DNA from: an uncultured Pelagibacteraceae bacterium
Lineage (GTDB): Bacteria; Pseudomonadota; Alphaproteobacteria; Pelagibacterales; Pelagibacteraceae
NCBI GenBank assembly: GCA_902634885.1
Contig: CACPLR010000002.1
Span: 95,543 to 159,542, forward strand
Direction: 5' to 3'
DNA: 64,000 nt
The notes beneath the pieces are model-generated. The model saw nothing but the letters and a program-made list of their open reading frames with translations, did no database searches and was not told the origin of the DNA. The position numbers and the translations under genes are program-made. This document shows positions 1-64,000 of the stretch, piece by piece (position 1 is the stretch's first letter; every line of letters starts with the position of its first letter).

Positions 1-2
1 AA

Positions 3-335
3 AGTATTATGGGAGGAATGTCGTGTAACGAAATGTCCCTGGTACCTTGGAACATTTTAAATAAATCTGCAAATCATTGTATAACAATAGATGATTCAAA
101 AGTATCAAATACACTTGCAATGTTAGCTAAATCAAAGTTCAGTAATAAAAAAATTACAGGTGGTGAATGTGCAACACCTGGGATAATAAGTTTAATAGCT
201 GCATGTAACGACAAAAAAATTAAAAATCTTTTGGCGCTTAATGAAAAATCAAATGTACTCGTTATGGGATGTGAAGGCAATACAGATGCTACATTGTATA
301 ATAAGCTATTGTCTCAAGGTTTAAAGAAGATCTAA
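3..335 (+). CDS. Pyridoxal-phosphate-dependent lyase C-terminus, diaminopropionate ammonia-lyase-like (truncated at window start)
   Basis: Open frame continues upstream of ATG at 9 to the window edge; motifs GGMSCNEMSLVPW and GGECATPG...LVMGCEGNTD resemble the C-terminus of the diaminopropionate ammonia-lyase family. Confidence 0.7.
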   Translation, partial: SIMGGMSCNEMSLVPWNILNKSANHCITIDDSKVSNTLAMLAKSKFSNKKITGGECATPGIISLIAACNDKKIKNLLALNEKSNVLVMGCEGNTDATLYNKLLSQGLKKI

Positions 336-337
336 AT

Positions 338-1756
338 ATGTCTGATTGTGCTGTTGTTTGGATAAGGGATGATTTTAGAATTAGAAATAATCATGCTCTA
401 TCGTACGCTTGTAAAAATCATGATGCTGTAACTGCTATTTACATACATAATAAAGAGTATTTTGATGGAAAAAGAGAAGCTCAAAGATGGTGGATTAGTA
501 AATCACTGGAGAGTTTTTCAAATGATCTAGAAAAATTTAACATCAAGTTAGAGACAATTATTTCTGATGAAACTTCATTTTACTCAAAATTAAAAACAAA
601 AGATAAAATATCGATTTATTGGAATAAGGTTTATGAACCAGATCATTTAAAGTTAGATAAAGAAATAGAAAAAATTTTAGAAAAAAAAGATATTCCATTT
701 AAATTTTTCAAAGGAAATATTTTAAACGAATATCAATCAATTACTAAAAATGATGGAACACCCTTTAAAGTTTTCAGTCCCTTTTGGAGAAATGCGGAAC
801 AAGTATTTCTAGATGCAGTTCCACAAAAAACGTCAGAGATAAAAAAGTTAAAAAGTAAAAAAACTTTATTTAATTCTAAAGATAATTTTAAACAAATTAT
901 GCCTAAAAAAGATTGGTTTAAAAAGTTTGATCAATATTGGAAGCCATCTGAGGATGAAGCTCACAAAAACTTAAAAGAATTTATAAGTAACAGAATTTCA
1001 AAATATGGTGTTAATAGAGATTATCCATCAATAAATGGATCTTCAAGATTATCTCCCTATATTAGAAACGGTCAAATACACGTAGCTGCAATATATGAAA
1101 AAAGCTCAAAGGATATTAAAAAAAATATAAGTATTAGAAAATATATTAATGAACTAGGATGGAGAGAATTTTCTCACAGTTTAATTAATTATTTCCCACA
1201 AATGTTAAAAGGAAACTTAAGAAAGGAATTTGATAAATTTCCATGGGAAAAAAATTCTAAAAATCTTAAAGCATGGAAACAGGGTATGACTGGTTATCCA
1301 ATTGTTGATGCAGGAATGCGAGAACTTTATGAAACAGGTTGGATGCATAACAGAATTAGAATGGTAGTTGGATCATTTTTAGTTAAACATTTAAGAATTA
1401 ATTGGAAAGAAGGTGAAAAATATTTCAGAAATTGTTTACTAGATTTTAATGAGGCTAACAATGTTGCACAATGGCAATGGGTTGCAGGATGTGGTGCTGA
1501 TGCAGCTCCTTACTTTAGAATTTTTAATCCAATACTGCAGGGTGAAAAATTTGATAAAGAGGGATTATATGTAAAAAAATGGGTACCAGAGTTAAGTAAA
1601 GTTCCATCAAAATTTATACACAAACCTTGGGAAATGGAAATTAAATACCAAAATGCAATAAACACTATAATTGGAAAAGATTATCCTAAACCGATTGTTG
1701 TTCATGAAGAGGCACGAGCTGCAGCTTTAAATGCTTTTCAAAGTTTAAGGAAATAA
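338..1756 (+). CDS. phrB: Deoxyribodipyrimidine photolyase
   Basis: 472 aa; VVWIRDDFRIRNNHAL N-terminus, GYPIVDAGMREL, WMHNRIRMVVGSFLVKHL, NNVAQWQWVAGCGADAAPYFRIFNP. Confidence 0.93.
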   Translation: MSDCAVVWIRDDFRIRNNHALSYACKNHDAVTAIYIHNKEYFDGKREAQRWWISKSLESFSNDLEKFNIKLETIISDETSFYSKLKTKDKISIYWNKVYEPDHLKLDKEIEKILEKKDIPFKFFKGNILNEYQSITKNDGTPFKVFSPFWRNAEQVFLDAVPQKTSEIKKLKSKKTLFNSKDNFKQIMPKKDWFKKFDQYWKPSEDEAHKNLKEFISNRISKYGVNRDYPSINGSSRLSPYIRNGQIHVAAIYEKSSKDIKKNISIRKYINELGWREFSHSLINYFPQMLKGNLRKEFDKFPWEKNSKNLKAWKQGMTGYPIVDAGMRELYETGWMHNRIRMVVGSFLVKHLRINWKEGEKYFRNCLLDFNEANNVAQWQWVAGCGADAAPYFRIFNPILQGEKFDKEGLYVKKWVPELSKVPSKFIHKPWEMEIKYQNAINTIIGKDYPKPIVVHEEARAAALNAFQSLRK

Positions 1757-1762
1757 ATTTTC

Positions 1763-2182
1763 CTATTTTCCTAAAAAGTGATGGATAATTTTTCTTTTTT
1801 GTGGGGTAAGCCTATGTTCAAATAAATATAAACCCTGCCATGTTCCAAGTAACAAATGACTATCTTTAATACTCAAAGAGATTTGATTATTTGTCAATGC
1901 TGATTTTATGTGAGCAGGCATATCATCTTTTCCTTCGGTGGTGTGAACATATAATTTGTTATCCATAGGAGCTAATTTATCAAAATAATTAATTAAATCT
2001 GTTTGAACATCTGGATCTGCATTTTCTTGAACAATTAGGGATGCACTGGTGTGCTGAATACTTAAATTCAATATTCCATTTTTAAAATTATTTTTACTTA
2101 TCCAATTAATTGTTTCATCAGTAAATTCATATAATTTTTGTCCATTTGTGTTTACTTGAAGATTAAAAAATTCCTGTTTCAT
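1763..2182 (-). CDS. YjbQ family protein (secondary thiamine-phosphate synthase family)
   Basis: 139 aa; LSIQHTSASLIVQENADPDVQ and LGTWQGLYLFEHR typical of UPF0047/YjbQ. Confidence 0.88.
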   Translation of the reverse strand: MKQEFFNLQVNTNGQKLYEFTDETINWISKNNFKNGILNLSIQHTSASLIVQENADPDVQTDLINYFDKLAPMDNKLYVHTTEGKDDMPAHIKSALTNNQISLSIKDSHLLLGTWQGLYLFEHRLTPQKRKIIHHFLGK

Positions 2183-2187
2183 AAATA

Positions 2188-3237
2188 TTATTCTCTAGAT
2201 GTTAGTTCATATAAACGACTTATAGTACGTTTAAACGGTTTTTCTAATAATCTTGATGAAGTAAACTCATCTAAACTTTGATTACTTGTTACTGCAATTG
2301 AAATATCTTTATCATAAATTACATCTAGTAGAGTAATAAATCTCTGTTGTTGGTTTGAATTGGTATCATTAAATTGTGGAATTTGATCTATTACAATAAA
2401 TTTACAGTTTTTAATTATTTCTAAGTAATCTTCTGCACCTAAATTTTGATCACAAAGATCGTTGAAATTAAATCTTGCAATTCCTTCATAAAAATTTTCT
2501 ATTTTAAAATCTCTTCCTTTTACATTGACTATAATTTTAGATTGATTTTTATCTTTTGTAATTGTTCTAAAAAATTTATTAATCTTAAAGTTTGTCTCCT
2601 GGTTTAAAGGATAAAAATATCTTTGTTTTTGATTATCATTAGATTTTCTATAATCATCCTCAATTTTAAGTTCGTGTTCAATTGATTGATCTTCCATAAT
2701 TTTTATGAAAGGTTTAAACTGATCTCGCTGTAGACCATCTTTATATAATTCTGAGATTTTAGTATTTGAAGTTACAATAATTTTTATATCCTCTTTAAAT
2801 ATTTGATCAAATAATTTACCTAAAATCATTGCATCTACAATATTAGTTACTTGAAACTCGTCAAAATAAATTAATGAAGCTTTTGATTTAAGGTTTTTAA
2901 CAAATTGATTGATTACATTTTCTTCATTTTTATCTTTTCGTTCATGAACAAAATCATGAAAACTTAACATAAACTCATTAAAGTGTTGTCTTAATTTTTT
3001 TTGATCTACTTGATCAAAAAAAAAATTTAAAATCATTGTTTTTCCAACGCCTACACCTCCAAATAAATAAAAACCTTTTTTGGAATTTTGTTTTGAAAAT
3101 AACTTTGAAAAAAAGGATTTAAAATTTGATTGGTAATATTGCTCTAGTTTTTTTATAACTGCAATTTGATTGGGGTTAACCTCTAGTTCTTGATTATTAC
3201 AATAAGATATAAAATCTCTCACAAATGTCTTTGGCAT
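2188..3237 (-). CDS. zapE: AFG1/ZapE family ATPase
   Basis: 349 aa; GFYLFGGVGVGKTMILNFFF Walker A, LIYFDEFQVTNIVDAMIL Walker B, C-terminal TISRLYELTSRE. Confidence 0.88.
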   Translation of the reverse strand: MPKTFVRDFISYCNNQELEVNPNQIAVIKKLEQYYQSNFKSFFSKLFSKQNSKKGFYLFGGVGVGKTMILNFFFDQVDQKKLRQHFNEFMLSFHDFVHERKDKNEENVINQFVKNLKSKASLIYFDEFQVTNIVDAMILGKLFDQIFKEDIKIIVTSNTKISELYKDGLQRDQFKPFIKIMEDQSIEHELKIEDDYRKSNDNQKQRYFYPLNQETNFKINKFFRTITKDKNQSKIIVNVKGRDFKIENFYEGIARFNFNDLCDQNLGAEDYLEIIKNCKFIVIDQIPQFNDTNSNQQQRFITLLDVIYDKDISIAVTSNQSLDEFTSSRLLEKPFKRTISRLYELTSRE

Positions 3238-3668
3238 TAATTTTTTTTAGTTTTAAAATCAATACCATACTCTGATCTTGGACCTTTTCTTAAACCAAAT
3301 GGACCTGAAAAAAAAATTGTCATCGGTCTTGTTCCTGGCTCAAGATCAACTCTGTGAAATGCATTGGCTGATCGAAAACCAATGTAACCTGGTCTTCTCC
3401 AAAACTTACCTTTAATTGTAGTTTCCCAATAACCGCCTCTAATAACAATTGTCATATAAGGAAATAAATGATTATGAACACCATCTCCATGATCATCATC
3501 TAGCATTTCATGAATTAAAATATTAAATGGAAACCATCTAGGTCTGTGTCTAAATAAAACGTAATATCTATTCATCCAGGGTTTTGCCTGATCGTAATTT
3601 GGATGTGAAGGGCCTCTATCTAAAACAACTTTTTTTCGCCCTAACTTTTCAAGTAATTTTAAAAACAT
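3237..3668 (-). CDS. Cupin-fold protein, function unknown
   Basis: 143 aa; HNHLFPYMTIVIRGGYWET...RSANAFHRVDL cupin-like pattern. Confidence 0.65.
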   Translation of the reverse strand: MFLKLLEKLGRKKVVLDRGPSHPNYDQAKPWMNRYYVLFRHRPRWFPFNILIHEMLDDDHGDGVHNHLFPYMTIVIRGGYWETTIKGKFWRRPGYIGFRSANAFHRVDLEPGTRPMTIFFSGPFGLRKGPRSEYGIDFKTKKN

Positions 3669-4945
3669 TATTCAACTTTAATAATAGCATTACTCTTTAA
3701 AATGAACATGCCATCATCAAAAACGTTAGGTCTATTAATTCTTGATTTTCCTATTTTATAAAACCCTTCCTCATTTCCTGAAACAGCGTTCAACTTTATC
3801 AATTTTCCATTATTTAAAGAGACATAAACCTTATTTTGCGCAAGGATAAATCCGGTAGGTTCAATTTGATTTTTCTTATTTTCGATATTTTTAAATATGT
3901 TTGTAATCCTTAAAACATTTCCAGTATTATCATCGATTATAAATAAAAAACCTTCTTTTGAAATTGAAAAAACATAATTTTCTATAATGGTTGGTCTTAA
4001 ACTTGAATTGATAGTTTGTTTATATTTTAAAACACCTGATCTTGCATCAATTGCAAAAAACTCATTTCTATTATTTGAAAAGTAAATTGTATCATTTGCA
4101 AAAATAATATCTGAATTTTCTAACGTAAATGCATCTTGGAAAATTAATGTGCTTTGTGTGGGTGTTTGCCAAACTAAACTTCCATCATTTGCATTTAAAG
4201 CGGTTACATCACCAATACTGTTTATAAAAAATACTACTTCTCCTTTTGTTATAAGAGATAATTTTTTTTGAGATTTAATAAATGGGTTATCAGTATCAAA
4301 ATTCCATAGCTCTTTTCCATCTTTTACTGAAAAGGCTCGTATTACATTATCAAAGTCAACAACGACTACGCTATTTTTAATAATTTTTGCATTTGAATTA
4401 AATCCAACTTTACTTTCTATGGTCCAGTTTAATTCTCCTGTTTCTAATTTTATAGAATAAACTTTTGAAAGATTATCAAGTACCAATATATCAGGTCCAG
4501 ATTGTGCAAAATATAAAATTGGTTTTAATTTTTTCTCTTTTTTAGAGTAGTGATTTACTTTCCAATACTCTTCAAAATCTGTTGAGGTTTTAAAGATATC
4601 TCCTTTTCCTGTAAAAAACACTAAACTGTTATCTTCAGTAAATAATATTTCAGGTTGATTAAATTTAAATTGATCAATAGTTGAAAATTTATATGAAAAA
4701 ACTTTTTCAAAATTTGAGTTAAAATCTAAATTTCCACTGTTGTTTGAATTATTTGATAAAAAGGGCTCACCCTTTGTAATTGTTGATATTTTAATATTTA
4801 AAGCAGGATTTAATTCTTGTTTTATTGGTTTTGATTTTTCAAATAAAGTTATAGCATTTGGATTTTCTTCAACTTTTTTATCCTTAAAACCACAATTCGA
4901 TAAAAATAAAAGTAAAACTAGATATAAAAAAAACTTACTCACCAA
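3668..4945 (-). CDS. bamB: PQQ-like beta-propeller lipoprotein, BamB-like
   Basis: 425 aa; lipobox-like LFLSNCGF; repeated DxxxGxLxW beta-propeller blades (GELNWTIES, GKELWNFDT, GSLVWQTPT). Confidence 0.75.
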   Translation of the reverse strand: MVSKFFLYLVLLLFLSNCGFKDKKVEENPNAITLFEKSKPIKQELNPALNIKISTITKGEPFLSNNSNNSGNLDFNSNFEKVFSYKFSTIDQFKFNQPEILFTEDNSLVFFTGKGDIFKTSTDFEEYWKVNHYSKKEKKLKPILYFAQSGPDILVLDNLSKVYSIKLETGELNWTIESKVGFNSNAKIIKNSVVVVDFDNVIRAFSVKDGKELWNFDTDNPFIKSQKKLSLITKGEVVFFINSIGDVTALNANDGSLVWQTPTQSTLIFQDAFTLENSDIIFANDTIYFSNNRNEFFAIDARSGVLKYKQTINSSLRPTIIENYVFSISKEGFLFIIDDNTGNVLRITNIFKNIENKKNQIEPTGFILAQNKVYVSLNNGKLIKLNAVSGNEEGFYKIGKSRINRPNVFDDGMFILKSNAIIKVE

Positions 4946-5576
4946 AGTCTACACGTAATCTTTTTAGCGCTTCTGTTTTAATTTTTTGACTTGCATTTTC
5001 TAGATTTGCTAACTGTTGGAAAAACTCTTTAGATTTTTGTTTTTGATTATTTGCAAAATAATATTCTGCCATTAAATATAAGCCATGGGGCTTCCAAATA
5101 CTTTCCGATTTAATTACAGGATTTAAAATATCTAAAAGCTCATTTTCATTTGCAAAATCTGAATTAAATAAACCTTTTTTAAATATATTTAGGTTTTTAG
5201 TTTCTTTATCTAGTCCACTTTCATTAATTATAACATCAAAATATTGGTTTATTTCCTCATTTGAAGTTATGAGCTGATTATCAATTAAGAAATAAAAAGC
5301 TAAAGGTGAGTAAGTGCTATCTTTTTCATTAATAATTGTTTTTAATTCCTCTAGGACATCTGTTTGACCACTTTCATACTTTATTACTGCTAAATTGTAT
5401 TGATCAGCAAGTTTTGCTTTTTTTCTTGTTTGAAGCTCTTCATAAAGAAAGTAACCACACAAAATCAATATTAAAACAACTAAAACTGAGATAAGAGATT
5501 TTCTATTATTAATAAAAAAATTCTTAATTCTTTCGTTACGAGTATTGGTATTTATAATATCTATTTCTTCGTCCAT
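4935..5576 (-). CDS. TPR_21 / YfgM-like membrane-anchored tetratricopeptide-type protein
   Basis: 213 aa; single N-terminal TM (LISVLVVLILILCGYFLYEEL) followed by helical repeats; directly upstream of bamB-like gene as in the yfgM-bamB order. Confidence 0.65.
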   Translation of the reverse strand: MDEEIDIINTNTRNERIKNFFINNRKSLISVLVVLILILCGYFLYEELQTRKKAKLADQYNLAVIKYESGQTDVLEELKTIINEKDSTYSPLAFYFLIDNQLITSNEEINQYFDVIINESGLDKETKNLNIFKKGLFNSDFANENELLDILNPVIKSESIWKPHGLYLMAEYYFANNQKQKSKEFFQQLANLENASQKIKTEALKRLRVDFGE

Positions 5577-8245
5577 TAAATCATGTTCCTTAAAACGTAC
5601 TGTAAAATGCCACCATTTTTATAATATTCCAATTCATTTTTAGTGTCTATTCTACATAACATTTTGATTTTTTTAATATCTCCAGATTGATATTTAAATT
5701 CAACTTCAACCTCGTCTCTTGGATTAATGCCTTTTTCAATATCAATTATTGAAATAAGTTCAGATCCCTTTAAGTTTAAATTCTCTCTATTCATATCACC
5801 GACGAACTGTAAAGGTAAAACTCCCATTCCAATTAAATTTGATCTGTGGATTCTTTCAAAGCTTTCAGCAAGAACAGCTTTAACACCTAAAAGTTTTGTG
5901 CCCTTAGCTGCCCAATCTCTTGAAGATCCTGTACCGTATTCTTTTCCACCAATAACAACTAAATCAGTTCCTCTTTTCTTATATTCAACTACAGCATCAT
6001 AAACAGGCATTATTTTTTCCTCTGGATATAATTTTGTAAATCCACCCTCGGTTCCTGGTGCCATTTCATTTCTAATTCTAATATTTGCAAAGGTTCCTCT
6101 CATCATAACTTCATGGTTTCCTCTTCTTGAACCGTAAGAGTTATAATCTTTCGGTAGAATTTGATGTTTCATAAAGTATTCACCTGTTGGACTTTCTTTT
6201 TGAATAGAACCTGCTGGAGAAATATGGTCAGTTGTGACACTATCTCCTAAAATTAAAAGAGGTCTTGCATCTTTTATTTCTTTAAATCCTTCTGGTTCAT
6301 CAGAAAGATTATCAAAGAAAGGGGGTTTCTTTACATATGTTGAAGTATCTTCCCATTTATAAATACTACTTTCTTCTGTTTTAATTTTTTGCCATTGTTC
6401 AGGTCCTTCTGAAACATTTGAGTATCTTTTAATAAACATTTCGGCATTTAAAGATTTTTGTAAAGTATCTTCTATTTCTTGATTTGTTGGCCAAATATCT
6501 TTCAAGAAAACATCATTGCCTTCTTTATCTTTTCCAAGTGAATCTTTGTATAAATCTTTTTTCATAGATCCAGCAATTGCGTAAGCAACAACTAATGGCG
6601 GTGAGGCTAAGTAATTTGCTTTAACCAAAGGTGAAATTCTTCCTTCAAAGTTTCTATTGCCAGATAAAACCGAAACTGCATAAATATTTTCATCTTTAAT
6701 TGCATCAGAAATATTATCAGGCAATGGACCTGAATTTCCTATACAAGTAGTGCAACCATAACCTACTAAATTAAATCCAAGTTGATCAAGATAAGTATTT
6801 AAACCTGCTTTTGCTAAGTAATCTGTTACGACTTGTGAGCCTGGCGCTAATGATGTTTTAACCCAAGGTTTTGTTGTAAGTCCTTTTTCAATTGCTTTTT
6901 TTGCAAGTAAACCTGCTCCAATTAAAACGCTTGGATTTGAAGTATTGGTACAAGATGTAATTGCTGCAATTACAATATTTCCATCTTCTAAATTATAATC
7001 CTCTCCACTTACTTTTGCAGAACTCGGCTCTTTCTTTTTAGTTATTTCCTCATAAACTTTTTTAAAGTTTGAGGATGCTTCGGTTAATAAAACTTTATCT
7101 TGCGGTCTCTTAGGTCCAGATATAGTTGGAACCACTTTTGACATATCTAAAGAAACTGTATCAGTAAATTCAATTCCATCACTCACCCACAATCCCTGTT
7201 CTTTTGCGTAAGCTTCAACAATATCTACTGTTTGTTTATCTCTGCCTGAAAAGTTTAAATATTTTAAAGTTTCATCATCAATCGGGAAAAATCCACAAGT
7301 TGCACCATATTCTGGCGCCATGTTTGCAATGGTTGCACGATCTGCAAGGGTAAGATTTTTTAAACCTTCCCCATAAAATTCAACAAACTTTCCGACAACT
7401 CCTTTATCTCTTAGCATTTTAACAACAGTTAAAACTAAATCTGTTGCAGTAGTTCCTTCTGGAAGTTTATTAGTTAATTGAAAACCAATTACTTCTGGAA
7501 TAAGCATTGATATTGGCTGACCTAACATGCCCGCTTCAGCTTCAATTCCTCCAACACCCCATCCTAAAACTGATAAACCATTTACCATTGTAGTATGACT
7601 GTCTGTTCCAACTAGAGTATCTGGAAAAATATAATCCTCATCTTTATATTTTTCTGACCAAACAACTTTAGATAAATATTCTAAGTTTACCTGGTGACAA
7701 ATTCCTGTTCCTGGAGGAACTATTCTAAAATTGTTAAATGCTTGTTGTCCCCACTTTAAAAAAGAATATCTCTCAGAATTTCTATTGAATTCAATATCTA
7801 CATTTTCTTTTAAAGAATTTGCACTTGCAAATTTATCAACTTGAACTGAGTGATCTATTACAAGATCAACGGAAGATAAAGGGTTTATGGTATTTGGATC
7901 TTTATTTTTTTCTTTAACAGCTTCTCTCATTGCTGCAAGATCCGCAACTGCTGGAATACCAGTGTAATCTTGAAGTAAAACTCTTGCAGGTCTGTAGGCT
8001 ATTTCAGTTTTTGATTTTTTTGTTTTTAGCCATTCTTTGATAGCCTCAATTTGATTTTTAGTAACACTTAAATCATCTTCATATCTTAATAAATTTTCTA
8101 ATAATACTTTTAGAGATTTTGGAAGTTTGCTTACCCCATCAAGACCGTTTTTTTCAGCAACTTTAATTGAATAATATTTATAATTTTTTCCACCGATTTC
8201 TAAATCAGATAAAGAATTATAAGAGTTTTTTGATCCTGGTTTCAT
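5576..8245 (-). CDS. acnA: Aconitate hydratase
   Basis: 889 aa; DSHTTMVNGLSVLGWGVGGIEAEA, TSCTNTSNPSVLIGAGLLAKKA, GYGCTTCIGNSGPL, GSSRDWAAKGTKLLGVKAV. Confidence 0.97.
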   Translation of the reverse strand: MKPGSKNSYNSLSDLEIGGKNYKYYSIKVAEKNGLDGVSKLPKSLKVLLENLLRYEDDLSVTKNQIEAIKEWLKTKKSKTEIAYRPARVLLQDYTGIPAVADLAAMREAVKEKNKDPNTINPLSSVDLVIDHSVQVDKFASANSLKENVDIEFNRNSERYSFLKWGQQAFNNFRIVPPGTGICHQVNLEYLSKVVWSEKYKDEDYIFPDTLVGTDSHTTMVNGLSVLGWGVGGIEAEAGMLGQPISMLIPEVIGFQLTNKLPEGTTATDLVLTVVKMLRDKGVVGKFVEFYGEGLKNLTLADRATIANMAPEYGATCGFFPIDDETLKYLNFSGRDKQTVDIVEAYAKEQGLWVSDGIEFTDTVSLDMSKVVPTISGPKRPQDKVLLTEASSNFKKVYEEITKKKEPSSAKVSGEDYNLEDGNIVIAAITSCTNTSNPSVLIGAGLLAKKAIEKGLTTKPWVKTSLAPGSQVVTDYLAKAGLNTYLDQLGFNLVGYGCTTCIGNSGPLPDNISDAIKDENIYAVSVLSGNRNFEGRISPLVKANYLASPPLVVAYAIAGSMKKDLYKDSLGKDKEGNDVFLKDIWPTNQEIEDTLQKSLNAEMFIKRYSNVSEGPEQWQKIKTEESSIYKWEDTSTYVKKPPFFDNLSDEPEGFKEIKDARPLLILGDSVTTDHISPAGSIQKESPTGEYFMKHQILPKDYNSYGSRRGNHEVMMRGTFANIRIRNEMAPGTEGGFTKLYPEEKIMPVYDAVVEYKKRGTDLVVIGGKEYGTGSSRDWAAKGTKLLGVKAVLAESFERIHRSNLIGMGVLPLQFVGDMNRENLNLKGSELISIIDIEKGINPRDEVEVEFKYQSGDIKKIKMLCRIDTKNELEYYKNGGILQYVLRNMI

Positions 8246-8247
8246 GT

Positions 8248-8838
8248 TTAAATATAAATAGTTACAATGCTTAGCAAAAGAAGCAGTGACATAGCATAAT
8301 TAAAGTAATTTATAAATTTATCATTTGTCGCGAATTTCCTTAAAAATTTACCTATAAATGTCCATAATGTAATACTCGTACTTGAGAAAATAAAAGCAAG
8401 TAAAACGATTTGAATCGCATAACTTAAATAGTTTTCTCCAAGCTCTAAATAAGTCGAAACAATAATTATTCCAAACAAAACACCTTTTGGATTTAAAAAT
8501 TGAAAGAAATAAGTATCAAAAAATGTAACTGGATTTTTTTTTTCCTCTTCTTTCAAACTTTTAGAAAAAGAGATCTTATAAGCTAAATATAGCAAAAATA
8601 AGGTTCCAAGATATTTTAGAATATTTTGTAGAATAGGGAAAATCTTAAAAACATTTATCAGACCAATGGTTAGAAAAAATATTAATGAAGTAAATCCAAG
8701 GGTAACACCTAAGATAAGAGGAATTGTTTTTGTAATTCCAAAATTAAATCCAGAATATGATGCAACTACGTTATTTGGACCTGGCGTAAAGGCGGCAACA
8801 AACCAAAAAAGAGCTATTGATAATATTTCTGGATGCAT
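8248..8838 (-). CDS. LysE family translocator
   Basis: 196 aa; FTPGPNNVVASYSGFNFG and LNPKGVLFG motifs, hydrophobic throughout. Confidence 0.85.
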   Translation of the reverse strand: MHPEILSIALFWFVAAFTPGPNNVVASYSGFNFGITKTIPLILGVTLGFTSLIFFLTIGLINVFKIFPILQNILKYLGTLFLLYLAYKISFSKSLKEEEKKNPVTFFDTYFFQFLNPKGVLFGIIIVSTYLELGENYLSYAIQIVLLAFIFSSTSITLWTFIGKFLRKFATNDKFINYFNYAMSLLLLLSIVTIYI

Positions 8839-8843
8839 AATTA

Positions 8844-9188
8844 TTATGCAATCGGTAGACCATTTTCAGCTTTTTGAGAAGGATGAACTAAAGTTACTTT
8901 TCCATCAGCATCAATTGCTCCTAAAACTAAAACTTGCGAAACTACTCCAGCTATATTTTTTTCTGGAAAATTACAAACCGCAATTACTTGTTTGCCTTTT
9001 AAATTTTCTTCATTGTAATAGTGAGTTATTTGTGCAGAGGACTGTTTAATGCCAATTTCATTACCAAAATCAACCTCAACCACTAATGATGGTTTTCTCG
9101 CTTTTTCATTTTTCTTCACAGATATAACTGTTCCAATTCTAATATCGACCTTGTCAAATATGTCGTAGGTTATTTGTTCTTTAATCAT
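8844..9188 (-). CDS. tRNA-binding (CsaA/OB-fold) protein
   Basis: 114 aa; FDKVDIRIGTVISV...VVEVDFGNEIGIKQSSAQIT, CNFPEKNIAGVVSQVLVLGA. Confidence 0.88.
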   Translation of the reverse strand: MIKEQITYDIFDKVDIRIGTVISVKKNEKARKPSLVVEVDFGNEIGIKQSSAQITHYYNEENLKGKQVIAVCNFPEKNIAGVVSQVLVLGAIDADGKVTLVHPSQKAENGLPIA

Positions 9189-9212
9189 TATAAAATATGT
9201 TAAGTTAAAAGT

Positions 9213-10391
9213 ATGAGTATAGAAAACAATTTATACGAAAAATCAATCAAGATTTTAACTGATCTAATTGGATTTAAAACTGTATCAGGTCAAGATAACA
9301 GCCAATTAATCAGTTACTGCGAAAAAATTCTAAATGGCATTGGGGCTACAACTTTTAAAGTGTTCGATGATGATAATAAAAGGGTAAATTTATTTGGAAC
9401 GTTAAAAGCAAAAAAAACAAAAGGCAAAAAACCAATAATTCTCTCTGGTCATACTGATGTTGTTCCAGTTTCAAAAGGTTGGTCCAGCGATCCATTTGTT
9501 GCAACTATTAAAGAGGATAAGCTCTATGGAAGAGGTTCGTGTGATATGAAAGGTTTTATTGCATGCACACTTGCTTATGCACCCATTTTTAAAGACAGTG
9601 ATTTAGATAGAGATATTCATTTTTGTTATACATTTGATGAAGAGACTGCTTGTATTGGTGCGCCTTTATTAATTAAAGAATTAAAAAAGAGAGATATTAA
9701 AGATGGTATTTGTATTATTGGTGAACCCACAAATATGAAAATTATCGATGCTCATAAGGGCATGAATGAATATACAGTTCATTTTGGAGGACTTGCTGGT
9801 CACAGTTCTAAACCTCACTTAGGAGTAAGTGCAGTTGAATATGCATCAAGATATGTAAATAAACTTTTAGAAATTAGAGAAAGCCTAAAACAAAGAGGAC
9901 CAAAAGATTGCATATTTGATCCACCACATTCAACTTTATCTGTTGGAGGGATTAAAGGAGGTATAGCTCACAATGTTATTGCAGATAAGTGCAGTGTTGA
10001 ATGGGAAACAAGACCAGTTGTAAAAAAAGATGCAGATTTTGTAACTCAAGAAATTGATAAATATGCTAATGAAATTTTATTACCAGAAATGAAAAAAGTA
10101 TTTCCAAAATCATTTATCAAAAAAGAAGTAATTGGTGAAGTTATTGGGTTTGATAGATTAGATCAGTCTGAAGCTTGTGAGTTTGTATCAAGTATTACAG
10201 GAGATAATTCAAGACAAGTTGTATCCTTTGGAACTGAAGCTGGTTTATTTCAAGAGGTAGGTATTAGTACTGTCGTTTGTGGACCAGGTTCGATTGAACA
10301 AGCACATAAAATTGATGAATTTATAGAACTGAATGAATTAAAAAAATGTCTTAAGTTTTTAGAAGGTGTAAAAAATAAATCTATAAATTAG
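9213..10391 (+). CDS. argE: Acetylornithine deacetylase (M20 family)
   Basis: 392 aa; LSGHTDVVPV, LYGRGSCDMKGF, FDEETACIGA, GEPTNMKIIDAHKG, FGTEAGLFQEVG. Confidence 0.85.
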   Translation: MSIENNLYEKSIKILTDLIGFKTVSGQDNSQLISYCEKILNGIGATTFKVFDDDNKRVNLFGTLKAKKTKGKKPIILSGHTDVVPVSKGWSSDPFVATIKEDKLYGRGSCDMKGFIACTLAYAPIFKDSDLDRDIHFCYTFDEETACIGAPLLIKELKKRDIKDGICIIGEPTNMKIIDAHKGMNEYTVHFGGLAGHSSKPHLGVSAVEYASRYVNKLLEIRESLKQRGPKDCIFDPPHSTLSVGGIKGGIAHNVIADKCSVEWETRPVVKKDADFVTQEIDKYANEILLPEMKKVFPKSFIKKEVIGEVIGFDRLDQSEACEFVSSITGDNSRQVVSFGTEAGLFQEVGISTVVCGPGSIEQAHKIDEFIELNELKKCLKFLEGVKNKSIN

Positions 10392-11821
10392 TTCCAACCA
10401 CCAACCGATTTAACTTCCAAAAATTCAAGTAAACCTTCTTTACCAGCCTCTCGACCAATACCAGAATGCTTAAAGCCACCAAATGGAGCATCAACTGCAA
10501 TACCAGCACCGTTAACATCTACCATTCCTGATCTAAGTTTTCTTGCAACTCTTTGGACTTTATCGTTATCTTGGGTTTGAATATAATTCGTTAATCCATA
10601 ATCAGTATCATTTGCAATCTGAATAGCCTCTTCCTCAGTTTCAAATGGAATAACAGATAAAACTGGACCAAAAATTTCAGTTCTTGCAATTTCCATATCA
10701 TTATTAACATCTGCAAATACTGTAGGTTTTACATAGTAACCATCATTTAATCCATCCGGTTTACCAGGTCCACCAGCAACTAATTTTGCTCCCTCATCAA
10801 TTCCTTTTTGAATAAGTCCTTGGATTTTATTAAATTGTGTTTCTGAAATAACTGGACCTATGTGTTCGCCCTCTTTATTTGGATCATCTACTTTAAATTC
10901 ACTTGCATACTTTCTTAATCTTTCAACAGCTTCATCGTAAATTGGTTTTTCAACCAACATTCTTGTTGGAGCATTACAAGATTGTCCTGAGTTTCTAAAA
11001 CATCTTAAAGCGCCTCTTTCAATAGCTTCTGCATCTGCATCTTTAAATATAATGTTTGCACCTTTTCCACCTAATTCTAAACTTACTCTTTTAAAATCTT
11101 TTGCTGCATTTTGTGAAATTAAAGCTCCTGCTCTTGTTGAACCTGTAAATGAAATCATATTTACATCTGGATGACTTGTTAAAGCATCACCTGTAGTTGC
11201 GCCGTCTCCGTTTACTAAATTAAATACACCTTTTGGAAATTTTGCTTCATCTATTAATTCTGCAATAATCATAGCAGACAAAGGTGCTAACTCTGATGGT
11301 TTTAAAATCATTGTACAACCAGATGCTAATGCTGGAATAACTTTCAATGTAACTTGGTTAATTGGCCAATTCCATGGAGTAATTAATGCACAAACACCTT
11401 TTGGTTCATATATCAATCTTTGATTTTTTGCGTGTTCTCCTAGTGGTTTTTCAAACTCAAATTCTTTTAAATAACGGATGAATGATTTTGTATGACTAGC
11501 ACCAGTTCCTGTTTGAAGTTTTAATGCAAAATCTTTTGGTGCTCCCATTTCCTGAATAATTGCATCAGTAATATCGTTCCATCTTTTTTTATAAAGTGCA
11601 TAAAAGTTTTCTAATAAAGCAACCCTTTCTTTTTTTGATGAAAATCCCCAAGTTTTAAAAGCTTCTTTAGCAGCTAACACTGCATCATTAACATCTTCTT
11701 TTCCACCTAAGGAAATAACCGCACAACTTTTTTCAGTTGCAGGATTTATAACTTGAATATCTTTTGGATTTTTTGGTGCAACCCAAGAACCGTTAATATA
11801 AAAATTTTTCTTTTCAATCAT
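10388..11821 (-). CDS. Aldehyde dehydrogenase family protein
   Basis: 477 aa; ITPWNWPINQ, FTGSTRAGALI, LELGGKGANIIF, RNSGQSCNAPTRM, FGPVLSVIPF. Confidence 0.92.
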   Translation of the reverse strand: MIEKKNFYINGSWVAPKNPKDIQVINPATEKSCAVISLGGKEDVNDAVLAAKEAFKTWGFSSKKERVALLENFYALYKKRWNDITDAIIQEMGAPKDFALKLQTGTGASHTKSFIRYLKEFEFEKPLGEHAKNQRLIYEPKGVCALITPWNWPINQVTLKVIPALASGCTMILKPSELAPLSAMIIAELIDEAKFPKGVFNLVNGDGATTGDALTSHPDVNMISFTGSTRAGALISQNAAKDFKRVSLELGGKGANIIFKDADAEAIERGALRCFRNSGQSCNAPTRMLVEKPIYDEAVERLRKYASEFKVDDPNKEGEHIGPVISETQFNKIQGLIQKGIDEGAKLVAGGPGKPDGLNDGYYVKPTVFADVNNDMEIARTEIFGPVLSVIPFETEEEAIQIANDTDYGLTNYIQTQDNDKVQRVARKLRSGMVDVNGAGIAVDAPFGGFKHSGIGREAGKEGLLEFLEVKSVGGWN

Positions 11822-11841
11822 GCGCGCAAACTATCCTTTCT

Positions 11842-12801
11842 CTATGATTTTGCAAATAAATTTGTTAATTCGTAAACAATTGTAGCAGCAGCAAGAGAAG
11901 TAACTTCAGCATGATCATATGCAGGTGCAACTTCTACGACATCTGCCGAGATCAAATTTAAACCTGACAATCCTCGTAGGACATTTACCATTTCTCTAGT
12001 GGTCATCCCTGCTATTTCAGGTGTTCCTGTTCCTGGTGCAAAAGCTGGATCAAGAACATCAATATCAATAGATAAGTACAAAGCATTATCTCCAACTCTT
12101 TTTTTTATTCTTTCTGCAATTTTATCTGTTCCCTCTGTTTGAAATTCATCACAATGAATAATTTTAAATCCAAAACTTTCATCGTTCTTTATGTCGTCTC
12201 TGCTGTATAAAGGTCCTCTTATACCAACATGCATAGAGGCATCATCTAGAAATAAATTTTCTTCACGAGCTCTTCTAAAAGGAGTTCCATGTGTATAGGG
12301 TGCACCAAAATAAGTATCCCAAGTATCTAAATGAGCATCAAAATGGACCAAAGATACTGGACCGTTATTCTTTTTATTTGCGGCTCTTAATAGTGGCACT
12401 GCAATTGTATGATCACCGCCAAGACTAATAATTCCACCTACTTTACTCAATAAATCTGTTGCGCCTACCTCAATTTGTTTAATGGCTTCATCAATATTAA
12501 ATGGGTTACAAGCTATATCCCCTGCATCTGCAACTTGTTGAACTTTAAACGGCTCAACATCATAACTTGGATGATAGTTAGTTCTTAAATGTCTTGAGGC
12601 TTGTCGAATACTTTGAGGTCCAAATCTTGCGCCCGGTCTGTAACTTGTTCCACTATCAAATGGAATTCCAACAATTGCAACATCACAACTTTCAACATCT
12701 CTTAATTCTGGCAATCTTGCAAATGTGCTTGGTCCTGCATACCTTGGAACTTTTGTTCCAATAACTGGTTGAACTGGATTTTTATTTCTTTCTTTTTTCA
12801 T
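11842..12801 (-). CDS. speB: Agmatinase/ureohydrolase family
   Basis: 319 aa; GGDHTI, HFDAHLDTWD, YTHGTPFRRA, LSIDIDVLDPAFAPGTGTPE metal-binding motifs. Confidence 0.88.
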   Translation of the reverse strand: MKKERNKNPVQPVIGTKVPRYAGPSTFARLPELRDVESCDVAIVGIPFDSGTSYRPGARFGPQSIRQASRHLRTNYHPSYDVEPFKVQQVADAGDIACNPFNIDEAIKQIEVGATDLLSKVGGIISLGGDHTIAVPLLRAANKKNNGPVSLVHFDAHLDTWDTYFGAPYTHGTPFRRAREENLFLDDASMHVGIRGPLYSRDDIKNDESFGFKIIHCDEFQTEGTDKIAERIKKRVGDNALYLSIDIDVLDPAFAPGTGTPEIAGMTTREMVNVLRGLSGLNLISADVVEVAPAYDHAEVTSLAAATIVYELTNLFAKS

Positions 12802-12854
12802 TTTATAAAAATCTAAGATAATATTATCTTATCTAATTCGTCTATAATTAATTA

Positions 12855-13583
12855 ATGAGAATTTTAATATTATTGTTGTTTTGCTTAAATATTACTTACT
12901 TAAAAGCTGATGAAATTTATAACTTACTTAAGATACCAAATTTAGAAATTTTTAAATTAAAAAGTAAAAATAATATTCGATATTTAAATACAAATAATGA
13001 TTTTAAAATTGGTGCAGATGATAATATTACTTGTAAAAAAACAAAAAAAATTAATTTAGATAAAAAATTTCCAGTTATTGAAAAAAATCTTAGTTTATAT
13101 AATTCAAATTTTCTAAAAAAAATTCAGCTAAAATATATAGTTTTATGTGAGGATCTATTTATATCAGAGATAAATACTGGCGGAATACCTGATACTCAGA
13201 AAAGAACACTTATATTGGATATTAATTTTAATCAAAAGTATTTTGAAAGAATGATCCATCATGAAATTTTTCATATGATCCAAAGCAGTCACCAAAATTA
13301 CTTTGATGAAGAATTATTTTCAAATTTAAATGAACCAAACTTCACTTATGCTGAATGCTCTACTTGTTCCGATAGACTTAATTTAGATTTATATGAAAAT
13401 ACAAAGGGATTTTTAACTGAATATTCAAAATCAATTCCATCTGAGGATATGGCAGAAATTTTTTCTTTTTTAATTATTAATAAATCTAAGATGAATGAAA
13501 TAATTCAGGAGGACAATATTTTAAAAAATAAAGTTGATTTAATTAAGTCTGGATTATCAAAAATTGATAACAATATTTTATGA
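12855..13583 (+). CDS. Putative secreted zinc metallopeptidase, uncharacterised
   Basis: 242 aa; N-terminal signal peptide-like RILILLLFCLNITYLKA; HEIFH (HExxH) at 13260..13274. Confidence 0.55.
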   Translation: MRILILLLFCLNITYLKADEIYNLLKIPNLEIFKLKSKNNIRYLNTNNDFKIGADDNITCKKTKKINLDKKFPVIEKNLSLYNSNFLKKIQLKYIVLCEDLFISEINTGGIPDTQKRTLILDINFNQKYFERMIHHEIFHMIQSSHQNYFDEELFSNLNEPNFTYAECSTCSDRLNLDLYENTKGFLTEYSKSIPSEDMAEIFSFLIINKSKMNEIIQEDNILKNKVDLIKSGLSKIDNNIL

Positions 13584-14230
13584 TCAAACCTGTTAAGGCA
13601 TCACTATCAGAAAAAATATTATTTATATTTTTAATTTGTCTTGGAATTTTTGCTTTTACATTTTTTTTTTTACTAAAAAATAAATGCCTACCAGTTAAAG
13701 AAGTAAATTTAGAAAAAGTAAATTTTCCTGATCCTGAAAATATAGCAATTATGAATGTTGAGTGTGGAAATGTGGTGATTGAATTATATCCTGAAATTTC
13801 ACCTAACTCTGTTGAAAGATTTAAAACTTTAATTAACAAAGGCCTATATGATGGATCAGCTTTTTATAAAGTTATTGAAAATACTTTAGTGCAGGCAGGA
13901 GATTTACAATATGGAAAAAAAGAATATTTGGATTATTCAAAAATAGGAAGTGGTAAATCAAAACTTGGAACCCTTAAATCGGAACTGAATGATGATTTTG
14001 AGTTTACGGAAGGTAGTGTTGGATTTGCAAGATCAACAGAATTTAATACAGAGGATAGCGAGTTTTTTATTACACTAAAAGAAATACCTATTTATCAAGG
14101 TGAGTATACTCCACTTGGTAAAGTGATATATGGTTTAGATATTTTAGAGAAAATAAAAACAGGCAATAAAGCAATATACGTGCTTAGGCCTGATTTTATT
14201 AACTCTTTTAAAATGTTAAATGCTAATTAA
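13580..14230 (+). CDS. Membrane-anchored cyclophilin-type peptidylprolyl isomerase
   Basis: 216 aa; N-terminal TM; VVIELYPEISPNSVERFKTLINKGLYDGSAFYKVIENTLVQAGD; TPLGKVIYGLDILEKI. Confidence 0.85.
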   Translation: MIKPVKASLSEKILFIFLICLGIFAFTFFFLLKNKCLPVKEVNLEKVNFPDPENIAIMNVECGNVVIELYPEISPNSVERFKTLINKGLYDGSAFYKVIENTLVQAGDLQYGKKEYLDYSKIGSGKSKLGTLKSELNDDFEFTEGSVGFARSTEFNTEDSEFFITLKEIPIYQGEYTPLGKVIYGLDILEKIKTGNKAIYVLRPDFINSFKMLNAN

Positions 14231-16445
14231 CTAAAGGTTTTCCAGTTAGAAGAGTATGTTTAATTCTATCCTGAGTTTGTTTTGTTTCAATCAACCTCAT
14301 AAAAGATTCTAATTCTAATTTATAAAGATCATCCTCTGATAAAGTCTTATCTAAATTTGTATCACCACCACTCAAAACATTAGCAAGTTCTGTTCCAATA
14401 TATATTCCATGATCTAGAATAATTTTTTCATTATATAATTTCTCTAAAATTTTAATCATCTTCTCTTTAAGAGGTTTTCCTGATAATTTAAATTTGCACA
14501 CTTCTGGTGGAATAAAATCGTTATTTTGGTTTATAAGTTTTCTTGCCTCTTCAAAAAGACTATTTCTATTCATGATTTTTTTATCTTCGGGTTTTAAATA
14601 TTTTAAAGGTTCTGCCTCAACAGGTGACGTTGCAGTTTTTGCGTAGCCAATGATATCAAATACCTTTAGAGGGGCATAATCAGGGTCTAATTTTGCTTCA
14701 TCAGTTTTTGACCATCTCCACAACATCTCTTTACATCCACCACCGGCTGGAACTAATCCAACAATTGTTTCTACAAGACCAACTACAATATTTGTATGAG
14801 ATGCAACGAAGTTACTTTGAACTAAAACTTCAAAACCTCCACCTAAAGTAAGTCCAGATGGTGCCGATACTACCGGATGTTTTGAGTATTTCAAAGTTTT
14901 GCAAGTATCTTGGAAATATTTTATAAATTTTTCTATAGATTTAAAATCACTTTTGTCAGCAAAATTCATAGTGTAACTTAAATTTACACCTGCAGAAAAT
15001 TGCATACTCTCATTCATAACAATTAAAGGTTTATCGGTTGCATTTTTTAACGCATCCATAGAATCATAATCTAATGCACAAGCTTTTGTTGTAAATTCAA
15101 CAATATTAAAATCTTTAAATCGGTGGATTTCTGCTGATTTATTTTTATCTATCTTTATTGCTGATGGTCTAATTTTTCCAAGTGTTTCAATATCAGTATA
15201 AAGCTGTCTTTCTCCATAAAAGTTCTCGTTTTTTGATTTTGACAAATTTTCTAAAAAATCATTATTTTCAAAATTATCAATCCTTGAAAAAAAGTTTTCT
15301 ACACCAATAGATTTTAACATTTCGAAAGGACCCATAGCCCAATTGAAACCAAGTCTCATTGCTTCATCTATATCGTTAAACTTATCTGTTATTCCTGGGA
15401 CAAGAGATGATGCATATTTAATTATTTTAGAAATTACCTCCCACGCATATTCTCCATATTTATCTTTTCGGTTAATTAAATTATTTATATCTACAGTTTC
15501 AATTCCTAAGTCTATTTTTTTTGAGGATGTATATTCACCTGTCTCTAAATTAATAGCCTCTAGCACTTTTTGGTTATCGTTTTTATTCATTCTATAAAAA
15601 CCACCTTTTCCTTTTCGACCTGTGTAACCAGTATCAATTAATTTTTTTACCAATGGAATTTCTTTTGCGACAATTTGAAATTCATCTTTATCTGAAAGCT
15701 CTTTTATAAAACTTTTTAAAACATCAGCCATCAAATCGATTCCAATTAGGTCATATAAACCAAAAACACCAGTTTTAGGGATACCCATTGGTCTACCAAA
15801 AACTGCATCTGCTTCTTCAATGGATAATTTCATTCTAAATGCTTCTGTCATAGCTACTTGCATTGCATAAACGCCGATTCTATTTCCTAAGAAACCAGGA
15901 GTATCGTTGCAGACAATAGCTCCTTTGCCTAACTCAATTTCGCAAAATTTTTTAAGTGAATTTATTTTTTTTAAATCATTATTCTCATTTTTAACAATTT
16001 CTAATAGTCCCATGTATCTAACTGGGTTAAAGAAATGTGTTATACAAAAATCTTTTTTTTCCTCTTCAGTTAATTTTTCTGACAAAACTTTTATTGGAAT
16101 TGAAGAAGTGTTAGATGAGACAATTGCACCCTGTTTTCTATTCTTAAAAATTTTTTCATAAATATTGTGCTTGATATCAATTCTTTCGACAACTGCCTCA
16201 ACAACCCAGTCAGCTTCTTTTACTACATCAAAATTTTCATTGATGTTTCCAACTTTAATATTTTCAATTTTTGTTTTATCCAAAAGTAAGGGTGGCCTCG
16301 ATTTATGAATTTTATCCCTTGCTTTTTTAGATATTTCTGTTGTTAAATCTAAAAGAGTTACAGGTATATTGGCATTGCAAAGATGTGCCGCAATTCCACT
16401 ACCCATTGTGCCAGATCCAATAACAACTACTTTTTTAATATCCAT
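14223..16445 (-). CDS. 3-hydroxyacyl-CoA dehydrogenase / enoyl-CoA hydratase (FadB/FadJ-like)
   Basis: 740 aa; VVIGSGTMGSGIAAHLCNANI Rossmann, ITHFFNPVRYMGLLEIV, NDTPGFLGNRIG; C-terminal crotonase region GLTLGGGFEVL. Confidence 0.9.
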   Translation of the reverse strand: MDIKKVVVIGSGTMGSGIAAHLCNANIPVTLLDLTTEISKKARDKIHKSRPPLLLDKTKIENIKVGNINENFDVVKEADWVVEAVVERIDIKHNIYEKIFKNRKQGAIVSSNTSSIPIKVLSEKLTEEEKKDFCITHFFNPVRYMGLLEIVKNENNDLKKINSLKKFCEIELGKGAIVCNDTPGFLGNRIGVYAMQVAMTEAFRMKLSIEEADAVFGRPMGIPKTGVFGLYDLIGIDLMADVLKSFIKELSDKDEFQIVAKEIPLVKKLIDTGYTGRKGKGGFYRMNKNDNQKVLEAINLETGEYTSSKKIDLGIETVDINNLINRKDKYGEYAWEVISKIIKYASSLVPGITDKFNDIDEAMRLGFNWAMGPFEMLKSIGVENFFSRIDNFENNDFLENLSKSKNENFYGERQLYTDIETLGKIRPSAIKIDKNKSAEIHRFKDFNIVEFTTKACALDYDSMDALKNATDKPLIVMNESMQFSAGVNLSYTMNFADKSDFKSIEKFIKYFQDTCKTLKYSKHPVVSAPSGLTLGGGFEVLVQSNFVASHTNIVVGLVETIVGLVPAGGGCKEMLWRWSKTDEAKLDPDYAPLKVFDIIGYAKTATSPVEAEPLKYLKPEDKKIMNRNSLFEEARKLINQNNDFIPPEVCKFKLSGKPLKEKMIKILEKLYNEKIILDHGIYIGTELANVLSGGDTNLDKTLSEDDLYKLELESFMRLIETKQTQDRIKHTLLTGKPLVN

Positions 16446-16550
16446 AATTAGAGAACTTGTATTGAATTAACCAAAAACTTGAAATAAGACAAATTTCCTG
16501 ATTAATTAAATTTGTAAGCTATATAAATTAACACAATATTAAAGAGAAAA

Positions 16551-17678
16551 ATGTATAATTCAGTAATCGCTGGTTACTCCAGGTCTCCTTTTGCAATGGC
16601 TAGTAAAGGAAAATTAATACATGTGAAACCTGTTAATCTTCTAGCTGAGGTAATCAAAAACCTAGTTTCTAAATCAAAAATTGATCCTGACGATATTGAA
16701 GATGTGGTAATAGGGTGTGCTTTTCAAGTTGGAGAACAGTGTTTTAATATTGGAAGATTAGTAACTTTTTTATCAGATTTTGATATTAGGGTACCAGGAA
16801 TGACTGTAGATAGATGGTGTGGTTCTTCAATGGAGGCAATTCACATTGCCGCTGGAAAAATAGCAATGGGATCAGGTAAAGCGTTTATTTGTGGTGGAGT
16901 AGAAAGTATGACAAGAGTTAAAACTGGTTTTGATCCTTTACCCTATCCTTATTCAGATAAAGAAAAACAAAATCCAAATTTATATTTATCAATGGGAATT
17001 ACTGCAGAAAATGTTGCAAAAAAATATAATATTTCAAGAACTGAGCAGCAAGAATTTGCTTTGGAAAGTCACAGAAAAGCAAACGAAGCACAACAAAAAG
17101 AGAAATTTGTTGGTGAGATTACTAAAATAGATAATTGTGAAAAAGATGAGAATATTAGACCTAATAGCACAATGGAAAAATTAGATAGTTTAAAATTAGC
17201 GTTTGATCAAAATGGAACTGTAACTGCTGCAACTTCATCTCCTTTGACTGATGGGGCTGCTGCAACACTCATATGTGAAGAAAATTTTGCTAAAGAAAAT
17301 GGATTAGAAATTTTTGGAAGAATAAAATCTATTGCTGTTGAAGGTTGCGATCCAAAATTTATGGGATTGGGTCCAATTTCCGCTTCCAAAAAAGCTTTGA
17401 ATAGAGCAAAACTTAGAATTGAGGATATAGATATTATTGAGTTGAATGAGGCTTTTGCTTCTCAGTCACTTGCTTGTATTAAAGATTTAAAAATCAATGA
17501 AAAAAAAGTGAATCTAGATGGAGGAGCTATTGCTTTGGGACATCCTTTAGGGGCAACTGGAGCAAGAATTACTGGTAAAGCTGCACAATTATTAAAAAGA
17601 GAGAATAAAAAATTTGCTCTATCTACTCAATGTATTGGTTTAGGGATGGGGATTGCAACTATAATTGAGTCTATTTAA
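16551..17678 (+). CDS. Acetyl-CoA C-acyltransferase (thiolase)
   Basis: 375 aa; VDRWCGSSMEAIHIAAGKI, GGVESMTRV, NLDGGAIALGHPLGATGARI, LSTQCIGLGMGIATIIE. Confidence 0.93.
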   Translation: MYNSVIAGYSRSPFAMASKGKLIHVKPVNLLAEVIKNLVSKSKIDPDDIEDVVIGCAFQVGEQCFNIGRLVTFLSDFDIRVPGMTVDRWCGSSMEAIHIAAGKIAMGSGKAFICGGVESMTRVKTGFDPLPYPYSDKEKQNPNLYLSMGITAENVAKKYNISRTEQQEFALESHRKANEAQQKEKFVGEITKIDNCEKDENIRPNSTMEKLDSLKLAFDQNGTVTAATSSPLTDGAAATLICEENFAKENGLEIFGRIKSIAVEGCDPKFMGLGPISASKKALNRAKLRIEDIDIIELNEAFASQSLACIKDLKINEKKVNLDGGAIALGHPLGATGARITGKAAQLLKRENKKFALSTQCIGLGMGIATIIESI

Positions 17679-17681
17679 TTT

Positions 17682-18536
17682 TTATCTATTAATTCCTCTT
17701 AATCTCTCAGATCTTCGTCTTAAAAGTTCAGCGCTAACAAGAATTAAAGTTGATAGAATAATTAAACAAGTTGCAACAGCCAAAATCGTTGGACTTAATT
17801 GTTCTCTAAGTCCAGTCCACATCTGAATTGGAATTGTCGTGTTTTCTAAACCTGCAAGGAACAACACAACCACCACTTCATCAAATGATGTTACAAACGC
17901 AAATAACCCACCTGAGATTACACCTGGTAGAATAAGTGGAAGTGTAATTTTCATAAAAGTATTTACAGGATTGCTTCCAAGACTCGAGGCTGCTCTTGTA
18001 ACGCTGTGATCAAAACCTGTAAGAGTTGCAGTGACTGTTATAACTACAAATGGTGTTCCCAAAATAATATGTGCGAGTACAATTCCAGTGTGTGTTGCGG
18101 CTAAACCAGCTTTTGCCATAAAGAAAAATATTGCAACACCAGAAATAATTAATGGAACGATCATCGGTGAAATTAAAGTTGCCATGATAATTCCTTTATA
18201 AGGCATGTATCTACTGCTTAAACCTAATGCAGCTAGAGTTCCTAATATGATTGATCCTATCGTCGCAAAAATTGCAATGATGAAACTATTTTTTGCAGCT
18301 AAACCCCAGGGATTTTTAGTTCCATAGATCATGTCTTTATACCATCTTAATGAAAAAGCATCTGGATCTAGATTTTTCATACCCTCAGAGAAAACTAAAA
18401 ATTCTTCTGCATTAAAAGATAATGGAAAAATTACAAATAATGGTGCTATTAAAAATATAAAAACACACGCACAAATAAATAAATAGGAATAATGCCAAAC
18501 TTTGTAACGTGTTTCTGTATATTTTGGTAAAGCCAT
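17682..18536 (-). CDS. PotC-like ABC transporter permease
   Basis: 284 aa; EAA-loop AASSLGSNPVNTFMKITLPLILPGV; six-TM pattern; in pot-like cluster. Confidence 0.88.
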   Translation of the reverse strand: MALPKYTETRYKVWHYSYLFICACVFIFLIAPLFVIFPLSFNAEEFLVFSEGMKNLDPDAFSLRWYKDMIYGTKNPWGLAAKNSFIIAIFATIGSIILGTLAALGLSSRYMPYKGIIMATLISPMIVPLIISGVAIFFFMAKAGLAATHTGIVLAHIILGTPFVVITVTATLTGFDHSVTRAASSLGSNPVNTFMKITLPLILPGVISGGLFAFVTSFDEVVVVLFLAGLENTTIPIQMWTGLREQLSPTILAVATCLIILSTLILVSAELLRRRSERLRGINR

Positions 18537-18538
18537 AT

Positions 18539-19801
18539 TTATCCTAATTTAATGTTATCAACTCCAACTAATTTATTATAAACCCAGTAAACTACTAAAA
18601 CACCTGTCAGCAACATTAGTCCCATTGCAGATGCAAAACTCCAATCTAATGTTGTCTTCATGTGATAGGCAATTTGGTTACTAATCAGTGTTCCAGAGGC
18701 TCCTCCAACTAATGCAGGGGTTATGTAATAACCAATTGCAAGAATAAATACTAATAAGCAACCAGCTCCAATACCTGGAATAGTTAATGGAAAGTATATT
18801 TTCCAAAAAGCAATAAACGGAGTTCCACCTAATGATTTGCCAGCTCTCATCAAGCTTGGTGAAATTGTTTTCATAACGCTATAAAGAGGAAGCACCATAA
18901 ATGGCAATAAAATCTGGGTCATTGCAACGTAAGTACCTACTTTATTATACATCATCTCCGGCCTGTTATCGTCCGCAACAAGTCCTATCATTACAAAGAA
19001 ATCATTAACAATCCCCTGCTGTTGCAATAAAATCATCCAACTTGCAGTTCTTACCAGCAATGAAGTCCAGAACGGCAACAAAACACAAATCATCAAAAGG
19101 TTGCTGTACTTCATAGGAAGTGTTGCAAGCAGATGTGCAATTGGATATCCCATTAAAAAACTGAATAAAGTAACAAAGAAAGCAATTTCTAAAGTCCTTA
19201 ACCATAAAATTCGATGAATTCTTCTGTCCTCCTCAACCTGCATGATATTTCCATCAGGACCATAATACATATCCATTCCTTTCAGATATTTTGCAGTTGT
19301 GTAAGGGGGTGCTGTTCTTTTTATCGCCTGCCAATATTCAACATCTCTCCATCTTTTGTGAACTTTCATTATTTGTTCTTTAATACTTTGCCCCTCGTCA
19401 ATTTTATTTCTTTGAACTTGTCTAAATAGTTTTTTAATAATCGAATTAAATCCATTTTTTTCTTTATTTAATCTTTGGGCTAACTTTCCATGTTCTTTAT
19501 TTTGAACTAAGATTTTAAAGTCTGAGTAAAATCCTGCGAAAACTTCCTCTGGGGGCATTTCTTTACCATCCCATTTTTCCATGGCAGTAAATGTTTTAGG
19601 TAACATGTTTGTTACCATCTTATCGTCTATGCTTCTCATAAACATATCACCAATGGGAAGTATGTAAGTAATAATTAAAAATAGTAATAATGGTACTACT
19701 AATAAAAAAGCTTTTATTTTATTTTTTCTTTCAGCTTTTTTCAAACTTACTGAAAGAGGTATACCATCTGTCGTTAAAATTTGTTGCGTTTCGCTACTCA
19801 T
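18539..19801 (-). CDS. PotB-like ABC transporter permease with long N-terminal soluble insertion
   Basis: 420 aa; EAA-loop RAGKSLGGTPFIAFWKIYFPLTIPGI; ~130 residues between TM1 and TM2. Confidence 0.87.
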   Translation of the reverse strand: MSSETQQILTTDGIPLSVSLKKAERKNKIKAFLLVVPLLLFLIITYILPIGDMFMRSIDDKMVTNMLPKTFTAMEKWDGKEMPPEEVFAGFYSDFKILVQNKEHGKLAQRLNKEKNGFNSIIKKLFRQVQRNKIDEGQSIKEQIMKVHKRWRDVEYWQAIKRTAPPYTTAKYLKGMDMYYGPDGNIMQVEEDRRIHRILWLRTLEIAFFVTLFSFLMGYPIAHLLATLPMKYSNLLMICVLLPFWTSLLVRTASWMILLQQQGIVNDFFVMIGLVADDNRPEMMYNKVGTYVAMTQILLPFMVLPLYSVMKTISPSLMRAGKSLGGTPFIAFWKIYFPLTIPGIGAGCLLVFILAIGYYITPALVGGASGTLISNQIAYHMKTTLDWSFASAMGLMLLTGVLVVYWVYNKLVGVDNIKLG

Positions 19802-19807
19802 AAAAAA

Positions 19808-19831
19808 AAGGGCGGCTATTAAACCGCCCTT
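19808..19831 (-). terminator. Rho-independent-type hairpin downstream of the potD-like gene
   Basis: aagggcgg-ctattaaa-ccgccctt; 8-bp perfect stem followed on the - strand by a run of 8 T (19802-19809 are A on +). Confidence 0.85.
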
Positions 19832-19865
19832 AAATATATATCTTATTTTTCTTTAAATTAAATTT

Positions 19866-20984
19866 TTAATTTAAAGTTGCTTTCATTGCTTCCCATTTTT
19901 CACCAATCTCAGTGCCATTATCAGCCCAATAGAAAGGGTCAACTAGGAAGTAATTTTTAGTGTTAGAAGGAGCTGTTGGCATTTGAGGCATCATTTCTGT
20001 TTTGCCATCTTTGTACCAAGGCTCACCAGCTTTAATTATTTCAAGCGATGATTTTCTCCAAGGAGCATATGCAATATACTTAGCACTTCCAGCTAACATT
20101 TCAGTGTTAGTCATCATTGCTAAAGCTTTCTTAGCATTCGCTTCATCTGGACCACCTTTAACAAGTGCGAAATATTCATAGTCAAGACCTTGACCATCCC
20201 ATACTTGTTTGATCGGTGCACCTTCACCTATTTCAGCATTAAAAAATCTTCCGTTCCAGCCAGTTGCCATTACTACTTCACCTGAAACCAATAATTCTGG
20301 TGGTTGAGCACCAGCAGACCAAAATACACATCCTCCGTTTGGATCTGTGCAAAGTTTTTTGATCTTATTCATTGCTCTTTCAACTCCACCATCTTGCTCA
20401 AGTCTTTTGTAGATTAGCTCTCCACCTTTACCCATTTTTACACCATCAGCAGCTAAAGCAATCTCTAAATTTGTTAAAGCGCTTGTATAAATAGCTCTTT
20501 TGCCTGGGAATTTTTTTGTATTAAAGAAATCTTTAATAGTCTTTGGAGTACCTTTAACATTCTCAGTGTTATAAGCATAGTTCCACGAATATAAAATATT
20601 TCCTACAGCACATTTACTAGGCATGCCTGTGAAGAAATCTTCACTTGCAGGTGTTCCATCTGGAGCAGCTGGGAAATCTTTGTCAAAATCGAATTCAACA
20701 AATAAACCTTCGTCACATCCGTTAATAGTATCGAATGCAAATAAGTCTATAATATCCCAAGTAATTGCTCCTGCTTCTTTTTGAGCTTTAATTTCAGATA
20801 ATCCACCTGAGTAGTCTACCCAGTTAATATCAATGCCCAATTTTTTAGCAGTAGGATCACCATACCCTAACTTTTGAGACTCAGTATAAGCTCCACCCCA
20901 TGATGCAACCGTTACTGCATAAGAAGATGTAGTTACTGAGAGAACAAAAGAAAGCGCAAGTAATAATTTACTTAGTTTTTTCAT
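19866..20984 (-). CDS. PotD-like ABC transporter substrate-binding protein
   Basis: 372 aa; signal peptide; SWGGAYTESQKLGY, VMATGWNGRFFNAE; clustered with potA/B/C-like genes. Confidence 0.88.
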   Translation of the reverse strand: MKKLSKLLLALSFVLSVTTSSYAVTVASWGGAYTESQKLGYGDPTAKKLGIDINWVDYSGGLSEIKAQKEAGAITWDIIDLFAFDTINGCDEGLFVEFDFDKDFPAAPDGTPASEDFFTGMPSKCAVGNILYSWNYAYNTENVKGTPKTIKDFFNTKKFPGKRAIYTSALTNLEIALAADGVKMGKGGELIYKRLEQDGGVERAMNKIKKLCTDPNGGCVFWSAGAQPPELLVSGEVVMATGWNGRFFNAEIGEGAPIKQVWDGQGLDYEYFALVKGGPDEANAKKALAMMTNTEMLAGSAKYIAYAPWRKSSLEIIKAGEPWYKDGKTEMMPQMPTAPSNTKNYFLVDPFYWADNGTEIGEKWEAMKATLN

Positions 20985-21043
20985 TTTTCCTCCGTTTAAA
21001 CGTTAATATAAATTAATTTATATAACCAAAATTACAACAAATA

Positions 21044-21065
21044 GGGCTGTTGAAGTCAACAGCTC
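21044..21065 (-). terminator. Hairpin between potA-like and potD-like genes
   Basis: gctgttg(21046-21052)-aagt-caacagc(21057-21063), perfect 7-bp stem just 3' of the potA-like stop on the - strand; weaker T-tract. Confidence 0.55.
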
Positions 21066-21092
21066 ATTTTTACAATATATATAAAGTGAAAG

Positions 21093-22178
21093 TTATTTTG
21101 GATCTAATGCTCTAGCATCTTGGCTATTCCAGCCAATATTAATTTTATTGCCAAGTTTAATATCTAAATTTTTTGAACTGTTTGGAACTTTTAAAATAAA
21201 TTCAGAATTACCTAATAAATTTAATCTTACTCTTGTGTGGTCACCATGATAAATTACTTCTTCAATAGTTCCGGCATGATTATTATCCATTTTATTTTCA
21301 GGATTTATTAAAGCTCTTTCTGGTCTTATTGAAACTGTTGTTCTTTCACCTTTTGATTTTACTGAAATTGGATTTGCAAGTATTTCTCCGTGGCTTAATT
21401 TTACTTTACATGATCCATTTGATAGATCGACAACTTCTCCACCAAATGTATTATTTTCTCCAATAAATTCTGCGACAAAAGAATTTACTGGTTCTTCATA
21501 TAACTTATCTGGTGATGATAATTGTTGAACTTTTCCATCGTTAAAAACTGCAATTCGATTTGACATTGTTAAAGCTTCGCTTTGATCATGTGTAACATAT
21601 ACAACTGTTACGCCTATACTTTCATGAATATGCTTAATTTCATATTGCATACTTTCTCTCAAATTTTTATCTAACGCACCTAATGGTTCATCCATTAAAA
21701 CAACAGCTGGATCAAAAACTAATGCTCTTGCAACAGCAACTCTTTGTTGCTGACCTCCTGAGAGCTGTGCAGGCATTCTATTTTCAAATCCAGATAGCGA
21801 AACCATTGATAAAGCTTTGTCGACTTTTTTATCTATATCGTCTTTAGAAATTTTTCTAACTTTTAGTGGGAATGCTAAATTTTCATAAACCGTCATATGC
21901 GGAAATAATGCATAATTTTGAAATACCATTCCTATGCCTCTTTTATGTGGAGGAATATTGGAAATTGGATTAGCGTCTAAATAAATTTCACCGTTAGTTG
22001 GAGTTTCAAATCCTGCTAACATCATAAGACATGTTGTTTTACCTGAACCAGAAGGCCCGAGCATCGTAATAAATTCTCCTTCAGCAATATCTAAATTAAG
22101 ATCTTTGACAACTAAAACTTTACCATCGTAACTTTTATCTACTTTATCGAACTTAACGAATTCTTGGTTTTTAGACAT
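21093..22178 (-). CDS. PotA-like ABC transporter ATP-binding protein
   Basis: 361 aa; GPSGSGKTT, LSGGQQQRVAVARAL, VLMDEPLGALD, C-terminal TOBE-like region. Confidence 0.92.
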   Translation of the reverse strand: MSKNQEFVKFDKVDKSYDGKVLVVKDLNLDIAEGEFITMLGPSGSGKTTCLMMLAGFETPTNGEIYLDANPISNIPPHKRGIGMVFQNYALFPHMTVYENLAFPLKVRKISKDDIDKKVDKALSMVSLSGFENRMPAQLSGGQQQRVAVARALVFDPAVVLMDEPLGALDKNLRESMQYEIKHIHESIGVTVVYVTHDQSEALTMSNRIAVFNDGKVQQLSSPDKLYEEPVNSFVAEFIGENNTFGGEVVDLSNGSCKVKLSHGEILANPISVKSKGERTTVSIRPERALINPENKMDNNHAGTIEEVIYHGDHTRVRLNLLGNSEFILKVPNSSKNLDIKLGNKINIGWNSQDARALDPK

Positions 22179-22222
22179 GAGCAGGATTTAAAACACTTGT
22201 AGGTATGATTTTCAATAGCTAA

Positions 22223-23392
22223 TTAACTCTTTATATGTAGCTCTTTTGGAAAATTGCAGAATAATTCAGAACCATTCTCCGTAACTCTTATTGACTCTGA
22301 TGCTTCAACACCCCAATCACCAAACTGCATTACAGCAATCATATGAAAACAAACATTTGGCTCAAGAACTGTCATATCACCTTTATATATATTTAATGTA
22401 TGTTCTCCCCAATCAGGTGGATAACCAATTCCAATTGAGTAACCAGTTCTAGATTTCTTTTCTATTCCATATTTGTCTAATACTTTCCAAAATTTTTGTG
22501 CAACATCATCTGCAGTGTTTCCTGGTTTTATAACGCTTATGCCTGCATTCAACGCCTCTATTGTTTTATTCATTGTATCAATTTTTAATTGATTAGGTTT
22601 TCCAAGTAATACCGTTCTTGCCATAGGGGCATGGTATCTTTTATAAACACCAGATAATTCAACAATTGTTGCTTCCCCTTCTACAAATTTATCTTGAGTT
22701 GCAGTCAAATGTGAAGCTGAAGTTCCTTTTCCAGTTGGAAGTAAAGTTGCAATACTTGAATATTCACCACCAAACTCCTCTGTTCCATAAAATAAAGTTT
22801 TTTGTATTTCACCAACAGCATCGCATTGCCTTACTCCTGGTTTTATAACTTCCATTGCTGTTTTCATACCTAGTTCTGATATTTTAGCAGCTGATTTCAT
22901 AAAATTAATTTCGGTATCAGATTTTACTAACCTTGCCCAATTTACTAATCTATCGCTGTCTTTAATTTTAGCGTTGGGTAATCCTTGTTTTAATTTTTCG
23001 TAACAGAACGCTGTGAAATAGTGGGCATCCATTTCAACTCCAATAGAAAGTTTATCCCAATTTTTCTCTTTAATTATTTCTACTAAATTATCGTAAGGAT
23101 GTTTTGGCCATTTATGAATATAATTTTCATCATAAACTAATACACTTTCATTTTTTAAATATGTCTTTATGTAAGCTCCTCCAGCATCTTGGGCTCTAAC
23201 AAAACACAAAGGTTCTTCTGCATCTATGTGCACGATTGCACATTGGGCATAGTAAAAAGACCAAGCATCATAACCTGTTAAATAATTCATATTATTGGTA
23301 TCATGAGAAATTAAAAGATCGATACCTTTTTCTTGCATCATCTTTTTAACTTTATCGAATCTTTGTTTGTATTCTTCTTTTGAAAAGAGCAT
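22223..23392 (-). CDS. M24-family creatinase-fold hydrolase, DoeA/EutD (ectoine hydrolase)-like
   Basis: 389 aa; NYLTGYDAWSFYYAQ N-terminal region, HLTATQDKFVEGEATIVELSGVYKRYHAPMARTV, GYPPDWGEHTLNI. Confidence 0.65.
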   Translation of the reverse strand: MLFSKEEYKQRFDKVKKMMQEKGIDLLISHDTNNMNYLTGYDAWSFYYAQCAIVHIDAEEPLCFVRAQDAGGAYIKTYLKNESVLVYDENYIHKWPKHPYDNLVEIIKEKNWDKLSIGVEMDAHYFTAFCYEKLKQGLPNAKIKDSDRLVNWARLVKSDTEINFMKSAAKISELGMKTAMEVIKPGVRQCDAVGEIQKTLFYGTEEFGGEYSSIATLLPTGKGTSASHLTATQDKFVEGEATIVELSGVYKRYHAPMARTVLLGKPNQLKIDTMNKTIEALNAGISVIKPGNTADDVAQKFWKVLDKYGIEKKSRTGYSIGIGYPPDWGEHTLNIYKGDMTVLEPNVCFHMIAVMQFGDWGVEASESIRVTENGSELFCNFPKELHIKS

Positions 23393-24139
23393 CTAATTAG
23401 TTTGAAATAATTTTCCAAACCCCTCTACTGAATTATTTTTTTTGATTTGAACTAAGGTGTCCCAAATCAAAGCCTGGTTGCTTGATAACACAGTAGTTTG
23501 TAAATTTTTTTCTAATTTATCAATTATTGGTAAAACAGGTAAGGCGGTGCAAGACACAAATAATGCATCTGCTCCATTAAGATCTAATTTAGATAAAACA
23601 TCATAGAGATAATTTTGATCAACTTTGCCTATGTCATAATCTGCTTCAATATCAAAATAAGAGTTTGAAGTAATTTCAAATCCTTCAGATTTAAAATATT
23701 CCACAACTTCATTGTTAAGTTTTTTGCTATAGGGTGTAAAAATACAAAGTTTTTTAATATTCAATTTTTTTAATGCTTTAATAGCTGCAGTACTAGGTGT
23801 TGTAACCTCAGCCATTGGTTTTGCAACCTTTACCTTTTGCTTTATGGAATTATATCCTGCTGCAATAGTACCAGAAGTGCACCCATAAACTACACAATCG
23901 ATATCTTGTTCAGGTAAAATATCCTTTGTAACCTCGGTTACTTTATTAGACATTTTAATTAGATTTTCTTTTGTAAGTGGATTGTAACATTCAATACGAT
24001 TAACAAAGAAATCAATTTCTCGATCTTTAATTACATTTATGAAATCTCTCTCAATCATAAAATCACTTGCGAGTGCAATTAGACCAACTCTTGGGTTTGA
24101 TTTGGTAATGTACTTTGGTTCTATTTTTGTTGAATTCAT
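23393..24139 (-). CDS. Asp/Glu racemase / maleate isomerase-fold protein, EutA-like
   Basis: 248 aa; VYGCTSGTIAAGYN and LFVSCTALPVLPIIDKLE (paired catalytic Cys motifs); abuts the DoeA/EutD-like gene. Confidence 0.65.
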   Translation of the reverse strand: MNSTKIEPKYITKSNPRVGLIALASDFMIERDFINVIKDREIDFFVNRIECYNPLTKENLIKMSNKVTEVTKDILPEQDIDCVVYGCTSGTIAAGYNSIKQKVKVAKPMAEVTTPSTAAIKALKKLNIKKLCIFTPYSKKLNNEVVEYFKSEGFEITSNSYFDIEADYDIGKVDQNYLYDVLSKLDLNGADALFVSCTALPVLPIIDKLEKNLQTTVLSSNQALIWDTLVQIKKNNSVEGFGKLFQTN

Positions 24140-24197
24140 ATTTTAAAAGGTGAATATACCATAAGTTCTTTAATTATCATTAATATTAAAAAACTCT

Positions 24198-25058
24198 ATG
24201 AATTTAAAAGATACTCTAGTTGCATCTCTAGTACCAATTTTTTTAGGCTTTGGTTTTGTAATTGCTAAACCAGCATTTGAATCTTTTCCCCCAATATTAT
24301 TAATGGGAATAAGATTTATATTTGCATCTTCGATTTTAATTTGGTGGTTTCCAATACCAAAAGGATATTTAAAAAAAATATTTATAGCTTCTTTTATCGC
24401 TAATACTCTGCAATACAGTATCACTTATACTGGTCTTAATTATATTGATGCATCTGCTGCTGTGCTGTTGGTTCAAACAGAAGTCCCATTTGGTGTTATT
24501 TTTGCTTATTTTATGCTCAAAGAAAAACCAACTGTTAGAGCAATAGTTGGAATTGGAATTGCGTTTATTGGGGTTTACATTTTAACAGGATCTCCAAATC
24601 TAGATGGAAAATATTTTGGTATAGGATTAACAATTTTAGGTTCAGCAATATGGGCACTGGGTCAAGTTATTGTCAAACCGTTAAGTAAAGAAATTAATCC
24701 ATTAGCACTAGTAGCCTGGCTTGCATTATTTTCGGGCCCGACTTTAATTTTTTTATCAACAATAATTGAGGGGAATACTATCAATCATTTAACAACAGCT
24801 AAATTTAATCATTGGATGATTGCATTTTATATTGGTTTTATCATGCAACCAGTAACTTATGGTTGTTTCTACTACGTATTAAAAAATAATCCGTTGTACA
24901 AAGTTCTTCCAATTGTGACTATGGGTATTCCACCAACTGGTTTGCTTGCAGCAATTTTCCTGCTTGGTGAAAAGCCAACAACAGAACTATTTATAGGCGG
25001 AACTGTTATAATTTTTGGAGTAATAATGATTTTATATAAAAAGAAAGGTGAGGTTTAA
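24198..25058 (+). CDS. EamA/DMT family transporter
   Basis: 286 aa; ten hydrophobic segments in a tandem EamA pattern (FGFVIAKPAFE..., GVIFAYFMLKEKPT...). Confidence 0.85.
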   Translation: MNLKDTLVASLVPIFLGFGFVIAKPAFESFPPILLMGIRFIFASSILIWWFPIPKGYLKKIFIASFIANTLQYSITYTGLNYIDASAAVLLVQTEVPFGVIFAYFMLKEKPTVRAIVGIGIAFIGVYILTGSPNLDGKYFGIGLTILGSAIWALGQVIVKPLSKEINPLALVAWLALFSGPTLIFLSTIIEGNTINHLTTAKFNHWMIAFYIGFIMQPVTYGCFYYVLKNNPLYKVLPIVTMGIPPTGLLAAIFLLGEKPTTELFIGGTVIIFGVIMILYKKKGEV

Positions 25059-25060
25059 TT

Positions 25061-26002
25061 ATGAAGGTAGGTTTTATTGGTTTAGGAAATGTTGGGGGGA
25101 AACTTGCTGGAAGTTTGTTAAGAAATAAATTCGATTTAACAGTTAGAGATTTAGACGAAAATTTAACAAAACCTTTTGTTGAGCAAGGAGCTAAGTTTGC
25201 AAATACCGCTAAAGAACTAGCAGAAAAAGTTGATTTAATTATAACTTGTTTGCCGTCACCAGAAATATGCTCAGAAGTTATGGAGGGAAGTGATGGGATT
25301 TTAAATGGATTATCTGAAAATAAAATTTGGCTAGAAATGAGCACCACTGATGAGGCTGAAGTAAAAAGATTAGGACAAAAAGTAAATGAGAAAAAAGCTA
25401 TTCCTTTAGATGGTCCTGTAAGTGGTGGATGTCATAGGGCAGCAACTGGAAATATTGCTATATTTGTTGGGGGAGAAAGAGAAGCTTTTAATAAAATATT
25501 ACCTGCCTTAACTGTAATGGGTAGAAAAATTTTACATACCGGCGAACTTGGCAGTGCATCTGTTTTAAAAGTAATTACAAATTATTTGGCATCTGTCCAT
25601 TTGGTTGCGTTAGGTGAGGCATGGACTGTTGCTAAAAAATCAAATTTAGATTTAACAAAAGCATATAAAGGTATAGCAGTTTCATCTGGCAATTCTTTTG
25701 TTCATGAAACCGAAAGCCAGGTAATTTTAAATGGCTCCTATAATATAAATTTTACAATGGATCTTGTTTTAAAAGATACGGGTTTATTTGATGAGTTAGC
25801 AAATAAACTAAATGCTTCTTTAGAAATTTCTCCAAAGATAGTTGATATATTTAAAGATGGGCAAAAAAAATATGGTTCTAGAGCTTGGTCATCTATGATT
25901 GTGAAAAGAATGGAAGATATAAATCAAATAAACTTTAGAGCTGAGGGATTTCCAAAAGAATTGGTGGATAATGAGCCTGAGAAAAGAGGTCATGAAATAT
26001 AA
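25061..26002 (+). CDS. 3-hydroxyisobutyrate dehydrogenase family NAD(P)-dependent oxidoreductase
   Basis: 313 aa; VGFIGLGNVGGKLAGSLL, LDGPVSGGCHRAATGNIAIFVGG, KVITNYLASVHLVALGEA. Confidence 0.88.
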   Translation: MKVGFIGLGNVGGKLAGSLLRNKFDLTVRDLDENLTKPFVEQGAKFANTAKELAEKVDLIITCLPSPEICSEVMEGSDGILNGLSENKIWLEMSTTDEAEVKRLGQKVNEKKAIPLDGPVSGGCHRAATGNIAIFVGGEREAFNKILPALTVMGRKILHTGELGSASVLKVITNYLASVHLVALGEAWTVAKKSNLDLTKAYKGIAVSSGNSFVHETESQVILNGSYNINFTMDLVLKDTGLFDELANKLNASLEISPKIVDIFKDGQKKYGSRAWSSMIVKRMEDINQINFRAEGFPKELVDNEPEKRGHEI

Positions 26003-26020
26003 ATTCTTTATATTCGATTT

Positions 26021-26662
26021 ATGCATCTAATTCATAGAGGAATTGTCAGTAAAAAATATCACGAAAACCTTCTCAAATCTTTTGAACAATCTTTTAAAAA
26101 AGGTTTTGGAATTGAAACAGACATTCATGCAACAAAAGATAATGAGTTTATTTGTTTTCATGATTTTACTCTAACAAGGATATTTAAAAGAAAAGAAAGT
26201 GTAAAAAGCTTAAGCTATTTGCAGATAAAAAATATCAGCGAAAAACAAAGAAAACCTGTTCCAACTCTTAAAAACCTCTTAAAAAGCTCTAAAAATAAAT
26301 ACTTTTTATTCATTGAGATAAAACCAACTTTTTCGATTAAGCAAATAAAGAAACTATTAAATGAAACTAAAAAATATAAAAAATGTGTATTCATTTCATT
26401 CAAACATAAAAATATTTTTAATATTTTAAAATTAAATAAAAAAACTAAAGTAGGTTTATCATTTTCTCCACCAAATAGTGTTCGATCAATAATTCAAAAA
26501 TCAAAAAACAAAAAAATTGATTGCTTAATTTTAGATAAATTCTATTTGAAAAATAAAAAAATAAATGAAATTAAATTAAATAAATATTTCTATACTATAA
26601 AGAAACGTTCGGAATTTAAAAAGTACTCTAAAGAAAATAATCTTATATTTGAAAATCTTTAA
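26021..26662 (+). CDS. Glycerophosphodiester phosphodiesterase family
   Basis: 213 aa; LIHRGIVSKKYHENLLKSFEQSFKKGFGIETDIHATKDNEFICFHDFTLTRI. Confidence 0.8.
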   Translation: MHLIHRGIVSKKYHENLLKSFEQSFKKGFGIETDIHATKDNEFICFHDFTLTRIFKRKESVKSLSYLQIKNISEKQRKPVPTLKNLLKSSKNKYFLFIEIKPTFSIKQIKKLLNETKKYKKCVFISFKHKNIFNILKLNKKTKVGLSFSPPNSVRSIIQKSKNKKIDCLILDKFYLKNKKINEIKLNKYFYTIKKRSEFKKYSKENNLIFENL

Positions 26663-27786
26663 TTTTGTTTTAGGTATTTTAATCGTCCAATAATTTCATC
26701 TCTATCCATATAATAACCTTGAAGATGTCTATGTCCTGAATTTGGATCAAATTCAGTTCTTCCATGAAGCAATCTTCTATTATTAAATGAAAAAATATCA
26801 CCTGGTTCTAACCTAAAATTAATTTGGAATTTAGGATCGTGCAATAAATTACCAAATCTGTGATGAGCTTTATAAACAGAATCCATTTGGTCTGGATGAC
26901 AATCTAAAGCGTCTAAAGTTGCAATACTATATCTGATATCATTATAATCTCCATCTTTAGTAAGAGATATTGCAGTACCATGAACACTTCTAATTGCTTC
27001 TTGGGTATAATCTTTGTCTCTAAATTTTAATGGTGTGTTAACTAAAATATCAAATACATCTTTCTCGTTATTTCTTAAATAATCTGCAACTGCAAAAGCA
27101 TCTACAGCGGATGAGTCTCCACCTTTAGCAGAATTAACCAAACAATGTAAAAATTGATAACCTGGTGGATTTTCAAACCAAGGTAAATCCATATGATTTC
27201 TTAGAGCATGCGCTGTATAAGCTGAATTATTAGGTTTTGGAATATTGATAACTTCAAACGGTGTTTTAAAAAAAGTTTCTCTGGTATGACTAATTCGATT
27301 TAAAACTTTCAAACCTGAATTTTTTTCTACAGGTGCATTTTTAACTATTGCAATTCCAGTGTAATGCAAAAGTTCTAGCCATTTTATTAATCCAGCTTCT
27401 GAATTAATTATTTCATCATACTCTATTTGAATTGTTTCTAAATTTTTTTCTAATGAACTATCCCAAAGTTTGTACGGTGAGATATATTTTTTTTTATTTT
27501 TAATTGTATAACAATTTTCTCTAAGCCATTTTGGATCATAGTAACTAGTATGATCACCCTCGCTCCACTCGATTTTAAGTTTTCCATCTGAGTTTACATT
27601 ATAATTTTTTGGATTAATATTTTGTGATACTTTAAGAATGTTAAACATTCTATGGTTTGAGTCTTTATCGTGTGCAGTTGGACAATTGTCTCTTAACCAT
27701 AAATAATTAAATTTACTCTCTTCGCCATCGCTCCAAATAACTTTTAAATAAGTTGAATTTTTTTCTAATTTAGAAATTGACTGCAT
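26659..27786 (-). CDS. Gamma-butyrobetaine hydroxylase-like Fe(II)/2OG dioxygenase (alternative: TmpA-like)
   Basis: 375 aa; N-terminal GBBH-like domain (VIWSDGEESKFNYLWLRDNCPTAHD), HxD in NHMDLPWFENPPGYQFLHCL, distal NNRRLLHGRTEFD. Confidence 0.8.
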   Translation of the reverse strand: MQSISKLEKNSTYLKVIWSDGEESKFNYLWLRDNCPTAHDKDSNHRMFNILKVSQNINPKNYNVNSDGKLKIEWSEGDHTSYYDPKWLRENCYTIKNKKKYISPYKLWDSSLEKNLETIQIEYDEIINSEAGLIKWLELLHYTGIAIVKNAPVEKNSGLKVLNRISHTRETFFKTPFEVINIPKPNNSAYTAHALRNHMDLPWFENPPGYQFLHCLVNSAKGGDSSAVDAFAVADYLRNNEKDVFDILVNTPLKFRDKDYTQEAIRSVHGTAISLTKDGDYNDIRYSIATLDALDCHPDQMDSVYKAHHRFGNLLHDPKFQINFRLEPGDIFSFNNRRLLHGRTEFDPNSGHRHLQGYYMDRDEIIGRLKYLKQN

Positions 27787-27965
27787 AGCTGAATTTTTAA
27801 CTAAACTTATAATGTTTTCAATTCAATTAATAGTTGAAATTTGACTTAGGAATTTATTGACAAGATTTTGGAAAAAATTAATTAATAATAGTGTTTAAAT
27901 ATCTACCTACAATTTAAAGAAACTTTACAAAGGAGATCTCAAGCTGTTAAAAATATCAGTTAAAA

Positions 27966-28991
27966 ATGTCAAAAATAGAAATTAATAACGTTTATAAAAT
28001 ATTCGGACCAAAACCAAATCAGGTCTTAGAAATGGTTAAAGGTGGTTCAGGAAAAGATGAAATTCTAGAAAAAACAGGACATACAGTTGGATTAGATAAT
28101 GTTTCATTAAAAATTGAAGAGGGTGAAACCTTTGTTTGTATGGGTTTATCAGGTTCGGGAAAATCAACTCTTATTAGACATTTAAATAGATTAATCGACC
28201 CAACCGATGGTGAAATATTAGTCGAAGGCACAAATGTTATGAGCCTTAATAAAGAAAAATTAATTGAATTTAGAAGGCACAAAATGAGTATGGTGTTTCA
28301 AAGATTTGGTTTGTTCCCACATAAAACTGTTTTACAAAATGTTGGTTATGGACTTGAAATGCAGGGTATTGATCCTGAAAAAAGAAATTCTGTTGCAATG
28401 GAAAAAATAGAAGCTGTAGGATTAAGCGGATTTGAAAACCAATATCCAAATCAATTGTCAGGTGGTATGCAACAACGAGTTGGTTTAGCACGAGCTTTGG
28501 CAACTGATACAGACATAATGTTAATGGATGAAGCATTTTCTGCATTAGATCCTTTAATTAGAAGTGATATGCAAAAACAATTATTAGATCTTCAAGCTCA
28601 ATTAAAAAAAACAATAGTTTTTATTACTCACGATTTAGACGAGTCTTTAAGATTAGGAGATCATATCGGTATTTTAAATGCTGGAAAACTTGTTCAAGTA
28701 GGAACTCCTGTTGAAATTGTGATGAACCCAGCTGATGATTATGTTGAAGCATTTGTTAAAGATGTAAATAGAGCAAAAGTTCTTAAAGCAAAAATAATTA
28801 TGAAAAGCACCAATGAAGTGAATGGAATTGATAAAAATAATCTTATTAAGGTCGGTGAAGATCAATTTATTGAGGAGTTTTTACCTCAAGTAGTTTGTAC
28901 CAATGCAAATTGTGAAGTAGTAGATAAACAAGGAAATATTAAAGGATATATAACAAATAAAGAATTGCAAAAATCTTTAACTAGATCATAA
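27966..28991 (+). CDS. proV: Glycine betaine/proline ABC transporter ATP-binding protein, ProV-like (no adjacent permease or binding protein)
   Basis: 341 aa; YKIFGPKP...GLDNVSLKIEEGETFVCMGLSGSGKSTLIRHLNRLI, LSGGMQQRVGLARALA, MDEAFSALDPLIR. Confidence 0.88.
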   Translation: MSKIEINNVYKIFGPKPNQVLEMVKGGSGKDEILEKTGHTVGLDNVSLKIEEGETFVCMGLSGSGKSTLIRHLNRLIDPTDGEILVEGTNVMSLNKEKLIEFRRHKMSMVFQRFGLFPHKTVLQNVGYGLEMQGIDPEKRNSVAMEKIEAVGLSGFENQYPNQLSGGMQQRVGLARALATDTDIMLMDEAFSALDPLIRSDMQKQLLDLQAQLKKTIVFITHDLDESLRLGDHIGILNAGKLVQVGTPVEIVMNPADDYVEAFVKDVNRAKVLKAKIIMKSTNEVNGIDKNNLIKVGEDQFIEEFLPQVVCTNANCEVVDKQGNIKGYITNKELQKSLTRS

Positions 28992-29000
28992 TATCCTTAT

Positions 29001-29852
29001 ATGTCTAAAAATTTAAAAGACATTATTGATTTAAATAAGTACCCTATCCACGATTTAAATTCTCCAAAAATTAAAAGTATTATAGAAAAATGTAAAAGTG
29101 ATTTAGAGCAAGATAGTTGCTCTACTCTACCTGACTTTATTTTGCCTAGCTCATTAAAAATAATGAATAATGAATTAGAGCAACAGTTAAATGAAGTTTA
29201 TATGTCTAAAGAAAGTATCAATGCATATCTTTATGCAAAAGATGATCCATCTTTACCAAATGATCATCCAAAAAGAACTTTTATGAATAGATATAATGGA
29301 TATTTAAATTCTGACTGTTTTTCAGAAAATTCCGAGATGAAATTTTTATATGAAACTGAAGAATTATTAAATTTTGTATCTGTTTGTTTAGGCGTTTCAC
29401 CTATTTATAGATGGGCAGATCCTCTAGCATGTCATGCTTATAATGTGATGAAGCCCGAAGGTATTTTGCCTTGGCATTTTGATAGTTGTGAATTTACTTT
29501 AAGTTTAATGATACAAAAATCAGAGAAAGGCGGCATCTTCGAATACTGTCCAAATATAAGAGAACCTGGAAATGAAAATTTTGAAGAGGTTAAAAAAGTA
29601 TTAAATGGAGATCGGTCAAGAGTGAAACAGCTTAAGCTTGAGCCTGGTGATTTACAAATTTTTAAAGGCAGATTTACATTGCATAGAGTGACCAAAATTG
29701 AGGGAAATTCATCGAGATATATGTGTATCCCTGCTTATGTTTTGGACCCCTACAGAGTAAATACACCTGAACATTCAAAAGCAATTTATGGAAAAGCACT
29801 TCCAATACATTATGAGAGAAATACAGCAAGATCAGATGGTCTTACAGATTAA
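29001..29852 (+). CDS. HalD/BesD-like Fe(II)/2OG oxygenase with HxD motif (predicted hydroxylase)
   Basis: 283 aa; YAKDDPSLPNDHPKRTFMNRYNGYL, LPWHFDSCEFTLSLMIQ, GGIFEYCPNIR, LEPGDLQIFKGRFTLHRVT. Confidence 0.7.
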   Translation: MSKNLKDIIDLNKYPIHDLNSPKIKSIIEKCKSDLEQDSCSTLPDFILPSSLKIMNNELEQQLNEVYMSKESINAYLYAKDDPSLPNDHPKRTFMNRYNGYLNSDCFSENSEMKFLYETEELLNFVSVCLGVSPIYRWADPLACHAYNVMKPEGILPWHFDSCEFTLSLMIQKSEKGGIFEYCPNIREPGNENFEEVKKVLNGDRSRVKQLKLEPGDLQIFKGRFTLHRVTKIEGNSSRYMCIPAYVLDPYRVNTPEHSKAIYGKALPIHYERNTARSDGLTD

Positions 29853-31072
29853 TGTCTCAAATAAATAGCCTATCAGATATTACAAACAATGGTTTATGCA
29901 TTGGCTGTGGAATATGTCAAAGCCTTGTTGGAACAGATAAAATTTCTATCTCAATGTCTGAAAAAGGAAGACTAGAGCCAGAAGCAATCAAACCCTTATC
30001 TAATTTAGAATTTGAAAAAATAAAAAAAACATGTCCAGGAGTTATTGTTGAAGGGTTGCCACAAACAGAAGTAAATAATAATTCAAAGCATGATTTAATC
30101 TGGGGGTATTACAATTCTTTATTTTATGCTTGGTCTATTGATAAAGATATCCGGTTTCAAAGCTCCACTGGAGGTTTATTAAATGGTTTATCTTTATATT
30201 TGCTAGAGACAAATAAGGTTGATTTTGTTCTTCACACCGCAGGAGATCCTGATAACCCAATGAGAAGTCTTCCTAAGTTTAGTTATACCAAAAAAGATTT
30301 ATTAAATTGTGAAAGTCGATCGAGATATGGGCCTGCTTCACCTTTAAGTAGGTTTAATGAAGCTTTAGATACAAATAATAAATTTGTATTTGTTGGAAAG
30401 CCATGTGATATCTCTGCTATAAGACAACTCTCTAAAATAGATGAAAGAGTAAATAAACAATGTCTATATTTGTTAACACTCGTATGTGGTGGATCAACCG
30501 AATTTACTAAATCTCAAGATTTTATAAACAGCTTTAACGTTAAAGAAGAGGAATTAGATATATTTAGATATAGAGGATATGGAAATCCTGGACTTATGTA
30601 TATTAAAACAAAAGATGGTAGAGAACATGATAAAGAATATAATTCCTTTTGGGGTGATGAGAGTAATTGGAGAGTTCATTTTAGATGTAAAATCTGTCCA
30701 GACGCAATAGGAGAATGTTCAGATTTAGCAGCTCTTGATACATGGAGCGGTGGATCACCAGCTGGAGAGGATGAAGGGTTTAATGCTGTAATTGCTAGAA
30801 CAGAAAAAGGAATAAATTTATTAAATGATGCAATTAAAGCTGGCTATATTGAAAAAGGTGATGATTTAAATATTGATGATATTAATGATTTTCAGCCTCA
30901 CCAGCTAAATAAGAAGAAAGCTGTTTATGCAAGACATCTTGGATTAAAAAAAAATAACTTACCAACTCCCCAAACTCAAAGATTAAGAATAAAAGAAATA
31001 TATGATAATAATGATAAAAAATTTAACAGTATTGAAGAAGAAGGCATAACTAGCAGAGTTGAGAAAATTTAA
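29852..31072 (+). CDS. FrhB-family (coenzyme F420 hydrogenase/dehydrogenase beta subunit-like) Fe-S flavoprotein
   Basis: 406 aa; CIGCGICQSL, RFQSSTGGLLNGLSLYLLE, FVGKPCDISAIRQL, FRCKICPDAIGECSDLAALDTWSGG. Confidence 0.85.
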   Translation: MSQINSLSDITNNGLCIGCGICQSLVGTDKISISMSEKGRLEPEAIKPLSNLEFEKIKKTCPGVIVEGLPQTEVNNNSKHDLIWGYYNSLFYAWSIDKDIRFQSSTGGLLNGLSLYLLETNKVDFVLHTAGDPDNPMRSLPKFSYTKKDLLNCESRSRYGPASPLSRFNEALDTNNKFVFVGKPCDISAIRQLSKIDERVNKQCLYLLTLVCGGSTEFTKSQDFINSFNVKEEELDIFRYRGYGNPGLMYIKTKDGREHDKEYNSFWGDESNWRVHFRCKICPDAIGECSDLAALDTWSGGSPAGEDEGFNAVIARTEKGINLLNDAIKAGYIEKGDDLNIDDINDFQPHQLNKKKAVYARHLGLKKNNLPTPQTQRLRIKEIYDNNDKKFNSIEEEGITSRVEKI

Positions 31073-31855
31073 ATGTCATTACTAAAAAATAAAAAAGTAA
31101 TTATTTCAGCAGGTGCCTCAGGCATAGGTTGGGCAACTGCAAAAGTGTGCTTAGAAAAAGGTGCTATAGTCTTTATTTGTGACATTAATAAAAAATATTT
31201 ATCTAAAGCAAAAAAACATAAACAAAATAATAAAAAACTTTTTGTGTATGAGTGTGATGCCTCAAATGAAAAAGAAGTAAAAGATTTATTTTTAAAAATA
31301 AATAAAAAAACAAAAAAGATTGATTGTTTAATTAATAATGTAGGTATTGCTGGACCTACAGGTACAATTGAAAAACTATCATCAAATGATTGGGAAAGAA
31401 CTTTAAAAGTAAATGTGATAAGTCATTTTCATTTCACTAAGTTTTCAATCCCAATGCTTAAGAAAAATAAAGGTGGCTCCATAATAAATTTGTCTTCTGG
31501 GGCTGGAATTATGGGATTTCCGCTAAGATCGCCTTATGCAGCAAGTAAGTGGGCTATTGTGGGAATGACTAAAACATTAGCTATGGAACTTGGTAAGTTT
31601 AAAATAAGAGTAAATGCTATCTGCCCAGGTACAATTAAGGGTGATCGAATGGTGAGAGTTATTAGAGATAAGTCTAAATTTTTAAAAATTTCAAAAAAGA
31701 AAATCGAAAAAGAATTCATCTCTATGGCATCCATGAATTGCTGGATTTACGAGGAAGATATTGGAAAAACTTGTGGTTTTCTAATGTCTGATGATGCTGC
31801 AAGGTTATCTGGTCAAATTATTGCAGTAGATGGAAACGCAATAAGGCTAGATTAA
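31073..31855 (+). CDS. SDR family oxidoreductase
   Basis: 260 aa; ISAGASGIGWATA, NNVGIAGPTG, YAASKWAIVGMTKTLAMELG. Confidence 0.9.
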   Translation: MSLLKNKKVIISAGASGIGWATAKVCLEKGAIVFICDINKKYLSKAKKHKQNNKKLFVYECDASNEKEVKDLFLKINKKTKKIDCLINNVGIAGPTGTIEKLSSNDWERTLKVNVISHFHFTKFSIPMLKKNKGGSIINLSSGAGIMGFPLRSPYAASKWAIVGMTKTLAMELGKFKIRVNAICPGTIKGDRMVRVIRDKSKFLKISKKKIEKEFISMASMNCWIYEEDIGKTCGFLMSDDAARLSGQIIAVDGNAIRLD

Positions 31856-32259
31856 GTTTTTAATTCTCTTTCACTTATTTCCATAAATGGAAAATGAGAA
31901 TCTTCATAAAAAATATTATATGCAGACTTTAATATACTAACATCATCTAACATACCTGCGTATAAATAGAATTTATCCCACTTAGATACATAAGTTAAAA
32001 TAGGTGCTGCACATTTTTTACAAAAAAACTTTTTAATTTTATTACCACTTCCACCACTGTGTTCATAAGTTCCAAGTTTACTTTTATCAATATCAATAGC
32101 GTTTTCTCTCAGTTGAATAATTGAGATAATTCCTCCAATTTTTTTTCTACAATCTATACAATGACAATTAAAAACTCTTGGTTTTTCATCTAATAAAACA
32201 TTGAATTTGTGTTCACCACAAAAACATCCAGCAGTTTTATTGATCATTTTTTTTTCCAT
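31852..32259 (-). CDS. GFA/CENP-V family zinc protein
   Basis: 135 aa; CFCGEHKF, NCHCIDCRKKIGG, FFCKKCAAPILTY. Confidence 0.85.
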   Translation of the reverse strand: MEKKMINKTAGCFCGEHKFNVLLDEKPRVFNCHCIDCRKKIGGIISIIQLRENAIDIDKSKLGTYEHSGGSGNKIKKFFCKKCAAPILTYVSKWDKFYLYAGMLDDVSILKSAYNIFYEDSHFPFMEISERELKT

Positions 32260-33201
32260 TTATCTCAATTTTTTTTCGTATTTTTTTCTCATCATTTGTA
32301 GCTCAACTAAATATTCATCTCTAATATTTGAAATCATTGAAACAGATTTTCCCTTTGATTGATTTTTTGTTCCACTAATTATTCTTGAAGATAAATTTTT
32401 AGTAAGTTTAGGAGCTTTTAGTTTGGTCCATGGAAGTTTAAGAGCTGGACCAAATTGTTCGAGCATATGTTTCATGCCAGCCTTTCCTCCTGCTAAGTGA
32501 AAAGTTAAAAAGGTACCCATTAAAGACCATCTTAATCCTGGTCCATCTTCAATAGCTCTATCTAAATCTTCAGTGGTAGCATATCCTTCATTAATTATAT
32601 GAAGCCCCTCTCTCCACAAAGCTTCCTGCAATCTGTCAGATAAATAACCTGGTAATTCTTTTTTTACCATAATCGGGTTCATTGAAATTGATTTATAAAA
32701 ATTTTTTGCTTGATTGAGATATTTAGTGCTCGTTTTTTTTCCAGGTACAATTTCAACTGCAGGCAAAAGATAAACAGGATTAAAAGGATGTCCTATAAGT
32801 GATCTTTGAGGATTTTTACATTTTGAATAAATTCTAGTAGGCAAAAGTCCAGATGAACTTGAAGATATAATCGCATTTGGTTTTGCATAATTTCCAACTG
32901 TGCTCATTAATTTTGTTTTAAGAGCATAATTTTCTGTTGCACATTCTTGAATAAATTCAGCATCCTTTAAAGTTTTCTCTAAGGAGGTAAAATAATAAAA
33001 ATTTTTTAAATTGAGTTTATTTTTTTTAAAAAGTTTTTTTACAAATGGCCAAGTTCTCTTAATTTCCTTTATTAAACTATTTTTAAGTTTTAGATCTTTA
33101 TCAAATGCATAAACAATTTTGTTATGAGCAAGGCATCTAATGATCCAGCCCGTTCCAATTACTCCAGTTCCTATAACTGCAACCTTTTTAATTGAGGACA
33201 T
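32260..33201 (-). CDS. 3-hydroxyacyl-CoA dehydrogenase family, L-carnitine dehydrogenase-like
   Basis: 313 aa; VAVIGTGVIGTGWIIRCLAHN, IISSSSSGLLPTRI, GHPFNPVYLLPAVEIVPG, EDGPGLRWSLMGTFLTFHLAGG; adjacent BKACE gene. Confidence 0.78.
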   Translation of the reverse strand: MSSIKKVAVIGTGVIGTGWIIRCLAHNKIVYAFDKDLKLKNSLIKEIKRTWPFVKKLFKKNKLNLKNFYYFTSLEKTLKDAEFIQECATENYALKTKLMSTVGNYAKPNAIISSSSSGLLPTRIYSKCKNPQRSLIGHPFNPVYLLPAVEIVPGKKTSTKYLNQAKNFYKSISMNPIMVKKELPGYLSDRLQEALWREGLHIINEGYATTEDLDRAIEDGPGLRWSLMGTFLTFHLAGGKAGMKHMLEQFGPALKLPWTKLKAPKLTKNLSSRIISGTKNQSKGKSVSMISNIRDEYLVELQMMRKKYEKKLR

Positions 33202-34088
33202 TACTTGTGTTTAACAAGTTTTAACTTTTCTCTTGTTTCAGCTGGCGTCATGATTGAGGCACCTAAATCTTCAACGATACGAACTGCTTTTTCAACCAAT
33301 TGAGCATTTGTTGCTAATTTTCCTTTTGATAAATATAAATTATCTTCCAATCCAACTCTTGGATTTCCACCCATAACAACTGTTTGAGCTACATAAGGCA
33401 TTTCATTTCTAGAGATTGCAAAACCAGACCAAACTGCCTCTTTAGGCATTGTGTCTTTCATTGCTTGCATTGCTAAAGGTGTGGCAGGTGCACCCCAAGG
33501 AATTCCTAAACACATTTGAAACATTGGAGGATCACTTAATAATCCTTCTTTATATAATTGAGATCCAAACCACATATTTCCCAAATCAAATGCTTCTATT
33601 TCTGGTTTTACTTTTATTTCTTTTAATTTTTTTGCAGCTTTTCTTAAATCATTTGGAGTGTTTACTGTTATTACAGATCCATCACCAAAATTTAAAGTTC
33701 CAGCATCAAGTGTGCAAATTTCTGGTAAAAATTGTTCTGCATTTGCAATTCGTTCCATAACGTTTGCCATATCTGTCATGGGTCCAAAGTCTAAAGGATT
33801 TTCACCTTGTCCAATATCTAAATCACCACCCATACCTGTTGTTAAATTTAAAATAACATCTGTTTCACTTGATCTAATTCTATCAACAACCTCTTTATAT
33901 AATTCTAATCTTCGACTTGGGGTACCGTCCTCTTCCCTTACATGAATATGTGCTATTGCAGCTCCAGCTTTTGCAGCCTCAATTGCTGATTTTGCAATTT
34001 GTTCTGGAGTTTTAGGTAAATCTGGATGTTTGCTAGCTGTATCACCAGAACCAGTCACAGCACAGGACACAAAAACTTTATTGTTCAT
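33201..34088 (-). CDS. BKACE (DUF849) beta-keto acid cleavage enzyme, dehydrocarnitine cleavage candidate
   Basis: 295 aa; VSCAVTGSGDTASKHPDLPKTPEQIA, AIAHIHVREEDGTPSR, PRVGLEDNLYLSKGKLATNAQLV. Confidence 0.85.
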   Translation of the reverse strand: MNNKVFVSCAVTGSGDTASKHPDLPKTPEQIAKSAIEAAKAGAAIAHIHVREEDGTPSRRLELYKEVVDRIRSSETDVILNLTTGMGGDLDIGQGENPLDFGPMTDMANVMERIANAEQFLPEICTLDAGTLNFGDGSVITVNTPNDLRKAAKKLKEIKVKPEIEAFDLGNMWFGSQLYKEGLLSDPPMFQMCLGIPWGAPATPLAMQAMKDTMPKEAVWSGFAISRNEMPYVAQTVVMGGNPRVGLEDNLYLSKGKLATNAQLVEKAVRIVEDLGASIMTPAETREKLKLVKHK

Positions 34089-34123
34089 AATTTATAATTC
34101 ACTTATAGTTTAAAAAAGCAAAA

Positions 34124-34849
34124 ATGGAAATAACTGAGTTACAAAAAGATTTGGCTGCAACATTTAGGTGGACAGCAAGACTAAATATGCATGAAGCGGT
34201 TGCAAATCACTTTAGTGCTTGTGTTCCTGGATCCTCAGATTTCTACGTAAATAAAGCTGGTATTCATTTCAGTCAAATTAAAGCTAGTGATTTAATTTTA
34301 ATAACAAAAGAAAATATTGAAGAACTTAGAAATAAACCTGAAGTAGTAGATTCAACAGCATTAAATATACATGGAACTATTCATGAAAAAGCTCCACACG
34401 CAAAATGTATTTTTCATCTTCACTCAAAATATGCAACTGTTCTCTCGACCTTAAAAGATCCAACGCTTAAACCAATAGATCAAAATACTATGTTTTTTTA
34501 TAACAGAGTTGCTGTTTACAATGATTATGGAGGGTTGGGATTTGAGGAAGAGTCTATCAAAATGGCAAATGCTCTTGGAAATAAACAGCACATGATTTTA
34601 GCAAATCATGGCATCATAACAACTGGAGAGACAGTTGCTGAAGGTTTTAATTCTTTATACTATTTTGAAAAAGCCGCAGAAACATACATTACAGCTCTAT
34701 CAACAAATAAAAATTTAAATATTGTTAGTCATGAGGTTTCAGAAAAAACTTGTGAGGAAGCTGCAAACTATCCTGTTGATACGGCAAAGCAATTCTTATC
34801 GCAAATTAGACTAATCTTAGATAAAGAAGAGCCAGAATATGTAGATTAA
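34124..34849 (+). CDS. Class II aldolase/adducin family protein
   Basis: 241 aa; FHLHSKYATVLS, MILANHGIITTGETVAEGF. Confidence 0.87.
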   Translation: MEITELQKDLAATFRWTARLNMHEAVANHFSACVPGSSDFYVNKAGIHFSQIKASDLILITKENIEELRNKPEVVDSTALNIHGTIHEKAPHAKCIFHLHSKYATVLSTLKDPTLKPIDQNTMFFYNRVAVYNDYGGLGFEEESIKMANALGNKQHMILANHGIITTGETVAEGFNSLYYFEKAAETYITALSTNKNLNIVSHEVSEKTCEEAANYPVDTAKQFLSQIRLILDKEEPEYVD

Positions 34850-34850
34850 T

Positions 34851-35318
34851 ATGAGTATATTTCTTAAAAGCCAAAAAATTATTAAAGATTGGATTGATTA
34901 CAATGGCCATATGAATGTTGCCTACTATGTATTGATATTTGATGAAGCATCTGAGGGCATGCTTAATAAATTTAAAATGGGTGCAATTGATGCAAAAGCA
35001 AATAATAGAAGTACGATGGTCGTTGAGTCGAGAATTACATACAATAACGAAGTAAAAGAAAATGAGGAAGTAGACGTTTATTGTAATTTCTTCGATCATG
35101 ACAAGAAAAGGCTTATTGTTAGATATGAAATGTACGAGAAAGAGACCAAAAAATTAGCGGCTACTTTAGAATCTATGTCACTTTATATAGACCTTGAAAA
35201 AAGAAAAGTTACAGAATTTGAGCAAGAAAAATTGGATATTATGGATAAATTTATAAACGAAAATAAGGAAAAATTTAATTCAGAAAATTTAGTATTATCT
35301 GGTAAACTGAAAAAATAG
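34851..35318 (+). CDS. Hotdog thioesterase, betainyl-CoA thioesterase candidate
   Basis: 155 aa; DWIDYNGHMNVAYYVLIFDEA 4HBT motif; located beside carnitine dehydrogenase/BKACE-like genes. Confidence 0.75.
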   Translation: MSIFLKSQKIIKDWIDYNGHMNVAYYVLIFDEASEGMLNKFKMGAIDAKANNRSTMVVESRITYNNEVKENEEVDVYCNFFDHDKKRLIVRYEMYEKETKKLAATLESMSLYIDLEKRKVTEFEQEKLDIMDKFINENKEKFNSENLVLSGKLKK

Positions 35319-35320
35319 AT

Positions 35321-36148
35321 ATGGAAGTAAAATTATTATCAGGTGCATTAGGCGCGGAAGTTTCTGGGATTGATTTAACAGATAGTTCTGATGAAAACTT
35401 TAATAAAATTAATGAATTATTATTAGAGCACAAAGTAATATTTTTTAGAGATCAACCTTTAACCTCTGAACAACAAATTTTACTCGCAAAAAAATTTGGT
35501 CCTCTTGAGACACATGCCTATGTAAAAGGTTTAGAAAATTTTCCAGAAATAGTGAGAATTAAAAAAGCACCTGAAGAAAAACATCAGTGGGGAGAAACGT
35601 GGCATACGGATGTAAGTTATAATCCAAAACCTACAAAAGTTATTATTTTAAAATCAGTAAAAATTCCACCAGTTGGTGGGGATACCATGTTTTCAAATAT
35701 GGAAACCGCCTATGATACCTTACCAGATGAGATGAAAGAAAAAATCAAAGATAAAAAAGCTGTTCATAGTTCTCTTGGTGCTGAAGCGTTTGTTAAAAAA
35801 TATAAAGAGATGGAGGGTAATGGAAATTTAGATGAATATTCAAATATCCATCCAATAGTTAGAATTCACCCAGAAACAGGTAAAAAAATACTTTATGTAA
35901 ACTCGATGTACACAAAACAAATAATTGATATGGATAAAGAGGAAAGTGATAAAATTTTAAAAGAATTATTCCTCCATCAAGAAAGATTAGATTTTACATG
36001 TAGGTTTAAATGGACTGAAAATGCTGTTGCAATTTGGGATAATAGAAGCACGCAACATCAGGGTCTAACAGATTTTTTTCCAAACAGAGGTCTTGGATTT
36101 GAAAGAGTGATGGATCGTATAGCTATTGAGGGTGATCATCCTCAATAA
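35321..36148 (+). CDS. TauD/TfdA family Fe(II)/2OG dioxygenase
   Basis: 275 aa; VIFFRDQPLTSEQQ, ETWHTDVSYNPKPT, WDNRSTQHQGLTDFF. Confidence 0.88.
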   Translation: MEVKLLSGALGAEVSGIDLTDSSDENFNKINELLLEHKVIFFRDQPLTSEQQILLAKKFGPLETHAYVKGLENFPEIVRIKKAPEEKHQWGETWHTDVSYNPKPTKVIILKSVKIPPVGGDTMFSNMETAYDTLPDEMKEKIKDKKAVHSSLGAEAFVKKYKEMEGNGNLDEYSNIHPIVRIHPETGKKILYVNSMYTKQIIDMDKEESDKILKELFLHQERLDFTCRFKWTENAVAIWDNRSTQHQGLTDFFPNRGLGFERVMDRIAIEGDHPQ

Positions 36149-36150
36149 TC

Positions 36151-36690
36151 TTGATGCAGATTATCGAAAAAATCATTTCAAATTTTTCTAATAATAATTC
36201 TTTATACATTGGGGAAAAACTTACAATGTCAGAGCACATGATCCAATCCGCAATGCTTGCTGAAAAATCTAAATGTGATGATGATTTAATATGTTCCTGT
36301 TTGTTGCATGACTATGGACATTTTTTAATAGATAACCCTGATGAACTTGTAAAAAATAAATTAGATGGTGGGCATGAGTTAATTGGATATGAATATTTAA
36401 AAAAATTCTTTAAAAAACAAATAGTAGAGCCAATTAGATATCATGTATTAGCTAAAAGATATCTTGCAAGAAACAAAACATATTTTGAACAACTATCGAA
36501 AGCATCAAAAGTAAGCTTAGAACTTCAAGGCGGTATATTAAATAATAAAGATGCTGAGAGTTTTAAAAGGAAATCTTATTTCAAATCATCAATTTTACTG
36601 AGAAAATTTGATGAGGCTGCAAAAAAAACATATGTCAAAATGAAAACTATTCATGAATATAAAAAATTGCTAATTTCAAAAATAATATGA
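36151..36690 (+). CDS. PhnZ/TmpB-like HD-domain (mixed-valent diiron) oxygenase, phosphonate-degradation HDIG family
   Basis: 179 aa; YIGE, SEHMIQSAMLAE, LLHDYGHFL, LDGGHELIGYEYL, RYHVLAKRYL, LELQGG, LLRKFDEAAK. Confidence 0.75.
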   Translation: MMQIIEKIISNFSNNNSLYIGEKLTMSEHMIQSAMLAEKSKCDDDLICSCLLHDYGHFLIDNPDELVKNKLDGGHELIGYEYLKKFFKKQIVEPIRYHVLAKRYLARNKTYFEQLSKASKVSLELQGGILNNKDAESFKRKSYFKSSILLRKFDEAAKKTYVKMKTIHEYKKLLISKII

Positions 36691-38270
36691 ATTTTGATTA
36701 TTTAATAGTTGGAGCTGGTTCGGCTGGATGTGTAGTTGCAAACAGATTATCAGAGAATTCAAATAATACTGTTGCAATTTTTGAGGCAGGTGGATCTAGT
36801 GATATTTGGAAAGTAAAGATGCCATTGGCGCTTTTGTATACAATGCATGATCCAAAATATAATTGGAAGTATTATTCAGAACCTGAGCCATACTTAAATG
36901 ATAGACGTGTCTTTTGTCCAAGAGGAAAGATGATTGGCGGATGTTCATCTCATAATGGAATGGTTTTTGTTAGAGGTAATAGAGATGATTATACAAGATG
37001 GGAAAATTTTGGTTTAAGTAATTGGTCTTACGATAAAGTACTACCGTACTTTAAAAAAATAGAGACTTGGTCTGGTGGAGAAAATCAATTTAGAGGCTCT
37101 TTAGGTCCTCTTCCAGTAAATCTATCTGAAAATTCAAATCCATTATTTAAAGCATTTATTAATGCAGCAGCTGAAGCAGGTCACAGAACAAATATAGATA
37201 TGAATGGTGAAGAGCAAGAGGGATTTGGAATGTTTGATACTACAATGCATGAAGGCGAAAGAGCCGGTGTTGCAAAATATTATTTAAATCCTGTTAAAAA
37301 TAGAAAAAATTTAAATATTTTAAAAAATTCATTTGTTGAGAAAATATTATTTGAAGGAAAAAAGGCAGTTGGTCTTCAAGTAAAAATTAAAAATAAAGTT
37401 CAAAAAATCTATGCAAATAAAGAAGTAATACTGAGTGGAGGATCTATAAATTCTCCTCAATTATTAATGTTATCAGGAATTGGTGATGAAGCCCACTTAA
37501 GAGATAACGGCATTGAAGTTGTGCATAACTCAAAAGGTGTTGGAAAAAATTTACAAGACCATCTTGAAACTTACATTCAACAAAAATGTAAGACACCCAA
37601 CACTCTTTATACGTACACAAAATTGATACCTAAAGTTTTAGCAGGTATACGATGGTTTATGTTTAAATCAGGACCTTGTTCAAAATCGTTTTTGGAGGCT
37701 GGGGGTTTTGCAAAATCTTCACCAGAGAGAAAGGTTGCTAACATTCAATTTCATTTCTTTCCATCTTTTGTAATAAATCATGGTTTAGAGGATCCAGACT
37801 CGCACGGTTATCAATTACATGCGAGTCCAAATCATCCAAAAAGCAGAGGTGAGATAACTCTAAATTCATCAGATCCATACGATTACCCTAAAATTTTATT
37901 TAATTATTTAAAAGAAGAGGAAGATCTAAAACAAACTAGAGAATGTATTCATGTTGCAAGAAAAATTCTATCACAACCAGCTCTTTCAGAACATGCTGGG
38001 GATGAAGTTGGACCAGGTTTCAACGCTCAGTCAGATGATGAATTGAATGAATATATAAGATCTAAAGCAGATACCGCTTATCACCCTTGTGGAACTTGTA
38101 AAATGGGAGTAGATGACATGGCAGTTGTAGATCAAGATTTAAAAGTAAATGGAATTGGAAATTTAAGGGTAATTGATGCATCAGTTATACCTGAAATACC
38201 AAGTGCTAATTTAAATGCCCCTACCCTAATGATTGCCGAAAAAGGTTCTGAGGCTATTCTTAATAATTAA
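36687..38270 (+). CDS. GMC family oxidoreductase, choline dehydrogenase-like
   Basis: 527 aa; DYLIVGAGSAGCVVANRLSE, GKMIGGCSSHNGMVFVRGN, GGSINSPQLLMLSGIGD, YHPCGTCKMG. Confidence 0.85.
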   Translation: MNFDYLIVGAGSAGCVVANRLSENSNNTVAIFEAGGSSDIWKVKMPLALLYTMHDPKYNWKYYSEPEPYLNDRRVFCPRGKMIGGCSSHNGMVFVRGNRDDYTRWENFGLSNWSYDKVLPYFKKIETWSGGENQFRGSLGPLPVNLSENSNPLFKAFINAAAEAGHRTNIDMNGEEQEGFGMFDTTMHEGERAGVAKYYLNPVKNRKNLNILKNSFVEKILFEGKKAVGLQVKIKNKVQKIYANKEVILSGGSINSPQLLMLSGIGDEAHLRDNGIEVVHNSKGVGKNLQDHLETYIQQKCKTPNTLYTYTKLIPKVLAGIRWFMFKSGPCSKSFLEAGGFAKSSPERKVANIQFHFFPSFVINHGLEDPDSHGYQLHASPNHPKSRGEITLNSSDPYDYPKILFNYLKEEEDLKQTRECIHVARKILSQPALSEHAGDEVGPGFNAQSDDELNEYIRSKADTAYHPCGTCKMGVDDMAVVDQDLKVNGIGNLRVIDASVIPEIPSANLNAPTLMIAEKGSEAILNN

Positions 38271-38305
38271 TATTATAATCATTCTCGATTTGATATAGGT
38301 GTCTG

Positions 38306-39256
38306 ATGGACACAAACCAAAATACCAAAGGCATTTTTTTTATAATGACCGGTATGGCATTTTTTTCAATTCAGGACGGTTTAATAAAATTTATTTTTGA
38401 GGACATAGCGTTATTTGAACTTTATTTTGGAAGAACACTTATTCAAGCAATATTTTTGTTATGTTTTATTATTATAACAAAAAAATCAATCTCATTAAAA
38501 ACACACTACCCCATATTGACTTTAATAAGAGTTGTTTGTTTTTTCTTTGGATTTAGTTTTTTTTATATTTCGTTAACATTCATGACACTTGCTATGACGA
38601 GTGCGTTATTCTTTTCCTGTCCATTTTTTATGTCCATGTTTGCAAAGTTTTTTTTAAAAGAAAAAATCGGTATTAGAAGATGGAGTGCAATTGTTGTTGG
38701 TTTTATTGGTGTATTAATTGTTTTAAATCCAACATTGGAAGATTTTAATTTTTTCAAATTAGCGCCAGTTGCTTGTGCGCTCTGTTATTCAATATCTATG
38801 ACAATAACCAAATATACATCTGATAAAGATAGTATTTACACACAAATGACATGGCTTTATATTTTTGCATTACTTGCAAGTTTATTAATATTTGCAGTAA
38901 GTGGGGATGGTAAATTTAATACTTTCACTGATCCAACATTACAATTTATTGTTAGAGAATGGTTCACAAATCCATCTGATGCTTGGCCTTATGTTTTAAT
39001 AATGGGAACAGTTGCATCAATTTCATTTTTTTGTGTATTTACTGCTTATAGTATTGCATCACCTTCGGTTGTATCATTGTTTGAATATTCTTACATAATC
39101 TGGGCGATATTAGCTGGCTATATCTTATTTGAAACTATTCCAGTGCCTAGAACTTTGTTTGGAGCATGTATAATTATTGGAGCAGGTGTTTATATTTACT
39201 TCAGAGAGAAAGTTAGAGGTCAAATGATTGCAACTGACACGCCACCAAATAAATAA
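38306..39256 (+). CDS. EamA/DMT family transporter
   Basis: 316 aa; multi-TM tandem EamA pattern; ALFFSCPFFMSMFAKFFLKEKIG...RWSAIVVGFIGVLIVL. Confidence 0.85.
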   Translation: MDTNQNTKGIFFIMTGMAFFSIQDGLIKFIFEDIALFELYFGRTLIQAIFLLCFIIITKKSISLKTHYPILTLIRVVCFFFGFSFFYISLTFMTLAMTSALFFSCPFFMSMFAKFFLKEKIGIRRWSAIVVGFIGVLIVLNPTLEDFNFFKLAPVACALCYSISMTITKYTSDKDSIYTQMTWLYIFALLASLLIFAVSGDGKFNTFTDPTLQFIVREWFTNPSDAWPYVLIMGTVASISFFCVFTAYSIASPSVVSLFEYSYIIWAILAGYILFETIPVPRTLFGACIIIGAGVYIYFREKVRGQMIATDTPPNK

Positions 39257-40221
39257 TGAAATCATATATCCCTACAATTAATATATCTTCTTTGTTAGAT
39301 GGTAAATTCGTTTCAAAGGAAGCAAAAAAAACTATTCAATCAATTAAAAAAGCATGTGTAGAAGTTGGTTTTTTTCAAGTAATTGGTCATGGTTTAAAAA
39401 ATAAAGAAATCAAAAATATTTGTGCAGTTGGAAATAAATTCTTTAGTATGGAAGATAAATATAAAAGGAAATTATCACCTAAAAAATGGAATAAAAAAAA
39501 TAAAAATATTTATAGAGGTTATTTTCCAAGTAATGTTAATGGAAAAGAAGGATTAGATTTAGGAGATTTAAAAGTATCTTCTAAATACTCAAACAATATA
39601 AAAAACCAATATATTGAGTATTTAAATCTTCAAAAATGTTTTAGGAATAAGTCCATTAAGGAATTAAATAATTACTTTGATAATATTTTTAATTTAAGCG
39701 AAATACTTTTTAAAAGTATTTTAGTTTATTATAAAAAAAACCCTAAAATTTCAAAGCAAGCATTCTCAAGGCTTAAAACACTAAGCACATTAAGATTTAA
39801 TAATTATCCAAATCAAAAAAAACCTGTGGAGATCTCAAAGCAAGATGGTGTTGCATTAGGATGTGAAACACACGTAGATAGTGGTATTTTCACTGTTCTC
39901 TTTCAAGATAAAAAAGGTGGATTACAAGTTCAAAACCGAAAGAATAAAAAATGGTATGATGTTCCATTTAATAAAAAAGCATTTGTGGTCAATACTGGTA
40001 AAGCTTTAGAATATTTAACCCAAGGAAAATTTAAGGCAACAAATCACCGTGTACTTTGGAATAGATCAAAAAGAATGTCTATTCCATTTTTTTTTGAGCC
40101 ATCTTTTGATTTTAAAATGCATTCTTCATATTTGTTGAGTAAAAAAACAATAAATAAGGGTCAAATTTACGAAAAGTTTTTAAATAGTTCCTTAAAGAAA
40201 TTTGTTGAATATCAAAGATAA
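39256..40221 (+). CDS. Isopenicillin N synthase-like Fe(II)/2OG oxygenase
   Basis: 321 aa; GFFQVIGHGL, HVDSGIFTVLFQDKKGGLQV, ATNHRVLWNRSKRMSIPFFFEP. Confidence 0.88.
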   Translation: MKSYIPTINISSLLDGKFVSKEAKKTIQSIKKACVEVGFFQVIGHGLKNKEIKNICAVGNKFFSMEDKYKRKLSPKKWNKKNKNIYRGYFPSNVNGKEGLDLGDLKVSSKYSNNIKNQYIEYLNLQKCFRNKSIKELNNYFDNIFNLSEILFKSILVYYKKNPKISKQAFSRLKTLSTLRFNNYPNQKKPVEISKQDGVALGCETHVDSGIFTVLFQDKKGGLQVQNRKNKKWYDVPFNKKAFVVNTGKALEYLTQGKFKATNHRVLWNRSKRMSIPFFFEPSFDFKMHSSYLLSKKTINKGQIYEKFLNSSLKKFVEYQR

Positions 40222-40248
40222 TAAAAAGAAGAAAAACACCAAGTTAAA

Positions 40249-40782
40249 TTAGAACTTATATTTTGTTTCCAGTTTATCACATTCAAATTGAATTGTGATA
40301 GGCTCTCCTGGTCTTTTTGATAAATATTCAACAAAAGTATGTGCTCTTAATTTATTTCTAGCAGGCTCTAAACTTTTATTATTCAAATCACCAATCATAC
40401 TTCTTTTAATTTGAATAACTTGTTGATCTGATATCGATTTCAAATCTTTCTCAGTTAACTTGTACCCTTTAATTACACCTACACCTGTTATTCTTGAAAG
40501 ATACCATAGTGAATGAGTTGAGTCCGTATCACTCTTCGTACGTTTAACTGTTGTAATTACATCTTCTGTATAAGACATATAAGTTCCTGATCCATTTTCA
40601 TTCACCCATTTATTATTTGTAAAATCTAATCCTGCATAGAATTTTTTGTCACCTAACTTGCAGGTTAAATCCACAACTTCTGCAAAAGAAATATTGGTCC
40701 AAAATATAACTAGTAAAGTTAAAATTACTTTATTCATCTTTTTTATTTTTTTTACTTTCGTATCTATCACCAAAGTAAGCAA
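40249..40782 (-). CDS. Hypothetical secreted protein
   Basis: 177 aa ORF, likely starts at internal Met (MNKVILTLLVIFWTNISFA signal-like); no family recognised. Confidence 0.5.
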   Translation of the reverse strand: MLTLVIDTKVKKIKKMNKVILTLLVIFWTNISFAEVVDLTCKLGDKKFYAGLDFTNNKWVNENGSGTYMSYTEDVITTVKRTKSDTDSTHSLWYLSRITGVGVIKGYKLTEKDLKSISDQQVIQIKRSMIGDLNNKSLEPARNKLRAHTFVEYLSKRPGEPITIQFECDKLETKYKF

Positions 40783-41032
40783 TGATCATACCTAACATAA
40801 ATATTGATGCCAAGACTCTTGAATGTAACGGCCAGTAGTCAAATATTCCGCTTCCAAAAGAATAAGGTAATGGGAATATCATTAAATAAAAGACATAAAT
40901 AATAAATGCAACTCCAATCCATAGGGGCCTAATAAACCCCGCATTAGTAATAACTACCTTTATTCCAGGTGGTTTTCGGCAGATGCCACCTGGGATATTT
41001 AGTCCAAATGAAGTCCAAAAACCTCGTAACAC
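40730..41032 (-). CDS. Small predicted membrane protein (N-terminus uncertain)
   Basis: ~100 aa with 2 hydrophobic segments (LWIGVAFIIYVFYLMIF, VLASIFMLGMIIAYFG); 5' part overlaps GC-rich inverted repeat so true start may be internal. Confidence 0.45.
   Translation of the reverse strand: MLRGFWTSFGLNIPGGICRKPPGIKVVITNAGFIRPLWIGVAFIIYVFYLMIFPLPYSFGSGIFDYWPLHSRVLASIFMLGMIIAYFGDRYESKKNKKDE
40964..40994. repeat. Inverted repeat (possible hairpin)
   Basis: ccaggtgg ... ccacctgg with ~13-nt spacer in a divergent-promoter neighbourhood. Confidence 0.5.
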
Positions 41033-41193
41033 CCCTTCAGCCCCCTTGTGGTAAAACTTTTTATATATCTTGAAGTTACAAAAAGTGTTATGGTTACTTG
41101 TAAATAAAGCGATACATAACTCGTCGTAACTGTTCCAAGGGCTATACGAAAGTGGGATCGGTCGTCTTTAAATTAAATTTTAAAGGAGGCTTT

Positions 41194-42363
41194 ATGAAGT
41201 TTGGTTATTTTTGTAACACAACAAACTGGACGCAAAAACCATATCATCAATTACTAGATGAAACCAAAGAAATCACTGAATATTGTGATAAACATAAATG
41301 GAATTCAATATGGTTTACAGAACATCATTTTAATCATGAGGGAATGGAGTCTTGCACTAATCCTTTAATGTTAGGAGCAGATGCAGCAGCAAGAACAAAA
41401 AATATTAGAATAGGACAAGCTGCAAACGTAATTACATTCCATAACCCTATTAGATTGGCAGAAGATATTGCAACGCTTGATCAGCTTTCCAAAGGAAGAG
41501 TAGAGGTAGGTGTGGCCAGAGGTGTTTATGGACGAGAAGCTATAAATTTAAATAAAGAAGCTGATTTAAAAGATCAAGCAAAAAATTTTAGATTGTTTGC
41601 TGAGACACTAGAAATTTTAAAAAAAGCTTGGTCAGAAAAATTTTTTAATCATGATGGAGAATTTTATACTTATCCATCGCCCAACTATGTATGGCAACAT
41701 GATATGAGCCCACCAAGTGATGAATTTATGAACATGGAAGACAGCACCATGAAAAAAATTAGTGTTGTACCAAAGCCTTATCAGAACCCGTACCCGCCTA
41801 TTCATCAAGTTGTAGATGGAATAAGATCTATTGAGTGGGCAGCAGAAAATAATATTAATGTAATCATGTGGATTCCTACAGTAAAGGCCCTGAAAATAAG
41901 ATTTGAGGCATACAAAAATAAAAGATCAGAAGTTACTAAAAAAAATGTTCCTTTAGGAGAAGGAGTTACTCTTGTTCGAGATATGTTTGTTGCTGATACA
42001 ATGGAAGAAGCAAAAGAAATGGCAGGAGAACATATGGTTAATTACATGAAATGGGTTTGTCATTGGAGAGGTCTTGGTAATCATATGGATCCAGGTGAAG
42101 AGCTTCCAGAAACTAAAGGCAAATTAGATTTATTAAATTACGAATTCCTTCATCAAAGAAATATGCTTTTTGGTACGCCAGAATATGTGATTGATAAAAT
42201 TCATGAATTAAAATCAGAATTAAACTTACAAAATCTGCAAGTTTGGTCTAATTTTCCAGGTGTAAAACATAAAGATTGTATGAAAAGTATAAAGTTATTT
42301 ACTGAAAAAGTAATGCCACATTTTAAAGATGATCTAGATACTGAAGTCAAAAAAGTTTCGTGA
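41194..42363 (+). CDS. LLM class (bacterial luciferase-like) flavin-dependent monooxygenase
   Basis: Start at ATG 41194 preceded by AAAGGAGG; MKFGYFCNTTNW, SIWFTEHHF, IRIGQAANVITFHNPIRLAEDIATLDQLSKGRVEVGVARG. The ORF-track start at 41152 appears too far upstream. Confidence 0.88.
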   Translation: MKFGYFCNTTNWTQKPYHQLLDETKEITEYCDKHKWNSIWFTEHHFNHEGMESCTNPLMLGADAAARTKNIRIGQAANVITFHNPIRLAEDIATLDQLSKGRVEVGVARGVYGREAINLNKEADLKDQAKNFRLFAETLEILKKAWSEKFFNHDGEFYTYPSPNYVWQHDMSPPSDEFMNMEDSTMKKISVVPKPYQNPYPPIHQVVDGIRSIEWAAENNINVIMWIPTVKALKIRFEAYKNKRSEVTKKNVPLGEGVTLVRDMFVADTMEEAKEMAGEHMVNYMKWVCHWRGLGNHMDPGEELPETKGKLDLLNYEFLHQRNMLFGTPEYVIDKIHELKSELNLQNLQVWSNFPGVKHKDCMKSIKLFTEKVMPHFKDDLDTEVKKVS

Positions 42364-44063
42364 AGCTTAACTCAAGAAAGCTTACAGGTGGTCAAGCTGC
42401 TGTAAAGTCCTTAAAAAAAGAGCAAGTTAAACATGTATTTGGTTTAATTGGATCAGCTACTATGGAAATGTTTGATGCTCTTTATCATGAAAAACAAATT
42501 AAATTTATTGATGTAAGAGATGAAAGAACAGGAACTCATATGGCTGATGGGTATGCAAGAGCTTCTAATCAACCAGGTGTGATTATTGCAGGGCAAAATG
42601 GTCCTGGTGCAACAAATTTAGTAACAGGGCTTGCTCAAGCAAAAGCTGCTTTTTCACCAGTTATATCCTTGGCAGGACTATATTCTACAAAAGATAAAAT
42701 GGAGGATGCATTTCAAGGACTTGATCAACAATCCTTGTTTGAACCTGTAACTAAAAAAACAATTACGTTAAAGAACAGTAAAAATATTCCAAATGCGATA
42801 TCAGATGGATTTAATATTGCGATGTCACCAAGAAGAGGCCCAGTTTGTATAAATTTACCAAGAAACCTACTAGCTGAAAAAAATAATTATAAAATAAATG
42901 AAAAAATAAAATCTTTTAAAAATATAAATAACACTCAATCTAATCCTAAATCAATTAAAAGAGCTGCAAAATTAATAAGCAATTCATCTAAAGGGATAAT
43001 TATTGTTGGAGGTGGAATTAAATATACTTCAGGATTTAAAACAATAATTAAACTTGCAGAATATCTAAATCTTCCAATTGTTACAGCTGCTGGTCATGGA
43101 GATGCAATTCCTTTTAATCATAAATTAAATGCAGGACAGATGGGTCCAAGAGGAAATCCTGTTGCTACTAAATTAACTAAAGAAACTGATGTAATAATCG
43201 CAATTGGAACAAGATTGGGGTTCAATTCAACTTTCTTATCTTATGAGTATATAAATAAAAAAGCAAAAATTATTCAAATTGAATTAGAAAAAAAGATGCT
43301 TGGTAAATACTTTCCAATTCATATTGGGATAAATGCAGATGCAGAAACATCAGCAAATCAAATATTAAATGAATTAAAAAAAAAGAAAATTAAATTAGAG
43401 GTAAAAAACTGGACTAAACAATTTTTAAAAGATCGATCAAATTTTTTATTAAATAGAGATAAAATTAAATATAAGAATTACCCGATACAGCCATTCGGTT
43501 TATTTAAAGAGCTTAGAAAAGTACTACCAAAAAACTCAGCTGTAACATTAGACGCTGGTACTTTGTGTTTACAGGCAACCGATGCATTAGAATATTACAA
43601 TCCTCCAAGTTTATTTACTCCTTTAGATTTTGGTCTTGTTGGTTTTTCTTTTGCATGTGGCCTAGGTGTAAAATTAGCTAAACCAAGAAAAACAGTAATT
43701 AGTCTTATGGGAGATGGTGGTTTTGGTATGACACTTTCTGAATTAAGCACAGCTGTTGAGCACGGTATAAATACAATTACTATTGTAATGAATAATAAAA
43801 GCTGGGGAGCTGAGAAAGCTTATCAAAAGGATTTTTTTGGGAAAAGATATTTAGGTGCTGACATTTCTAGCCCGCCTTTTGATAAGGTTGCAGAATTATA
43901 TGGTGCGAAAGGTTATAAAGTTAAAAAATTATCTGAAGTAAATGATACACTTAAAAGTGCTCTTAAAGTAAACAAACCTGTAGTGATTGAAATAGATGTT
44001 GATCCAAAAGCATTGTACAGTTTTAGAAAAGATAGTTTTAAAAATAAATTAAATGCCAATTAA
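42360..44063 (+). CDS. Thiamine-pyrophosphate-dependent enzyme, acetolactate synthase-like
   Basis: 567 aa, GTG start overlapping upstream stop; GLIGSATMEMFDAL, GQNGPGATNLVTGLAQA, GDGGFGMTLSELSTAVEHGINTITIVMNN. Confidence 0.9.
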   Translation: MKLNSRKLTGGQAAVKSLKKEQVKHVFGLIGSATMEMFDALYHEKQIKFIDVRDERTGTHMADGYARASNQPGVIIAGQNGPGATNLVTGLAQAKAAFSPVISLAGLYSTKDKMEDAFQGLDQQSLFEPVTKKTITLKNSKNIPNAISDGFNIAMSPRRGPVCINLPRNLLAEKNNYKINEKIKSFKNINNTQSNPKSIKRAAKLISNSSKGIIIVGGGIKYTSGFKTIIKLAEYLNLPIVTAAGHGDAIPFNHKLNAGQMGPRGNPVATKLTKETDVIIAIGTRLGFNSTFLSYEYINKKAKIIQIELEKKMLGKYFPIHIGINADAETSANQILNELKKKKIKLEVKNWTKQFLKDRSNFLLNRDKIKYKNYPIQPFGLFKELRKVLPKNSAVTLDAGTLCLQATDALEYYNPPSLFTPLDFGLVGFSFACGLGVKLAKPRKTVISLMGDGGFGMTLSELSTAVEHGINTITIVMNNKSWGAEKAYQKDFFGKRYLGADISSPPFDKVAELYGAKGYKVKKLSEVNDTLKSALKVNKPVVIEIDVDPKALYSFRKDSFKNKLNAN

Positions 44064-44364
44064 ATTAACAATCTTAGTTTCGTTGGTTGTTTCGTCGATA
44101 TTGTATTGGTCATTATCTAATATATGTAGATTTAATTACTCAATTGATAAAAAAACTAAGATTTTAAATGAGATTGCAAAAGAAGCTGAGATTGATTTTG
44201 GTTCTGCCAAAGTTTATTACTTCAAAGAATTAAATTGCCTACCAGCAGACACTGAATTTGAATTTCAAAGGTTAATTAGTAATTTAAGTCATGTTAGTAT
44301 CTTAGTTATGCAGCAATTGACTACGGATATACGGGGAATTAGAGTTGAGGAATTAAAAAAATAA
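44053..44364 (+). CDS. Hypothetical small membrane-anchored protein
   Basis: 103 aa ORF overlapping the upstream gene by 11 bp and ending 1 nt before the next; N-terminal hydrophobic segment. Confidence 0.5.
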   Translation: MPIKLTILVSLVVSSILYWSLSNICRFNYSIDKKTKILNEIAKEAEIDFGSAKVYYFKELNCLPADTEFEFQRLISNLSHVSILVMQQLTTDIRGIRVEELKK

Positions 44365-44365
44365 A

Positions 44366-44950
44366 ATGGAACTTAAACTTAGAAAATTTGCCAAATTTTT
44401 AGATAAAACATTTATAGAGGGGGGAAAAGAAGCAAAAGACCCCGTGCTTTTAGTTTCAGTTGCTGCAGTAATACAAAATCCTTGGGCTGGAAGAGGTTTT
44501 GTTGAAGATATTAAGCCTGAAATTTTAGAACTAGCACCAAAACTCGGTGATATTTTAGTTCCAGAACTTATTAAAGAAATTGGTTCGAGTGATAAGATTC
44601 AAGCATATGGGAAGGCTGCAATAGTTGGTCTAAATGGTGAAATAGAACATGCTTCTGCTTTTATACATACTTTAAGATTTGGAAACAAATTTAGAGATGC
44701 AGTTGGTGGAACAGCATATTTAAGTTTTACAAATACAAGGGGACCTGCTGGATCAAAAATTTCAATTCCTATGATGCATAAAAAAGATCCAGGATTGAGG
44801 CCATTCTACCTTACTCACGAATTCACAATTCATGACGCTCCAAATGAAAATGAGATAGTTGTTGCAATAGGTGGTGCTCCATTTGGAAGGGCGCATGCAA
44901 GAACTGGCGACAGATACCAAGATATGAAAGAAATGGGCATTGAACAATAA
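44366..44950 (+). CDS. DUF1185 / 'amino acid synthesis' family protein
   Basis: 194 aa; VSVAAVIQNPWAGRGFVEDI, GEIEHASAFIHTLRFGN, AIGGAPFGRAHARTGDRYQDMKEMG. Confidence 0.83.
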   Translation: MELKLRKFAKFLDKTFIEGGKEAKDPVLLVSVAAVIQNPWAGRGFVEDIKPEILELAPKLGDILVPELIKEIGSSDKIQAYGKAAIVGLNGEIEHASAFIHTLRFGNKFRDAVGGTAYLSFTNTRGPAGSKISIPMMHKKDPGLRPFYLTHEFTIHDAPNENEIVVAIGGAPFGRAHARTGDRYQDMKEMGIEQ

Positions 44951-44953
44951 ATA

Positions 44954-45727
44954 ATGATCAATGCAAAAGACTCATACAATACCTTCTACTCATTTAATCG
45001 AAAATCTGGAATTCCTTTAGTATTTATCCATGGTGTAGGCTTGAATAATACAATTTGGGAACCTCAAGTAAATGCATTTGAGAATAGTGTATTAACATAT
45101 GATATTCTAGGACATGGAAAAACTCCTCTTAACAAAGATAAAATTTCATTTGATATTTTTTCAGACCAATTATTAAATTTGATTAATGAACTCAATATTG
45201 AAAAAATTCACTTAATTGGTTTTTCAATTGGATCATTGATAGCAAGAAATTTTGCATGTAAATTCAATGAAAGACTTAAATCTTTAACATTGCTATGTTC
45301 AATATTTAAAAGAAGTATAGAACAACAAAAATTAGTAAATGATAGGTTTGAACTAGCCAAGAAAAGTAAGAAATTATCAAAACAAGCTCTAAAAAGATGG
45401 TTTACAGACGATTACTTAAAAAAAAACCCTGATACATATAAAAAAATAAGTAAATTATTAGATACAAACGACATGAATAATTTTTTAAAAGTATATTCAC
45501 TTTTTGTAAATCATGAAGATCAAGAGGATTTTTCAAAGATAAAAGTAAATACCTTAATAATGACTGGAGAAGGTGATATAGGGTCTACACCTCAAATGTC
45601 TGAGGAATTAAGTAAAGAAATTGAGAATTCTTACTTTAAAATAATCCCTGAAGGAAAACATCTATGTAGTATAGAATGTTCCGATAAAGTAAATTTAGAA
45701 ATTAAAAAACATATAGAAAATGCCTGA
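44954..45727 (+). CDS. Alpha/beta hydrolase
   Basis: 257 aa; FIHGVGLNNTIWEPQ, LIGFSIGSLIA nucleophile elbow, GKHLCSIE. Confidence 0.87.
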   Translation: MINAKDSYNTFYSFNRKSGIPLVFIHGVGLNNTIWEPQVNAFENSVLTYDILGHGKTPLNKDKISFDIFSDQLLNLINELNIEKIHLIGFSIGSLIARNFACKFNERLKSLTLLCSIFKRSIEQQKLVNDRFELAKKSKKLSKQALKRWFTDDYLKKNPDTYKKISKLLDTNDMNNFLKVYSLFVNHEDQEDFSKIKVNTLIMTGEGDIGSTPQMSEELSKEIENSYFKIIPEGKHLCSIECSDKVNLEIKKHIENA

Positions 45728-47201
45728 GTTAAAAAAATATAAAATGTTTATAAATGGTGAGTGGGTTAATTCAGACACTGAAAAAACTTTTGAAACGCTT
45801 AATCCTGAAAATAATAAACCTTGGGCTGTAGTCCCAGAAGCAAGCGCAAGTGATGTTGATAGAGCAGTAAAAGCTGCACAAAAAGCATTTGAAGGCGAAT
45901 GGCCTAAATTGTTGCCAAAAGAAAGAGCAAGATATCTGAGGATGATAGGAGATAAACTTAGAGATAATGCTGAACATTTGGGGAAAATAGAAACAATTGA
46001 TACTGGAAAACTTTATAGAGAAACATACAAACAAGCCAACTACATAGCTGAATATTATGATTATTATGCAGGTCTTGCTGATAAGGTTGAAGGCACAGTT
46101 CTTCCAATAGACAAACCAAACATTCAAGCAATAACGACGAGAATACCAATCGGTGTAGTTGTTGCAATTGTTCCTTGGAACTCACAAATGTTTCTAACTG
46201 CAACGAAACTTGCACCAGCATTAGCAATGGGGAATACAGTTGTTATTAAATGCTCTGAGTTAGCACCTGCAACAATGTTTGAATTTGCAAAATTAATCGA
46301 GGAAACTGGTATTCCAAAAGGAGTTGTAAATGTTATTTCTGGTTTTGGAGAACCTTGTGGTAGAGCTCTTACATCGCATAATCTAGTTGAAAAAATTGCA
46401 TTTACTGGTGGACCAGATACTGCTCGTCATATCATTATAAATTCTGCGCAAAATTTATCTGAAGTAAGCTTAGAACTTGGAGGAAAAAGTCCTGTTGCAG
46501 TATTTAATGATGCAAATCAAGAAAATGCAATTAATGGTATTACCGCAGGAATTTTTGGTGCCAGTGGACAAAGTTGCATTGCTGGATCTAGGCTTTATTT
46601 GCAGGAAGAGATTTATGATGAATTTTTAGACAAACTATCAAAAAGAGCTGAGAAAATAAAAATTGGAGCTCCAATGGATCCTGAAACTGAGATGGGTCCA
46701 ATAAGTAACTATAAACAATTAGAGGTCATTGAAAAAAATATTAAACTAACGCTTGAACAAGGTGGAAGATTAAAATGTGGTGGACAAAGACATTCATTTT
46801 CTAATGAAGGTTATTATTTTCCAGCAACAATTATAGAATGTGATAACCATAATTTACCGGTTGCTGAGAATGAATTGTTTGGACCTGTTTTATCAGTAAT
46901 GAAATTTAAAACTGAAGAAGAAGTTGTTTCTAAGATGAATGATAACCAGTATGGATTATCGTCAGGCGTATACACTTCCGATCTTGCAAGAGGTATGAGG
47001 GTTTCAAAAGCAATTAGAGCTGGAATTACTTTTGTTAATACTTATCGATTGATTTCACCAACTGCTCCATTTGGCGGTATAAAGGATAGCGGATATGGAA
47101 AAGAGGCTGGACTAGAATCTATTAAAGATTACACTCGTGTGAAGACTACATGGTTTTATACTTCTGATGAGCCTACCTTGGATCCATTTTCAATTAGATA
47201 A
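45720..47201 (+). CDS. Aldehyde dehydrogenase family protein
   Basis: 493 aa; IVPWNSQMFLTATKLAPALAMGN, LELGGKSPVAVF, GASGQSCIAGSRL, FGPVLSVMKF. Confidence 0.92.
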   Translation: MPELKKYKMFINGEWVNSDTEKTFETLNPENNKPWAVVPEASASDVDRAVKAAQKAFEGEWPKLLPKERARYLRMIGDKLRDNAEHLGKIETIDTGKLYRETYKQANYIAEYYDYYAGLADKVEGTVLPIDKPNIQAITTRIPIGVVVAIVPWNSQMFLTATKLAPALAMGNTVVIKCSELAPATMFEFAKLIEETGIPKGVVNVISGFGEPCGRALTSHNLVEKIAFTGGPDTARHIIINSAQNLSEVSLELGGKSPVAVFNDANQENAINGITAGIFGASGQSCIAGSRLYLQEEIYDEFLDKLSKRAEKIKIGAPMDPETEMGPISNYKQLEVIEKNIKLTLEQGGRLKCGGQRHSFSNEGYYFPATIIECDNHNLPVAENELFGPVLSVMKFKTEEEVVSKMNDNQYGLSSGVYTSDLARGMRVSKAIRAGITFVNTYRLISPTAPFGGIKDSGYGKEAGLESIKDYTRVKTTWFYTSDEPTLDPFSIR

Positions 47202-47290
47202 TGTCAAATATAAGCCAAAATTACTTATTGAAATATTAATTGAATAATATTTTAATTAGTCTTTATAAATTGTTAACAATTAGAGGGAAA

Positions 47291-48472
47291 ATGAAAAAAT
47301 TAATTATGACTGCAACAATTCTTGTCATGACAATGACATCAAATGTTGTTGCAGATATAAAAATGGGGATAATATTAGGATTTACAGGTCCTATTGAGTC
47401 TCTTACTCCAGCAATGGCTGCTTCTGCTGAGCTTGCATTTAAAGAAGCTTCAGACTCAGGTTCATTATTAGGTGGAGAAAAAATTTCAATTGAGAGAGCA
47501 GATTCAACTTGTGTAGATTCAGCGGCAGCTACTACAGCAGCTGAAGGCTTAGTATCTGGCGGAGTTGTTGCTATTATGGGTGCTGACTGTTCAGGAGTAA
47601 CTGGTGCAATTGCAACTAATGTCGCTGTACCTAATGGTGTTGTTATGATTTCACCATCTGCAACTTCTCCAGGATTGACAGACCTAAATGATAATGGTTA
47701 TTTCTTCAGAACTGCACCATCTGATGCAAGAGGTGGTCAAGTTTTAGCTGATATTACTAAAGACAGAAAAGTAAAATCAATTGCTGTTACTCACACAAAC
47801 AATGACTATGGTAAAGGTTTAGCAGATGTGTACGTAGCAGCTGTGAAAGCACACGGTATAAGTGTTACAGCAGTCACTGCTCATGAAGAAGGTAAAGGAG
47901 ACTATGGTGCAGAAGTGGCTACTTTAGCTGCAGCTGGAGGTGATGCTTTGGCAGTACTTGGTTATCTTGATCAAGCTGGTGGTATGATAATTCAAGGGTC
48001 ATTGGACTCTGGTGCATTTGATGTATTTGTACTTTCAGACGGAATGATTGGCGACTCCCTTACAGACAGATTTGGAAAAGATTTGAACAAATCATTTGGT
48101 TCTTTGCCTGGATCAACAGGAAAAGGAGCTGGAAAATTTGCTGAAGTAGCTAAAGCTGGCGGAATTGACTCGTCAGGGCCATACACTGGAGAATCATATG
48201 ATGCAGCAGCATTAATAGCTCTTTCTATGCAAGCAGGTGGAAAAGCAGAAAAAGGAACAATTCAAGCAAATGTTATGAGTGTTGCAAATGCTCCTGGAAC
48301 AAAAATTTACCCAGGTGAACTAAAAAAAGCTCTTGATTTATTAGCTAAAGGAAAAAAGGTTAATTACGAGGGAGCAACTGGTGTTGAATTTACTGATGTT
48401 GGTGAAGCTTTTGGATCTTTCTTGGAAAAAGAAATCAAAGGCGGTAAGTTTAAAACAAAAAAACAAAGATAA
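47291..48472 (+). CDS. Branched-chain-amino-acid-type ABC transporter substrate-binding protein
   Basis: Start at ATG 47291 (signal peptide MKKLIMTATILVMTMTSNVVADIKMG) rather than TTG 47240; GAINMGADCSG-like periplasmic ligand-binding fold, MISPSATSPGLTDLNDNGYFFRTAPSD. Confidence 0.87.
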   Translation: MKKLIMTATILVMTMTSNVVADIKMGIILGFTGPIESLTPAMAASAELAFKEASDSGSLLGGEKISIERADSTCVDSAAATTAAEGLVSGGVVAIMGADCSGVTGAIATNVAVPNGVVMISPSATSPGLTDLNDNGYFFRTAPSDARGGQVLADITKDRKVKSIAVTHTNNDYGKGLADVYVAAVKAHGISVTAVTAHEEGKGDYGAEVATLAAAGGDALAVLGYLDQAGGMIIQGSLDSGAFDVFVLSDGMIGDSLTDRFGKDLNKSFGSLPGSTGKGAGKFAEVAKAGGIDSSGPYTGESYDAAALIALSMQAGGKAEKGTIQANVMSVANAPGTKIYPGELKKALDLLAKGKKVNYEGATGVEFTDVGEAFGSFLEKEIKGGKFKTKKQR

Positions 48473-48486
48473 TACTTAAAATTTTA

Positions 48487-48517
48487 TATACCCCAGTGAA
48501 GAATACGCTGGGGTATA
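48487..48517 (+). terminator. Hairpin downstream of the substrate-binding protein gene
   Basis: tataccccag-tgaagaatacg-ctggggtata, perfect 10-bp stem; T-rich but interrupted tail. Confidence 0.6.
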
Positions 48518-48662
48518 TTGTAAATTTGTTCTTTTTAATTTTTAATAAGTAAAAAATTGTATATCTCTAAATCTGTTGTTGTAAGGAAATTTTAAAAAAA
48601 TAAATACTTATCTGCCATGTACAAAGCCCAAGCTATTGCAGCACCTGTAATAATATATTTCA

Positions 48663-50033
48663 TTATTGTTTAATTATTTTTTCTGGTATTATACCTTTAG
48701 GTCTATATCTCATAATCATCAATAATCCAATTCCAATCACAAGAAACCTAAAGTATGAAGCGCTCTCAATTAAATGAACTCTTAAAGCATGAGTTTCAGG
48801 CATATGAGAAGTAAATAAATTGATCAAAAACAAGGCAATAGGAGCCGCCTCAACCCAAAGAAACCATACAACAAATCCACCAAGTATAGCCCCAAAGTTA
48901 TTTCCAGTTCCCCCTACAATAACCATAACCCATATAACAAAAGTATATCTCATTGGACGATAACTCCCAGGAGTAAACAAGCCGTCATTAGTAACCATCA
49001 TTGCCCCTGCAAGTCCAACTACAGCAGATCCTAAAACAAATATAAGTAAATGTTCTTTGACAATATTTTTACCCATTGCACTGGCAGCTTCCTCATTGTC
49101 TCTAATTGCCCTCATCTTACGACCCCATGGAGAATATAAAGCCTTTTGAGTAACAATTAATAAAATAACCACAACTGTTAAAAATAAACCTGTAAAACAA
49201 AGTTTCACATAAACAGAGGAAGCTTCTATAACCATTTGATTAAGAGCTTCCTGTTTTTCTGTTGCTGAGCTAATTAAGCTTAATTTTTTTGAATGAAATT
49301 TTTCAACTAAATTAATAAACCAATCAGATGTTTGTAAATCAATTTCGTATGGCGCAGGTCTTTTTAGTCCAATTACATTTTTGACACCTCTTGCTAACCA
49401 TTCCTCATGTTTAATTATTGAGACTACGATTTCAGCAATTAGAAGTGTAGCAATTGCAAGATAATCTGCTCTCAAACCTAATGCAATTTTCCCAATCACA
49501 AACGCTAACCCCGCTGCAAATAAACCACCCACAATCCATGAAAATAAAACTGGCATGCCAAGTCCACCAAGAAAACCTGTTTTAGCAGGATCAATCGCCT
49601 CAATAGCTTCTATACCAGGAGTAGCAGTAACATTTAATACAAGTATCCCTCCAATAACAATTAAAGCAATACTATAATTTCTTATTTTTGATTTTTTAAA
49701 ATGATTTAAAAGGTATCTTACAGTTATCACCATAGCCACTATTATCAGTATACAGGCAAGAATATTCAATCCACCCACTTGCCATGCTTTCTTAACTGGA
49801 TCTACTGAGACTAAAACTACAGCTAACCCACCAAGTGCGGTATACCCCATAATACCAAAGTTTATTAAACCCGCATAACCCCATTGTATATTTGCACCAA
49901 TAGTCATAACAGCTGAAATTAAACAATAATTCATTATAGTAAGAGCAATCGACCAAGATTGAAATATTCCCACCAATATTATTAAAATTAACATTATTGA
50001 ATATGCTGCAATTACATTTGAATAGTTTCTCAT
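48663..50033 (-). CDS. LivM-like ABC transporter permease
   Basis: 456 aa; WGYAGLINFGIMGYTALGG, RAIRDNEEAASAMGKN, GGTGNNFGAILGGFVVW. Confidence 0.88.
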   Translation of the reverse strand: MRNYSNVIAAYSIMLILIILVGIFQSWSIALTIMNYCLISAVMTIGANIQWGYAGLINFGIMGYTALGGLAVVLVSVDPVKKAWQVGGLNILACILIIVAMVITVRYLLNHFKKSKIRNYSIALIVIGGILVLNVTATPGIEAIEAIDPAKTGFLGGLGMPVLFSWIVGGLFAAGLAFVIGKIALGLRADYLAIATLLIAEIVVSIIKHEEWLARGVKNVIGLKRPAPYEIDLQTSDWFINLVEKFHSKKLSLISSATEKQEALNQMVIEASSVYVKLCFTGLFLTVVVILLIVTQKALYSPWGRKMRAIRDNEEAASAMGKNIVKEHLLIFVLGSAVVGLAGAMMVTNDGLFTPGSYRPMRYTFVIWVMVIVGGTGNNFGAILGGFVVWFLWVEAAPIALFLINLFTSHMPETHALRVHLIESASYFRFLVIGIGLLMIMRYRPKGIIPEKIIKQ

Positions 50034-51043
50034 AGGGTTTTGCCTTTAAATATTCCTGATGGTCTTACTAATAAAACAATTACTAAAATTGAGAATGAAA
50101 TTGCAAATTTATAATCTGTAGAAAGTAGCTGTAATAAAGAGTCGGGCTCTAGAGACTCTGGTAAAAGATATGACATAAATCTTTTGTAAGCATAAGTTAA
50201 AAATATTTCTGCAAATGCAATTACATATCCTCCAAGGAATGCACCAAAAGGATTACCAATACCTCCAACTATTGCAGCGGCAAAAATTGGAAGCATATTG
50301 TTAAAATAAACAAATGGCCTATAGCTTTTATCCAAACCATACAAAACTCCACCGATTGTTGCTAAAATTCCAGCTATAATCCAGGTAATCATTACAACCT
50401 TCTTAGGATCTATTCCTGATAATAAAGCTAAATCCTCATTATCAGAATAAGCTCTCATACTTTTTCCTGTTTTAGTCTTATTTAAAAACCAAAACATAAT
50501 TGAAACTATAATTAGAGTTAAAATAACAGTAATTGCTTGCGAGGATTTTAAAGTTATACCTTCATTTAATCCTGTAATTTCTTTAAATTCATTTGCTTTT
50601 AAAATAAATTTTTCTCCATCAATAAATCTTCTATCAGAAGGTCCTATAATAATTCTTATTATTGCTTGAGTTACAAACATAACACCAACACTAACCATAG
50701 CAAACTGGACAGGAGGACTTTTTTTTATTCGATAATAACTAAAAACAAATTTATCAATCAAAAGCATATAAATAATCATTGCAATTATTGCAAAAGGAAT
50801 TGTCAGCAATGCTGTTGGTAAAAAACCAAAATTAATTCCTATAGTTTGAAAATAATAAGTCAGCAAAACAGCAAACATGGTTCCAAAGGACATCATGTCT
50901 CCAGTTGCAAAATTAGCAAACCTTAAAACCGCGTAAATTAATGTTACAAATATTGCACCTAACGCAAGTTGAGATCCATAAGTTAAGGCAGGTATAACTG
51001 TGAAATTTATTAAAACTGTTAAAGCGTTTAATATATCCATCAT
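50030..51043 (-). CDS. LivH-like ABC transporter permease
   Basis: 337 aa; LRFANFATGDMMSFGTMFA, RAYSDNEDLALLSGID, AAIVGGIGNPFGAFLGGYVI. Confidence 0.88.
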   Translation of the reverse strand: MMDILNALTVLINFTVIPALTYGSQLALGAIFVTLIYAVLRFANFATGDMMSFGTMFAVLLTYYFQTIGINFGFLPTALLTIPFAIIAMIIYMLLIDKFVFSYYRIKKSPPVQFAMVSVGVMFVTQAIIRIIIGPSDRRFIDGEKFILKANEFKEITGLNEGITLKSSQAITVILTLIIVSIMFWFLNKTKTGKSMRAYSDNEDLALLSGIDPKKVVMITWIIAGILATIGGVLYGLDKSYRPFVYFNNMLPIFAAAIVGGIGNPFGAFLGGYVIAFAEIFLTYAYKRFMSYLLPESLEPDSLLQLLSTDYKFAISFSILVIVLLVRPSGIFKGKTL

Positions 51044-51747
51044 CCACCTAAGAAAGACCTTCTCACCTCAGGGTCTGTAAGAAGTTGGTTGCCTGACCCC
51101 TCAAATTTATTTTTTCCAGTAACAAGTACATATCCCCTATCCGAGATATTAAGTGCTTGTTTTGCATTCTGTTCAACCATAATTATGGCAACATTAGTTT
51201 TTTTTACTTTAATAATATGCTCAAATAATTCATCCATTACTATTGGCGAAACTCCAGCTGTTGGTTCATCTAACATCAACACAGATGGCTCACTCATCAA
51301 AGCTCTTCCAAGTGCCACTTGTTGTCTTTGACCACCTGATAATTGACCAACAATTTGTGATTGTTTTTCATTTAATAATGGAAACAGCTCATAGATATTT
51401 TTAATCATTTCTTCTAACCCATCTTCTCTAAGAAAACCTCCGATTTCTAAATTTTCTCTTACTGTTAGCTCTGCAAAAACATTTCTTGTTTGAGGTACAA
51501 AAGAAATTCCTTTCTTTACTCTATCTTGTGGAGATGTTTTTGAAATATCCTCACCATCCAAACAAACACTTCCTGATTTCAAAGTAATAAGACCTAACAT
51601 AGCCTTCATTGCTGTAGATTTTCCTGCTCCGTTTGGGCCAAGTATGGCTACTATCTCTCCTCTATTAACATTTATATTGCAAGAGCTAATAATATCTGGT
51701 CCATCTCCATAACCAGCAGTCATTTTTATTCCCTCAAAAAAAGCCAT
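51040..51747 (-). CDS. LivF-like ABC transporter ATP-binding protein
   Basis: 235 aa; GPNGAGKSTAMKAMLG, LSGGQRQQVALGRALM, MLDEPTAGVSPIV. Confidence 0.93.
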   Translation of the reverse strand: MAFFEGIKMTAGYGDGPDIISSCNINVNRGEIVAILGPNGAGKSTAMKAMLGLITLKSGSVCLDGEDISKTSPQDRVKKGISFVPQTRNVFAELTVRENLEIGGFLREDGLEEMIKNIYELFPLLNEKQSQIVGQLSGGQRQQVALGRALMSEPSVLMLDEPTAGVSPIVMDELFEHIIKVKKTNVAIIMVEQNAKQALNISDRGYVLVTGKNKFEGSGNQLLTDPEVRRSFLGG

Positions 51748-52532
51748 TAATTCCCATTTGAAATTTTAGAATTTCCAAGATAACTCTCTATTACCTTATC
51801 ATTTTTTTTTACTTCTTCTGATTTACCTTCAAATAGCACTGAGCCTTCTGCCATCACAATAACTGGATCGCACATTCTGCTTATAAAATCCATATCATGT
51901 TCAATCATACAAAAAGTATAATTTTTTTCTTTATTCAGTTTTATAATTGCAGCTCCTAAATCTTTGAGTAGTGACCTGTTTACTCCAGCTCCGACTTCAT
52001 CTAATAAAACCAGCTTTGCGTCTACCATCATTGTTCTGCCTAATTCGAGAAGTTTTTTTTGACCTCCAGAAAGATTTCCTGCTCTCTCGTTTGATAAATG
52101 ATTTAAATTTAAAAATTCAATAACTTCATATGCTTTTGATCTATTAACTTCCTCTTCTTGTTTTACTCGACCAGGTTTTAAAAGTGCATTCAATAGATTT
52201 TCACCAGATTGATCAGGGGGAACCATCATCAAATTTTCAAGAACACTTAAATTCGAAAATTCATGTGCAATTTGAAAAGTTCTTAAAAGTCCTTTTGAAA
52301 ATAATTCATACGAGGGCATGTCAGTAATATTTTCGTTATCAAAAATAACACTACCCTGAGAAGATTTTAAATTTCCTGCGATTAAATTAAAAAGAGTGGT
52401 TTTTCCTGAGCCATTTGGACCAATTATTCCAGTTATAGAACCTTTTTTAATTTTAAGAGAACAATTAGATACGGCCGCCAATCCGCCAAAATATTTCGAT
52501 AGATTTTCTACCTTTAAAATACTTTCAGACAT
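51747..52532 (-). CDS. LivG-like ABC transporter ATP-binding protein
   Basis: 261 aa; GPNGSGKTTLFNLIAGN, LSGGQKKLLELGRTMM, VLLDEVGAGVN. Confidence 0.92.
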   Translation of the reverse strand: MSESILKVENLSKYFGGLAAVSNCSLKIKKGSITGIIGPNGSGKTTLFNLIAGNLKSSQGSVIFDNENITDMPSYELFSKGLLRTFQIAHEFSNLSVLENLMMVPPDQSGENLLNALLKPGRVKQEEEVNRSKAYEVIEFLNLNHLSNERAGNLSGGQKKLLELGRTMMVDAKLVLLDEVGAGVNRSLLKDLGAAIIKLNKEKNYTFCMIEHDMDFISRMCDPVIVMAEGSVLFEGKSEEVKKNDKVIESYLGNSKISNGN

Positions 52533-52537
52533 TAAAT

Positions 52538-53305
52538 TTATTTCTTAAGACGCTTAAGAATACTATTTGTAGTTCTGTTTAAAGATTTATAAAAACCAGA
52601 TTTTCTTAGCTCATTAACAGCTTGCTCATTTAAACCTTTTGGGGTTTGTGAGTTTTGGACCAACAATTTTAAATCATTTTTTGAATTAATTTTTGCATCC
52701 TCAGAAAGGGCTATAAAAAGTGAAGTAATATATTTTTGAGAATCTGATTTATTAATTCCTTTTTGATTAAGCCATATCGACAATGTATTTAATAACTCAT
52801 AAAAAGGTGCCATCATTGACGAAGTAGACCAAAAATTTAAAGATAAATTCTCATTTTCTATCTCTACAGTTGTTCCCAAATGATCAAAGAAATTTTTAAC
52901 ACTTTTATTGGGTGGATATAAAGGTATGGGTCCTTTTCTTATTGAAATAGGAGGCAATGGTATAGCCCTGAAAATTTTAGATTTAATATTTATATATTTT
53001 TTTAGCTCTTTCATTTTTATTGTTGAGATAAAACTAATTATAGTTTGATTTTTTTTAAATTTGAGTTGGGGTAAAATTTTGTAACCTACTTCTGGTGTGA
53101 CTGATAAAAAAACCCAATCACTCATATTTATTATATCTTGATTATTATTTAAAATTAGAATTTTTTTACTTTTTCTTTTTAAATTCGATGAAATTTTATT
53201 ATTTCTTCTTGAAACTATAATTTTTCTTATTTTGAGTTTTGATCCTAAAATACCATGAATTACTGATTTTGTAATATGACCAGTCCCAATAAATCCAATT
53301 TTCAT
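52538..53305 (-). CDS. Pyrroline-5-carboxylate reductase-like NAD(P)-binding protein
   Basis: 255 aa; KIGFIGTGHITKSVIHGIL, FRAIPLPPISIRKGPIPLYPP, QTPKGLNEQAVNELRKSGFY. Confidence 0.75.
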   Translation of the reverse strand: MKIGFIGTGHITKSVIHGILGSKLKIRKIIVSRRNNKISSNLKRKSKKILILNNNQDIINMSDWVFLSVTPEVGYKILPQLKFKKNQTIISFISTIKMKELKKYINIKSKIFRAIPLPPISIRKGPIPLYPPNKSVKNFFDHLGTTVEIENENLSLNFWSTSSMMAPFYELLNTLSIWLNQKGINKSDSQKYITSLFIALSEDAKINSKNDLKLLVQNSQTPKGLNEQAVNELRKSGFYKSLNRTTNSILKRLKK

Positions 53306-53339
53306 GACAATTTATGGTAATTATTATCACTAATTTAAA

Positions 53340-54263
53340 TTAATTAGTAAAAAAAGAACCTCTTATTCTAAGTAATTCTCTACTTAAATTTTTGTTTTCA
53401 ACAAACGGTTTTCTTCCATGCAGCCAAAAATAATTATTTGCTACTACTGAGCAACCAACCTGTAAAGGGGTAACTATTATTTTTTTACTTCCCTCAAGTG
53501 CATCCGATAATTTTTGCAAAAATAGTCCTTGTTTCATATTTTTTGGCTCTGGAAATTGGTCAATATACGATATTTCAGGTTTTCCGTTTTTATCTTGTGA
53601 GAATACAGGATGTTCAACTTTGTAATTAATATTTTTACTTTTTGGAGAACCCCAAATAAAACTTTCTTTTCCAACTGGATCGTTAGATAATTCCTCAAGA
53701 TGTTCCCAATCGTCTAGATGTAACAAGGCTGTTTCTCCTCCATCGACATTTTTTTCCTCCATTTTTTGCATAAGCAACCAATCGGTTTTTTCTCTTACAT
53801 ATGTACCATCAGTGTGAAGATCCATATTTACGTAAGCTTTCCTTAAATAAGAGTCACTATTATCTTCGTGTTTTACATGAAATCTTGCATAATATTTTCC
53901 AGCCATTGCGTCATGATTTGGATTGCCAATTAAGTGTGTCACTGCAGTTGCTAACTTAATTAAAAAATTATTATCAGTTTTAGATGAGTAATTTTTTGGA
54001 CCAATTATAAAACAACCAGTGTCCCTATCCCTCAAAATTAAATTTAGAAAACTACTTAATTTCCCTGATGTAGTATCATCTAAGCTTTGAGCTATTGTAA
54101 ATCTTGTAAATGGTTTATACTCAAGTGTTGTGATATCAAATTTTTTAAATGGAAATATTAAACGGTCAATAATTTCATCTAAAATCTGGATATTTATTAT
54201 TCTTTCGGATTTTTCGTGAAAGTTTATTGCAAAACCATCAAAATTTTCAAAATTTTTAATCAT
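53340..54263 (-). CDS. glaH: CsiD/GlaH-like glutarate 2-hydroxylase (Fe(II)/2OG)
   Basis: 307 aa; LATAVTHLIGNPNHDAMAGKYYARFHVKHEDNSDSYLRKAYVNMDLHTDGTYV, LLHLDDWEHLEE, YIDQFPEPKN, FWLHGRKPF - close to E. coli GlaH as I recall it. Confidence 0.88.
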   Translation of the reverse strand: MIKNFENFDGFAINFHEKSERIINIQILDEIIDRLIFPFKKFDITTLEYKPFTRFTIAQSLDDTTSGKLSSFLNLILRDRDTGCFIIGPKNYSSKTDNNFLIKLATAVTHLIGNPNHDAMAGKYYARFHVKHEDNSDSYLRKAYVNMDLHTDGTYVREKTDWLLMQKMEEKNVDGGETALLHLDDWEHLEELSNDPVGKESFIWGSPKSKNINYKVEHPVFSQDKNGKPEISYIDQFPEPKNMKQGLFLQKLSDALEGSKKIIVTPLQVGCSVVANNYFWLHGRKPFVENKNLSRELLRIRGSFFTN

Positions 54264-54304
54264 TAAATTTTGGGTATTATATAAAGATTTTTAATATTTT
54301 AAAA

Positions 54305-54811
54305 TTATTTATTACAAACTCCTATGGAATTTGGTCCACAAGTTTCACCGTTGGTCCATGTAGCGCCAATTAGATTTGCTCCATCAAAATTTGCATTTTT
54401 AATATTTGATGATGTTAAATTAGCTTCCATTAAATTTGAGTTTTGAAAATTTGCCTCTATAAGTGTTGAGCCCATAAAATCAGCTCTAGTTAAATTAGCA
54501 CCTGTAAAATTAGCCTTTTCAAAGTTAGCACCTACTAAAATTGACTCATATAAATTAGCTCTAACAAAACTGGACTCTGGGAAAGTGCCAAAAGACAAAT
54601 TTGAATTCATCATAATACTTTTGTCGAAAATTACCTGAATAAAACTTGCAAACGACAATTTTGAATTTGGAAGGTAACTACCTTGTAAATCTTGCCCATC
54701 AGAAAACCTACAATTTGTATAATCAACGCTATCTGTTAATGGATCATCACAACCGGCATTCGCATATGATGAAAATAAACAAATTAATATTAGAAAAAAA
54801 AACTTTTTCAT
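54305..54811 (-). CDS. Secreted pentapeptide-repeat protein
   Basis: 168 aa; signal peptide; A(N/D)L/F-xx repeats: ANLYESILVGANFEKANFTGANLTRADFMGSTLIEANFQNSNLMEANLTSSNIKNANFDGANLIGA. Confidence 0.88.
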   Translation of the reverse strand: MKKFFFLILICLFSSYANAGCDDPLTDSVDYTNCRFSDGQDLQGSYLPNSKLSFASFIQVIFDKSIMMNSNLSFGTFPESSFVRANLYESILVGANFEKANFTGANLTRADFMGSTLIEANFQNSNLMEANLTSSNIKNANFDGANLIGATWTNGETCGPNSIGVCNK

Positions 54812-54816
54812 ACAAA

Positions 54817-55134
54817 CTAGTTAATTAATGCAGCCATAATGATAGCAGAAAAAATCGTTGGATAAACTAAATTTCTTTTTGTTAAATAAAAAATTGATAT
54901 AGATATGAGGATTATAATTACTCTCAATAATAAGGTCGTTTCACTCAGATCTCCTGAGGGAAATAATAACATTCTTGATATCAATGCTGCTAAAGTTGAG
55001 TATGCTAAACAATTAAACCATCTGTATATCCTTGATTTTTCGTTTATTTTCTCTGATGTAAATACCCCAAAGAATCTTGATATATATGTTGCTAGTGATG
55101 TTATTAATATTACTAAAATAATTTTAGTTGTCAT
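54817..55134 (-). CDS. azlD: AzlD family transporter subunit
   Basis: 105 aa hydrophobic; RWFNCLAYSTLAALISRMLLFPSGDL; follows azlC. Confidence 0.8.
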   Translation of the reverse strand: MTTKIILVILITSLATYISRFFGVFTSEKINEKSRIYRWFNCLAYSTLAALISRMLLFPSGDLSETTLLLRVIIILISISIFYLTKRNLVYPTIFSAIIMAALIN

Positions 55135-55828
55135 TTATTTCTCCAATAAAAAATGCAATCGTCCCAGCTAAAATACCTCCTAGTAAGATACTCCATTGAG
55201 ATGAAATTAAATGTAAGCCTGGACCTAATACAGCTCCAAGTATTATGGCTGAACTTATAGTTTTGTTGTTCATTGCACTAATCATTGCGCACATGAAGTA
55301 AATAGGATTTATAACTGCCAAGCCTATCATCATATTTTTATTTAAGTAATCTGCAGATACAAAACCTATCAGTGTTGAAATAATTGCAACTAGCCAGGTG
55401 GAGGTTCCTATTCCAATCCAAAAATCAGTACGATTTTTTCTATTAATTTTGTGATAATTATCTTTTACAATTAACCATGAGGATACAGCAACGAAGTGAC
55501 AAGACAAATAGTACTTCCATCTTGGCTGACTTTTATCTTTTATTAAAGGCATCAAAGATACTGTCATAGGATATAGTCGAGCATTCACTAACCATACTGC
55601 TAAAAATATGTTAATTAAAGAAGCTCCTACAAACATAGACTCTGCCATAACTAAGGATCCAGGTTGAGCATAAGTTAATAATGTAGAAAAAATACTTTCT
55701 TGAAGAGTAAAACCCAAATTTTTCAATAGCGCTCCTATAGCAATGAAGCTAGCTGAGAGAGCTATTGCAGGACTATCAAATCTTTTAATACACAAAAACC
55801 CTTTAAAAAAAAATTTTAGGTTTATCAT
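55124..55828 (-). CDS. azlC: AzlC family transporter
   Basis: 234 aa; QESIFSTLLTYAQPGSLVMAESMFVGASLINIFLAVWLVNARLYPMTVSL. Confidence 0.87.
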   Translation of the reverse strand: MINLKFFFKGFLCIKRFDSPAIALSASFIAIGALLKNLGFTLQESIFSTLLTYAQPGSLVMAESMFVGASLINIFLAVWLVNARLYPMTVSLMPLIKDKSQPRWKYYLSCHFVAVSSWLIVKDNYHKINRKNRTDFWIGIGTSTWLVAIISTLIGFVSADYLNKNMMIGLAVINPIYFMCAMISAMNNKTISSAIILGAVLGPGLHLISSQWSILLGGILAGTIAFFIGEINDN

Positions 55829-56613
55829 TAGCCACCAAGAAATAAACGGCCAACGTCGGGGTTGTCTAAAAGCTCATCTCCTTTTCCTGCTATTGCGGTT
55901 TGTCCGGACACAAGCACATATCCAATATCAGAAAATTCTAAACCTTTTTTAGCGTTTTGTTCAACAAGTATTATTGTTTTTTTTTCATTTTCTTGAAGAT
56001 CTCTAAGTATCTCAAAAACCATATCAATATATCTAGGCTCTAAGCCAATGGATGGTTCATCTACTAGAAGGACTGAAGGCTTCATCACTAATGCTCTTGA
56101 TATCTCTAACAATCTTCTTTCTCCCCCTGATAAAACTTTTGCAGGTTGGTTTCTTCTATTTCTTAATCTTTCATATTTTTCAAAAATTCGCTCAGCTTCT
56201 GCATAAGACTCCTCTGTTTTTTCTTTAATAAATCCACCCATTAATAAATTTTCTTCTACAGTCATATCTGGAAATACAGAATTATCCTGGAGTATGTATG
56301 CTATTCCCACAGTTTTTAATTTTTCAGCTGGGGTTAAACTTGTGATTTCCTTTCCATCTATTTCTATTTGACCTGAAAAAATATTTGTAAATCCATAAAT
56401 CGAGTGAAGAATAGTAGATTTGCCAGCTCCGTTTGGTCCAATCAAGCATAAAGATTGAGCTTTACTAACGAAAAGATCGAAATTATGAAGAATTTCCATT
56501 TTGCCATAACCAGCATTCATATTTTTAATAGTAAGATGAATATTATTAGGAGATAGTTTTTTTAAATCTTCTGCGACTGGAGCTTTTCCTAAAACTTCAT
56601 ATTGATTAGACAT
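55828..56613 (-). CDS. LivF-like ABC transporter ATP-binding protein
   Basis: 261 aa; GPNGAGKSTILHSIYG, LSGGERRLLEISRALV, LLVDEPSIGLEP. Confidence 0.92.
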   Translation of the reverse strand: MSNQYEVLGKAPVAEDLKKLSPNNIHLTIKNMNAGYGKMEILHNFDLFVSKAQSLCLIGPNGAGKSTILHSIYGFTNIFSGQIEIDGKEITSLTPAEKLKTVGIAYILQDNSVFPDMTVEENLLMGGFIKEKTEESYAEAERIFEKYERLRNRRNQPAKVLSGGERRLLEISRALVMKPSVLLVDEPSIGLEPRYIDMVFEILRDLQENEKKTIILVEQNAKKGLEFSDIGYVLVSGQTAIAGKGDELLDNPDVGRLFLGG

Positions 56614-57353
56614 TATTGTGCTCCTAAATATGCATCTATTACACGTTTATCATTTTTAATTTCGTCAGGTGCTCCATTAGCAAGCATCTTTCCATGGGCT
56701 AAACAATAAATATTCTCTGCTAATTGCATAATAACTCTCATATTGTGTTCAATTACTAAAAGCGTTATTCCAAAATCTTGATTTACTTTGATCAATCTAT
56801 CAATAATTCCATTAATTAATGTTGGATTAATACCCGCTGTTGGTTCATCTAGTAAAAGCATTTCTGGTTCATTCATTAAAGCCATTGCTAATTCTAATAA
56901 TTTTTGTTGGCCAAATGATAAATCACCAGCTCTTAGTTTTCTTTTTTGATAAAGACCTACAAAATTTAAAAGATTTTCTGCTTTTTCAGTTAAATCTTGA
57001 GGAATTTTTGAGAATATCTTTAATATACTTTCATCGCTTCCTTTGTGACTAATTAACATATTATCTACACAATTTAATTTTCCATAAATTCTAGTCTGTT
57101 GAAACGTTCTCAGTAATCCAAGTTTAGCAATTACAGGAACGGGTAATTCAGATACTTCTTTACCATTAAATTTGATTGAACCTTGATCTATTGGATAAGT
57201 TCCAACTATTGAGTTAAATAAAGTTGTTTTTCCTGAACCGTTTGGACCAATTAATCCAAATATTTTTCCTTTTTCAACTGTCATTGAAATGTCAACATTT
57301 GCTTTAACACCACCAAAAGATTTACTAACATTATTTACTTCTAAAATACTCAT
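56613..57353 (-). CDS. LivG-like ABC transporter ATP-binding protein
   Basis: 246 aa; GPNGSGKTTLFNSIVG, LSFGQQKLLELAMALM, LLLDEPTAGINP. Confidence 0.92.
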   Translation of the reverse strand: MSILEVNNVSKSFGGVKANVDISMTVEKGKIFGLIGPNGSGKTTLFNSIVGTYPIDQGSIKFNGKEVSELPVPVIAKLGLLRTFQQTRIYGKLNCVDNMLISHKGSDESILKIFSKIPQDLTEKAENLLNFVGLYQKRKLRAGDLSFGQQKLLELAMALMNEPEMLLLDEPTAGINPTLINGIIDRLIKVNQDFGITLLVIEHNMRVIMQLAENIYCLAHGKMLANGAPDEIKNDKRVIDAYLGAQ

Positions 57354-58399
57354 TTCAATTCTACTTGCGCTTTTCGATCTGCCTCATCAACAACTTCGCC
57401 AAATCTTTCAGGATATTTTTCTCTTAACCATCCCATTATTCCTTCTGGGAAATAAATAACAATCACAACTATTAAAACTCCTAAGGCCACATACTGCCAA
57501 CCTAAAAAGAATGTCCAAAATCCTTCTTTAAAAATATGAAATGCGGTAGCTCCAATCACTGGACCCCATAAAGTTCCCTTACCACCGAGGATCGCCATCA
57601 AGACCATAAATACACCCATTTCTCTTCCATCAAATGCAACATCAGTAGAGTCTATGTAACCAACAAGTCCTCCCATAATACCACCTGCTAAACCGCAGAA
57701 AAACGCTGATACCATCCAACCAATTATTTTATATTTCATTGTCTCAATTCCCATTGCCTCTGCTTTGTCTTCATTATCCCTGATCGCATTAAGAATTAAT
57801 CTAAATCGTGTTGAATAAATTGCTCTCACTGCTATGAAAGTAAGTACGAGAGCACCAAAACTTAAAAAATAAAAGAATTCTCCTCTTGCTTCTAAACCAC
57901 CAACATTTGGAAAAGGTGGAGTTGTAAAACCTTGTCCTGCTCCAATAATTTCTATACCTCCAGAAATTTCTCCTGCAGCCACACCTAAACCTAAAGTACA
58001 AATTGCAAAATAATGTCCTCTGAGTCCTAAGATGGCATAACCAATTAATCCTGCAACAATAGTTGGAACAACTGCAGCTACCACCAAACCAACTGCCATT
58101 CCTTGAAAGAATTGTGTGGGCGTATGTACAAATGTTTTTTCTCCTCCACTTTCTGTCCACTCTGCTAAAGGAAAAAACATGCCAACTTGCACAGAAGCAC
58201 ATAAATACATTCCTAAACCATAGAATAAAATATTTCCAAATGTGTTATATCCCATTTCACCACCTTGAATATTCCAAGTAGTAGCTAAAACAATTAATAC
58301 ACATAAAATAGACAATTGAACTTTAAATGCCGGAAATACAAAAGGTGCAGCGAGCCCAAATATTATAATTACAGCATATAATAACACGTTTTTATTCAT
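57350..58399 (-). CDS. LivM-like ABC transporter permease
   Basis: 349 aa; TWNIQGGEMGYNTFGNILFYGLGMY, NAIRDNEDKAEAMGIETMKYK, MAILGGKGTLWGPVIGA. Confidence 0.9.
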   Translation of the reverse strand: MNKNVLLYAVIIIFGLAAPFVFPAFKVQLSILCVLIVLATTWNIQGGEMGYNTFGNILFYGLGMYLCASVQVGMFFPLAEWTESGGEKTFVHTPTQFFQGMAVGLVVAAVVPTIVAGLIGYAILGLRGHYFAICTLGLGVAAGEISGGIEIIGAGQGFTTPPFPNVGGLEARGEFFYFLSFGALVLTFIAVRAIYSTRFRLILNAIRDNEDKAEAMGIETMKYKIIGWMVSAFFCGLAGGIMGGLVGYIDSTDVAFDGREMGVFMVLMAILGGKGTLWGPVIGATAFHIFKEGFWTFFLGWQYVALGVLIVVIVIYFPEGIMGWLREKYPERFGEVVDEADRKAQVELK

Positions 58400-59292
58400 T
58401 ATTTTAAATACTCTCTTTTTCTCGAAAGTTTAAATCTTCTATAAACGAGAATTAAAACTAACAATAAAAACACTGAACCTATTCTAAATTCTGTACCTAA
58501 TATATAGTCAGCAAACTCTTCAAATACACCAAGGCCCATCCCTGACATTGCAACACCAGGTAAATTGCCAAGACCCGCAACAATAACAATCATGAATGAT
58601 CTAATAGTATATGGTAATCCCATATAAGGATGAATTGTAAAAGTAATTGAAATTAATGCCCCCGCAACACCACAAAGAGCAGCATTTAATCCAAAAGTAG
58701 CTGCATAAACTTTTTCTGTATCTACACCTAAAATCTTTGCAGCTCGTGCGTTTTGTGCAGTTGCTCTGATTGCTCGTCCAAGTTTTGATTTTTTCATATA
58801 AATTACTAAACAAATAGCAAAAACAATACTAACGAATGCAGAAAATATTTTTGAATTTGGTAAAACTACTGCACTATCAAATAAAAATGTTGTTCCATAA
58901 CCTGAATTAGCCAAGACAACATCTGCACCAAATGCAAAGTTCATTAGTTGCATAAAAAGAATGCTTATACCGAATGTTGCGAGGATTGAGATAAATAAAT
59001 CTCTATCAACCACTTTATTAATTACTAATTTATAAATTCCAACACCAACAAAATACATTATAATTGGTGACACTATTACGCCCCAGGCTGGATGAATTCC
59101 ATAAAGATACATAAAGTATGCAATATATCCACCAAGAATAACTAAATCACCTTGTGCAATGTTTATAATATTCATTACTCCCCATTGCAAAGCCATACCA
59201 TAGGCAATTAATGCAAATAAAATTCCAAGCAGTATCCCGTCCAAGCAAGCTTGAACTGTTATCATCGGGTACTGAAAAACCATGAAGTCCAT
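58399..59292 (-). CDS. LivH-like ABC transporter permease
   Basis: 297 aa; MNIINIAQGDLVILGGYIAYF, RATAQNARAAKILGVDTEKVYAATFGLNAALCGVAGAL. Confidence 0.92.
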   Translation of the reverse strand: MDFMVFQYPMITVQACLDGILLGILFALIAYGMALQWGVMNIINIAQGDLVILGGYIAYFMYLYGIHPAWGVIVSPIIMYFVGVGIYKLVINKVVDRDLFISILATFGISILFMQLMNFAFGADVVLANSGYGTTFLFDSAVVLPNSKIFSAFVSIVFAICLVIYMKKSKLGRAIRATAQNARAAKILGVDTEKVYAATFGLNAALCGVAGALISITFTIHPYMGLPYTIRSFMIVIVAGLGNLPGVAMSGMGLGVFEEFADYILGTEFRIGSVFLLLVLILVYRRFKLSRKREYLK

Positions 59293-59307
59293 ATTTGCCT
59301 CTAAAAA

Positions 59308-59336
59308 AAATACCCCCTAGAGTTTAGGGGGTATTT
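59308..59336 (-). terminator. Rho-independent-type terminator between substrate-binding protein and permease genes
   Basis: aaatacccccta-gagt-ttagggggtattt-like stem; on the - strand followed by TTTTTTT tract (59303-59310 are A on +). Confidence 0.85.
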
Positions 59337-59348
59337 AAAGATTTGTTA

Positions 59349-60587
59349 TTATCTGTCAGACCACTTAGGAATTGGGTGAATCAATTCAGCCGACGCCCAC
59401 TTAAGTGGAGCTACAACTTTATTTTCACATTTCCCAGCGCCATCACACATTACTTGGAAAAGTACCATAGGCTTGTCAACATTTTGACCACCCGGTGCGA
59501 ACTTAATATTTCCGTAAAATGTTTGCATATTAGTAGCTGCAAGAGCATCTCTTACTTTCTTTTGATCAAAAGAATTTGCTCTTTCAAATGCATCCTTGAA
59601 CACTAACAATGCAGCAGAAGACTCTGCAGATTGATATGGCGGATCATAACCGAACTCTTTATCAAAATCTGCTGCATAAGTCATACCATCTTTAAAGAAA
59701 TCATCTTTATATGTTAATGTTTTATGCCATTGAGAAGCACAAAGTGCGTACTGAGAGTTTTTACCATGTTGTTTTGATAATTTCGCAGCATCACAATGTG
59801 TCATTGCTAACATTGGAACATCAACCTTCATTTCTGCAATTTGTCTAATTGCAGTTAATGCGCCTTTTGTATGTCCAGATACCACAAGAACATCTGGCTT
59901 CATTTGTTTTACTTTAACCAATGTTGCAGCCATATCGTTAAGCTCTTTTGGAAGCTTATCGTCGATAATAATTTCAGATCCAGTTTCTTTCGCTGCATCT
60001 AAAATACCTAATCTTACGTCTTGTGAAAAAGCATCTTGTTCAAATGCTTGTGCAATCCTTACACCTTTTCCACCATTTAACTCAACTGCCGTTCTGATAG
60101 CTACATCAAGATATAAGTTAGCTGGAGCTAACACTGCAAAAAGATATTTGTAACCTTTAGTAAACAAAGATCTAGACGCACCATTTGCTTCTACCATTGG
60201 AACACCATATTTCTCTGTCACTGGCGCGATTGCTTTAGTTAGACCCGAGCTGTAAGGCCCAAGCATGAACTCAACACCATCTTGTGATATTAATCTTTCT
60301 GCAAGTTGAGCTGCTCTTTTTGGATTTGACTCATCGTCATAATAGATAATGTCAAACTTGTAAGTTTTTCCTCCAACTTTTACACCACCCATGCTGTTAA
60401 TTCTGTCTACAGCCATGTTATAGCCATTTTGAGTATGAACACCATTAGATGAATATTTACCCGTTAGAGAAATTGCAGCGCCTAAAATTATTTTATCACC
60501 AACAACTTTTGCAAACGATACAACTGATGTTGAAAATAAAATGGCAATTGCAGAAACAAATGTAATTATAATGTTTTTTATTTTCAT
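59349..60587 (-). CDS. Branched-chain-type ABC transporter substrate-binding protein
   Basis: 412 aa; signal peptide; ILGAAISLTGKYSSNGVHTQNGYNMAVDRINSMGG, GPYSSGLTKAIAPVTEKYGVPMVEANGAS. Confidence 0.92.
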   Translation of the reverse strand: MKIKNIIITFVSAIAILFSTSVVSFAKVVGDKIILGAAISLTGKYSSNGVHTQNGYNMAVDRINSMGGVKVGGKTYKFDIIYYDDESNPKRAAQLAERLISQDGVEFMLGPYSSGLTKAIAPVTEKYGVPMVEANGASRSLFTKGYKYLFAVLAPANLYLDVAIRTAVELNGGKGVRIAQAFEQDAFSQDVRLGILDAAKETGSEIIIDDKLPKELNDMAATLVKVKQMKPDVLVVSGHTKGALTAIRQIAEMKVDVPMLAMTHCDAAKLSKQHGKNSQYALCASQWHKTLTYKDDFFKDGMTYAADFDKEFGYDPPYQSAESSAALLVFKDAFERANSFDQKKVRDALAATNMQTFYGNIKFAPGGQNVDKPMVLFQVMCDGAGKCENKVVAPLKWASAELIHPIPKWSDR

Positions 60588-60688
60588 TTATTCCCCTTTA
60601 ATTAAATTAATAAATGTAAATTAATAATAAAAATAATTTAATTTCAAGTTATTGAAGCATCACAAAGACATATAACCGCTGTTATAAT

Positions 60689-61303
60689 TTAATATTTTTG
60701 AGTTACTGCGATTATGATTGCTATTATAATTAAAACACACGCTGAAATTGTGTTAATGACTCTTGGATTTGTTTTTATCCAAGCAACTAATTTATTAGCG
60801 AGCAACGCATAACCAATTAATGATAAGAAATCTAAAATCATATAAGTAAAAATTAATATTATAAATTGGATTATATAATTTGAGCCAAAATCTATAAATT
60901 GTGGAAATATAAATGGAAAAAACATCCAAGCTTTTGGACTTGTCCCTGCAACTAAAAATCCATCTTTAAAAAAAGAAAAATTGCTTTTTGAATTATTATT
61001 TATGTCTGACAAACCTTTAGGTTTAGATTTATGGATGTCATAAGCTAAATAAAGTAAATAAATTATACCAGCCCATTTAAATAAATTTAATATTGTTTGA
61101 TGTTCAGAAAAAAAGGAACCAATTACAAATATTACTAATGTTGCCTGAATAAAATTAGCCGTTACATCTCCAAAAGCTGACCACAAACATTTTTTAACTC
61201 CATAATTCATTGAATAAGAAACAATTACTATTCGAGGAGTGCCTGGTGTTATAAAAAGAAATATTATGATCTGAAGAAACAGAACAAAATCTTGGGGAAG
61301 CAT
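60689..61303 (-). CDS. LysE family translocator
   Basis: 204 aa; FITPGTPRIVIVSYSMNYGVKK, VAGTSPKAWMFFPFIFPQF. Confidence 0.85.
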   Translation of the reverse strand: MLPQDFVLFLQIIIFLFITPGTPRIVIVSYSMNYGVKKCLWSAFGDVTANFIQATLVIFVIGSFFSEHQTILNLFKWAGIIYLLYLAYDIHKSKPKGLSDINNNSKSNFSFFKDGFLVAGTSPKAWMFFPFIFPQFIDFGSNYIIQFIILIFTYMILDFLSLIGYALLANKLVAWIKTNPRVINTISACVLIIIAIIIAVTQKY

Positions 61304-61412
61304 AAAAGGATAGCCCTAAAAAACCGGGAGCTAAAGATGGCTAGATAGGACTATCTAAAAATGATAATATCATAGCTTAGATGAATTGCATTAAAATTTT
61401 TTTTAAGATTTA

Positions 61413-61721
61413 TTGAATTTTTTTATGAAAAAAAGTCACAGACCAATTACAAGAGTTAAAAATCCAGAACCCAAAATGGGCAGTGCTGACTGGGTGATAT
61501 GGGCGGCCTGGGCAGACCGTGTTACTTTTGAAGATATAGAAAAAAAAACTGGGAAAACTGAAAGTGAAGTCATTAAGATAATGAGAAGATCTTTAAAACC
61601 TTCATCATTTAGATTGTGGAGAAAAAGAGTAAATTCTCAAAGTATAAAACATAGAAAAAAATTTGAGTATTCCAGAAAACTTATAAGGTTAAAGATAAAA
61701 AAAGATGAATATTTAGACTAG
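61413..61721 (+). CDS. TIGR03643 family small protein
   Basis: 102 aa; SADWVIWAAWADRVTFEDIEKKTGKTESEVIKIMRRSLKPSSFRLWRKRV. Confidence 0.85.
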   Translation: MNFFMKKSHRPITRVKNPEPKMGSADWVIWAAWADRVTFEDIEKKTGKTESEVIKIMRRSLKPSSFRLWRKRVNSQSIKHRKKFEYSRKLIRLKIKKDEYLD

Positions 61722-61752
61722 TAATTAAAGATAATAGAATTATATAAAGATT

Positions 61753-62007
61753 ATGAAAAATATCACAGTTTACTCGGGACCTCTATGTGCTTTTTGTGAT
61801 GCAGCAAAAAGATTATTGGGTAGAAATAATTTAGGATTTAAAGAAATAGATATATCAACAAATCCTAACTTAATGGATGAAATGATTAAAAAAGCTGGTG
61901 GTAAAAGAACGATTCCTCAAATTTTTTTTGAAGATCATCACGTAGGTGGTTATCAGGAATTAAGAGAATTAGAAAAATCTGGAAAGCTTTTAAGCTCTTT
62001 AGAGTAA
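61753..62007 (+). CDS. grxC: Glutaredoxin 3
   Basis: 84 aa; VYSGPLCAFCDAAKRLL, TIPQIFFEDHHVGGYQELREL. Confidence 0.92.
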   Translation: MKNITVYSGPLCAFCDAAKRLLGRNNLGFKEIDISTNPNLMDEMIKKAGGKRTIPQIFFEDHHVGGYQELRELEKSGKLLSSLE

Positions 62008-62010
62008 TAT

Positions 62011-62703
62011 TTAATCAACAAAAGATATTGTCATTCCTGGCTCTTCAGCATACATAACGTCATTAGTACAAGTACCTCCGCTGTTACCAACTGCATTTGA
62101 AACATCAAATGCGATTTTTACTGTTGGAAAATCGCCTGCTTTAACTTTTAAACCACCTCCTGATATAATTTTTCTATATTGAAAATATTCATCACTTGTT
62201 CCTATTACACCATCGTTTGAAACAGATGCACCCAAAGAGTCAACTGATCCATTCATGTGATCATTATAACTGCTACCATCAGGTACATATAATGTGGATG
62301 ATCCAGGTGTTCCTCCTGTTTGCCCTGCAGCGTCTGTAGTTTTAGTTCCTGACTCTCCAGCTTTTGTTGCACAATTATTTCCTGCAGTCCCAGTTATTAT
62401 AAATTGTCTGCTCATAGTAATTTGTAGATAAGTATATAAAGTTCCTATTTTAGCTTTTGCTATATTGCCATAAGATCCAGCAGCAGCTCCTGCATCAACA
62501 GCAGCAATATCAACTTCTCCAGATGTGGTTGATGGAGATATTGTTAAAGGATTTAGACAATTTGCAGTAGTACTTCCTGTTTCACATAATTCTAATTTTG
62601 TCATAGTAACTTTGTACTCTGTAGCAGGACCAGTCCCAGCAAAAGCATTAAATGCACCAAACAAAAATATAAGGGCAATGAAAGTATTTAAAATTTTTAT
62701 CAT
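62011..62703 (-). CDS. Hypothetical secreted Gly/Ser/Thr-rich protein
   Basis: 230 aa; signal peptide IKILNTFIALIFLFGAFNAFA; no family recognised; immediately downstream of the barrel-like gene. Confidence 0.65.
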   Translation of the reverse strand: MIKILNTFIALIFLFGAFNAFAGTGPATEYKVTMTKLELCETGSTTANCLNPLTISPSTTSGEVDIAAVDAGAAAGSYGNIAKAKIGTLYTYLQITMSRQFIITGTAGNNCATKAGESGTKTTDAAGQTGGTPGSSTLYVPDGSSYNDHMNGSVDSLGASVSNDGVIGTSDEYFQYRKIISGGGLKVKAGDFPTVKIAFDVSNAVGNSGGTCTNDVMYAEEPGMTISFVD

Positions 62704-62707
62704 AAAA

Positions 62708-63562
62708 TTATTTTTTTGTTAAAATTACTGCACCTTGAATTTCAACTGTTAAATTATTGTCTCTTCTCACTTTTTGAACCAATTTATCTTTCATATTCGC
62801 CTTTTCAAAAGCAACATTTGAAATAAATCCATCTTGTAAGTTTGGTTTATTTTCTGTTGGCGGATATCTCAAGGACAATTTAAAATCTGTCTCATCATCG
62901 ACACCTGTTGTATCTGAGAAATCTTGAGAAATGTCAAATTGTAAAGTTGGGGTTAAATTCATCTCTAAAGATATTTTATTACCCTCTGTATCATTAGAAG
63001 CTTTAATATTTTCAAAATAATAATTTTGAATATTTAAGGTCGACCATGGCATATATGGCATTTGAGTTGTTAAATTAAATTGATAACCAGATAGTACCTC
63101 TTCATCCATGCCATCTATATTTTCTTTTCCTGATATTGCTTCATAAAAATTTGCATTAAGATCCAGTATTTTACCTTTTGCCTCTAATCCTAAACTAGCT
63201 CTCATATGTCCTTCAGACTCAATATCTATAAAGGCATTAGCTCCGTACATTAAAGAATTGTCATCAGTTAATTCTCTATATCCATAACCAAGATTTGTTA
63301 TAAATCTATCTTTATTATTTGTCTCTTGAGTATGTAAACTCATCTGAATAAATCTATTAGAATCATCAGTCTTATCTAAACTTCTATTAGTTAAAATTTC
63401 TATATCTGGATTATCTTCTTCATGTACTTGAATAGATACGTCAGTCACACCTTCTCCGGGAATTAATTCATCAAGAAAATTTGACAATTTCTGAGAAATA
63501 TTTTCTGCATTAACGTTAAAAGCAATTAAACTAGAAATAAATATACTAATTAAAATTTTCAT
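62708..63562 (-). CDS. Inverse-autotransporter-like beta-barrel protein (intimin/invasin barrel-like), no passenger
   Basis: 284 aa; signal peptide; FITNLGYGYRELTDDNSLMYGANAFIDIESEGHMRASLGLEAKGKILDLNANFYEAISG resembles the IAT_beta pattern. Confidence 0.65.
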   Translation of the reverse strand: MKILISIFISSLIAFNVNAENISQKLSNFLDELIPGEGVTDVSIQVHEEDNPDIEILTNRSLDKTDDSNRFIQMSLHTQETNNKDRFITNLGYGYRELTDDNSLMYGANAFIDIESEGHMRASLGLEAKGKILDLNANFYEAISGKENIDGMDEEVLSGYQFNLTTQMPYMPWSTLNIQNYYFENIKASNDTEGNKISLEMNLTPTLQFDISQDFSDTTGVDDETDFKLSLRYPPTENKPNLQDGFISNVAFEKANMKDKLVQKVRRDNNLTVEIQGAVILTKK

Positions 63563-63633
63563 TATTCTAAATTAACAAAAAAAATATAAAATTTATATAA
63601 GAATTATTAAAAAACTAATTAAGATTTAAAACT

Positions 63634-64000
63634 TTATTTTGGTTTAAAAACCAAGCATACACCGTTATTACAGTATCTTTTCCCAGTTGGTTTAGGGCCA
63701 TCCTCAAAGATATGACCATGATGACCCCCACAATTTTTACAATGGTATTCTGTTCTAGCATAACCTAAATGATAATCAGTTTTTGTTTCAAAAACATCAG
63801 GTAAAGATTTATAAAATGATGGCCAACCTGATCCACTTTCATATTTGGTATCAGAACTAAATAACTTTACCCCACAATTTGCACAATAATAATTACCTTT
63901 TCTTTTTTCATAATTTAATTCACTAGAACCAGGTCTTTCTGTTCCCTCTTCAAATAAAATAAGTTTTTGTTCTGCAGTTAGATTAGAATTATTTTTTGAC
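63634..64000 (-). CDS. msrB: Peptide-methionine (R)-S-oxide reductase, truncated by window end
   Basis: Reverse-strand frame open to the window edge, ending ...CGGHHGHIFEDGPKPTGKRYCNNGVCLVFKPK*; not in the supplied ORF list because its start lies outside. Confidence 0.92.
   Translation of the reverse strand, partial: SKNNSNLTAEQKLILFEEGTERPGSSELNYEKRKGNYYCANCGVKLFSSDTKYESGSGWPSFYKSLPDVFETKTDYHLGYARTEYHCKNCGGHHGHIFEDGPKPTGKRYCNNGVCLVFKPK

Follow-up and report, generated by a model that had tools for sequence, protein, structure and literature searches.

A predicted phosphonate-cleaving HD-domain oxygenase of separate lineage as an optional gene of a betaine operon in Pelagibacteraceae

The window, i.e. 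the whole stretch of 64,000 nucleotides that was analysed, derives from an uncultured Pelagibacteraceae bacterium, the genome assembly of which (G000; 1.17 Mb, 37 contigs) is 79% complete; those of its relatives that bear names in the genome collection belong to the Pelagibacteraceae or the Pelagibacterales. The gene cluster under study is adjoined by a glycerophosphodiester phosphodiesterase-like (GDPD-like) ORF (26021..26662, plus strand; ORF reading), which according to gene-order comparison is kept beside the following gene in several relatives. This gene (26659..27786, minus strand) is predicted to encode a gamma-butyrobetaine-hydroxylase-like (GBBH-like) 2OG oxygenase (PF06155 and PF02668; TIGR02409, 316.8 bits, cut-off 414.75), and scored lower with the TmpA model (274.6 bits, cut-off 400); its candidacy as a disguised TmpA was rejected, because the GBBH score is the higher one and because loci that lack the HD gene described below carry it as well. 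A ProV-like ATPase of a betaine-type ABC transporter is encoded at 27966..28991 (plus strand; ORF reading), and ProX- and ProW-like ORFs adjoin this gene in relatives. Between the ProV-like gene and an FrhB-like ORF, positions 29001-29852 gave a weak match to HalD/WelO5-type 2OG halogenases (PF23169, PF22814). Two genes on the minus strand encode an L-carnitine dehydrogenase-like protein (32260..33201; NF005471, 349 bits, cut-off 414) and a beta-keto acid cleavage enzyme (BKACE; 33201..34088; PF05853, E 3e-94). The class II aldolase-like gene (34124..34849, plus strand; PF00596; NF005689, 295 bits, cut-off 260) is optional, its presence varying among relatives; in some genomes, the region upstream of the thioesterase gene encodes a citrate-lyase-beta/HpcH-type protein of 286 aa (locus L040, 8278-9138, and relatives), either in place of the class II aldolase or alongside it.

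On the plus strand, a hot-dog thioesterase gene (TE; 34851..35318; PF13279), the product of which by profile match (NF005716, positions 345-480) aligns to the C-terminal part of carnitine 3-dehydrogenase, is followed by genes for a TauD-family 2OG-Fe(II) dioxygenase (35321..36148; 275 aa; PF02668, 203 bits, E 9e-60), for an HD-domain oxygenase of the PhnZ/TmpB superfamily, here termed HD1 (36154..36690; assigned through profiles, PDB phmmer, alignment, tree and Foldseek), and for a choline-dehydrogenase-like GMC oxidoreductase (36687..38270) that overlaps the HD gene by 4 nt (ATGA). The TauD and HD genes are each optional at this site. The GMC protein scored above the cut-off of the NF002550 subfamily (718.7 bits, cut-off 605) and below that of the TIGR01810 equivalog (649 bits, cut-off 732), and its gene is the sole GMC gene detected in the window's genome, the assembly of which is incomplete. 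A sequence-only reading had placed the TauD and HD ORFs in this position within a betaine-forming neighbourhood; both ORFs were located there, and profiles and ORF reading bore out the neighbourhood (GBBH-like oxygenase, ProV, carnitine dehydrogenase, BKACE, TE and choline-dehydrogenase-like GMC). No phosphonate transporter or pho-type gene was found in the window cluster.

The HD ORF spans 36151-36690 if a TTG start is assumed; the in-frame ATG at 36154 is the likelier start, and orthologues begin there too. This ATG lies 5 nt past the TauD stop. The residues Y19, E22, H29, H53-D54, H75, H98 and D154 (TTG numbering) had been read correctly in the sequence-only reading, and in the alignment that it had called for they match PhnZ Y24, E27, H34, H58-D59, H80, H104 and D161 exactly, one to one. 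In ATG numbering, the ligands (H28, H52, D53, H74, H97, D153), which align with both PhnZ and TmpB, and the YxxE gate (Y18/E21) are invariant across the nine HD1 sequences compared; so are K101, S118 and R150, which align with PhnZ K108, S126 and R158, the residues that we take to be the phosphonate contacts. At all of these positions, 34 other family members show no or next to no variation as well. The motif HDYGH of HD1 was seen in none of the other members compared. The YxxE pair acts as substrate gate in PhnZ/TmpB-type HD oxygenases (PMC8177086).

A phmmer search of the PDB with HD1 returned TmpB (6npa, E 7e-29) and PhnZ (4mlm, E 3e-25), and no other solved relative of significance. The AF2 model of HD1 is of moderate confidence (pLDDT 72.6; N-terminal part <50); with this model, Foldseek matched TmpB and PhnZ chains at E 1.7e-6 to 1.2e-5, the next match being at E 3, and no further chain fell under E 0.001. 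The dN/dS ratio of the HD gene (0.03-0.18) indicates purifying selection. By sequence, by predicted fold and by each active-site residue checked, the protein is a PhnZ/TmpB-type oxygenase, as had been proposed.

Within this superfamily, HD1 stays below the cut-offs of all three models to which it was compared: TIGR03276 (E 2e-48, 164.2 bits, cut-off 214.6), the TmpB model NF049941 (E 8e-42, 143.1 bits, cut-off 300; the TmpA-linked TmpB at locus L065 scores 364.7 bits) and the PhnZ1 model (E 3e-37, 128 bits, cut-off 300). In a tree that sampled TmpB, PhnZ and other alphaproteobacterial HD matches, HD1 formed a Pelagibacteraceae clade of its own (support 100/100) on a long branch, and the TmpB clade (98/96) excludes it; the sister group of HD1 is not settled, owing to long branches and uneven letter composition. 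Membership in TmpB was therefore rejected. HD1 shares 3-5 of 21 TmpB-diagnostic columns, including M29 and F57, which adjoin ligands, compared with 0-2 in other lineages and seven in the TmpA-linked L295; this hints weakly at a TmpB-like pocket. Given the separate clade, its exclusion from TmpB and the invariant equivalents of the phosphonate-site residues, HD1 probably represents a new lineage of phosphonate-cleaving HD oxygenases. No occurrence of HD1 on viral contigs was confirmed.

The known systems resemble HD1 in part. In the TmpA/TmpB pathway of Leisingera caerulea (TmpA 6npb, TmpB 6npa), TmpB agrees with HD1 in its ligands, in the YxxE gate and in the basic residues of the pocket, and betaine would be the expected product in the setting of HD1 too; the 2OG neighbour of HD1, however, is optional and of TauD type, and lacks a GBBH-like N-terminal domain. 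The HD fold and the full active-site set are likewise common to the PhnZ of PhnY/PhnZ (2-AEP) and to the PhnZ1 of G. maris PhnY/PhnZ1 (methylphosphonate), whereas the HD1 cluster has neither a PhyH-type PhnY neighbour nor a phosphonate transporter.

A second HD oxygenase of the same superfamily is encoded in the window's genome on another contig (G000:C9:18644-19138; L052:9624-10172). It is approximately 39% identical to HD1 and scores 202.7 bits with TIGR03276. It adjoins a PhnD-type (PF12974) phosphonate-binding protein, phnE-like transporter ORFs and PhoR/Pst-type ORFs, and no 2OG hydroxylase was seen next to it in the stretch read. The two HD copies are thus found in different settings: the second copy lies by phosphonate-binding and phosphorus-starvation-type genes, and HD1 in a betaine locus.

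The order TE-[TauD]-[HD]-GMC around the HD, TauD and GMC genes is common to the relatives. Among 80 named HD loci, a GMC gene lies downstream of the HD gene in all 79 for which the next gene is on the contig, with an overlap of 4 nt in the loci measured. The HD gene is optional at this site: the HD ORF is what sets apart a locus with TE-HD-GMC (L042) from one with TE-GMC (L226), the flanks on either side being 93-94% identical, and the nearest GMC relatives of the window (95% identical) lack the HD gene. In a GMC tree of 35 loci, a mixture of genomes found through HD and through GMC, the state with both TauD and HD requires at least five changes on well-supported branches; in a TauD tree, the HD label requires two changes. 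Directly upstream of TauD-HD-GMC, two loci (L044, L048) carry formate-dehydrogenase-like genes (ORFs of 922 aa and 552 aa).

The fixed linkage of HD1 to the GMC gene, and not to any phosphonate gene, would also suit an enzyme with a non-phosphonate substrate, on which it would act by myo-inositol-oxygenase-like (MIOX-like) C-C cleavage or as a hydrolase, for example a compound that the GMC enzyme forms in the course of choline or carnitine breakdown, and the long-branch position and the HDYGH motif of HD1 would fit such a departure. We regard this as quite improbable: HD1 shows no variation in the YxxE gate or in the equivalents of PhnZ K108, S126 and R158, and no MIOX or hydrolase match was obtained in the sequence or fold searches.

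The TauD and HD genes had been proposed to form a two-gene pathway of the PhnY/PhnZ or TmpA/TmpB type, and this was not supported by their distribution. Among 24 related, hence not independent, same-genus genomes that were found through GMC and had a readable state, both genes were present at the site in nine, TauD only in ten, HD only in one, and neither in four, and co-occurrence is not significant (Fisher p=0.36). The states were read by hand and from contiguous intervals only, since the genomes are mostly incomplete single-cell assemblies; this table is a fairer sample than the 35-locus set. One genome (G020) was scored as having TauD alone, since its HD copy, a divergent one (55% identical), is encoded on a different contig, and a genome with a broken TauD beside HD (G071) was left out; if it is counted as TauD-less, p=0.66. 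In the latter, an in-frame stop splits the TauD ORF (L046, 9382-10210), and the downstream HD and GMC genes are open. TauD lies directly against GMC, with no HD gene between, at ten same-genus loci, and dN/dS values of 0.03-0.07 indicate purifying selection on TauD where HD is absent. The two genes are gained and lost independently of each other.

An obligate two-step pathway, in which TauD would hydroxylate a phosphonate and HD1 would cleave the product, thus appears doubtful, and it was rejected as the default reading on account of the independent presence and absence of the genes. It is favoured by the adjacent and co-directional position of the two genes in the window and at about 65 (64-65) of the 80 named HD loci, a sample found through HD and biased for HD itself, and by the two residues H65 and R266 of the TauD protein, which make an anionic CH2-X substrate plausible. 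It is opposed by the independent turnover of the genes at one site, by the selection on TauD where HD is absent, and by the split TauD gene beside open HD and GMC genes; in addition, TE lies directly upstream of HD, with no TauD, at 15 of the 80 HD loci, and TauD orthologues elsewhere have no adjoining HD or phosphonate gene. Where both genes occur, TauD may hydroxylate the substrate of HD1, but their adjacency is no evidence of that.

The TauD protein itself shares 36% identity with E. coli TauD and scores below the cut-off of the corresponding model (NF007104, 228.6 bits, cut-off 313). The Fe ligands (H95/D97/H246) and the 2OG arginine (R262) are kept, as are the equivalents (H65/R266) of E. 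coli H70 and R270, which hydrogen-bond taurine; in contrast, D94 and N95, which position the amine of taurine in the E. coli enzyme, are replaced by W90 and G91. Two types of TauD occur at the site, one with a WHTD...STQHQGLTDF-like pattern (window, L045-L047, L215-L221) and one with WHSD...SV(I/Q)H(Y/F)AIADF, found at the majority of the remaining loci. Orthologues in a sister family (60-67% identical; L231, L232, L233, L234, L238, L244) are accompanied by an EamA-type transporter gene and adjoin an alkylsulfatase-type gene, which was typed by Pfam (PF14863) in L231 only, the other five having a gene of similar size.

Since TauD persists without HD, a sulfonate or sulfate ester may be what it acts on, with no partner. 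As a stand-alone dioxygenase, it would hydroxylate such a derivative of a quaternary amine, e.g. taurobetaine, or choline-O-sulfate in the manner of AtsK; this single step would set free sulfite or sulfate together with betaine aldehyde and would leave no need for an HD protein, and HD1 would form a separate, phosphonate branch to the same product. The common occurrence of selected TauD-GMC loci that lack HD, the kept H70/R270 equivalents with replaced taurine amine contacts, one of them by a tryptophan (W90), and the transporter and alkylsulfatase-type context at six of six sister-family loci point in this direction; the orientation of the substrate in the pocket, however, is predicted from alignment. 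We hold this reading to be possible, if somewhat unlikely in its full form. For the TauD protein as such, a role of its own on a sulfonate or sulfate ester and the hydroxylation of the HD1 substrate are equally plausible.

No hydroxylase is consistently linked to HD, TauD being optional and the other candidate, a TmpA-like oxygenase gene, being present regardless of HD. The latter was detected on another contig of the window's genome (G000:C1); its product scores higher with the TmpA model (338 bits) than with the GBBH model (271 bits), and its top solved relative is TmpA (6npb, 177 bits). The gene was found in approximately 83 of 121 same-genus genomes, i.e. in about 17 of 23 with and about 66 of 98 without HD, and its role appears independent of HD, given this about equal presence; for lack of enrichment in genomes with HD it was rejected as an HD-specific partner. 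When the surroundings of 30 other alphaproteobacterial HD matches were compared with TmpA/GBBH-type and TauD references, a match to the former was present near two of them and a match to TauD near none. That the real hydroxylase of HD1 is the unlinked TmpA-like oxygenase, in a split TmpA/TmpB pathway, would agree with the higher TmpA score and the TmpA structure as best relative, with three loci at which the gene lies close to HD (L045, L051, L067) and with its presence in genomes with HD that lack TauD (G010, G089); its score below the TmpA cut-off (400) and its about equal presence with and without HD argue against, and we consider the split pathway rather unlikely. The TmpA-like oxygenase is a possible, non-specific partner of HD1.

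In our preferred reading, which we judge on the whole to be fairly probable, HD1 is a C-P-cleaving oxygenase of the PhnZ/TmpB kind, of a lineage of its own, encoded by an optional gene of the betaine operon, and with a quaternary-ammonium hydroxyphosphonate as its most likely substrate; the last point follows from the fixed place of HD1 in a betaine-forming operon, and the trimethylammonium phosphonate suggested in the sequence-only reading is a reasonable guess in this setting. This reading is favoured by the TmpB and PhnZ matches in sequence and fold, the invariant active-site positions, the selection on the HD gene, its constant GMC neighbour, the betaine setting, the shared TmpB-diagnostic columns and the different setting of the second HD copy; against it stand the model scores, the long branch outside the TmpB clade, the absence from the window cluster of a phosphonate transporter or pho-type gene, the lack of a consistently linked hydroxylase, the small number of shared TmpB-diagnostic columns and the moderate AF2 model. 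HD1 would be a mixed-valent diiron oxygenase that acts on an (R)-1-hydroxyphosphonate and breaks its C-P bond by four-electron oxidation, for example converting (R)-1-hydroxy-2-(trimethylammonio)ethylphosphonate to glycine betaine and phosphate. Its gene would be inserted scarlessly, as an option, between TE (or TauD) and GMC. The 1-hydroxylation would be provided by TauD where present, or by the TmpA-like oxygenase encoded elsewhere, or would be unneeded if the hydroxyphosphonate is taken up. With HD as an optional module at this site, betaine derived from phosphonate would join the betaine from carnitine and choline.

A wider reading, to which we assign a low probability, is that the Pelagibacteraceae betaine operon is modular, with single-gene gain and loss of branches for carnitine (CarDH/BKACE/TE), choline (GMC), sulfonate or sulfate ester (TauD alone) and phosphonate (HD), the HD lineage being specific to quaternary-ammonium hydroxyphosphonates; if so, quaternary amines bearing varied headgroups would be converted to betaine or betaine aldehyde.

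The adjacency observed in one genome is insufficient to pair a 2OG oxygenase gene with an HD gene. The carriers of HD1 are abundant ocean bacteria (SAR11-type), in which a probable C-P-splitting iron enzyme lies inside a glycine betaine cluster; if HD1 cleaves a betaine-type phosphonate, the release of phosphorus in these bacteria would be tied to osmolyte use and not to a phosphate-starvation locus.
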